Assembly (NCBI GenBank): GCA_026785685.1
Contig: JAJAZN010000150.1
Location: forward strand, 1-35,499
Source: Thermoleophilia bacterium
GTDB taxonomy: Bacteria > Actinomycetota > Thermoleophilia > Gaiellales > Gaiellaceae
DNA: 35,499 bases
Direction of reading: 5' to 3'
A model generated the notes under the pieces. It did no database searches. It saw nothing but the letters and a program-made list of their open reading frames with translations, and was not told the origin of the DNA. How positions within the stretch are numbered: position 1 is the stretch's first letter; each line of letters starts with the position of its first letter. The position numbers and the translations under genes were made by a program. Positions 1 to 35,499 of the stretch are shown here, one piece after another.

Positions 1-130
1 CCCCGAGGCCGGCTGCACCTACGCCGTCGGCTTCCGCTGCTACCAGGTCTGAGGGTCTGATCTCCCCCCCGGCCCGCCCCCCCCCCCCCCCCCCCGCCCC
101 CGGGGGGGGCGCGGGCGCGGGGGGCGCCCC

Positions 131-503
131 GGGACCCTGCGAGCACCTTGTCGACCGGGAGGCGTGTGCCGATGACGCCGGTCGAAAGGACGATGATCTC
201 CTCGGTAGCGAGTCCGAGGGTCAGTGCAAGCCCCTCGGCAGACGCGACGGCGTCCGCCTCGCCCTGTGCTCCGGTTGCCGCGTTTGCGTTGCCGGCGTTG
301 ATCAGGACGGCCTGGGGTTGAGCGACGGCGAGGTGGCGCTTCGACACGGTCACCGGCGCCGCCTGAACGCGGTTGGTAGTCCACAGCGCGGCCCCCACGG
401 CGCGTGGGACAGAGCGGACGACGGCGACGTCCGGCTTCCCGGAGGGCCTGATCCCGGCTGAGATCCCACTCGCGACAAAGCCCTCAGCAGCGGTCACCGA
501 CAT
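131..503 (-). CDS. argJ: ArgJ (glutamate N-acetyltransferase/amino-acid acetyltransferase), N-terminal part only; 3' end lost at a G/C homopolymer
   Basis: Minus-strand frame from ATG at 503 reads MSVTAAEGFVASGISAGIRPSGKPDVAVVRS...NAGNANAATGAQGE...STGVIGTRLPVDKVLAG, ArgJ-like, directly downstream of argC; similarity stops near the low-complexity tract at 61-125. Confidence 0.8.
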
Positions 504-509
504 AAAGGT

Positions 510-1493
510 TTAGACCAATACTCCGTGGAGCCGCAACCCGGCCGTATCCGCGAAGCCGAGCGCCCGGTTGACGTTCTGGATCGCCTGCCCCGCAGCGCCC
601 TTGCCCAGGTTGTCCTCGGCACAGATCACGACGGTGCGGTCGGTGAACCGGTCCGAGAAGACGCCGATCTCGGCCCGGTCGGTGCCGCGGACCCGCGCCA
701 GTTCGGGCGCGACGCCTTCGGGCAGCACGGACACCACGTCGCTCCCCGCATAGGCCTTCACGAGCAGGGAGCGGAGGTCGGCGCCGGTAGAGCGGACGTT
801 GCACGTCGCGAGCAGGCCGCGGCGCACGGGCAGCAGGTGCGGCGTGAACGAGACGGGGAAGCCGAGCAGCTGCGCGATCTCGGGCACGTGCTGGTGGGCG
901 CCAACGCGATAGGGGCTGACGTTCTCGAGCACGAACCCGGCGTGGGAGGCGTCCTTCGGCGTCCGGCCGGCACCGGTCATCCCCGAGAGGCCGTCGACGA
1001 CGACGGAGCCCGGATCGATCGCCCCTGCAATCGGCGCCAGCGCAAGGAGCGTGGCGGTCGCATAGCACCCGGGGTTCGCGATCAGACGGCCTGTCTCGGC
1101 GACGAGCTCGGGCAGCCCGTAAACCCAGTCGCCGAGCCGCTCGGGATGCGGGTGCTCGAAGCCGTACCAGGCGGAGTAGCCGGCTGCGTCCCTGAGGCGA
1201 TGCGCGCCGGAGAGATCGACGACGACACCCGACGGAATCTCCTCGATCGTCGCCGACCCGCCGTGGGAGAGGCAGAGGATCGTCACGTCCGTCTCGTGCG
1301 CGAGCGCCTCTGCGTTCGAGACGAAATCGGGCACCGCCGTGCCTGCGAGCCGCGGATCGAGGGCGTTCGCGGACTGCCCGGCGAGCGAGTCCGACCCGAC
1401 GGCGGCGAGCTCGAGCCCCGGGTGCCCGAGGACGCGGTCGAGCGTCTCCTGCCCGGTGTACCCGGCCGCGCCAACAATGCTCACGGTCTTCAT
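510..1493 (-). CDS. argC: N-acetyl-gamma-glutamyl-phosphate reductase
   Basis: MKTVSIVGAAGYTGQETL..., NPGCYATATLLALAPI, GAHQHVPEIAQLLG motifs; start could also be 1499 or 1508 (ORF track 510..1508). Confidence 0.95.
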   Translation of the reverse strand: MKTVSIVGAAGYTGQETLDRVLGHPGLELAAVGSDSLAGQSANALDPRLAGTAVPDFVSNAEALAHETDVTILCLSHGGSATIEEIPSGVVVDLSGAHRLRDAAGYSAWYGFEHPHPERLGDWVYGLPELVAETGRLIANPGCYATATLLALAPIAGAIDPGSVVVDGLSGMTGAGRTPKDASHAGFVLENVSPYRVGAHQHVPEIAQLLGFPVSFTPHLLPVRRGLLATCNVRSTGADLRSLLVKAYAGSDVVSVLPEGVAPELARVRGTDRAEIGVFSDRFTDRTVVICAEDNLGKGAAGQAIQNVNRALGFADTAGLRLHGVLV

Positions 1494-1494
1494 C

Positions 1495-1507
1495 TGCATA
1501 GTATGCA
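1495..1507. promoter_or_regulatory. Candidate ARG box (ArgR operator) overlapping the argC start region
   Basis: Perfect 13-bp palindrome TGCATA-G-TATGCA next to the argC ATG; resembles actinobacterial ARG-box half-sites (TTGCAT/ATGCAA type). Confidence 0.4.
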
Positions 1508-1826
1508 CAGACTCGTCGATCTATGCGATACGCAGCGTGATTGCTCGAGTAGCGGCGCCGCCGACGGGTGAATATGGCAAGCGAAACGCCGAGCCGACCA
1601 GCGATCGAGGACATTGAACGGTGCCGCAGTCCACACCAGGGCGGGTAGTGAGGTACACGGGGATGAGTGAGCGGCGGCTGCCGGCGGGGGGTTGAGTAGG
1701 GCCGTCATAGCGGTCGCGTCGAACTGTCGTAACAGTCTCCTGTTGAGCGTCAACGGCGCCACTCCGCGCCCAGTTCGGCGCCTTCTATTTGCGGCCCCTC
1801 GCGGGTCCAGGCATGCTTCAGGACAG

Positions 1827-1937
1827 ATGCTCTGCCACTCCGTCTCGTCGTTCGACAGCGATCCGCGCTCTGCCATTCACGGCTGCGCCATATCGCGCGG
1901 CGTAGGCATCGAGCTCATTACGATTCTCCCCCGCTAG
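1827..1937 (+). promoter_or_regulatory. Candidate ilv leader peptide / attenuator
   Basis: Small ORF ATG 1827: MLCHSVSSFDSDPRSAIHGCAISRGVGIELITILPR*, with six Val/Ile/Leu codons in its last stretch, AGGA upstream, followed by alternative hairpins before ilvB. Confidence 0.45.
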
Positions 1938-1992
1938 GGAGACGTCGCTCACGCACAGGGCCCGATCAGTGCAGACGGCGACGGAATCAGCA

Positions 1993-2015
1993 CCGGTCGC
2001 CAACCTGGCGGCCGG
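1993..2015 (+). terminator. GC-rich hairpin in ilvB leader (possible attenuator hairpin)
   Basis: CCGGTCGCCA-ACC-TGGCGGCCGG: 10-bp stem including one U-G, 3-nt loop; no U tract. Confidence 0.4.
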
Positions 2016-2052
2016 AGAAGGGACGAGGCACCGTGAGACCGAAGGACAGGAA

Positions 2053-3771
2053 ATGAGAATGAACGGAGCAGACGCGATCCTGCGCTCCCTCGAGGCCGAG
2101 GGTGTCGAGGTGATGTTCGGGATCCCGGGGGGCGCGATCATGCCGACCTACGACGCGATGGCGCGCGGCACCACCGTGCGCCACGTTCTCGCGCGCCACG
2201 AGCAGGGCGCAGGGCACATGGCGCAGGGCTACGCACGCGCTTCCGGCAAGGTCGGCGTCGGGATCGGCACCTCCGGCCCCGGCGCCACGAACCTCGTCAC
2301 GCCGATCGCCGACGCGTGGATGGACTCGACGCCGCTCGTCTGCATCACCGGCCAGGTGCGCTCCACCCTGATCGGCACCGACGCCTTCCAGGAGTGCGAC
2401 ATCACCGGGATCACGATGCCGATCGTCAAGCACTCCTGGCTCGTCCAGAACGTGAAGGACATTCCCGCCGTGATCAAGGCTGCGTTCCACGTTGCAAGCA
2501 CCGGGCGCTGCGGGCCTGTTCTCGTCGATGTGCCGCGCGACATCCAGGAGGCCGAGCTCGACTTCACCTACCCGGAGACCGTCGATCTGCCCGGGTGGCG
2601 CCCGCCGCGCAAAGTGCATCCGCTGCAGATCCGCGACGCAGCAGAACGGATCGCGAAGGCCGAGAAGCCCGTCCTCTACGTCGGCGGTGGCACGATTAAT
2701 GGCGACGCCTGCGACGAGCTGCGCACTCTGGCCGAGGTCGGCGAGCTACCCGTCGTGACCACTCTCATGGGCAAGGGCGCCTTCCCCGAGACACACCCCC
2801 TCTTTTTCGGGTGGCCCGGGATGCATGGCACGAAGTGGGCGAACATCGCCATGAACACCTGCGACGTCCTCGTCGCGATCGGCTCTCGCTTCGACGACCC
2901 CGTCACCGGCAAGCTGACCGCCTTCGCGCCCGGGGCGACCGTGATCCACCTCGATATCGACCCGGCGGAGATCTCGAAGCTCCGCGACGCGGATATCCCG
3001 GTCGTCGGCCCACTCAAGAAGGCGGTACACGAGCTCGCGATCGCGGTTGGCAAGCACCGTGCCGCAGGCGTGCCCGGCCCCTCGGCCTGGGTGCGGCGGA
3101 TCGAGGACCTGCGCGACGAGTTTCCGCTGCGCTACGGCTCGGGCGGCGAGTGGCTCAAGCCGCAGAAGGTGGTCGAGACCCTGCAGGAGCTCACCGCCGG
3201 CGACGACGTGATCGTCACGACAGGCGTCGGACAGCACCAGATGTGGGCGATGCAGTACATCCTCACCGAGAAGCCGCGCAACTTCATCACCTCGGGCGGG
3301 CTCGGCACGATGGGATACGGGATCCCCGCTGCAATCGGCGCGAAGGCCGCACGGCCCGAGGCAACAGTCGTCTGCATCGACGGCGACGGCTGCTTCCAGA
3401 TGACCGCCCAGGAGCTCACGACGGCCGTGATCGACGACCTTCCGATCATCGTGGTGCTCGTCAACAACGGCTACCTCGGCATGGTCACGCAGTGGCAGGA
3501 CATGTTCTTCGACGGCCGGCGCTCGCACGTCGGACTCGGCGCAGACGTGCCTGATTACGTCAAGCTCGCCGAGGCCTACGGGGGGGTGGGGATGCTCGTC
3601 GAGTCCGAAGCAGAGCTCGAGCCAGCATTGCGCGAGGCGCTCTCGCTCAACCGCACCGTCGTGATCGACTGCCGCGTCGACCCTGCCGAGCAATGCTTCC
3701 CGATGATCCCCTCCGGAGCCGCCGCAATCGACATGGTCGAGTACCAGGATCCCGTCGAGGCGACGTCGTGA
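2053..3771 (+). CDS. ilvB: Acetolactate synthase large subunit
   Basis: MRMNGADAILRSLEAEGVEVMFGIPGGAIMPTYDA...; TPP-binding GDGCFQMTAQEL; RBS-like AGGACAGGA before ATG 2053. Confidence 0.95.
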   Translation: MRMNGADAILRSLEAEGVEVMFGIPGGAIMPTYDAMARGTTVRHVLARHEQGAGHMAQGYARASGKVGVGIGTSGPGATNLVTPIADAWMDSTPLVCITGQVRSTLIGTDAFQECDITGITMPIVKHSWLVQNVKDIPAVIKAAFHVASTGRCGPVLVDVPRDIQEAELDFTYPETVDLPGWRPPRKVHPLQIRDAAERIAKAEKPVLYVGGGTINGDACDELRTLAEVGELPVVTTLMGKGAFPETHPLFFGWPGMHGTKWANIAMNTCDVLVAIGSRFDDPVTGKLTAFAPGATVIHLDIDPAEISKLRDADIPVVGPLKKAVHELAIAVGKHRAAGVPGPSAWVRRIEDLRDEFPLRYGSGGEWLKPQKVVETLQELTAGDDVIVTTGVGQHQMWAMQYILTEKPRNFITSGGLGTMGYGIPAAIGAKAARPEATVVCIDGDGCFQMTAQELTTAVIDDLPIIVVLVNNGYLGMVTQWQDMFFDGRRSHVGLGADVPDYVKLAEAYGGVGMLVESEAELEPALREALSLNRTVVIDCRVDPAEQCFPMIPSGAAAIDMVEYQDPVEATS

Positions 3772-4277
3772 AGCACACGATCTCCGTTCTCCTCGAAGAC
3801 AAGCCGGGCGCTCTCGCGCGCATCGCGACGATGTTCGCCCGCCGCGGATTCAACATCGACTCGCTCGCCGTCGGCCCGACCGAGCGCCCAGGGGTTTCGT
3901 GCATCACGCTGCGCGTCGATGCCGAGCACCACTCGCTCGAGCAGATCGAGAAGCAGATCCACAAGCTCGTGAATGTGCTCCGCGTCACCGAACTCGCCCC
4001 GGAGGAGGCCGTCGAGCGTGAGCTTCTGTTGCTCAAGGTCGGCGCCGACCCCGAGCGACGCGCGGAGCTGGTCTCGACCGCCGAGGCGTTCAAGGGCCGC
4101 GTCGTCGACCTCGGCCCGGACACCGTGACGTTCGAGCTTACGGGCACGCCGGAGGAGCTCGACGCGTTCGAGGAGCTCGCCCGACCGTACGGCATCAAGG
4201 AGCTCGTGCGGACAGGACGCGTCGGAATTGCGCGTGCCTCCGCCCGCAAGGCGTCGCGCCTCTCCGCGATCAACTGA
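3768..4277 (+). CDS. ilvN: Acetolactate synthase small (regulatory, ACT) subunit
   Basis: [43 protein letters not shown] overlap with ilvB stop. Confidence 0.95.
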
Positions 4278-4324
4278 TCCAGCTCCACGCACTCATTCGA
4301 CACCAACGAAGGGACATCAAGGAC

Positions 4325-5311
4325 ATGGCAACGATTCTCCGCGACGGCGACCTCGGACTCCTCAACGGCAAGGTTGCGGTCATCGGCTACGGGAGCCAGG
4401 GGCACGCCCATGCGCTCAACCTCCGCGACTCCGGTGTCGAGGTCGAGGTCGGCCTCCGCGAGGGGTCTGCCTCGTGGGGCGAGGCAGAGGCGACTGGACT
4501 TACGGTGCGTACCATTGCGGATGCGGTCTCGGGCGCACAGCTCGTCGCCATGCTCCTGCCCGATCAGGTGCAGCCGCAGGTCTACGCCGATCACGTCGAG
4601 CCGAACCTCGCGCCGGGAGCCGCTGTTCTCTTCGCCCACGGGTTCAACGTCCTCTACGAGCGCATCGCCCCCGACGCCTCCCACGACGTGATCATGGTCG
4701 CCCCGAAGGGCCCGGGCCACGTCGTGCGGCGTCTCTTCACGGAGGGCTACGGCACGCCAGCCCTGATCGCGATCCAGCAGGACGCTTCGGGCGGCGCTCG
4801 CGACCTCGCGCTTGCCTACGCCGTCGGCATTGGTGCGGGGCGGGCGGGCATCCTCGAGACCACGTTCAAGGAGGAGACCGAGACGGACCTCTTCGGCGAG
4901 CAAGCGGTTCTCTGCGGCGGCACGTCCGAGCTCGTCCGCGCCGGCTTCGAGACGCTCGTCGAGGCCGGGTATGCACCCGAGATCGCCTACTACGAGTGCC
5001 TCCACGAGCTGAAGCTGATTGTCGACCTGATGTGGGAGAACGGCCTCGCCGGCATGCGCTACTCCATCTCGGACACGGCCGAGTTCGGCGACTACACGCG
5101 CGGCAAGCGCGTGATCGACGAGCACGTCCGCGAGGAGATGAAGGGGATCCTGGCCGACATCCAGTCCGGCGCGTTCGCGCGCGAGTGGGTCGAGGACATG
5201 GACAACAACGAGGCACGGCTCAAGGCGATGCGCGCCGAGGCGGCACAGTCCCAGCTCGAGACCGTCGGCAAGGATCTCCGCAGCCTGATGCACCGCGCCG
5301 GGGACCGTTAG
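4325..5311 (+). CDS. ilvC: Ketol-acid reductoisomerase
   Basis: [35 protein letters not shown]; class I KARI length (328 aa). Confidence 0.96.
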
Positions 5312-5314
5312 GAC

Positions 5315-6622
5315 GTGGCCTCTGTCGACGTACCGGTAGCGCTCCTCGGGTATGGCACCGTCGGTGCCGCGGTGCACCGCCTGCTCGAGGAGTCGGCCGA
5401 CGAGATCGAGCGCGCCACCGGCCACCGCCTCAGGGTGACTCGTGCGCTCGTGAAGGACACGAGCAAGGACCGAGGGTTCTCGCCGGCGCCGGGCGTTCTC
5501 ACCGTCGACATCGGCGACATCCTCGGCGACCCCTCGATCCAGGTCGTCGCCGAGGTGATGGGCGGCGTCGACCCGGCGGGTGGGTACGTGCTCGAGCTGC
5601 TGCGGTCGGGACGCCCCGTCGTGACCGCGAACAAGCAACTTGTCGCACGACGCGGCACCGAGCTGTTCGAAGCGGCGGCCGCAGGTGGCGTGCAGCTGCG
5701 ATTCGAGGCGTCCGTTTGCGCTGCGATCCCCGTAATCAAGGTGTTGCGTGAGTCCCTCATCGTCACGAATGTGCATCGGGTTCTCGGGATCGTCAACGGG
5801 ACGACGAACTTCATCCTCTCCGCGATGGAGGAGGGCCGCTCGTACGGCGATGCCCTAGCCGAGGCCCAACGGCTCGGCTTCGCCGAGGCCGATCCGACCG
5901 AGGACGTCGGCGGGCTCGACGCCGCTGCAAAGACGGCGATCCTCGCCACCGTCGCGTTCGGCTCCCGGGTCCCACTCGATTGGGTCGAGGTCGAAGGCAT
6001 CGAGGGGGTCACGCTCGACCACGTCGCTGCCGCGCGAGCGCTCGACATGCACGTCAAACTGATCGGGCGGGCATCGCTCGTCGGCGACCGCGTCGACGTG
6101 CGGGTCGGGCCGGCGTTCGTGGACGGCCACCATCCACTTGCCGCGGTGGAGGGAGCCTTCAACGCGGTGATGTTGCACGGCGACGCGATCCGCGAGATCA
6201 CGCTCGAAGGGCCTGGAGCCGGCGGGATCGAGACCGCATCCGCCGTCGTTGCCGACATGGTCTCCGTCGTCGGGACGACCGGGTCAGGATTCCTCCAGAA
6301 CGACCCGGTCTGGCGCACGCTCGAGCGGCTGCCTCCAGGCGAGCTCGCCTCGCCGTTCTACCTCCGGCTCGAGGTCGAGGATCGAGCAGGCGTCCTCGCG
6401 CGCATCGCGCAGGAGCTCGCATCCGAAAGCGTCTCCGTCGCGCAGCTCGTGCAGCAGCAGGTCGAAGGGCGCGCCGTCCTCCACGTCGTGACGCACGAGG
6501 CTGCATCGGGGCGGGTCGATGCCGCTCTCGCCGCGATCCGGGCTCTGCCCGAGGCCCGCGGCGAGGCAACCGCGATGCCCGTCATCTCGGGCCGAGGCGT
6601 CGCCGAGCTGGGCTGGGCGTGA
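5315..6622 (+). CDS. hom: Homoserine dehydrogenase (C-terminal ACT domain)
   Basis: VALLGYGTVGAAVHRLL, GIVNGTTNFILSAME, AEADPTEDVGGLDAAAK; C-terminal ACT-like FYLRLEVEDRAGVLARIA. Confidence 0.95.
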   Translation: MASVDVPVALLGYGTVGAAVHRLLEESADEIERATGHRLRVTRALVKDTSKDRGFSPAPGVLTVDIGDILGDPSIQVVAEVMGGVDPAGGYVLELLRSGRPVVTANKQLVARRGTELFEAAAAGGVQLRFEASVCAAIPVIKVLRESLIVTNVHRVLGIVNGTTNFILSAMEEGRSYGDALAEAQRLGFAEADPTEDVGGLDAAAKTAILATVAFGSRVPLDWVEVEGIEGVTLDHVAAARALDMHVKLIGRASLVGDRVDVRVGPAFVDGHHPLAAVEGAFNAVMLHGDAIREITLEGPGAGGIETASAVVADMVSVVGTTGSGFLQNDPVWRTLERLPPGELASPFYLRLEVEDRAGVLARIAQELASESVSVAQLVQQQVEGRAVLHVVTHEAASGRVDAALAAIRALPEARGEATAMPVISGRGVAELGWA

Positions 6623-7587
6623 CCATCGCGCTGATCGATCGCTTCCGCGCTGCCCTTCCTGTGAGCGAGGCAACGCCCGTCATCTCGCTCGGCGAAGGGT
6701 CTACGCCGCTCCTCAGCGCGCCCCGTCTCTCGGAGCGCCTGGGCGTGGAGATCTGGCTCAAGTGGGAGGCGTCGAACCCGACGGGCTCGTACAAGGATCG
6801 GGGCATGACCGTGGCCGTCTCGAAGGCGGCCGAGGACGGTGCCGAGGCGGTGATCTGTGCCTCGACCGGCAACACGGCTGCGTCGGCCGCAGCCTATGCC
6901 GCTCGCGCGGGGATCCCCGCCGTCGTGCTCACGCCCGAGGGCGCGGTCGCGGGCGCCAAGGTGTCGCAGACGCGGATGCTCGGCGCGAAGGTGCTCGAAA
7001 TCCGGGGCGATTTCGACGAGGCCCTTGCCGCAGCACAGGAGCTCTCCCGCCGGGGAACACACGTCCTTGTCAACTCCGTCAACCCCTATCGTCGCGAGGG
7101 CCAGAAGACCGCCGTCTACGAGATCGTCGAGGAGCTCGGCACGGCGCCCGACGCGTTCGTGATTCCGTACGGAGGTGGGGGCAACACGTCGGCCTACGCG
7201 ATCGCGATTGGAGAGCTCGGGATCTCCACGCCGATCTACTCGGTCGAGGCCGAGCACCGGCCGACGACGCTTGCCTCTGCGATCCGGATCGGTGACCCGG
7301 TGCACGCCGCAAGCGTGCAGGCTGCGGGAGCGACCATCGTCACCGTCTCGGACGACGAGATCGTGGCCGCATGGCTCGAGCTCGCGACAACCGAGGGGCT
7401 GTTCTGCGAGCCGTCCTCGGCAGCCGGCCTCGCCGCGATTCGACGCGGCGCAGTCCTGGGCGAGCGGGTCGTCGTCACGATTACCGGCCACGGCCTCAAG
7501 GACACGGAAGCGGCCGACCGCTATGCGCCACCGCGCGCCCAGGTCGACGCAGATCCCGACGCGATCGCCGCCGCAGCCCGCGCATGA
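6619..7587 (+). CDS. thrC: Threonine synthase (canonical, short form)
   Basis: LGEGSTPLL, NPTGSYKDRGM, CASTGNTAASAAAYAARAG; GTGA overlap with hom. Confidence 0.92.
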   Translation: MTIALIDRFRAALPVSEATPVISLGEGSTPLLSAPRLSERLGVEIWLKWEASNPTGSYKDRGMTVAVSKAAEDGAEAVICASTGNTAASAAAYAARAGIPAVVLTPEGAVAGAKVSQTRMLGAKVLEIRGDFDEALAAAQELSRRGTHVLVNSVNPYRREGQKTAVYEIVEELGTAPDAFVIPYGGGGNTSAYAIAIGELGISTPIYSVEAEHRPTTLASAIRIGDPVHAASVQAAGATIVTVSDDEIVAAWLELATTEGLFCEPSSAAGLAAIRRGAVLGERVVVTITGHGLKDTEAADRYAPPRAQVDADPDAIAAAARA

Positions 7588-8399
7588 TCGTCCGAGCCCC
7601 CGCCACGTCCGCAAACATCGGCGCCGGCTTCGACACAGCCGCGGTCGCGCTCGATCTTTGGGACGAGCTCGAGGTGACGAGCGGATCAGGCGTGATCATC
7701 GAAGGAGAGGGATCGTCCGAGCTCTCGCTCGATGAGAACAACCTCGCCGTGCGCGCGTACTCGCTCCTCGCCGATCCGACCGGAAAGCAGTTCCGTTTCC
7801 GGAATGCGATCCCTCTCGAGCGCGGACTCGGCTCGTCGGCAGCTGCGATCGCACTCGGCCTCGTCGCGGCAGCGCCGGATGCGAGCCCGGAGGAGTTGCT
7901 CGCGGCTGGCCTGAGGCTCGAACCACACGCCGACAATCTCGGCGCCGCACTCCTCGGCGGCCTGACCCTCGCCTGGGACGGAAAGATCGCGCGCATTGCG
8001 GAGACGCTCCCGCTCGAAGCGATTGCCATCATCCCGAGCTCGAGAACGTCGACCAAGATGTCCCGCGGAGCTCTGCCTGCGACGGTCCCGCATGCGGAGG
8101 CGGCCGCGAGCGCAGGACGTGCTGCGCTCCTCGGAGCAGGAGCGGCGAGTGGTGACGCAACGCTGTTCGCGGCAGCGCTCGACGACTGGCTCCACGAACC
8201 GTACCGCCCGTCGGAGGTACTGGACGTCGTCCGTCGTACCCCGCCGCCCGGATGCCTCGGAGCGACACTCTCCGGATCAGGCCCCACGGTGATCGCGTGG
8301 GTCTCGGATGCGGAAGGGTGCGTCGCGTCGATCCAGGATCTCTTCCCCGACCACCGAGTGCTCGAACTGGCTGTGGCCCCGCGAGGCGCTCTCCGGTGA
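7584..8399 (+). CDS. thrB: Homoserine kinase
   Basis: MIVRAPATSANIGAGFDTAAVALDLWDE; GHMP motif PLERGLGSSAAAIALGL; ATGA overlap. Confidence 0.93.
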   Translation: MIVRAPATSANIGAGFDTAAVALDLWDELEVTSGSGVIIEGEGSSELSLDENNLAVRAYSLLADPTGKQFRFRNAIPLERGLGSSAAAIALGLVAAAPDASPEELLAAGLRLEPHADNLGAALLGGLTLAWDGKIARIAETLPLEAIAIIPSSRTSTKMSRGALPATVPHAEAAASAGRAALLGAGAASGDATLFAAALDDWLHEPYRPSEVLDVVRRTPPPGCLGATLSGSGPTVIAWVSDAEGCVASIQDLFPDHRVLELAVAPRGALR

Positions 8400-9103
8400 G
8401 CTACCGGCTGATCGACGTGCGGCCCCGGGCCGCGTTTCTGGAAGGCCATATCCCCGGCGTCGCGCATCTCGATCCCGAGCTGGACCTGTCGGCGATCGGC
8501 CCCGACCCCGCAGTCGGGGGACGGCACCCCCTACCGGGTGTCGAACAGCTCGAGGAGGCCTTCAGGCGCGTCGGTGTCGGACGATTTGACTACGTCCTCG
8601 CCATCGATGACGGCTCGGGATGGGCTGCCCGGTGCTGGTGGCTGCTCCGCCACCTCGGCCACGACTTGGCTGGAACGTTCGATCTCCGGGGCTACATCGG
8701 CCCCCTGATGACAACGCCGTTCGCACCCGTGCGAGGCGAATTCGAGGCACGTCCTCGAGACGATGACACGATCACTGCCGAGGAGATCCTCGCGCGCCTC
8801 GACGACCCCTCGCTCACACTTCTCGACGCCCGCAGCGAGCCGCGCTGGCTCGGTGACGAGGAGCCACTCGACCCCGTGCCCGGCCGGATTCCCGGTGCGC
8901 GCAACGCGTACTTCGAGGATTCACTGCCTGACGACCTGGCGGAAGCGCCGGAGCTCGTCGCCTACTGCGGATCGGGCGTGACGGCGTGCGTCGTCGCCCT
9001 AAAGCTCGTTCTTGCGGGCCGCGAGGATGTCCGTCTCTATCCTGGCTCCTTCAGCGAGTGGTGCCGCCGTGAGAACTACCCCATCGAGAAAGGACAGCCG
9101 TGA
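8396..9103 (+). CDS. sseA: Two-domain rhodanese (thiosulfate/3-mercaptopyruvate sulfurtransferase type)
   Basis: YRLIDVRPRAAFLEGHIPGVAHLDPE; active-site loop YCGSGVTACV; GTGA overlap with thrB. Confidence 0.88.
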   Translation: MSYRLIDVRPRAAFLEGHIPGVAHLDPELDLSAIGPDPAVGGRHPLPGVEQLEEAFRRVGVGRFDYVLAIDDGSGWAARCWWLLRHLGHDLAGTFDLRGYIGPLMTTPFAPVRGEFEARPRDDDTITAEEILARLDDPSLTLLDARSEPRWLGDEEPLDPVPGRIPGARNAYFEDSLPDDLAEAPELVAYCGSGVTACVVALKLVLAGREDVRLYPGSFSEWCRRENYPIEKGQP

Positions 9104-10812
9104 GCACCCCGTACGATCTCCCGTCCGATCCTGCCAAGCGCCATAGCGCAGCATTGACCGACGGCCCCGACCGGGCCGGAGCTCGCGCGATGCTGAAGGC
9201 TACCGGCTTCACCGATGAGGATCTCGCAAAGCCGATCATTGGCGTCGGGACGACCTGGATCGAGACGATGCCCTGCAACCTGAACCAGCGCGATCTCGCG
9301 GTGCACGTGAAACGCGGGATCCGCGATGAGGGTGGCACGCCGATGGAGTTCAACACGATCGCGGTTTCGGACGGAGTCGCGATGGGGACGTCTGGCATGC
9401 GGGCTTCGCTCATCTCGCGGGAGGTGATCGCCGACTCGATCGAGCTCGTCTGTCGCGGCCATCTGTTCGACGGCCTCGTCCAACTCGTCGCCTGCGACAA
9501 GACGAACCCCGGCGCGGCGATGGCGGTCGGCCGCCTGGACATCCCTGCGGTGATCTCGTACTCCGGCTCGATTGCTCCGGGCATCTACCGCCAGCGCGAG
9601 GTGTCGATCGGCGACGTCTACGAGGGAATCGGCGCCTATGCCGCCGGGAAGATCACGGCAGCCGACCTGCACGAGCTCGAGTCCGCTGCGTGTCCCGGGG
9701 CGGGAGCCTGCGGCGGCCAGTTCACGGCCAACACGATGTCGACGATCCTCGACTTCCTCGGCCTCTCGCCGTTCGGGACGAATGGGATACCGGCGATGCA
9801 TCGGACGAAGGAGGAGGCCGCGTACGAGGCGGGCCGGCTCGTGGTACAGCTCGTTCGTGACAACGTCACGCCCCGCTCGCTCGTGACGAAGGAGTCGTTC
9901 GAGAACGCCGTCGCGTCGGTGGCGGCAACGGGGGGCTCGACGAACGCGGCGTTGCACGTCGTCGCGATCGCGCGCGACTTCGGCGTCGACTTCACGCTCG
10001 ACGACTTCGAGCGCATCTCTGCAAGGACGCCGATCGTCGCGGACATGAAGCCGTGGGGGCGCTGGCACGCGAGCGACATGTTCAATGCGGGCGGTGTTGC
10101 GCTCGTCGCGCGCGAGTTGAAGAAGGCTGGACTACTGAACGACGGCGCACTGACGGTGGACGGCCGCACGCTGGGCGAGATCGCCGACTCGGCGGTCGAG
10201 AAGGAGGGGCAGACGGTGGTCGTCCCGATCGAGACGCCGCTCAAGGCCCGCGGGGGTGTTGCGGTGCTCTACGGCAACCTCGCGCCCGAGGGGTGCGCGG
10301 TGAAGCTCGCGGGGCACGACCGCACGCTGCACCGCGGCCCGGCGCGCGTCTTCGACTCCGAGGAGGACACCTTCGCTGCGGTCAAGGCCGGCAAGGTCGT
10401 CGCCGGCGACGTCGTCGTGATCCGCTACGAAGGGCCGCACGGCGGCCCCGGGATGCGCGAGATGCTCCACGTCACCGGCGCGATCGTCGGAGAGGGCCTG
10501 TCGGAGTCGGTGGCGCTGATCACAGACGGTCGTTTCTCTGGCGCGACACACGGATTCATGGTCGGCCACGTCACCCCGGAGGCATCGCGTGGTGGCCCGA
10601 TCGCAGCCCTCCGCGAGGGCGACATCGTCGTCATCGACGTCGAGAACCAGGAGCTCAACGTCGAGCTCACCGACGTCGACATCGCCGAGCGGCTCAAGGA
10701 ATGGGTCGAGCCCGAGCCGCGCTACCGCCGCGGGGTGATCGCGAACTACGCAACGCTCGTCGCGTCGGCCTCGCTCGGCGCAGTGATGCTGTCGCAGTAC
10801 GAGACGGAGTAA
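9100..10812 (+). CDS. ilvD: Dihydroxy-acid dehydratase
   Basis: IGVGTTWIETMPCN, CDKTNPGAAMA, CPGAGACGGQFTANTM, GRFSGATHGFMVGHVTPEA. Confidence 0.96.
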   Translation: MSTPYDLPSDPAKRHSAALTDGPDRAGARAMLKATGFTDEDLAKPIIGVGTTWIETMPCNLNQRDLAVHVKRGIRDEGGTPMEFNTIAVSDGVAMGTSGMRASLISREVIADSIELVCRGHLFDGLVQLVACDKTNPGAAMAVGRLDIPAVISYSGSIAPGIYRQREVSIGDVYEGIGAYAAGKITAADLHELESAACPGAGACGGQFTANTMSTILDFLGLSPFGTNGIPAMHRTKEEAAYEAGRLVVQLVRDNVTPRSLVTKESFENAVASVAATGGSTNAALHVVAIARDFGVDFTLDDFERISARTPIVADMKPWGRWHASDMFNAGGVALVARELKKAGLLNDGALTVDGRTLGEIADSAVEKEGQTVVVPIETPLKARGGVAVLYGNLAPEGCAVKLAGHDRTLHRGPARVFDSEEDTFAAVKAGKVVAGDVVVIRYEGPHGGPGMREMLHVTGAIVGEGLSESVALITDGRFSGATHGFMVGHVTPEASRGGPIAALREGDIVVIDVENQELNVELTDVDIAERLKEWVEPEPRYRRGVIANYATLVASASLGAVMLSQYETE

Positions 10813-10921
10813 GCGAGGCCGTCGCCATCGGGGGCTGGTACTCCTGCGAGAGATCTATACTTTCCAAATTGAAGTAATGAGGTGGGATGATCCCGTTTCG
10901 ACAGCTCGAGGAGGCAACTAC

Positions 10922-11581
10922 ATGGCATTGCACATTGGAGACGTCGCGCCCGATTTCGACGCCGACACGACGGAGGGGCGCATCAGCTTCCACGATTGGA
11001 TCGGCGATTCGTGGGCGGTGATGTTCTCGCATCCGAAGGATTTCACGCCGATCTGCACGACCGAGCTCGGCTACATGGCGAAGATCAAGCCCGACTTCGA
11101 CAGCCGCGGCGTCAAGATCATCGGGCTCTCGGTTGACCCGCTCGACAAGCACGCGGCGTGGTCGGCCGACATCGAGGAGACGCAGGGCTACGCCCCGAAT
11201 TACCCGATGATCGCCGACGTCGACTTCAACGTCTCGCAGCTCTACGGAATGCTCGGCGCTGACGTCTCAGGCGATCCTGCAGATCGCACTGCGGTCGATA
11301 ACCAGACCGTCCGGAACGTGTTCGTGATCGGATCAGACAAGAAAGTGAAGCTGATTCTCGTGTACCCGATGACGACCGGGCGCAACTTCGACGAGGTGCT
11401 TCGCGTGATCGACTCGCTGCAGCTGACGGCGAGGCACAAGGTCTCGACACCCGTCAACTGGCAGCCCGGCGAGGACGTCGTCATCGCCGGCTCCGTCAGC
11501 GACGACCAGGCACGTGAGCTCTGGCCCGACGGCTGGGAGTCGCCCAAGCCCTACATCCGCATCGTCCAGGATCCGAGCTGA
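10922..11581 (+). CDS. 1-Cys peroxiredoxin (Prx6 family)
   Basis: LHIGDVAPDFDADTTEGRISFHDWIGDSWAVMFSHPKDFTPICTTELG; ATG preceded by GGAGG. Confidence 0.93.
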   Translation: MALHIGDVAPDFDADTTEGRISFHDWIGDSWAVMFSHPKDFTPICTTELGYMAKIKPDFDSRGVKIIGLSVDPLDKHAAWSADIEETQGYAPNYPMIADVDFNVSQLYGMLGADVSGDPADRTAVDNQTVRNVFVIGSDKKVKLILVYPMTTGRNFDEVLRVIDSLQLTARHKVSTPVNWQPGEDVVIAGSVSDDQARELWPDGWESPKPYIRIVQDPS

Positions 11582-11590
11582 TTCTGAAAG

Positions 11591-11621
11591 GGGGCGTCGC
11601 CGCGGTTCGCGGTGGCGCCCC
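11591..11621. terminator. Bidirectional terminator-like hairpin between convergent genes
   Basis: GGGGCGTCGCCGCG-GTT-CGCGGTGGCGCCCC, 14-bp stem (two G-U); sits exactly between peroxiredoxin stop and SDR stop. Confidence 0.65.
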
Positions 11622-12395
11622 TCAGTACGTCTTCGCGAGCAGCCCTCCGTCGACGACGAGTGACGTGCCGCTGACGAACGACGCCTCGTCCGAGGCAAGG
11701 TAGACGACGGCTGCAGCCACCTCGGCGGGATGCGCGATCCGCTTGCCGGGGTAGGCAGACTCCATCTCCTCCCGAGCGGCGACGGCGTCCTCCGTGCCCG
11801 CGAAGTACTCGTCGATCATCGGCGTCTCCATGTCGCCCGGACAGACGCAGTTACAGCGAATCCCGTCGGCCGCGTAATCGATCGCAATCGCCTTGGTGAG
11901 CCCGAGAATGCCCGACTTCATCGCGGTATAGGCGGCGAGGTAGCCGTCGCCGGTGAAGGAAAGGATCGACCCCGTGTTCACGATCGCTCCCGGTCTGCCT
12001 GCGGCACGCATCGCGACCAGCGCATGCTTGCAGCCCCAGAACGTCCCGGTCATGTGCACGGCCATGAGCTGGTTCCACTGCTCGTTCGTCGTCTCGTGCA
12101 GCCGACCTTCGCCGAGGATGCCCGCGTTGTTGACCAGAATGTCGAGACCCCCGAACTCCGCCTGGCAGCGCTCGATCGCGCCGACGATGTCCTCCTCCTG
12201 GGTCACGTCGCCCCGCTGGAAGACGACCTCGCCACCCGCGGCGTTAGCCTCAGCGGCGACCTGCTCGCCGCGCGCCATGTCTCGCGAGAGCGCGATCACG
12301 CGAGCCCCTTCTCGCCCGAACGCGAGAACGATCTCACGGCCGAGCCCCCGCGACGTTCCCGTCACGACTGCTGCCTTTCCCGACAGACGTGCCAC
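11622..12395 (-). CDS. Short-chain dehydrogenase/reductase (SDR), classical
   Basis: VTGTSRGLGREIV, NNAGILGEGR, YTAMKSGILGLTKAIAIDYA; GTG 12395 preceded by AGAGGAGGT; possible in-frame upstream start at 12600. Confidence 0.9.
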   Translation of the reverse strand: MARLSGKAAVVTGTSRGLGREIVLAFGREGARVIALSRDMARGEQVAAEANAAGGEVVFQRGDVTQEEDIVGAIERCQAEFGGLDILVNNAGILGEGRLHETTNEQWNQLMAVHMTGTFWGCKHALVAMRAAGRPGAIVNTGSILSFTGDGYLAAYTAMKSGILGLTKAIAIDYAADGIRCNCVCPGDMETPMIDEYFAGTEDAVAAREEMESAYPGKRIAHPAEVAAAVVYLASDEASFVSGTSLVVDGGLLAKTY

Positions 12396-12727
12396 AGCCG
12401 ACCTCCTCTGGAAACCCGCGACGACAGTGGCGTGACAGTACTCCACGACACGCCCCCGGTCGACCTCGCCTCGAGTCACGTCAGCAACTACGAGTTCCAT
12501 CCCTTCTGGGGTGCGGTCTCGAGCGGGATCTGGCTCGCCTCGTTCCGCCGCCGCAGCCACACCTGCGACGCGCGCTCCGTACTTCGCCGCACCAATCATG
12601 GGCTCCCTCCCCGATGACGCCCCGCAACGCGGCCCGCAAGCTGGGGTTGTCAGAACAGGGCGGCCGGGTTGTAAGCTTGTCCCGTCAGCGAACGCGAGCC
12701 GGAAGCGCTCGCAGCGAGGAGAGAGTG

Positions 12728-13138
12728 ATGAAGACCATCGTTGTCGGATATGACGAGACAGAGCCCTCGAAGAATGCGCTCGCCCGTGCGGCGGATCTCG
12801 CGACTGCATTCGGCTCGACCGTGATCGTTACGAGCGTTGCAACGGTGCTCGCCGGCTCACGCGAGATGGGTGGTGTCGATCCAGTCGACCCACCCGAGTT
12901 GCACGAGGAAGAGCTCGATCATGCAAAGGCGTTTCTCGCGGAGCGCGGCATCGAGGGACAGTTCGAGCTCGCCGTTGGCGACCCGGCAACCGCGATCGTG
13001 GAGCTCGCAGATCGCCATGGAGCCGATCTGATCGTTGTGGGTACACGCCAGCAGAGCCTGCTCTCGAGCATTCTGGGTCTCAGCGTGAGCGGCTCCGTGA
13101 AGCGCAAGGCTCACTGCGACGTGCTCATGGTGCAGTAG
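12728..13138 (+). CDS. Universal stress protein (UspA family)
   Basis: MKTIVVGYDETEPSKNALARAADLA...; ATP-binding GTRQQSLLSSILGLSVSGSVKRKAHCDVLMV. Confidence 0.92.
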   Translation: MKTIVVGYDETEPSKNALARAADLATAFGSTVIVTSVATVLAGSREMGGVDPVDPPELHEEELDHAKAFLAERGIEGQFELAVGDPATAIVELADRHGADLIVVGTRQQSLLSSILGLSVSGSVKRKAHCDVLMVQ

Positions 13139-13163
13139 GGCACATCGGGATATCGGCGCCCTC

Positions 13164-14780
13164 GTGACCGAGCAGGCGACGCGTGTGGTGATCATCGGGG
13201 GCGGCGTCGCCGCCCTTGAGGCAACGCTCGCGCTCCAGGCGCTCGCAGGCCCGCGCGTCGGCATCGAGGTCGTCGCGCCCGAACCGCACTTCTACTACCG
13301 CCCGCTCTCCGTCGCAGCGCCGTTCGCTCCCGGCGAGCTACGACGCTACGACCTCGGCACGCTCCTCGCCCGCGGGCGCGCGCTGCTCACCCTCGGGACG
13401 GTGGCAGGCGTCGACCCTGATCGTTGTCAGGCGCTCACAAAGGACGGGGGAGTGCTCCCGTACGACGCGCTCCTCGTCGCATGCGGGGCAATGTCCGTGC
13501 CTGTGATCGGGGGCGCGCTGACATTCCGCGGCCCGGCCGATATCGACCGCTTCTCGACTCTGCTCCGTGAGGTGGAGTCCGGGGCGGTCAACAGGATCGC
13601 GTTCTCGATCCCGGGTGGCGCCATCTGGAGTCTCCCTCTGTACGAACTCGCGCTCCTCACCGCCTCGTGGCTCGAGAGTCAGGATCGACGCGATGTTTCG
13701 GTCGTGCTCACGACCCCCGAGAGCGAGCCGCTCGAGTTGTTCGGGGCCGAAGCGAGCGCTGCCACGACGCGGCTGCTCGCGGAACGCGGGATCGACGTCT
13801 GGCCACGAGCGCGCGCCCTTGGTTTCCACGAGGGTGAGCTCGCGCTCGCGTCAGGCGAGACGCTGCGCGTCGACCGGGTCGTCGCGATGCCACGACTCAC
13901 CGGGCCGCGTCTCGCAGGGTTGCCGCAGACCCGTAACGGCTTCATCCCGATCGACCGCCATTGCAAGGTCGAAGGCCTCCCGGGCGTCTATGCGGCCGGG
14001 GACATCACGACCTTCCCCGTCAAGCAGGGAGGCATCGCCGCGCAGCAAGCGGACGTCGCCGCCCAGGCGATTGCGCGTGCCGCGGGTGCCGACCTCGAGC
14101 CGCAGCCGTTTCGTCCCGTCCTGCGAGGGATGCTGCTGACCGGATCCGCGCCGCAGTTCATGCGCCACGACCTCTCCCACCCCGAAGGGACACCGACCGT
14201 GAGTCTCAACGAGCTCTGGTGGCCGCCGGCGAAGATCGCCGGACACTACCTCGGCCCACTGATCCTCTCGCTCGACGAGACCGGAGCCGGTGAGGCCGAG
14301 GCCGAAGAACGGCCGGGGGACGTGGTCGTCCTCGTCGAGCTCGATCCCGACGCAACCGCTCCCGCCGACCACTGGGACGATCAGGACGGGCCTGCCCCCG
14401 AAGGAGAGGCCGTCGGCGGCCTGCCAACGGCGCCCCTCCTTCTCGTCGCGCCGGAGGACTCACTCGGTGAAGTCGCGACGCGGATGCGCGAGCTCGACAT
14501 CGGATCGGCGGTCGTCGCGGAGTATGGGAAGACGATCGGAATCATCACCGCCCGCGACCTGCTCGGAGCCTTCGGAAGCCGTGTTCATCCGAGCGAGGCG
14601 CGCGTCCGCTCGTGGATGACGGCGCATCCGATCACCATTCGCGCGGAACAGAGCCGTGCGGTAGCTGCGTCGCTCATGAAGGAGCATGGCATCCATCACC
14701 TGCCGATTCTCGACGAGAGCGGCCACCCGGTCGCCGTCATCGGTCTCCGAGACGTCGCCCCGCCGACCGATCAGCGGTAG
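13164..14780 (+). CDS. NDH-2/SQR-like FAD-dependent oxidoreductase fused to a C-terminal CBS-domain pair
   Basis: N-terminal VVIIGGGVAALEATLAL Rossmann, VYAAGDITTFPVKQGGIAAQQADVAA; C-terminal LGEVATRMRELDIGSAVVAEYGKTIGIITARDLL...MTAHPITIRAEQSRAVAASLMKEHGIHHLPILDESGHPVAVIGLRDV. Confidence 0.85.
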   Translation: MTEQATRVVIIGGGVAALEATLALQALAGPRVGIEVVAPEPHFYYRPLSVAAPFAPGELRRYDLGTLLARGRALLTLGTVAGVDPDRCQALTKDGGVLPYDALLVACGAMSVPVIGGALTFRGPADIDRFSTLLREVESGAVNRIAFSIPGGAIWSLPLYELALLTASWLESQDRRDVSVVLTTPESEPLELFGAEASAATTRLLAERGIDVWPRARALGFHEGELALASGETLRVDRVVAMPRLTGPRLAGLPQTRNGFIPIDRHCKVEGLPGVYAAGDITTFPVKQGGIAAQQADVAAQAIARAAGADLEPQPFRPVLRGMLLTGSAPQFMRHDLSHPEGTPTVSLNELWWPPAKIAGHYLGPLILSLDETGAGEAEAEERPGDVVVLVELDPDATAPADHWDDQDGPAPEGEAVGGLPTAPLLLVAPEDSLGEVATRMRELDIGSAVVAEYGKTIGIITARDLLGAFGSRVHPSEARVRSWMTAHPITIRAEQSRAVAASLMKEHGIHHLPILDESGHPVAVIGLRDVAPPTDQR

Positions 14781-14824
14781 CGTCGCCTCGTCCGCTAGAG
14801 TTTCCCCTGGCGCGGGACCCGTCC

Positions 14825-14924
14825 CGCTCCGCATCAAGAGAGGCTGAGGGACCGGCCCTGTGACGCCTCGGCAACCTGCCCCACACATCGGGTGACGGTG
14901 CCAATCCCGGACGGATGTCGAGCG
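14825..14924 (+). ncRNA. SAM-I-clan (S-box) riboswitch
   Basis: Core ATCAAGAGAGGCTGAGGGACCGGCCCTGTGACGCCTCGGCAACC...GGTGCCAATCC; P1 CGCTCcGCATC/GATGTcGAGCG and P2 GAGGC/GCCTC pair by eye. Confidence 0.88.
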
Positions 14925-14945
14925 ACGACCAGGAGGTTCTCTACC

Positions 14946-16163
14946 ATGCCCGCTGTTTCCCTTTGCTGCCGCATCTGCGCGACCGAGCATCCGCTCGAAG
15001 CGACAGGTACGTGCTCACGCTGTTTCGGCCCACTCGATCCGACCTACGACTGGGACGCGCTCCGCGCCCGGGTCAGCCGCGCCTCGATCGAGGCTGGGCC
15101 CCAGTCGATCTGGCGCTACGCGGACCTGCTCCCGGTTGCTGCTCCGAAGGAGGCACGGCTCGCCCCGGGGATGACACCGCTCGTGCCGGCGGAGCGGCTT
15201 GCCAAGGAGCTCGGCATCGGTGAGCTGTGGCTCAAGCTCGACACCGCGAACCCGACGCACTCGTTCAAGGATCGCGTGGTCGCCGTGGCCGCCCGAAAGG
15301 CGCAGGAGCTCGGGCTCGACACGCTCTCGTGCTCGTCTACCGGCAATCTCGCCGGGGCAGTCGCCGCACGCGCTGCGGCAGAGGGCATGGAGGCGGCGGT
15401 CTTCGTCCCGAGCGACCTCGAGCCGGAGAAGCTCGCTGCGGCCGCCGTCTACGGGCCGCGCATCTATGCCGTTGCCGGTACCTACGACCACTGCTCGCGC
15501 CTCTCGGTCGAGCTGTCGTTCGAGCTGCCGTGGGGGTTTGTCAACGTCAACCTCCGCTCGTACTACGCAGAGGGATCGAAGACTCTCGCCTACGAGATCG
15601 CGGAACAGCTCGGATGGGAGACGCCCGACGCCGTCGCGATCCCAATCGCTTCGGGGGCTCTCTTCCACAAGGTGGGCCAGGGGTTCGGGGAGCTCATCGC
15701 GCTCGGCCTCGTCGACGGCCGCGCTCCGGCTCTCTTCGGAGGTCAGGCGGCCGGCTGCGAACCCGTTGCGACGGCGTTTCGGGAGCGCTCGCGCGTGGTG
15801 CCGGTGCGCCCGTCGAGCATCGCTCGCTCACTCGCAATCGGAAACCCCGCAGACGGCGACTTCGCGGTCACGACCGCCCGCGCTACCGGCGGCGCGATCC
15901 ACACGGTCGCGGAGGACGAGATCGGCTCCAACATGGCCCACCTCGCCGCGACGACGGGAGTCTTTGGCGAGACCGCGACCGGCGTCACGCTCGGCGCGCT
16001 GAAGGCCGCTGTCGCCGCCGGCCAGATCGGGCCGCGCGCACGCGTCGTCCTTCTCGTCACGGGCGACGGGTTGAAGACGCCCGGGCCGGTCTCCGACACC
16101 TACGATCCCATCATGATCGAAGCCGACGCAGACGCGTTTCTCGATAAAGTGTTGATCGCCTAG
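14946..16163 (+). CDS. Threonine-synthase-like PLP enzyme with N-terminal Zn ribbon; candidate MetM-type homocysteine synthase
   Basis: [31 protein letters not shown] ribbon; [32 protein letters not shown]; second ThrC homologue in window and under SAM riboswitch. Confidence 0.85.
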
Positions 16164-17578
16164 TGACAGGACGGAGCCTGTTCGAGAAGGTCTGGGACCT
16201 GCACGTCGTTCGCGACGAGCCGGGTGAGCCGACGCTGCTTTACATCGACCTGCACCTCGTCCACGAGGTCACGTCCCCACAGGCGTTCGAGGGCTTGCGC
16301 CTCGCGGGACGAGATGTCCGCCGGCCTGACCTCACGGTGGCAACGATGGATCACAACGTCCCCACCCTGCCTGGCCCGGTGACGGACCCGATGGCGAAGG
16401 CACAGCTCGACGCGCTGCGGGCGAACTGTGAGGCGTTCGGCGTCGAGCTCCACGGCACCGGATCGGGGAGTGAGGGGATCGTCCACGTCATCGGCCCTGA
16501 ACTCGGTCTCACGCAACCCGGGAAGACGATCGTGTGCGGCGACAGCCACACCTCGACGCACGGTGCGTTCGGCGCGCTCGCATTCGGCATCGGCACGTCC
16601 GAGGTCGAGCACGTCCTCGCCACGCAAACGCTCAACCAACAGCGACCGAAGACGATGCTGCTCGAGTTCCAGGGTGATCTTCCACCGGGCCTGACCGCGA
16701 AGGACATGATCCTCGGGGCGATCGGACAGGTGGGGGTCGACGGCGGCGTCGGCTATGTCGTCGAGTACGCGGGGGAGGCGATCCAGGCTCTGTCGATGGA
16801 GCAGCGGATGACGATCTGCAACATGACGATCGAGTGGGGTGCCCGGGCAGGGCTCATTGCTCCGGACGAGACGACGTTCGCGTACCTCGAGGGTCGTCCG
16901 CACGCGCCGCAGGCCGATGATTGGTCGCGGGCCGTCACCGAGTGGAGGCAACTCGCCTCCGACCCGGATGCGACGTACGACACGCACGTTGTCGTGGACG
17001 TGACCGGACTCGCCCCGCAGGTGACGTGGGGAACGAATCCCGGCATGGTCGTCCCGGTGACGAGCGCCGTGCCCGACCCGAATTCGTTCTCGGGCGGCGA
17101 CGACCGGGACGCTGCGGAGCGGGCCATTACGTACATGGGCCTTCGCGCGGGCCAGCCGATCGAGGAGATCGCGGTCGACCGCGTCTTCATCGGCTCGTGC
17201 ACCAACTCGCGCATCGAGGACCTCCGCGCAGCGGCAGAGATCGTTCGTGGCAAGACAATCGACCCCCGCGTGACCGCGCTCGTCGTCCCTGGATCTGCTC
17301 AGGTGCGGCGGCAGGCGGAGAGCGAAGGGCTCGATCAGATCTTTCTCGACGCGGGCTTCGAGTGGCGCCTCGCCGGCTGCTCGATGTGCCTCGGGATGAA
17401 CCCCGACGTGCTGGCGCCGGGTGAGCGCTGCGCGTCGACGTCGAACCGAAACTTCGAGGGGCGGCAAGGGCGCGGCGGCCGCACGCACCTCGTCAGCCCA
17501 CAGATGGCAGCAGCAGCCGCGCTCCACGGGCATTTCGTCGATGTGAGAGCCCTGACGGCCGAGCCGGTGGCGTCGTGA
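16163..17578 (+). CDS. leuC: 3-isopropylmalate dehydratase large subunit
   Basis: [55 protein letters not shown]. Confidence 0.96.
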
Positions 17579-18168
17579 AGGCGTTCTCCGAGGTCAGCGC
17601 CCGCGTCGCGGTGCTCGACCGGCCCGACGTCGACACCGACCAGATCATCCCGAAGCAGTTCCTGAAGCGGATCGAGCGCACAGGCTACGGGCAGTACGCG
17701 TTCTTCGACTGGCGCTTCGACGAGGACGGCAACGAGCGACCGGGCTTCGAGCTCAACCAGCCCCAGTTCGCAGGCGCTCGCATCCTGCTGGCCGGACGCA
17801 ACTTCGGCTGCGGCTCCTCGCGCGAACACGCAGCGTGGGCGCTTCAGGATGCAGGGTTCGACGTCGTCATTGCACCCTCGTTCGGCGACATCTTCCGGTC
17901 GAACGCGGCGAAGGTCGGGATGGTGATCGTCCAGCTGCCCGAGGATCAGGTGAAGGAGTTGATGGAGTCGGTCGACCTCGATCGGGGCTCCGATCTGACC
18001 GTCGACCTCGAGGCACTCACCGTGACGACGCTTGAGGGCAAGGTGTTTCCCTTCGCCTTCGATGCCTCGACGCAGTACCGGCTGCTGAACGGCCTGGACG
18101 ACATCGACCTGACGCTCACCCACGAGACCGAGATTACCGCCTACGAGACCTCGCGGGCGACTCGATGA
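17575..18168 (+). CDS. leuD: 3-isopropylmalate dehydratase small subunit
   Basis: [43 protein letters not shown] overlap with leuC. Confidence 0.95.
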
Positions 18169-18211
18169 GCGCGTCAGCCCTCCACCTTGCACCGCAGCAC
18201 ACGACCAACGC

Positions 18212-18230
18212 TTGTGACGATTTGTCACAA
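18212..18230. promoter_or_regulatory. Operator-like palindrome 1 upstream of leuB
   Basis: TTGTGAC-GATTT-GTCACAA, perfect 7-bp arms. Confidence 0.6.
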
Positions 18231-18264
18231 GACTCGCACAGCCAGCGGCCTCGCAGGTCAATGT

Positions 18265-18283
18265 TTGTGACGATGTGTCACAA
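18265..18283. promoter_or_regulatory. Operator-like palindrome 2 upstream of leuB
   Basis: TTGTGAC-GATGT-GTCACAA, perfect 7-bp arms, one base different from copy 1. Confidence 0.6.
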
Positions 18284-18298
18284 GGATCGGGTGCCGCG

Positions 18299-19291
18299 AT
18301 GAGCCACGTGGCGGTGTTGCCAGGCGATGGAATCGGGCCGGAGGTCACGGCGCAGGCTGTGCGCGTGCTCGACGCCTTCGGGATCGGCTACTCCGAGCAC
18401 GCATTCGGCGGCAACGCGATCCTGGCGCAGGGAACGCCACTCCCCGATGAGACGCTCGCGGCCTGCCGCGCGGCCGATGCAGTTCTCCTCGCCGCCGTCG
18501 GCCTCCCCGAGCTCGAGGGAAAGCCGGTGCGCCCGGAGCAGGGCCTCCTCGGGCTGCGCAAGGAGCTCGGCGTGTACGCGAACCTCCGTCCCGCACGCGC
18601 TCCCGGGATCGACATCATGATCGTCCGGGAGCTCGTCGGTGGTCTCTACTTCGGCGAAAAGGGGATCCGCGAGGACGGAACCTGGTTCGACACCTGCGAG
18701 TACTCTCGCCCCGAGGTAGAGCGCATTGCGCGCCGCGGATTCGAGATCGCAGAGGCGCGCGGGGGGCGTCTAACCTCGGTCGACAAGGTCAATGTCATGC
18801 ACACCTCGCGCCTGTGGCGCGATGTCGTGACACAGATGGGAGCGAGCTTTTATCCCGCCGTCGCGCTCGATCACGCGCTCGTCGACTCGTTCGCAATGAC
18901 GATCGTTCAGGCGCCGGAGACGATCGACACGGTCGTGACCGAGAACACGTTTGGCGACATCCTCTCCGACATCGCTGCGGCGGTGACGGGCGGCCTCGGT
19001 CTCGCAGCGTCTGCGTCGCTCGGTGACGACGGGCCGGGACTCTTCGAGCCGGTTCACGGATCCGCGCCGCAGATCGCCGTGCTCGGGATCGCGAACCCGG
19101 CTGCAATGCTGCGGTCGGTGGCGCTGCTCCTCGACCACGGCCTCGGGCGCCCCGCCGAGGCAGCAGCACTCGAGAGCGCCGTCGATACCGCTCTCCAGAG
19201 CGCCTCGACGCCCGACCTCGGTGGAACGAGCACGACGAGCGATGTCGGAGACGCGGTGTTGCGCGCGCTCGATTCTGCCCGTACCCTGTGA
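18299..19291 (+). CDS. leuB: 3-isopropylmalate dehydrogenase
   Basis: MSHVAVLPGDGIGPEVTAQAVRVLDAFG, KVNVMHTSRLWRDVV, ENTFGDILSDIAAAVTGGLGLAASAS, EPVHGSAPQIA. Confidence 0.95.
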   Translation: MSHVAVLPGDGIGPEVTAQAVRVLDAFGIGYSEHAFGGNAILAQGTPLPDETLAACRAADAVLLAAVGLPELEGKPVRPEQGLLGLRKELGVYANLRPARAPGIDIMIVRELVGGLYFGEKGIREDGTWFDTCEYSRPEVERIARRGFEIAEARGGRLTSVDKVNVMHTSRLWRDVVTQMGASFYPAVALDHALVDSFAMTIVQAPETIDTVVTENTFGDILSDIAAAVTGGLGLAASASLGDDGPGLFEPVHGSAPQIAVLGIANPAAMLRSVALLLDHGLGRPAEAAALESAVDTALQSASTPDLGGTSTTSDVGDAVLRALDSARTL

Positions 19292-19296
19292 GGACG

Positions 19297-19359
19297 ATGC
19301 GTCGCGCGCCCTCCACTCGCTCTCTTCGCGCGCCATTCGGCTTCGCCTTTACGGGCTAG
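19297..19359 (+). promoter_or_regulatory. Candidate pheA leader peptide / attenuator
   Basis: MRRAPSTRSLRAPFGFAFTG*, three Phe codons in five positions just before stop, AGGA upstream, 82 bp before pheA ATG. Confidence 0.5.
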
Positions 19360-19441
19360 CCGGCGCCTTCGAGCCTGCCTCGCGCCGTCTAGCTCCCCTC
19401 TCCCGGCGAACCGATCCAAAGCGAAAGGCGCTCCCACCACC

Positions 19442-20302
19442 ATGGCTTCCATCGAACTGACCGTCGCCTATCCCGGCCGCGAAGGCGCCCACTCGGCAGC
19501 CGCGTGCGACCGGCTCTTCCCCGCCGCACGTCTCGTTCCACTGCCGACGTTCTCGGAGGTGATCGAGGCCGTTGCGGCGGGACGTGTCCCCTACGGCGTT
19601 CTACCGATCGAGAGCTCGCTCGTCGGCCCGGTCGCCGAGACCCACGATCTGCTCTACGAGTCACCACTCTCGATCGTGGCGGAGGCGATCATCCCGGTCA
19701 ACCACTGCCTCGTCGGGCCAGGCATCGTCGAGCTCGCGGATATTCGCGAGATCCACAGTCACCCGGTTGCACTCGACCAGTGTCGAAGGCTCCTCGCGTC
19801 TCTGCCGAATGCGATCGCGGTCGCAGCGCCAACGACGGGGGACGCCGCCTCGATTGTCGCCAAGATGGCCGATCCGTCCGTCGTCGCGATCGCGAGCGAC
19901 CGTGCTGCACGCATCAACGGGTTGACGATCATCAACGGGAACGTCGGCGACCATCCGGAGGCGTACACACGGTTCGTCTCGGTTGCCCCGTACACGCGGC
20001 TCGATCGCCGCGACGGGCAGTGGCGTACGGCGTTCTCCTTCACGACCGATCACCGTCCGGGAGCGCTCTTCCACGCTCTCGAGCCGTTGTCTCGCAACGG
20101 CATCGATCTCAACCTGCTGGTCTCACGACCGATCCCGTCGCGGCCCTTCAGCTACCGCTTCGATGCCGTGCTCGGCGGCCATCCGCTCGACCCCGACATC
20201 TCGCTGACGCTGAGGGAGATGCGCGATCTGACCGCGCAGCTTCGCGTCTTTGGCTCGTATCGCGCCGACCACGAGGGTGGCGCGGCAGCCCGAACGGTCT
20301 GA
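19442..20302 (+). CDS. pheA: Prephenate dehydratase with ACT domain
   Basis: VAYPGREGAHSAAACDRLFP, GVLPIESSLVGPVAETHDLL, TRFVSVAP, ACT region FSFTTDHRPGALFHALEPLSRNGIDLNLLVSRPIPSRPFSYRF. Confidence 0.94.
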   Translation: MASIELTVAYPGREGAHSAAACDRLFPAARLVPLPTFSEVIEAVAAGRVPYGVLPIESSLVGPVAETHDLLYESPLSIVAEAIIPVNHCLVGPGIVELADIREIHSHPVALDQCRRLLASLPNAIAVAAPTTGDAASIVAKMADPSVVAIASDRAARINGLTIINGNVGDHPEAYTRFVSVAPYTRLDRRDGQWRTAFSFTTDHRPGALFHALEPLSRNGIDLNLLVSRPIPSRPFSYRFDAVLGGHPLDPDISLTLREMRDLTAQLRVFGSYRADHEGGAAARTV

Positions 20303-20308
20303 GGCTCG

Positions 20309-20328
20309 ACGCAGCTACGCGGCTGCGT
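20309..20328. terminator. Terminator-like hairpin between convergent pheA and HNH gene
   Basis: ACGCAGC-tacgcg-GCTGCGT, 7-bp perfect stem overlapping the HNH stop codon. Confidence 0.4.
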
Positions 20329-20839
20329 GCTCGAACTGCTCGAGCGAGGGCAGATACTGGCGCCAGCTCTCCGGCACCCTCTGCGCCGCGAGGCGGATGA
20401 AGAGAACGGGGGCGGGCGCCCGCGGCTGCCGCGGGAGCGTCATCGAGATCTCCTCGAGCAAGCAGTCGCCCTTGCGGAGATTGCACGGCGCGCACGCCGT
20501 GACGACGTTCTCCCATACAGAGTCTCCGCCCTTCGAGCGCGGGATCACGTGGTCGAGCGTCAACCGGCCCGCCGCAGTGCCGCAGTAGACGCACTTCCAG
20601 CCGTCCCGCGCAAAGAGCGCGCGGCGGGAGATGCGCCGCTTGACGGCACGAGGAACCCGCACGTACTGGAGGAGCCGAATCACATGGGGGCGGGCGAAAG
20701 AGTGCTCGGCGGATCGCAACGGTTGCGCGTGCTCCTCGACGACCTCGGCCTTGCCCTTCCACACGAGGACGTGCGCACGCCGATCGGAGCACACGTTCAG
20801 TGGCTCGTAGCTCGCGTTCAGGACGAGGACCTGATGCAC
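20315..20839 (-). CDS. HNH endonuclease family protein
   Basis: VHQVLVLNASYEPLNVCS...; CVYCGTAAGRLTLDHVIPRSKGGDSVWENVVTACAPCNLRKGD. Confidence 0.92.
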   Translation of the reverse strand: MHQVLVLNASYEPLNVCSDRRAHVLVWKGKAEVVEEHAQPLRSAEHSFARPHVIRLLQYVRVPRAVKRRISRRALFARDGWKCVYCGTAAGRLTLDHVIPRSKGGDSVWENVVTACAPCNLRKGDCLLEEISMTLPRQPRAPAPVLFIRLAAQRVPESWRQYLPSLEQFEHAAA

Positions 20840-20904
20840 TAATCCCGAGCGTACCAGTGGCGCATGAGGCCAACGCCCGAAACGGGAGGACAAAGGATCG
20901 TGGC

Positions 20905-21798
20905 TTACGGGAGCGGCGGAAACGGTCCTGCGCGATACACCTGGCCCTCGAGCTCCACGCCGAGAACCCCTTCGAGCCAGACCGCCACACCGATCAACGC
21001 GTCGAGGTCGACCCCGGTTTCGATCCCCTCTCTCTGGAGGAGGTAGACCAGATCCTCGGTGGCGATGTTGCCCGTCGCCCTGGGAGCGAACGGACAGCCG
21101 CCGATTCCGCCGAGTGATGCGTCGAGGAGGGTTGCGCCGGCCGAAAGGGCTGCCAGGGCGTTCGCATATCCCGTGTTGCGCGTGTTGTGCAGGTGCACAC
21201 CGACAGGAATCCCGAGGATCGCGACCTCCGCGACGAGAGCTCTGACCTGACGCGGAACGGCGACCCCGATCGTGTCGGCGAGGAGAACCTCGTCTGGCCC
21301 AGCATCGACAACCCGGGCAGCGATGTCCGTGACCCGTCCGGGATCGACCTTCCCCTCGAACGGGCACCCGAAGGCGGTGCTCAGCGTGACGGTCGACGAG
21401 ATGCCGTCCTCCCGCGCCCGCCCGATGATGGACTGCACAGCCACGAGCGACTCCTCGACGCTCGCTCCCTGGTTTCGTCGATTGAAACTCTCGCTCACGG
21501 CAAAGGAAAAGTGCACCTCCCGGAGCCCCGAAGCGACGAGTCGGTCGTACCCCCGCTCGTTCAGTACGAGGCCGGCGACGGTCACTCCGACACGAGACGT
21601 GATCCTCGCCACCACCTCCTCTGCACCCGCCATCTGCGGAACGCGCGACGTGCTGACGAAGCTGACCGCCTCGATGCGGGAAAGGCCGGTCGCAGCAAGC
21701 CTGTCCACGAGCTCTGCGCGGACCGCAGGTTCGACGCTCTCCGCCCGGTTCTGCAGACCGTCCCGCGGAGCAACATCGCAGAGGGTGATCGCGCTCAT
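20905..21798 (-). CDS. Hydroxymethylglutaryl-CoA lyase-like (HMGL family)
   Basis: ITLCDVAPRDGLQN, RIEAVSFVSTSRVPQMAGAEEV, HLHNTRNTGYANALAAL, GGIGGCPFAPRATGNIATEDLVYLL. Confidence 0.9.
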   Translation of the reverse strand: MSAITLCDVAPRDGLQNRAESVEPAVRAELVDRLAATGLSRIEAVSFVSTSRVPQMAGAEEVVARITSRVGVTVAGLVLNERGYDRLVASGLREVHFSFAVSESFNRRNQGASVEESLVAVQSIIGRAREDGISSTVTLSTAFGCPFEGKVDPGRVTDIAARVVDAGPDEVLLADTIGVAVPRQVRALVAEVAILGIPVGVHLHNTRNTGYANALAALSAGATLLDASLGGIGGCPFAPRATGNIATEDLVYLLQREGIETGVDLDALIGVAVWLEGVLGVELEGQVYRAGPFPPLP

Positions 21799-21805
21799 CG
21801 CGGGA

Positions 21806-22276
21806 TCAACGCGCCATTGCGCGCTCGACCGCGGTCAGCTCCTCCGGCGACAATGCCACCGATGGGGTGCCTCTCTCGACGTCCTTCACGTAGATGCGCG
21901 CATAGTCGCGGCCCTGAATGGCCGTGACCACGGTCCCGGTGCGCGTCGCGTCGAGGAAGGCGAACGAGGCCGACTGCTTCCCACCCGTGTCCTCGTACGC
22001 GTCATAGCGCACGACCGCCGTGTTCGTGATTGCACCATCAATTCGCCGATCGACACGCGAGAGCCCAACAGCGACCTCGTCCACTGCACGGTTGAGATCG
22101 TCGATCCTCCCTTGCAGCGATACCGCGAAGTCGACCATGTCGTGCGACGCGCCACCGAGAACGGCCTTCTGGCCACCCTGGAGCTTCCGGAGGCGCCGCG
22201 TGAGCGCCAGGGTCATCAGGAGCGCGAGAGCGGCCACAAGGCATGCCGCGATCGCGACGGCGAGCGCGGCGTCCAT
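21806..22276 (-). CDS. DUF4446-like protein with one N-terminal TM helix
   Basis: MDAALAVAIAACLVAALALLMTLAL...VVRYDAYEDTGGKQSASFAFLDATRTGTVVTAIQGRDYARIYVKDVERG. Confidence 0.8.
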   Translation of the reverse strand: MDAALAVAIAACLVAALALLMTLALTRRLRKLQGGQKAVLGGASHDMVDFAVSLQGRIDDLNRAVDEVAVGLSRVDRRIDGAITNTAVVRYDAYEDTGGKQSASFAFLDATRTGTVVTAIQGRDYARIYVKDVERGTPSVALSPEELTAVERAMAR

Positions 22277-22277
22277 C

Positions 22278-22480
22278 AGTGGTCTCCCCGGGAAGTCCTG
22301 CCACGCTTCGCGTGGCTGCAAACACATCGCAGGGCTTCGTCCTCGGTCGCACCCGTACAGAGGGAGCTGCGTTGGTGCCAGGTTTTAGCCTGGCTCCAAC
22401 ACCGTCTCCCTGCTTCCTGCGTCCTCGCCCTGCTCGGTTTTCGCCGGCGCACCACGACAGGACTTCCCGGCAAGACCACT
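22278..22480. repeat. ~203-bp nested palindromic element (structured RNA or MITE-like)
   Basis: 23-bp terminal inverted repeats, 21/23 match (AGTGGTCTCCCCGGGAAGTCCTG / CAGGACTTCCCGGCAAGACCACT), with nested stems GCAGGGC/GCCCTGC, GGGAG/CTCCC, GTTGG.GCCAGG/CCTGGC.CCAAC and side hairpin GCCACGC-TTC-GCGTGGC. Confidence 0.7.
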
Positions 22481-23657
22481 ACTCGAGCGAGAAGATGACG
22501 GGGTACTCGGCGCTGTTGTTCCCCGTGTTGGTCTCGCCCTGGACGGGTTTCACGCTCACCTGTACCGACGACTTCTCGCCAAACGGTGGGTCGGGGAAGT
22601 CCTTGAAGATGACGGTCTTCGTCTCGCCGATGTCGAGCAGATCGATCGTCTGCTTCTTCACGATCGGAGCCGTACCCTTCGGGATCGTCAGCGTCACCTC
22701 GATGCTGACCTCCTGGTTCTCGCCGGTGTTCTTGACGAACACCTCGAAAGCGAGATCGGTGGAAGCCTTGATGGTGGTCTCGGTGTCTGGTGCGAGCTGG
22801 ATATCGCCCGGCTGCACCAGCACCTTCTCGAGGCCGGTGCCATGGACGCCTGACGGTGTCCCGCCGGTGGATGCCCCGTGGACGCGCAACCAGATCGATG
22901 TCATGGATCGGGCCGAGTACAGCTCAACTGTCTCGACGAACACCGACGGCGGTGCCTTGATGTCACCAAAGCCCTCGTCCTCGAGCGTTGCCTGGGCGGG
23001 AACCTGGAACAGGATCCGCCAGACGACGTCGCTTGCGTCGAGCTGACGCGCCTGGGCTGCGAGCTTCTCGCCGGCAGCCGTCGCATTGTCCGAGTCGTCT
23101 CCCTTCGTCGCAACGAAGGTGTCGAGGAGTCCCTGCATCCCGCTGACGCGCAACTGCAGCGCCTCAGCCGCGTGATCGCCGGCCGGGCGAAGCGGGCCCG
23201 GAACGTCGAGCGCCTGCGCACTTTCGAGACCCTGCTGCTGCCGGTCTATGAGACCGCCGAGCTTCGTCTCGAGCTCCGCCTGCTTGAGCCCAGGTGTCGT
23301 CAAGACCTTGGCAAGATCGCTCCCGATCTTGGCAGAGCTCGTGCCGATCGTTCCGAGCTCTGTCATCGCGTCGTCGTAGCTCGTGCGCTTCTTGTCACTC
23401 GAGCAGCCCTGCCCCCAGACGATGAGCAGCACGACGATGAGAATCGCGAAGGCAACAAACCCGACGAGCCTCAGGATCGGTGCGAGCCCGTGTGGGGCGT
23501 GAAGCGACGGGCGTCGAGGCCCACCGCCGCCACGCCCGCCGCTCGAAGGCTCCGCCCCCGCGTCGCCACGTGCACCGCTGGAGGCGGTGCCGGATTCACG
23601 GGTTGCGTCGTCTTCGAAGAAGTCGAAGTCGAGAATGTCGTCGTCACGCGAGCTCAC
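22479..23657 (-). CDS. Membrane-anchored protein of unknown function with acidic N-terminus and C-terminal CARDB/Ig-like beta domain
   Basis: VSSRDDDILDFDFFEDD... low-complexity Gly/Pro/Arg; TM ILRLVGFVAFAILIVVLLIVWGQGC; C-terminal LAFEVFVKNTGENQEVSIEVTLTIPKG...GETNTGNNSAEYPVIFSLE. Confidence 0.75.
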   Translation of the reverse strand: MSSRDDDILDFDFFEDDATRESGTASSGARGDAGAEPSSGGRGGGGPRRPSLHAPHGLAPILRLVGFVAFAILIVVLLIVWGQGCSSDKKRTSYDDAMTELGTIGTSSAKIGSDLAKVLTTPGLKQAELETKLGGLIDRQQQGLESAQALDVPGPLRPAGDHAAEALQLRVSGMQGLLDTFVATKGDDSDNATAAGEKLAAQARQLDASDVVWRILFQVPAQATLEDEGFGDIKAPPSVFVETVELYSARSMTSIWLRVHGASTGGTPSGVHGTGLEKVLVQPGDIQLAPDTETTIKASTDLAFEVFVKNTGENQEVSIEVTLTIPKGTAPIVKKQTIDLLDIGETKTVIFKDFPDPPFGEKSSVQVSVKPVQGETNTGNNSAEYPVIFSLE

Positions 23658-23740
23658 AGGGATGCTCCCTGCAGGGGACGAGCGGAGTCTACGCCATGAT
23701 AAGGCGTGGAAGGGAGGTCTTCTGCCATGGCGAAGAGTCG

Positions 23741-25393
23741 GTGGACGTGTCGAGCACAGCGTATGCCCTTCCAACACCCGAGCTCGTGCTCGACCGCTAC
23801 CGGCCTCTCCGGCCGATCGGCCGTGGCGGTTCGGGTTCCGTCTGGCTCGCACGCGACGAGCGAACCGGTCTCGAGGTCGCGCTCAAGATCGTTCCCCGTG
23901 AAGGGAAGCGCGCATCACGCGCTGCACGGGAAATGGAAGCAGCGTCGCGCCTCCGGCACGAGCGCTGTGTTCGCGCCTACGACTTCGGTGGCGACAACGG
24001 CCACGTCTACATCGCCTACGAGTACGTTCAGGGGCAAACGATGCGCGAGGCGCTCCGCGCCGGCAAGCTGAGCGACCGGGACGCAATCGAAGCCGCAGCC
24101 CAGATCCTCGACGCCCTTGCGCACGCGCATCGCATCGGCATCGTTCACCGGGACGTCAAGCCGTCGAACGTGCTCGTCGAGGAGGGGCCTGGGCTTTCGA
24201 TCAAGCTTCTCGACTTCGGTCTCGCGCAGTTCGACGAGGCAGACACGCTCACTGCGGTTGGCGATGTTCCCGGCACGCTCGCTTACATCGCCCCGGAGCG
24301 ACTCACGGGAGCGGAAGCGACGACGGCGAGCGACGTTTGGGCCGTCGGCGTCCTGCTCTGGGAATCGCTGGCCGGAGAGCACCCGTTCTGGGGTGTTCCG
24401 TTGCCGCAGGTCGCGGCGGCAATCGAGTCGGGCGCGCCACCGCTCACAGGTGTCCGCTCCGACCTGCCGCCGGCCGTGGTCGACGCCGTCTCCTCGGCCC
24501 TTGCAGTTGAACCGACGAAGCGCCCGTCCGCCGAGCGGCTTGCACGAGATCTCCGCTCAGCCGTCACGTCGCCCCGCCGGGATCGCACGAGCCCTGCGCG
24601 CGCGCGTAGGGCAGCAGCGGCACCGAGGGTCAGGGCCGCCCCGCTCCCTCTGGAGCAGCGCCTCGTTCCCGCGGGCCTTGCCGCGGTAGCCGTCGTTGTC
24701 GGAGCGACGCTGCTTCCGTTCTGGACGCCCGGTCTGACGGTTCTCCTCACCGTTGCAGCTGTGCTCGCAACGTTGCGTTCCCCCCGACTCGGGCTGGCAG
24801 TTGCGTTGTTCGTACCCGTGTTCCCGCTCGGCAACGTTGCCCTAGCAGCGGCCGTCGCGTACGCGACACTCGCGGCCCTCTGGCTCGCGGTCTGGTGGCG
24901 TGACGCGCGGGCCGGGCTTCTCTTCATGGCGGGTCCCGTGTTGGCGATGATCGGGGCGATAGCCCTCCTCCCACTCGCCGTTCAACCCGCGCGGGGCGGG
25001 GCGCGCCGGGCGCTGCAAGCGCTTGCAGGCGTTTTTGCAGCCGTCGCTGTCGCAGGCCTGCGAGGAGGAGCGCTCCCGCTCACGGGAGACCCGATCTCGA
25101 ATCTCGGCATCGACGGCTCGAGGAGCCTCTTGGCAGTTGTCGGACCTGTGGTCGCCCTGCTCCAGGCGAATCCCTGGTTTGCTGCGCTCGCAGCGGTTCT
25201 TGCCGCGTCGGCAGCCCTCCTGCCCGACGCGCGGAAGCGAGGCTTCCGCGGCATCGCAATCCTCGGGGTCTGCCAGATCGGCTTGATTCTGTTCCTCGCT
25301 CCCACGCTCCCGGCACTTCAGATCGTGCTCGGTACTTTCGCCCTCTGCGCCATCCTCGCGGCCCGTTCGTTCCACGCCGGTCGCTACCCTTAG
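23741..25393 (+). CDS. Serine/threonine protein kinase with C-terminal multi-TM domain (start uncertain: ATG 23696, GTG 23741 or GTG 23747)
   Basis: IGRGGSGSVWLA, VALKIV, HRDVKPSNVLVE, DFGLAQFDEA, APERLTG; then roughly 8 hydrophobic segments to the C-terminus. Confidence 0.85.
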   Translation: MDVSSTAYALPTPELVLDRYRPLRPIGRGGSGSVWLARDERTGLEVALKIVPREGKRASRAAREMEAASRLRHERCVRAYDFGGDNGHVYIAYEYVQGQTMREALRAGKLSDRDAIEAAAQILDALAHAHRIGIVHRDVKPSNVLVEEGPGLSIKLLDFGLAQFDEADTLTAVGDVPGTLAYIAPERLTGAEATTASDVWAVGVLLWESLAGEHPFWGVPLPQVAAAIESGAPPLTGVRSDLPPAVVDAVSSALAVEPTKRPSAERLARDLRSAVTSPRRDRTSPARARRAAAAPRVRAAPLPLEQRLVPAGLAAVAVVVGATLLPFWTPGLTVLLTVAAVLATLRSPRLGLAVALFVPVFPLGNVALAAAVAYATLAALWLAVWWRDARAGLLFMAGPVLAMIGAIALLPLAVQPARGGARRALQALAGVFAAVAVAGLRGGALPLTGDPISNLGIDGSRSLLAVVGPVVALLQANPWFAALAAVLAASAALLPDARKRGFRGIAILGVCQIGLILFLAPTLPALQIVLGTFALCAILAARSFHAGRYP

Positions 25394-25415
25394 TCGCGAG
25401 GCGGCAACTCCGGCA

Positions 25416-26264
25416 ATGAGTGTTCTGCGCACCATCGAGAGCAAGATCGAGGGCCTCTTCGAGGGTGTCTTTGGGCGCGCTTTTCGAACCCACGTCCAGC
25501 CCGTCGAGCTCGCCCGTAAGCTCGCGAAGGAGATGGACGAGCATCGCTCCGTCTCCGTTTCACGGGTCTACGTCCCGAACGAGTACACCATTTACCTCTC
25601 GAGTGCCGATCGGCAGCAGTTCCTCTCGTACGAGGGCTCACTCATCGGGGAACTCCAGGAGTACCTGACGGAGCACGCGCGACGCGAAGCCTATGCCCTG
25701 CTGACGCCCCCCCGAGTGAAGTTCGCCGCCGACGACGATCTCGCGATCGGCGAGTTCGGGATCGCGACCCGCGTCGCGCAACCCGAGGACGGGTTGCCCT
25801 CCCTCCCGACGTCCGCGCCGCCGGTGCAGCCCTCCGTCCAGAGCGTTTCGATCCCCGTCCCGGCCGCGCCGGCATCGCTACCCGTCGAGGCTCCGGCTGC
25901 CGTAACAACGACCATGATCTACCGCCAGGCCGAGCCGGAGACCGCACCGCCTACTGAACCCGTCGCTCCCGAGCCGCCTCGCGAGGTCGTGACGCTGACG
26001 CTCGACAGCCGCGCGCACCCCGTCATGCCAACCGGTGCGGTGATCGGACGATCCCGGGAATGCGACCTCCGTGTTGCCGATGGAAACGCCTCACGGCGTC
26101 ACGCCGAGGTAACTCAGGACGGAGCGTCGTGGGTCGTCGCCGATCTCGGGTCGACGAACGGGACGGAGCTGAACGGTCGCCGGATCACACGGGAGGCGTT
26201 GACCGACGGCGACCGAATCACGATCGGTGCGACCGACATCGTCTTCGGCCGCACGCGTCGCTAG
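25416..26264 (+). CDS. fhaA: FhaA-like protein: DUF3662 N-terminal domain plus C-terminal FHA domain
   Basis: MSVLRTIESKIEGLFEGVFGRAFRTHVQPVELARKLAKEMDEH; VIGRSRECDLRVADGNASRRHAEV...DLGSTNGTELNGRRI. Confidence 0.92.
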   Translation: MSVLRTIESKIEGLFEGVFGRAFRTHVQPVELARKLAKEMDEHRSVSVSRVYVPNEYTIYLSSADRQQFLSYEGSLIGELQEYLTEHARREAYALLTPPRVKFAADDDLAIGEFGIATRVAQPEDGLPSLPTSAPPVQPSVQSVSIPVPAAPASLPVEAPAAVTTTMIYRQAEPETAPPTEPVAPEPPREVVTLTLDSRAHPVMPTGAVIGRSRECDLRVADGNASRRHAEVTQDGASWVVADLGSTNGTELNGRRITREALTDGDRITIGATDIVFGRTRR

Positions 26265-26265
26265 C

Positions 26266-26757
26266 GTGTTCGGTAATCTCGACACCGAGCAGACCCTGCT
26301 CGTCCTGAAGATCGCGTTTCTCGTTCTCCTCTACCTGTTTATCTGGGCCGTCGTGCGGTCGGTGACGAGGGATCTTCGCTCGGCTCCGCAGGAGTCGATC
26401 GTGTTGAGCGCCAAGGAAGCGAACGAGCTCCGGGCGCGCTACGAGCCGGTGGTGCCGACGCCGGCTGCACGCCTGCTCGTGCTCGAGAGCCCGACGCTCT
26501 CACCGGGAAGCACGGTCGAGATCCGCGAGCCGACGAGGCTCGGTCGGGGTGGAGAGAACGCGATTCGCCTCGACGGCGACGACTTCGCCTCGACGCGGCA
26601 TGCGATGCTCGAGCCGCGGTTCGACGGTCTGTGGGTCGAAGACGTCGGATCGACGAACGGAACATTCGTCAACGGCGCTCGCGTGACAACCGCCCGACTC
26701 CTCGTCGCCGGGGACATCATTCGCATCGGCAAGACCGATCTGCAGGTGGAGGCGTGA
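26266..26757 (+). CDS. fhaB: FhaB/FipA-like TM plus FHA protein
   Basis: TLLVLKIAFLVLLYLFIWAVVRSVTRDL; LGRGGENAIRLDGDDFASTRHAMLEP...DVGSTNGTFVNGARV. Confidence 0.9.
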   Translation: MFGNLDTEQTLLVLKIAFLVLLYLFIWAVVRSVTRDLRSAPQESIVLSAKEANELRARYEPVVPTPAARLLVLESPTLSPGSTVEIREPTRLGRGGENAIRLDGDDFASTRHAMLEPRFDGLWVEDVGSTNGTFVNGARVTTARLLVAGDIIRIGKTDLQVEA

Positions 26758-27692
26758 GGACAGGTCGCGCGAGCGCACTAACCGATACCGGTCGGCGGCG
26801 TCCGCACAACGAAGATACGTTCGTGTGCGATCCACCGCTCTTCGCGGTGGCAGACGGCGTTGGTGGTGCCCAGGCAGGCGAGATCGCCTCGCGGCTCGCT
26901 GCTGCAGCGCTCGAAGAGCGCCCTCCCGGCTCGCTCGGCACGGACACGCTCACAGCGCTCATTCTCGAGGCGAACAACCGCATCTACATGCGCGCACTCG
27001 GCGATCCCGAGGCCGCTGGGATGGGAACGGTCGTGACGGCTCTCCTCGTCGACGAGACAGCGGCCACCATTGCCGTCGGCCACGTCGGCGACTCGCGCGC
27101 CTACCGGATCCGACATGACGTGCTCGAGCAGCTGACGCCCGATCACTCTCTCGTCGGAGAGCTCGTGCGCGCCGGGCGGCTTTCGACCGAGGAGGCCGAA
27201 CAGCATCCCCACCGCTCCGTGATCACGCGAGCGGTCGGCACCGAGCCGATCGTCGATGTCCATACGGAGACGCTCGCCGCCCTCCCCGGCGATCTTTACC
27301 TCATCTGCTCGGATGGCCTCACCGATCTCGTCCGCGACGAGCGCATCCTGGAGCTCGTTGCGGCTGCCGAGGATGATCCGGAGGTGGCGGTTCAGTCACT
27401 CGTCGACGCGGCCAATAGCGCGGGTGGGATCGACAACATCACGGTCGTCCTCTTCGAGATCCTCGACGGCGACCCCGTTCCTCCACCCGCGCCGATCGCT
27501 GTCGAGCCGGACGACGACACGGCGGAGCACGCGATCGAGCCGGAATCGAGTGCCGTAGTGTCGCCCGCGGCTCAGGCTGCTCCAGTTCAGCGTCACGGCG
27601 CGGGCGCCGGAGGTCGCTGGCTCGCGCTGTTCGCGATCCTGCTGACGATCGCCATCGCGGGGCTCGTCATCTGGTGGAGCCTCAAGCGGTGA
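26754..27692 (+). CDS. pstP: PP2C-family Ser/Thr phosphatase (PstP-like) with C-terminal TM
   Basis: SALTDTGRRRPHNEDTF, FAVADGVGGAQAGEIAS, VGHVGDSRAYRI, LICSDGLTDLV; TM WLALFAILLTIAIAGLVIWWSL. Confidence 0.92.
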   Translation: MRTGRASALTDTGRRRPHNEDTFVCDPPLFAVADGVGGAQAGEIASRLAAAALEERPPGSLGTDTLTALILEANNRIYMRALGDPEAAGMGTVVTALLVDETAATIAVGHVGDSRAYRIRHDVLEQLTPDHSLVGELVRAGRLSTEEAEQHPHRSVITRAVGTEPIVDVHTETLAALPGDLYLICSDGLTDLVRDERILELVAAAEDDPEVAVQSLVDAANSAGGIDNITVVLFEILDGDPVPPPAPIAVEPDDDTAEHAIEPESSAVVSPAAQAAPVQRHGAGAGGRWLALFAILLTIAIAGLVIWWSLKR

Positions 27693-28999
27693 GCGCCCGG
27701 AACAAGGAGCTCCTCAATCTCGGCTTCGCCGCGCTCGTCGCCTCCGCGGCGTTCGCCAGCGTCTCGATTGTCGGCACCGGCCTCGTGACGACACGCTGGC
27801 TCGGCTACGTCGGCGTCGTCTTCGGGCTCTACCTCGTCGCACACATCGTCGCCCGGTTCACGGTTCCGTACGCCGACCCGACGCTCCTCCCGCTTGTCGG
27901 CCTCCTGACCGCTCTCGGCCTCACGGTGATCTACCGCCTCGGCCCCGAGGACGCGCGCAGGCAAGCCGTCTGGGTCGCCCTGGGGATCGGAGTTCTCGCA
28001 GCGACCCTCTTCTGGCTGCGGTACGACTACCGCGCCCTCGAACGCTACAAGTACATCTTCGGGATCTCGGCCGTGGTGCTCCTGCTCCTGCCGTCCGTGC
28101 CGGGACTCGGGCACCGGGTCAACGGCGTCAAGCTCTGGATCAAGGTCGGCCCGATGCAGTTTCAGCCGGGGGAGCTGGCGAAGATCTTCATGATCATCTT
28201 CCTCGCCGGCTATCTCCGCGACAAGCGCGAGGCTCTCGCCCAGGGTCGGCTCAAGGATCTCGGGCCACTCCTTCTGATCTGGGGCGCTTCGATGCTCGTG
28301 CTCGTCCAGACGAGTGATCTCGGTTCGGCCCTGCTCAACTTCGGAATCTTTCTCGCGATGGTGTACGCCGCGACCGGCCGCTTGATCTACGTCGTCGCCG
28401 GGCTCGGCCTCTTCCTCGCCGGCTCGGCCGCGCTCTACAACGCCCTCGACCGTGTGCAGCAGCGCGTGACGGTGTGGTTGCACCCATGGACGGATGAGCG
28501 CGTGTACTGCTCGATCAGCGGTGAGCTCGACTTCCGGCAGAACTGCGACTCGTACCAGCTCGTGAAGAGCCTCTATTCGATCGCGAACGGGGGCTACGGG
28601 GGCACCGGGCTCGGAAAGGGGACGTTCACGACGGTCGATGGGACACAACTCATTCCCTACCTGAACACCGACTTCATCTACTCGGCGATCGCCCAGGAGG
28701 TCGGGTTGGTGGGCTCGGCAGCGGTTCTTCTCCTCGTCATGGTGTTCGTCGCGCGCGGGATGCGGATCGCCTTGATCGCCCAGGACGGCTTCTCGAAGCT
28801 TCTTGCCACCGGCCTGACATTCGGTCTGGCGCTGCAGACCTTCATCATCGTCGGAGGAGTCCTCCGGGTCGTTCCACTGACCGGGATCACGATGCCGTTT
28901 GTCTCATACGGTGGCTCGTCGATCCTCTCGAACTTCATCATGCTCGCTCTGCTCCTGCTCGTCTCGAATCGCGCGGCCGCGACGGCGGTGAACCGGTGA
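27689..28999 (+). CDS. rodA: FtsW/RodA/SpoVE-family (SEDS) glycosyltransferase
   Basis: GVKLWIKVGPMQFQPGELAKIFMIIFLAGYL, DLGSALL, NTDFIYSAIAQEVGLVGS, PLTGITMPFVSYGGSSILSNF. Confidence 0.94.
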   Translation: MSARNKELLNLGFAALVASAAFASVSIVGTGLVTTRWLGYVGVVFGLYLVAHIVARFTVPYADPTLLPLVGLLTALGLTVIYRLGPEDARRQAVWVALGIGVLAATLFWLRYDYRALERYKYIFGISAVVLLLLPSVPGLGHRVNGVKLWIKVGPMQFQPGELAKIFMIIFLAGYLRDKREALAQGRLKDLGPLLLIWGASMLVLVQTSDLGSALLNFGIFLAMVYAATGRLIYVVAGLGLFLAGSAALYNALDRVQQRVTVWLHPWTDERVYCSISGELDFRQNCDSYQLVKSLYSIANGGYGGTGLGKGTFTTVDGTQLIPYLNTDFIYSAIAQEVGLVGSAAVLLLVMVFVARGMRIALIAQDGFSKLLATGLTFGLALQTFIIVGGVLRVVPLTGITMPFVSYGGSSILSNFIMLALLLLVSNRAAATAVNR

Positions 29000-30474
29000 A
29001 TCGTCAAATCTCCCGCGTCGCGGGCCTCGCGATGGGCCTGATGATCCTGTTGATCGTCGCGACGACGTACTGGCAAACGTGGGCGAGGCCCGCACTTGCG
29101 GAGCGTCAGGACAATGCGATCCAGCGCGTCGCCCAGTTCGAGATCAAGCGCGGGCCGATTCTCTCGCCCTCGAGAATCCTCGCGCGGAACAAGGAGCGGA
29201 TCGTCGGAGACCGTAGGTTCTACCTCCGCCGCTACCCACAGGGCCTGCTCACCGCACATGTCGTCGGCTACTCCACGGTCGCCCGCGCTCGCACGGGCCT
29301 CGAGCGATCGCTGAACTCGATCCTGACGGGATCCGAACGGAGCCTGTCGTCCCTCGTCGATCGCTCCCTGGACAAGCTGAACGGGCGCCCGATCGTTGGA
29401 GATACCGTCGTCACGACACTCGACGTGAACGGCCAGCGTGCGGCGCTCGAGGCGCTCGGGACTCGCTGCGGGTCAGTTGTCGTTCTCGATCCCCGAACGG
29501 GCCGCGTCCGCGTGATTGTCTCGTCACCGAGCTACAACCCGAACGACATCGAGGAGAACTTCGGTCGCATCGAGAAGATCCGCGCAGACTGCACGCCGGC
29601 CTCGCCGCTCCTGAACCGCGCCAGCCAGGGCCTCTATCCCCCGGGTTCGACCTTCAAGGTCGTCACAGCTTCGGCGGCACTCGACTCGCGCACGTTCACG
29701 ACGGCATCCACGTTCTACGATCCTGGCTACTGCTCGGTGTACGGCAAGCGCGTGAACAACTTCGACACGAGCCGCCCGTTCGGCAATGTCACGCTTGCAA
29801 CAGCACTGCAGTTCTCCGTGAACTCGGTCTTCTGCAACATCGGCCTGAAGCTCGGCGCGAAGGTGATCGTCAAGCAGGCGAAGGCGTTCGGGTTCTACGA
29901 GCGGCCACCGCTCGAGACACCAGAGAGCGAGCGCCTGCCGAGTGGCCTCTACAAGGGGGGCGAGCTCTACGATCCCCGCCGCGATCGCGACGTCGACCCC
30001 GGGCGGATGGCGTTCGGACAGGAGCGCCTGCTCGTCACCCCGCTCCAGATGGCGATGGTCGCCGGCACGATCGGCAACGACGGCATCCTTATGCGGCCAT
30101 TCGTCGTCGAAAAGACCGTGACGCCGAATGGCAAGACCCGCACCCGCACCCGGCCGACGAAGATCCGGCGCGCGGTCACACCTGCGACGGCCCGCGACGT
30201 CGGGGACATGATGGTGCGGGCGGTTCAGGCGGGAACGGGGACGGCTGCGCAGATTCCGGGCCTGCGGATCGGCGGCAAGACGGGAACGGCCGAAACGGGG
30301 ATCGACGGGAGCAACACGACCTGGTTCATGGCGTTCGCCGGAGCAGACGGCGAGAAGCCCCGATACGCCATCGCCGTCGTTCTCCAGAATCAGTCGCGCA
30401 CCGGCGGCGCGACGGCTGCTCCGATCGCACGCCAGGTTTTGCAGGCACTCTTGCCATCGACGGCGAAGAACTAG
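28996..30474 (+). CDS. pbpA: Class B penicillin-binding protein (PbpA-like)
   Basis: PGSTFKVVTASAAL (SxxK), FSVNSVF (SxN), IGGKTGTAETG (KTG). Confidence 0.94.
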   Translation: MNRQISRVAGLAMGLMILLIVATTYWQTWARPALAERQDNAIQRVAQFEIKRGPILSPSRILARNKERIVGDRRFYLRRYPQGLLTAHVVGYSTVARARTGLERSLNSILTGSERSLSSLVDRSLDKLNGRPIVGDTVVTTLDVNGQRAALEALGTRCGSVVVLDPRTGRVRVIVSSPSYNPNDIEENFGRIEKIRADCTPASPLLNRASQGLYPPGSTFKVVTASAALDSRTFTTASTFYDPGYCSVYGKRVNNFDTSRPFGNVTLATALQFSVNSVFCNIGLKLGAKVIVKQAKAFGFYERPPLETPESERLPSGLYKGGELYDPRRDRDVDPGRMAFGQERLLVTPLQMAMVAGTIGNDGILMRPFVVEKTVTPNGKTRTRTRPTKIRRAVTPATARDVGDMMVRAVQAGTGTAAQIPGLRIGGKTGTAETGIDGSNTTWFMAFAGADGEKPRYAIAVVLQNQSRTGGATAAPIARQVLQALLPSTAKN

Positions 30475-30486
30475 CGAGCGAATCTC

Positions 30487-32430
30487 ATGGCACGCAACGA
30501 CCTCACAGGAACCCTCTTTGCAGAGCGCTACCGGCTCGAGCGGAAACTCGGCTCGGGCGGCATGGCCGACGTCTGGCTCGCCGAGGACCAGGAGCTCGGC
30601 CGTCGCGTCGCGGTGAAGATCCTCCACGAGCGGTACGCCTCGGATGAACAGTTCGTCGAGCGCTTCCGCCGTGAGGCGACGCACGCCGCGGGCCTCTCGC
30701 ACCCGAACATCGTCTCGATCTTCGATCGTGGGGTCACGGACGGCTCCTACTACATCGTGATGGAGTACATCGAGGGCCGCACGCTCAAGGAGCTCGTCGT
30801 CACGCGCGGGCCCTGTCCGGTGCCGGTCGCGATCTCCTACACGCGGCAGATTCTGGCTGCTCTCCGCTACGCGCACAAGAACGGAATCATCCACCGTGAC
30901 ATCAAGCCGCACAACGTGCTCGTCGACCGCGAAGGACGCGTGAAGGTCGCCGACTTCGGCATCGCACGCGCCGGCACGAGCGAGATGACAGAGGCAGGGT
31001 CGATCGTCGGGACGGCGCAGTACCTCTCCCCCGAACAGGCACGTGGTGCCCCGGTCGACGAGAGCTCCGATCTCTACTCGACGGGGATCGTTCTCTACGA
31101 GCTGTTGACCGGAACTGTCCCCTTTACGGGCGAAACGCCTGTCGAGATCGCCATGAAGCATCTCTCCGCGACGCCAGAACCGCCGTCAGTCCGCCGCGCA
31201 GAGATCCCGCGTGACCTCGACCTCGTCGTGCTTCGAGCCCTTGCCAAGGAGCCGGCCGATCGGTATCGCTCGGCCGGCGAGCTCGATCGCGACCTCGAGT
31301 TGGTTGCGCGCGGCGAGGCTGTCGGCACCGAGACCGAGACGGCCGCAACGATGGTGCTGGCCGGAGCCGGGGCGATGGATGCGACCGCGGCCACCCGGGT
31401 GACCGCTCCTCTTCCTGCTGCAACCGGCGGGACGTACGTCGGTGACGAGCGCTACCGCGCCTACGAACCGCCCGTCACCCGCCGTCGAAGCCCCTGGCCG
31501 TGGATAGCTGCGGGGATCGCGGTGATCGCGCTAGCGGTCGGTGGGTGGTTCCTCTACGGGAACGTCCAGGACCAGATAGATGAGAACAAGCCGCTCGTCG
31601 TCCAGCAGTACACGGGCATTCTCGAGGTTCGCGCAGTCGCCCTGATCACCGAGGACGGGTTCGAGCCGAACGTCCGTCGGGTTCCGAACGGCTCCCAGCC
31701 GGCCGGGATCGTGTTCGACCAGTCGCCCGTCGAAGGCACGAGCCTCGCGCGCGGCGGCATCGTGACGATTCTCGTCTCGACCGGCAAGAAGAGCGTGACG
31801 GTTCCCGGCGTCGTCGGCTCGCAGGTCACCGACGCCGTGGCTACGCTCACCCGGGCGGGTCTCGTTGCAAGGAGCGTTTGTGTTGGGTCAGACAAGCCCT
31901 CCGGCACCGTCACCGCACAGGATCCCGCTTCGGGCACCTCTCTCGTCGAGGGGGCAACGGTCCGCATCAACTACTCGACGGGGCCAAAGCAGGTCGCCGT
32001 CCCGCCCGTCGTCGGCCTCGACTACTCGACTGCCCTACAGCAACTCCAGGCTGCCGGGTTCGCCGTCGCGAGGACGGACGTGGAGAGCAGTCAACCCGCC
32101 GGCGTCGTCGTGAGCCAGGTTCCGGCCGGATCGTCGACGGCGACGAAGGGCTCGACCGTGACGCTTTCCGTCTCCAACGGCCCCCAGACAACGCCTGTTC
32201 CGGACGTCACGGGCCTCACGACCGCTGATGCGAAGACCACGCTGACAGACGCCGGCTTCAAGGTCACGGTGACGAAGCAGGACACGGACGTTCAGACCTT
32301 CGACGGCGTCGTGATTTCACAGGATCCACCGGGGAACACGCAGCAGGACCCGAACACGGTGATCACGCTTTTCGTCGGCGTCTTCGTCCCCACAACGTCG
32401 ACCCCGGCCACCCCACCGTCAACGCCGTGA
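30487..32430 (+). CDS. pknB: PknB-type Ser/Thr kinase with extracellular PASTA repeats
   Basis: LGSGGMADVWLAEDQELGRRVAVKIL, HRDIKPHNVLVD, DFGIA; TM WPWIAAGIAVIALAVGGWFLY; about 4 PASTA-like units. Confidence 0.94.
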   Translation: MARNDLTGTLFAERYRLERKLGSGGMADVWLAEDQELGRRVAVKILHERYASDEQFVERFRREATHAAGLSHPNIVSIFDRGVTDGSYYIVMEYIEGRTLKELVVTRGPCPVPVAISYTRQILAALRYAHKNGIIHRDIKPHNVLVDREGRVKVADFGIARAGTSEMTEAGSIVGTAQYLSPEQARGAPVDESSDLYSTGIVLYELLTGTVPFTGETPVEIAMKHLSATPEPPSVRRAEIPRDLDLVVLRALAKEPADRYRSAGELDRDLELVARGEAVGTETETAATMVLAGAGAMDATAATRVTAPLPAATGGTYVGDERYRAYEPPVTRRRSPWPWIAAGIAVIALAVGGWFLYGNVQDQIDENKPLVVQQYTGILEVRAVALITEDGFEPNVRRVPNGSQPAGIVFDQSPVEGTSLARGGIVTILVSTGKKSVTVPGVVGSQVTDAVATLTRAGLVARSVCVGSDKPSGTVTAQDPASGTSLVEGATVRINYSTGPKQVAVPPVVGLDYSTALQQLQAAGFAVARTDVESSQPAGVVVSQVPAGSSTATKGSTVTLSVSNGPQTTPVPDVTGLTTADAKTTLTDAGFKVTVTKQDTDVQTFDGVVISQDPPGNTQQDPNTVITLFVGVFVPTTSTPATPPSTP

Positions 32431-33440
32431 CGCCACGGATTCGCGTCGCGGTCCTTGCCGGTGGCCGCTCGAGCGAACACGAGATCTCGCTTGCGTCGGC
32501 GCGCTCCGTCATCGAGGCCCTCGATCCCGACCGCTACGAGACGCGTACGATCGAGATCGGCCGTGACGGCGTCTGGGCTCTGCCTCAGGTCGCCGGAGCT
32601 CCCGCCCTCGACGAGGCCCACGCGAGCCTGCCGATTCCCACGGCAGCCGCTCCGCAGGCGCTCGGAGCCGTCGACGTCGTCCTGCCCATTCTGCACGGGC
32701 CGTTCGGTGAGGACGGGACGGTGCAGGGGCTCCTCGAGCTCGCCGACATCCCCTACATCGGTGCGGGTGTGACAGCGTCGGCTCTCTGCATGGACAAGGA
32801 TCTCTTCAAGGCGGTGCTCCGGGACAGGGGTATCCCCGTAGCCTCGAGCGTCACCCTCCGCACGGGTGACGCCGTGGAAAACCCCTTCGGCTACCCCGTG
32901 TTCGTCAAGCCCGCTCGGCTCGGATCCTCGGTGGGCATCTCGAAGGCCACGACCCCCCAGGGGCTCGACGCGGCCGTCGCGCTCGCTCGCCACCACGACG
33001 ACAAGGTGCTCGTCGAGGAGTTTCAGCCGGGCGTCGAGGTGGAGGTCGGCGTGCTCGGCAACCGCGAGCCGATCGCCTCGGTCGTCGGCGAGATCGTGGC
33101 GCATGCCGACTGGTACGACTTCGACGCGAAGTACGCGGCCGGCGGGATGGATCTGATCGTCCCTGCGCGACTGCCGGACGAGACCACGGAGGAGGTGCGC
33201 CGCCTCGCGGTTGAGGCGTTTGTCGCCACCGATTGCGAGGCAATGGCGCGGGTCGACTTCTTCGTCCGTCCCGACGGGCAGGTCGTCGTCAACGAGTTGA
33301 ACACGATCCCGGGTTTTACCGAGACGAGCGTGTACGCGAAACTCTTCGCGGAAAGCGGTATCCCGTACGCAGCCCTGCTCGATCGCCTCGTCGAGCTCGC
33401 GCTCGATCGCCACGCGCAGCGGCGTGCGCTCGCCTACTAA
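32427..33440 (+). CDS. ddl: D-alanine--D-alanine ligase
   Basis: VAVLAGGRSSEHEISLASARSV, LHGPFGEDGTVQGLLELADIPYIGAGVTASAL, FVKPARLGSSVGISK, NELNTIPGFTETSVY. Confidence 0.95.
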   Translation: MTPRIRVAVLAGGRSSEHEISLASARSVIEALDPDRYETRTIEIGRDGVWALPQVAGAPALDEAHASLPIPTAAAPQALGAVDVVLPILHGPFGEDGTVQGLLELADIPYIGAGVTASALCMDKDLFKAVLRDRGIPVASSVTLRTGDAVENPFGYPVFVKPARLGSSVGISKATTPQGLDAAVALARHHDDKVLVEEFQPGVEVEVGVLGNREPIASVVGEIVAHADWYDFDAKYAAGGMDLIVPARLPDETTEEVRRLAVEAFVATDCEAMARVDFFVRPDGQVVVNELNTIPGFTETSVYAKLFAESGIPYAALLDRLVELALDRHAQRRALAY

Positions 33441-34753
33441 CCGAGGACGCTCTCGAGCGCGTCTTCCCAGACGGCGAGAGCCTCTTCCAGTACCGCATCC
33501 TCGATCGTCAACGGGGCGAGGACGCGGATGCAGTTGCCCGAGATCCCGGCCTTGAGCAAGATCAATCCTCGCTCGAGAGCCGCATCGATCACGGCAGCAG
33601 CGAGTTCCGGCGCCGGCTCCCGGGTTGCGGGATCGTTGACCAGCTCGATCGCGAGCATGGCACCGAGGCCACGAACATCGCCGATCCGCGGCCAGCGCAC
33701 CTGCCAGGCAAGCATTCGCTCACGGATTCGCGCGCCAATCACATTCGCACGTCCGACGAGATCCTCGTCCGCGAAGATGTCGACGACAGCAAGCGCGGCT
33801 GCGAGCGCGACGGGGTTCCCGATGTACGTTCCGCCGATCGCGCCGGAGTGTGGCGCGTCCATGACGGCGGCCTTCCCGATCACGCCCGACAGAGGCAGTC
33901 CGGCAGCGATCGACTTGGCGACGCACATCAGGTCTGCCTCGACCGCGAAGTGCTCCATCGCAAACATCTTCCCTGTGCGTCCGAACCCCGTCTGTACCTC
34001 GTCCGCGACGAGGATGATTCCCTCGCGATCGCAGATCTGGCGAAGACCCTCGACGAACTCGGCCGGCGCCGGGACGAAGCCGCCCTCACCGAGCTGCGGC
34101 TCGAAGACGATCGCGGCGATCTGCGACGGCGCGACGTGAGAGGCAAACATCCACTCGAGCTCGGCAAGTGCGTCCGCTGCCGACGGGCCGCGGTAGGCGT
34201 TCGGGAACGGCGCGCGGTACACCTCGGGAGCGAATGGGCCCATTCCGGTCTTGTACGGATGCACCTTTGACGTCATCGTCATCGCGAGCATCGTGCGTCC
34301 GTGGAACGCCGCCTCGAAGGCGACCACAGCAGAGCGACCGGTGGCGAGCCGCGCGATCTTGACTGCGTTCTCGACGGCTTCTGCGCCTGAGTTGAAGAAC
34401 GCGGCGCGCGTAGGACCGGCGAAAGGGGCGAGATCGCCGAGCCGCTCCGCAAGCTCGATGTAGGACGCGTAGGGCACGACGGTGAAATCGGTGTGCACGA
34501 ACGTCGCTGCCTGCTCCTGAATCGCCTCGACGACCTTCGGGTGACAGTGGCCGACATTGATGACGCCAACCCCGCCGGCGAAATCGATGAACGTGTTGCC
34601 ATCGACATCCGTGACAGTCGCATTCAGAGCCTCGGCAACGAAGACGGGGAGATAGACCTGGAGCGGCTTCGCGATCGCGGTCTCGCTGCGCGCAAGAAGA
34701 TCGCGGGAACGAGGCCCCGGAATCTCGGTGCGAATCTCGATCGATCTCGTCAT
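33437..34753 (-). CDS. gabT: Class-III PLP aminotransferase (4-aminobutyrate transaminase-like)
   Basis: DFAGGVGVINVGHCHPKVVEAI, FFNSGAEAVENAVKIAR, ADEVQTGFGRTGKMFA, AKSIAAGLPLSGVIG, GGTYIGNPVALAAALA. Confidence 0.9.
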   Translation of the reverse strand: MTRSIEIRTEIPGPRSRDLLARSETAIAKPLQVYLPVFVAEALNATVTDVDGNTFIDFAGGVGVINVGHCHPKVVEAIQEQAATFVHTDFTVVPYASYIELAERLGDLAPFAGPTRAAFFNSGAEAVENAVKIARLATGRSAVVAFEAAFHGRTMLAMTMTSKVHPYKTGMGPFAPEVYRAPFPNAYRGPSAADALAELEWMFASHVAPSQIAAIVFEPQLGEGGFVPAPAEFVEGLRQICDREGIILVADEVQTGFGRTGKMFAMEHFAVEADLMCVAKSIAAGLPLSGVIGKAAVMDAPHSGAIGGTYIGNPVALAAALAVVDIFADEDLVGRANVIGARIRERMLAWQVRWPRIGDVRGLGAMLAIELVNDPATREPAPELAAAVIDAALERGLILLKAGISGNCIRVLAPLTIEDAVLEEALAVWEDALESVLG

Positions 34754-34800
34754 GGCCACCGCCGAAGCGTACCGGAGGCCCGAGCGGCTACCCTCGCGGA

Positions 34801-35397
34801 GTGGACGTCCAGGATCTCTCGCCCGACCCGCACGCGCAATTCGACGCGTGGTTCGCCGAGGCGATCGGGGTGGGAGTTCCCGACCCGGAGCAGATGGCGC
34901 TCGCGACGGCGACGCCAGACGGCGCGCCGTCCGTGCGGATGGTTCTGCTGAAAGGGCACGATCCGCGCGGGTTCGTCTTCTACACGAACCGCACGAGCCA
35001 AAAGGGCGCCGACCTTCTCGCGAACCCGCGGGCAGCAGGCGTCCTACACTGGAAGCCGATCGAGCGGCAGGTGCGGCTGGAGGGTGTCGTCGCCGTGATG
35101 GGGGACGACGAATCCGCCGCCTACTTCGCAACAAGGCACCGCGACAGCCAGATCGGCGCCTGGGCGTCGCCGCAGTCGCAGCACGTCGCGGATCGTCAGG
35201 CGCTCGATCGTCGCGTCGCGGAGATCGAGCTGCGCTTCCCGAGGGGCACCGACATACCACTCCCGCCGTTCTGGGGTGGCTACCGCATCGTCGCGACGAT
35301 GATCGAGTTCTGGCAAGGCCAGCCGGCGCGGCTCCACGATCGGATCCGGTACGAGCGCAACTCAGACGGCTGGGAGCGCCGACGGCTCGCGCCGTAG
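34801..35397 (+). CDS. pdxH: Pyridoxamine 5'-phosphate oxidase
   Basis: MALATATPDGAPSVRMVLLKGHDPRGFVFYTNRTSQKGADL, W(K)PIERQVRLEG, SPQSQHVADR, PPFWGGYRIVATMIEFWQGQPARLHDRIRYER. Confidence 0.95.
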   Translation: MDVQDLSPDPHAQFDAWFAEAIGVGVPDPEQMALATATPDGAPSVRMVLLKGHDPRGFVFYTNRTSQKGADLLANPRAAGVLHWKPIERQVRLEGVVAVMGDDESAAYFATRHRDSQIGAWASPQSQHVADRQALDRRVAEIELRFPRGTDIPLPPFWGGYRIVATMIEFWQGQPARLHDRIRYERNSDGWERRRLAP

Positions 35398-35400
35398 TGT

Positions 35401-35446
35401 GGCGTCTCACAACGTTCGACAGGAAAGAGCATCGCTGTGAGACGCC
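35401..35446. repeat. Inverted repeat downstream of pdxH
   Basis: GGCGTCTCACA ... TGTGAGACGCC, perfect 11-bp arms, 24-nt loop. Confidence 0.6.
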
Positions 35447-35499
35447 GAACTACCGCAATCAACACGGAGTGCGTGTTCAGCCGCCGTACGTCGTACCGG

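What the first reader, a model, noticed from the sequence alone, without database searches (positions are those of the whole stretch)
14946..16163. SAM-riboswitch-controlled ThrC paralog: candidate MetM-type homocysteine synthase
The window has a canonical short thrC in the hom-thrB operon (6619-7587) and a second, longer ThrC homologue with an N-terminal Cys4 Zn ribbon. Repression by SAM makes sense for a methionine enzyme, not for threonine synthesis. A MetM/MetO route, in which a ThrC homologue converts O-phosphohomoserine to homocysteine using a thiocarboxylated sulfur-carrier protein, has been described in Streptomyces (recalled, not looked up). No metO-like small ORF ending in GG was seen here, so the sulfur donor would be encoded elsewhere or differ (the rhodanese at 8396?).
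Basis: partly seen in the sequence, partly recalled or inferred. Interest (0 to 1): 0.75.

Follow-up and report, generated by a model that had tools for sequence, protein, structure and literature searches.

The report
MetM-type homocysteine synthase without MetO
A gene usually labelled threonine synthase is, by ancestry, active-site signature and its S-adenosylmethionine-sensing RNA switch, a member of the recently described MetM family thought to make homocysteine for methionine; its bacterial order has lost the family's usual sulfur-carrier partner, so the enzyme probably borrows another carrier or uses free sulfide.

Summary
A SAM-I riboswitch (14828-14921, 69 bits, E 2.9e-14) ends 24 nt before a 405-aa ThrC-family gene (14946-16163) with a Cys4 ribbon, and a separate short thrC lies in hom-thrC-thrB. 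The MetM interpretation holds. In a tree the protein sits in a clade (100/99) that excludes five solved threonine synthases and the window's own ThrC. It lacks the ThrC signatures NSVNPxRxEGQKT and GNAGN, and 111 of 119 positions conserved in its MetO-linked relatives are kept. In about 145 of 164 clade loci examined a MetO-like carrier (ending PAVAGG) follows the gene. The twist: its whole order keeps riboswitch and enzyme (19 of 19 loci) but has no MetO-type carrier in 15 genomes searched, one of them a single contig. The nearest carrier is CysO, here fused in frame to CysM beside MoeZ and a JAMM peptidase. Relatives support a homocysteine role: ThrC2 overlaps a homocysteine methyltransferase gene in one and precedes sulfite and PAPS reductases in another. 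The window's genome also has riboswitch-controlled metY-metX, so the route is redundant here, but two congeners lack metX. Activity and the sulfur donor are inferred, not shown.

The parts
14828..14921 (+). SAM-I (S-box) riboswitch aptamer
   Evidence: RF00162 full-length match, 69 bits, E 2.9e-14; same element upstream of 19 of 19 orthologues in the order
14922..14945 (+). very short expression platform: 24 nt with Shine-Dalgarno AGGAGG at 14931-14936; translational control inferred
   Evidence: sequence; no terminator-like site in 14700-15050
14946..16163 (+). ThrC2, MetM-type homocysteine synthase candidate (405 aa, PLP fold type II)
   Evidence: MetM-like clade in the tree; signature residues; AF2 model pLDDT 92 matching threonine synthases
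14967..15023 (+). codons of Cys8-Cys11-Cys23-Cys26, Cys4 ribbon
   Evidence: invariant in the 21-sequence alignment A1
15267..15269 (+). codon of Lys108 in [11 protein letters not shown]-binding lysine by alignment with Thermus ThrC Lys61
   Evidence: alignments
5315..6622 (+). hom, homoserine dehydrogenase (supplies homoserine)
   Evidence: NCBIfam NF004976 456.7 bits
6619..7587 (+). thrC1, the threonine synthase proper (short)
   Evidence: TIGR00260 219 bits; groups with threonine synthases in the tree
7584..8399 (+). thrB, homoserine kinase (supplies O-phosphohomoserine); start inferred
   Evidence: translation and operon position; no family scan was run on it
16163..19291 (+). leuC-leuD-leuB, co-directional downstream, leuC overlapping the ThrC2 stop
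   Evidence: sequence; leuC confirmed on the orthologue; directly downstream only in part of the genus

Best explanation
ThrC2 is the vertically inherited MetM orthologue of this order of Thermoleophilia-type bacteria. When SAM is low the riboswitch lets it be made; it takes O-phosphohomoserine from hom/thrB, eliminates phosphate on PLP and adds sulfur at C-gamma to give homocysteine, which a riboswitch-controlled homocysteine S-methyltransferase turns into methionine. Shown: riboswitch, orthology to a carrier-linked clade, changed active-site signatures, precursor genes, absence of a dedicated MetO. Inferred: the reaction itself, and that sulfur comes from a CysO-type thiocarboxylate charged by MoeZ (free sulfide is about as likely).
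For: Riboswitch here and at 19/19 orthologues in the order against none at the ordinary ThrC loci tested. The other SAM riboswitches of the genome precede metY-metX, sulfite/PAPS reductase and homocysteine S-methyltransferase. Tree: MetM-like clade 100/99, nested in carrier-linked same-class sequences. A MetO-like gene follows in about 73 of 84 phylum loci and 72 of 80 named loci. ThrC signatures replaced throughout the clade; 111 of 119 conserved columns kept. G034: ThrC2 overlaps homocysteine S-methyltransferase by 4 nt; G024: riboswitch-ThrC2-sulfite reductase-PAPS reductase. G001, G005, G010, G011, G024, G025, G035, G037, G040 and G046 have ThrC2 but no MetX and no MetA. Threonine synthase and IlvA exist separately. 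MoeZ, CysO::CysM and a JAMM peptidase are in the genome.
Against: No activity is shown. This genome also has metX and metY, so it does not need the route. Many same-family genomes have neither ThrC2 nor MetX, so lack of MetX is not proof that ThrC2 replaces it; the phylum-wide anticorrelation is weak and not corrected for ancestry (46/101/118/132, Fisher p 0.002). No MetO-type carrier is present. A cyanobacterial relative is reported to have threonine synthase and deaminase activity in vitro (PMC12172450). Genome-scale absences rest mostly on draft assemblies.
Confidence: 0.72

Rival explanations
1. ThrC2 is a second threonine synthase that happens to sit behind a SAM riboswitch, coordinating aspartate-family flux.
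For: Passes the NCBIfam thrC cut-off (229 against 167.1); closest folds in the PDB are threonine synthases; a cyanobacterial relative has reported threonine synthase activity (PMC12172450).
Against: The clade excludes all threonine synthases used and lacks the Arg160/Asn188 signatures. MetM-clade loci with a carrier pass the same HMM, so that label does not discriminate. A threonine synthase is already encoded at 6619-7587. SAM control and homocysteine-methyltransferase or sulfite-reductase neighbours do not fit threonine.
Confidence: 0.1
2. A MetM-type enzyme, but after losing MetO it uses free sulfide or another small thiol directly, as an O-phosphohomoserine sulfhydrylase (a sub-case of the best explanation, differing in the donor).
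For: No MetO-type protein in 15 genomes of the order, one a single contig; sulfite reductase follows ThrC2 in G024 and lies near it in four f2 genomes.
Against: 93% of positions conserved in carrier-linked members are unchanged; a complete CysO/MoeZ/JAMM carrier system exists.
Confidence: 0.3
3. ThrC2 makes cystathionine from O-phosphohomoserine and cysteine (a fold-type-II analogue of plant cystathionine gamma-synthase), and homocysteine follows by a lyase.
For: Would need no sulfur carrier and fits SAM control; a Cys/Met-metabolism PLP enzyme is present in 19 of 20 genomes checked.
Against: Sister lineages pair the same enzyme with a carrier; the co-occurring cystathionine beta-synthase suggests reverse transsulfuration instead.
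Confidence: 0.08
4. The conventional O-acetylhomoserine route makes all methionine in this organism and ThrC2 is an idle or decaying leftover.
For: metX-metY present and riboswitch-controlled; ThrC2 patchy in the family.
Against: Intact frame, 77-91% identity in the genus, catalytic residues and riboswitch conserved; kept where MetX is absent.
Confidence: 0.1

Closest known systems
MetM/MetO homocysteine synthase of Streptomyces albulus (Hasebe et al. 2024, doi 10.1128/aem.01247-24; paper not held, known here through PMC12172450)
   Same: Same ThrC-derived clade as SAM-riboswitch plus MetO-like loci in Streptomyces-type genomes (L097, L100-L102, L108) at 49-52% identity; SAM riboswitch in both; same active-site signatures
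   Different: No MetO beside the gene and no MetO-type protein found in the genome or in 14 other genomes of its order; the route is redundant with metX-metY in this genome
CysO/CysM/Mec/MoeZ cysteine pathway of Mycobacterium tuberculosis (PMC3227635)
   Same: Carrier chemistry proposed as the sulfur source; MoeZ-like, CysO, CysM and JAMM genes present; PDB relatives of the own CysO domain include M. tuberculosis CysO 3dwg
   Different: CysO and CysM are fused in one frame in this genome and several relatives; use of CysO by a homocysteine synthase is not known to me
Threonine synthase (ThrC; 6cgq, 1uim, 2zsj, 2d1f, 1e5x)
   Same: PLP fold type II, TM-score about 0.9 (by target length) to bacterial ThrC; same predicted substrate
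   Different: Separate clade; NSVNPxRxEGQKT and GNAGN replaced by NVNxRxYYxEGSKT and IASG; N-terminal Cys4 ribbon
Microcystis ThrC with adjacent sulfur carrier (PMC12172450; close relative Microcystis novacekii L233 here)
   Same: Same clade, MetO-like gene downstream
   Different: No SAM riboswitch; reported threonine synthase/deaminase activity in vitro

Membership tests
MetM (homocysteine synthase of the MetM/MetO route) | Belongs to the ThrC-derived clade of carrier-linked enzymes, not to ThrC | tested here: met
   Maximum-likelihood tree, 60 proteins, 100/99
MetM (homocysteine synthase of the MetM/MetO route) | Sulfur carrier MetO encoded next to metM | tested here: not met
   None at the locus or in the order's loci, though present in sister lineages
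MetM (homocysteine synthase of the MetM/MetO route) | A MetO-type carrier somewhere in the genome | tested here: not met
   PF02597 search and MetO/CysO HMM comparison: only CysO, MoaD-type and a divergent 85-aa protein; draft genome 94.6% complete
MetM (homocysteine synthase of the MetM/MetO route) | SAM riboswitch upstream, as reported for S. albulus metM | tested here: met
   also Streptomyces-type loci
MetM (homocysteine synthase of the MetM/MetO route) | Converts O-phosphohomoserine to homocysteine with a thiocarboxylated carrier | not testable with these tools
   Needs an enzyme assay
Threonine synthase | Conserved NSVNPxRxEGQKT and GNAGN motifs (Arg160, Asn188 in Thermus numbering) | tested here: not met
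   alignment, numbering; the role of these residues in phosphate binding is recalled, not looked up
Threonine synthase | Above NCBIfam TIGR00260 cut-off | tested here: met
   229 against 167.1, but carrier-linked clade members pass too, so not discriminating
SAM-I riboswitch (RF00162) | Score above the Rfam gathering threshold over the full model | tested here: met
   69 against 44.4 bits, positions 1-108

The most novel reading that the evidence does not exclude
In this order homocysteine and cysteine synthesis share one sulfur carrier: MetM lost MetO and takes thiocarboxylated CysO. In the window's organism CysO is made as a CysO-CysM fusion that must be cut after Gly-Gly (by the nearby JAMM peptidase) before it can be charged by MoeZ.
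Probability: 0.33. Interest if true: 0.65.

Novelty: new variant of a known kind. Interest (0 to 1): 0.45.

Why it matters
Genes of this clade pass the standard HMM for threonine synthase, so methionine routes are probably misread in many draft genomes of actinobacteria, cyanobacteria and Chloroflexi. A whole order that keeps the enzyme and its SAM switch but has lost the dedicated carrier is a natural experiment on what a carrier-dependent sulfur enzyme needs, and on whether CysO can serve two amino-acid pathways.

Tried and rejected
Rhodanese 8396-9103 as direct donor: it is an MST-like two-domain rhodanese, with nothing tying it specifically to ThrC2. Standalone 85-aa ThiS protein on C142 as MetO: scores 42 bits with the MetO model against more than 130 for known MetO, groups outside MetO+CysO, and sits beside an unrelated gene. 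CysO as a relocated MetO: CysO of the order groups with CysO of same-class genomes that still have MetO (100/99), so MetO was lost rather than moved. Function linked to leucine because of leuCDB downstream: the tight adjacency is limited to part of the genus. MetX absence as proof: weakened by genomes that lack both. Folding the leader alone did not yield the aptamer fold or a clear switch; the aptamer rests on Rfam. MetO_L180 was a mis-extracted row in the carrier tree and was dropped later.

Full report
Observation. A SAM-I riboswitch aptamer lies at 14828-14921 (RF00162, 69 bits, E 2.9e-14, full length) and ends 24 nt before the ATG of a 405-aa ORF at 14946-16163, with AGGAGG at 14931-14936. 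No terminator-like site is seen, so translational control is the likelier mode (inference). The ORF has Cys8/Cys11/Cys23/Cys26 and a PALP domain. A short threonine synthase at 6619-7587 sits between hom and thrB.

Other SAM riboswitches of the same genome. Four are found in all. The other three precede metY-metX; sulfite reductase plus PAPS reductase; and a homocysteine S-methyltransferase. ThrC2 is thus a member of a methionine/sulfur regulon. I do not treat it as one, for the reasons below.

Kinship. A search of 60 related genomes and of 397 genomes of the phylum, plus 80 named loci, gave about 180 relatives; most of those outside the window's own family are 49-57% identical to it. In the tree ThrC2 falls in a clade (100/99) that excludes the solved threonine synthases of Bacillus, Thermus, Aquifex, Mycobacterium and Arabidopsis, a haloarchaeal ThrC, the short ThrC of relatives, and the window's own ThrC1. 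Inside the clade it follows the organisms: own genus, own family, own order (99/90), same class. Named relatives include Conexibacter, Frankia, Thermocatellispora, Microcystis, Dolichospermum, Chloroflexi and an Aquificaceae MAG. Genomes are anonymous; that f28/g96 is Streptomyces is my inference from genome size (6-11 Mb) and gene order. That the window belongs to Thermoleophilia rests on a named same-family contig (L161).

What defines the clade. A roughly 90-aa MetO/CysO-like sulfur carrier ending in PAVAGG lies just downstream in about 73 of 84 phylum loci and 72 of 80 named loci, often overlapping by 4 nt. These counts rest on a motif and on limited flanks; one phylum case (L147) may be an out-of-frame motif, and three of the eight named loci without it are the window's own close kin. 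The SAM riboswitch is upstream in 19 of 19 loci of the window's order, in 71 of 87 further loci and in 37 of 80 named loci, but in none of the cyanobacterial ones. None was found at the loci of ordinary ThrC (L042). This matches what PMC12172450 reports of Hasebe et al. 2024: MetM with MetO in Streptomyces albulus, a SAM riboswitch upstream of metM there but not in Microcystis, and 51.6% identity between the two proteins. The primary paper is not held.

Active site. All clade members shown replace the ThrC signature NSVNPxRxEGQKT by NVNxRxYYxEGSKT (small variations) and GNAGN by a [AG]SG-type loop. In Thermus numbering (checked) these are Asn154-Arg160 and Gly187-Asn191. That they hold the substrate phosphate in ThrC is recalled, not looked up. 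The PLP lysine (Lys108) is kept. The AF2 model (pLDDT 92) is closest to threonine synthases (6nmx, TM 0.89 by target length), as expected for a derived family. Of 119 columns at least 95% conserved in the 161 clade members outside the order, the window protein keeps 111; about ten positions differ systematically in its family.

The difference. None of the order's loci has MetO next to the gene. Searches for ThiS-family proteins in 15 genomes of the order, including one assembled as a single contig (G024), followed by scoring with MetO and CysO models, found no MetO-type protein. Same-class genomes have both MetO and a separate CysO ending PAMAGG. The order's CysO groups with those CysO (100/99; short sequences, rough supports), so MetO was lost. 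In the window's genome CysO is fused in frame to CysM, after a MoeZ-like rhodanese/adenylyltransferase; the rest of CysM and a JAMM peptidase lie on a second contig whose end overlaps (C88 and C65; the join is inferred). The fusion is also seen uninterrupted in relatives (G001, G003, G010, G034) and is absent in others (G005, G006, G024). MoeZ charging CysO is established for mycobacteria (PMC3227635).

Does it still serve methionine? In G034 ThrC2 overlaps a homocysteine S-methyltransferase gene by 4 nt. In G024 the riboswitch precedes ThrC2, then sulfite reductase (117 nt on), then PAPS reductase. Sulfite reductase-like genes lie close upstream in four f2 genomes. Ten genomes with ThrC2 lack MetX (G001, G005, G010, G011, G024, G025, G035, G037, G040, G046) and none of 20 genomes checked has MetA. 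Against this, many same-family genomes have neither ThrC2 nor MetX, and the phylum-wide anticorrelation is modest (p 0.002, not corrected for ancestry). Separate ThrC1, biosynthetic IlvA and cystathionine beta-synthase exist in the window's genome, so threonine, 2-oxobutyrate and reverse transsulfuration are covered by others.

Conclusion. MetM-type homocysteine synthase, regulated by SAM: about 0.72. Donor: CysO-type carrier about a third, sulfide about as likely; not decided. The family is known; the MetO-less order and the CysO-CysM fusion make it a variant worth a bench test.

Noticed in passing
G000 C88:3542-4070 (L240) continuing on C65 (L055); L241-L261: CysO sulfur carrier fused in frame to CysM, next to MoeZ and a JAMM peptidase; fusion present in several relatives and absent in others, so the internal Gly-Gly would have to be released by cleavage.
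   Followed up: partly
L298 (G011) and L299 (G035): A third ThrC-family paralogue, about 50% identical to ThrC2, on a long branch beside the ThrC2 family and on the same contig as ThrC2; function unknown.
   Followed up: partly
6619-7587: ThrC1 is only 322 aa, with a deletion relative to other ThrC and GGGGN in place of the GNAGN loop, on a long branch.
   Followed up: no
13164-14780: Flavin-dependent pyridine nucleotide-disulfide oxidoreductase fused to two CBS domains directly upstream of the riboswitch.
   Followed up: no
L053 (C142) 6525-7845, L295: Divergent 85-aa ThiS-like protein ending PAITGG beside a BNR/sialidase-like repeat protein; a homologue exists in G024.
   Followed up: no
G003:C1:2108632-2109842 (L041): ThrC2 of one same-genus genome is split in two frames (frameshift or assembly error) though its riboswitch is intact.
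   Followed up: no
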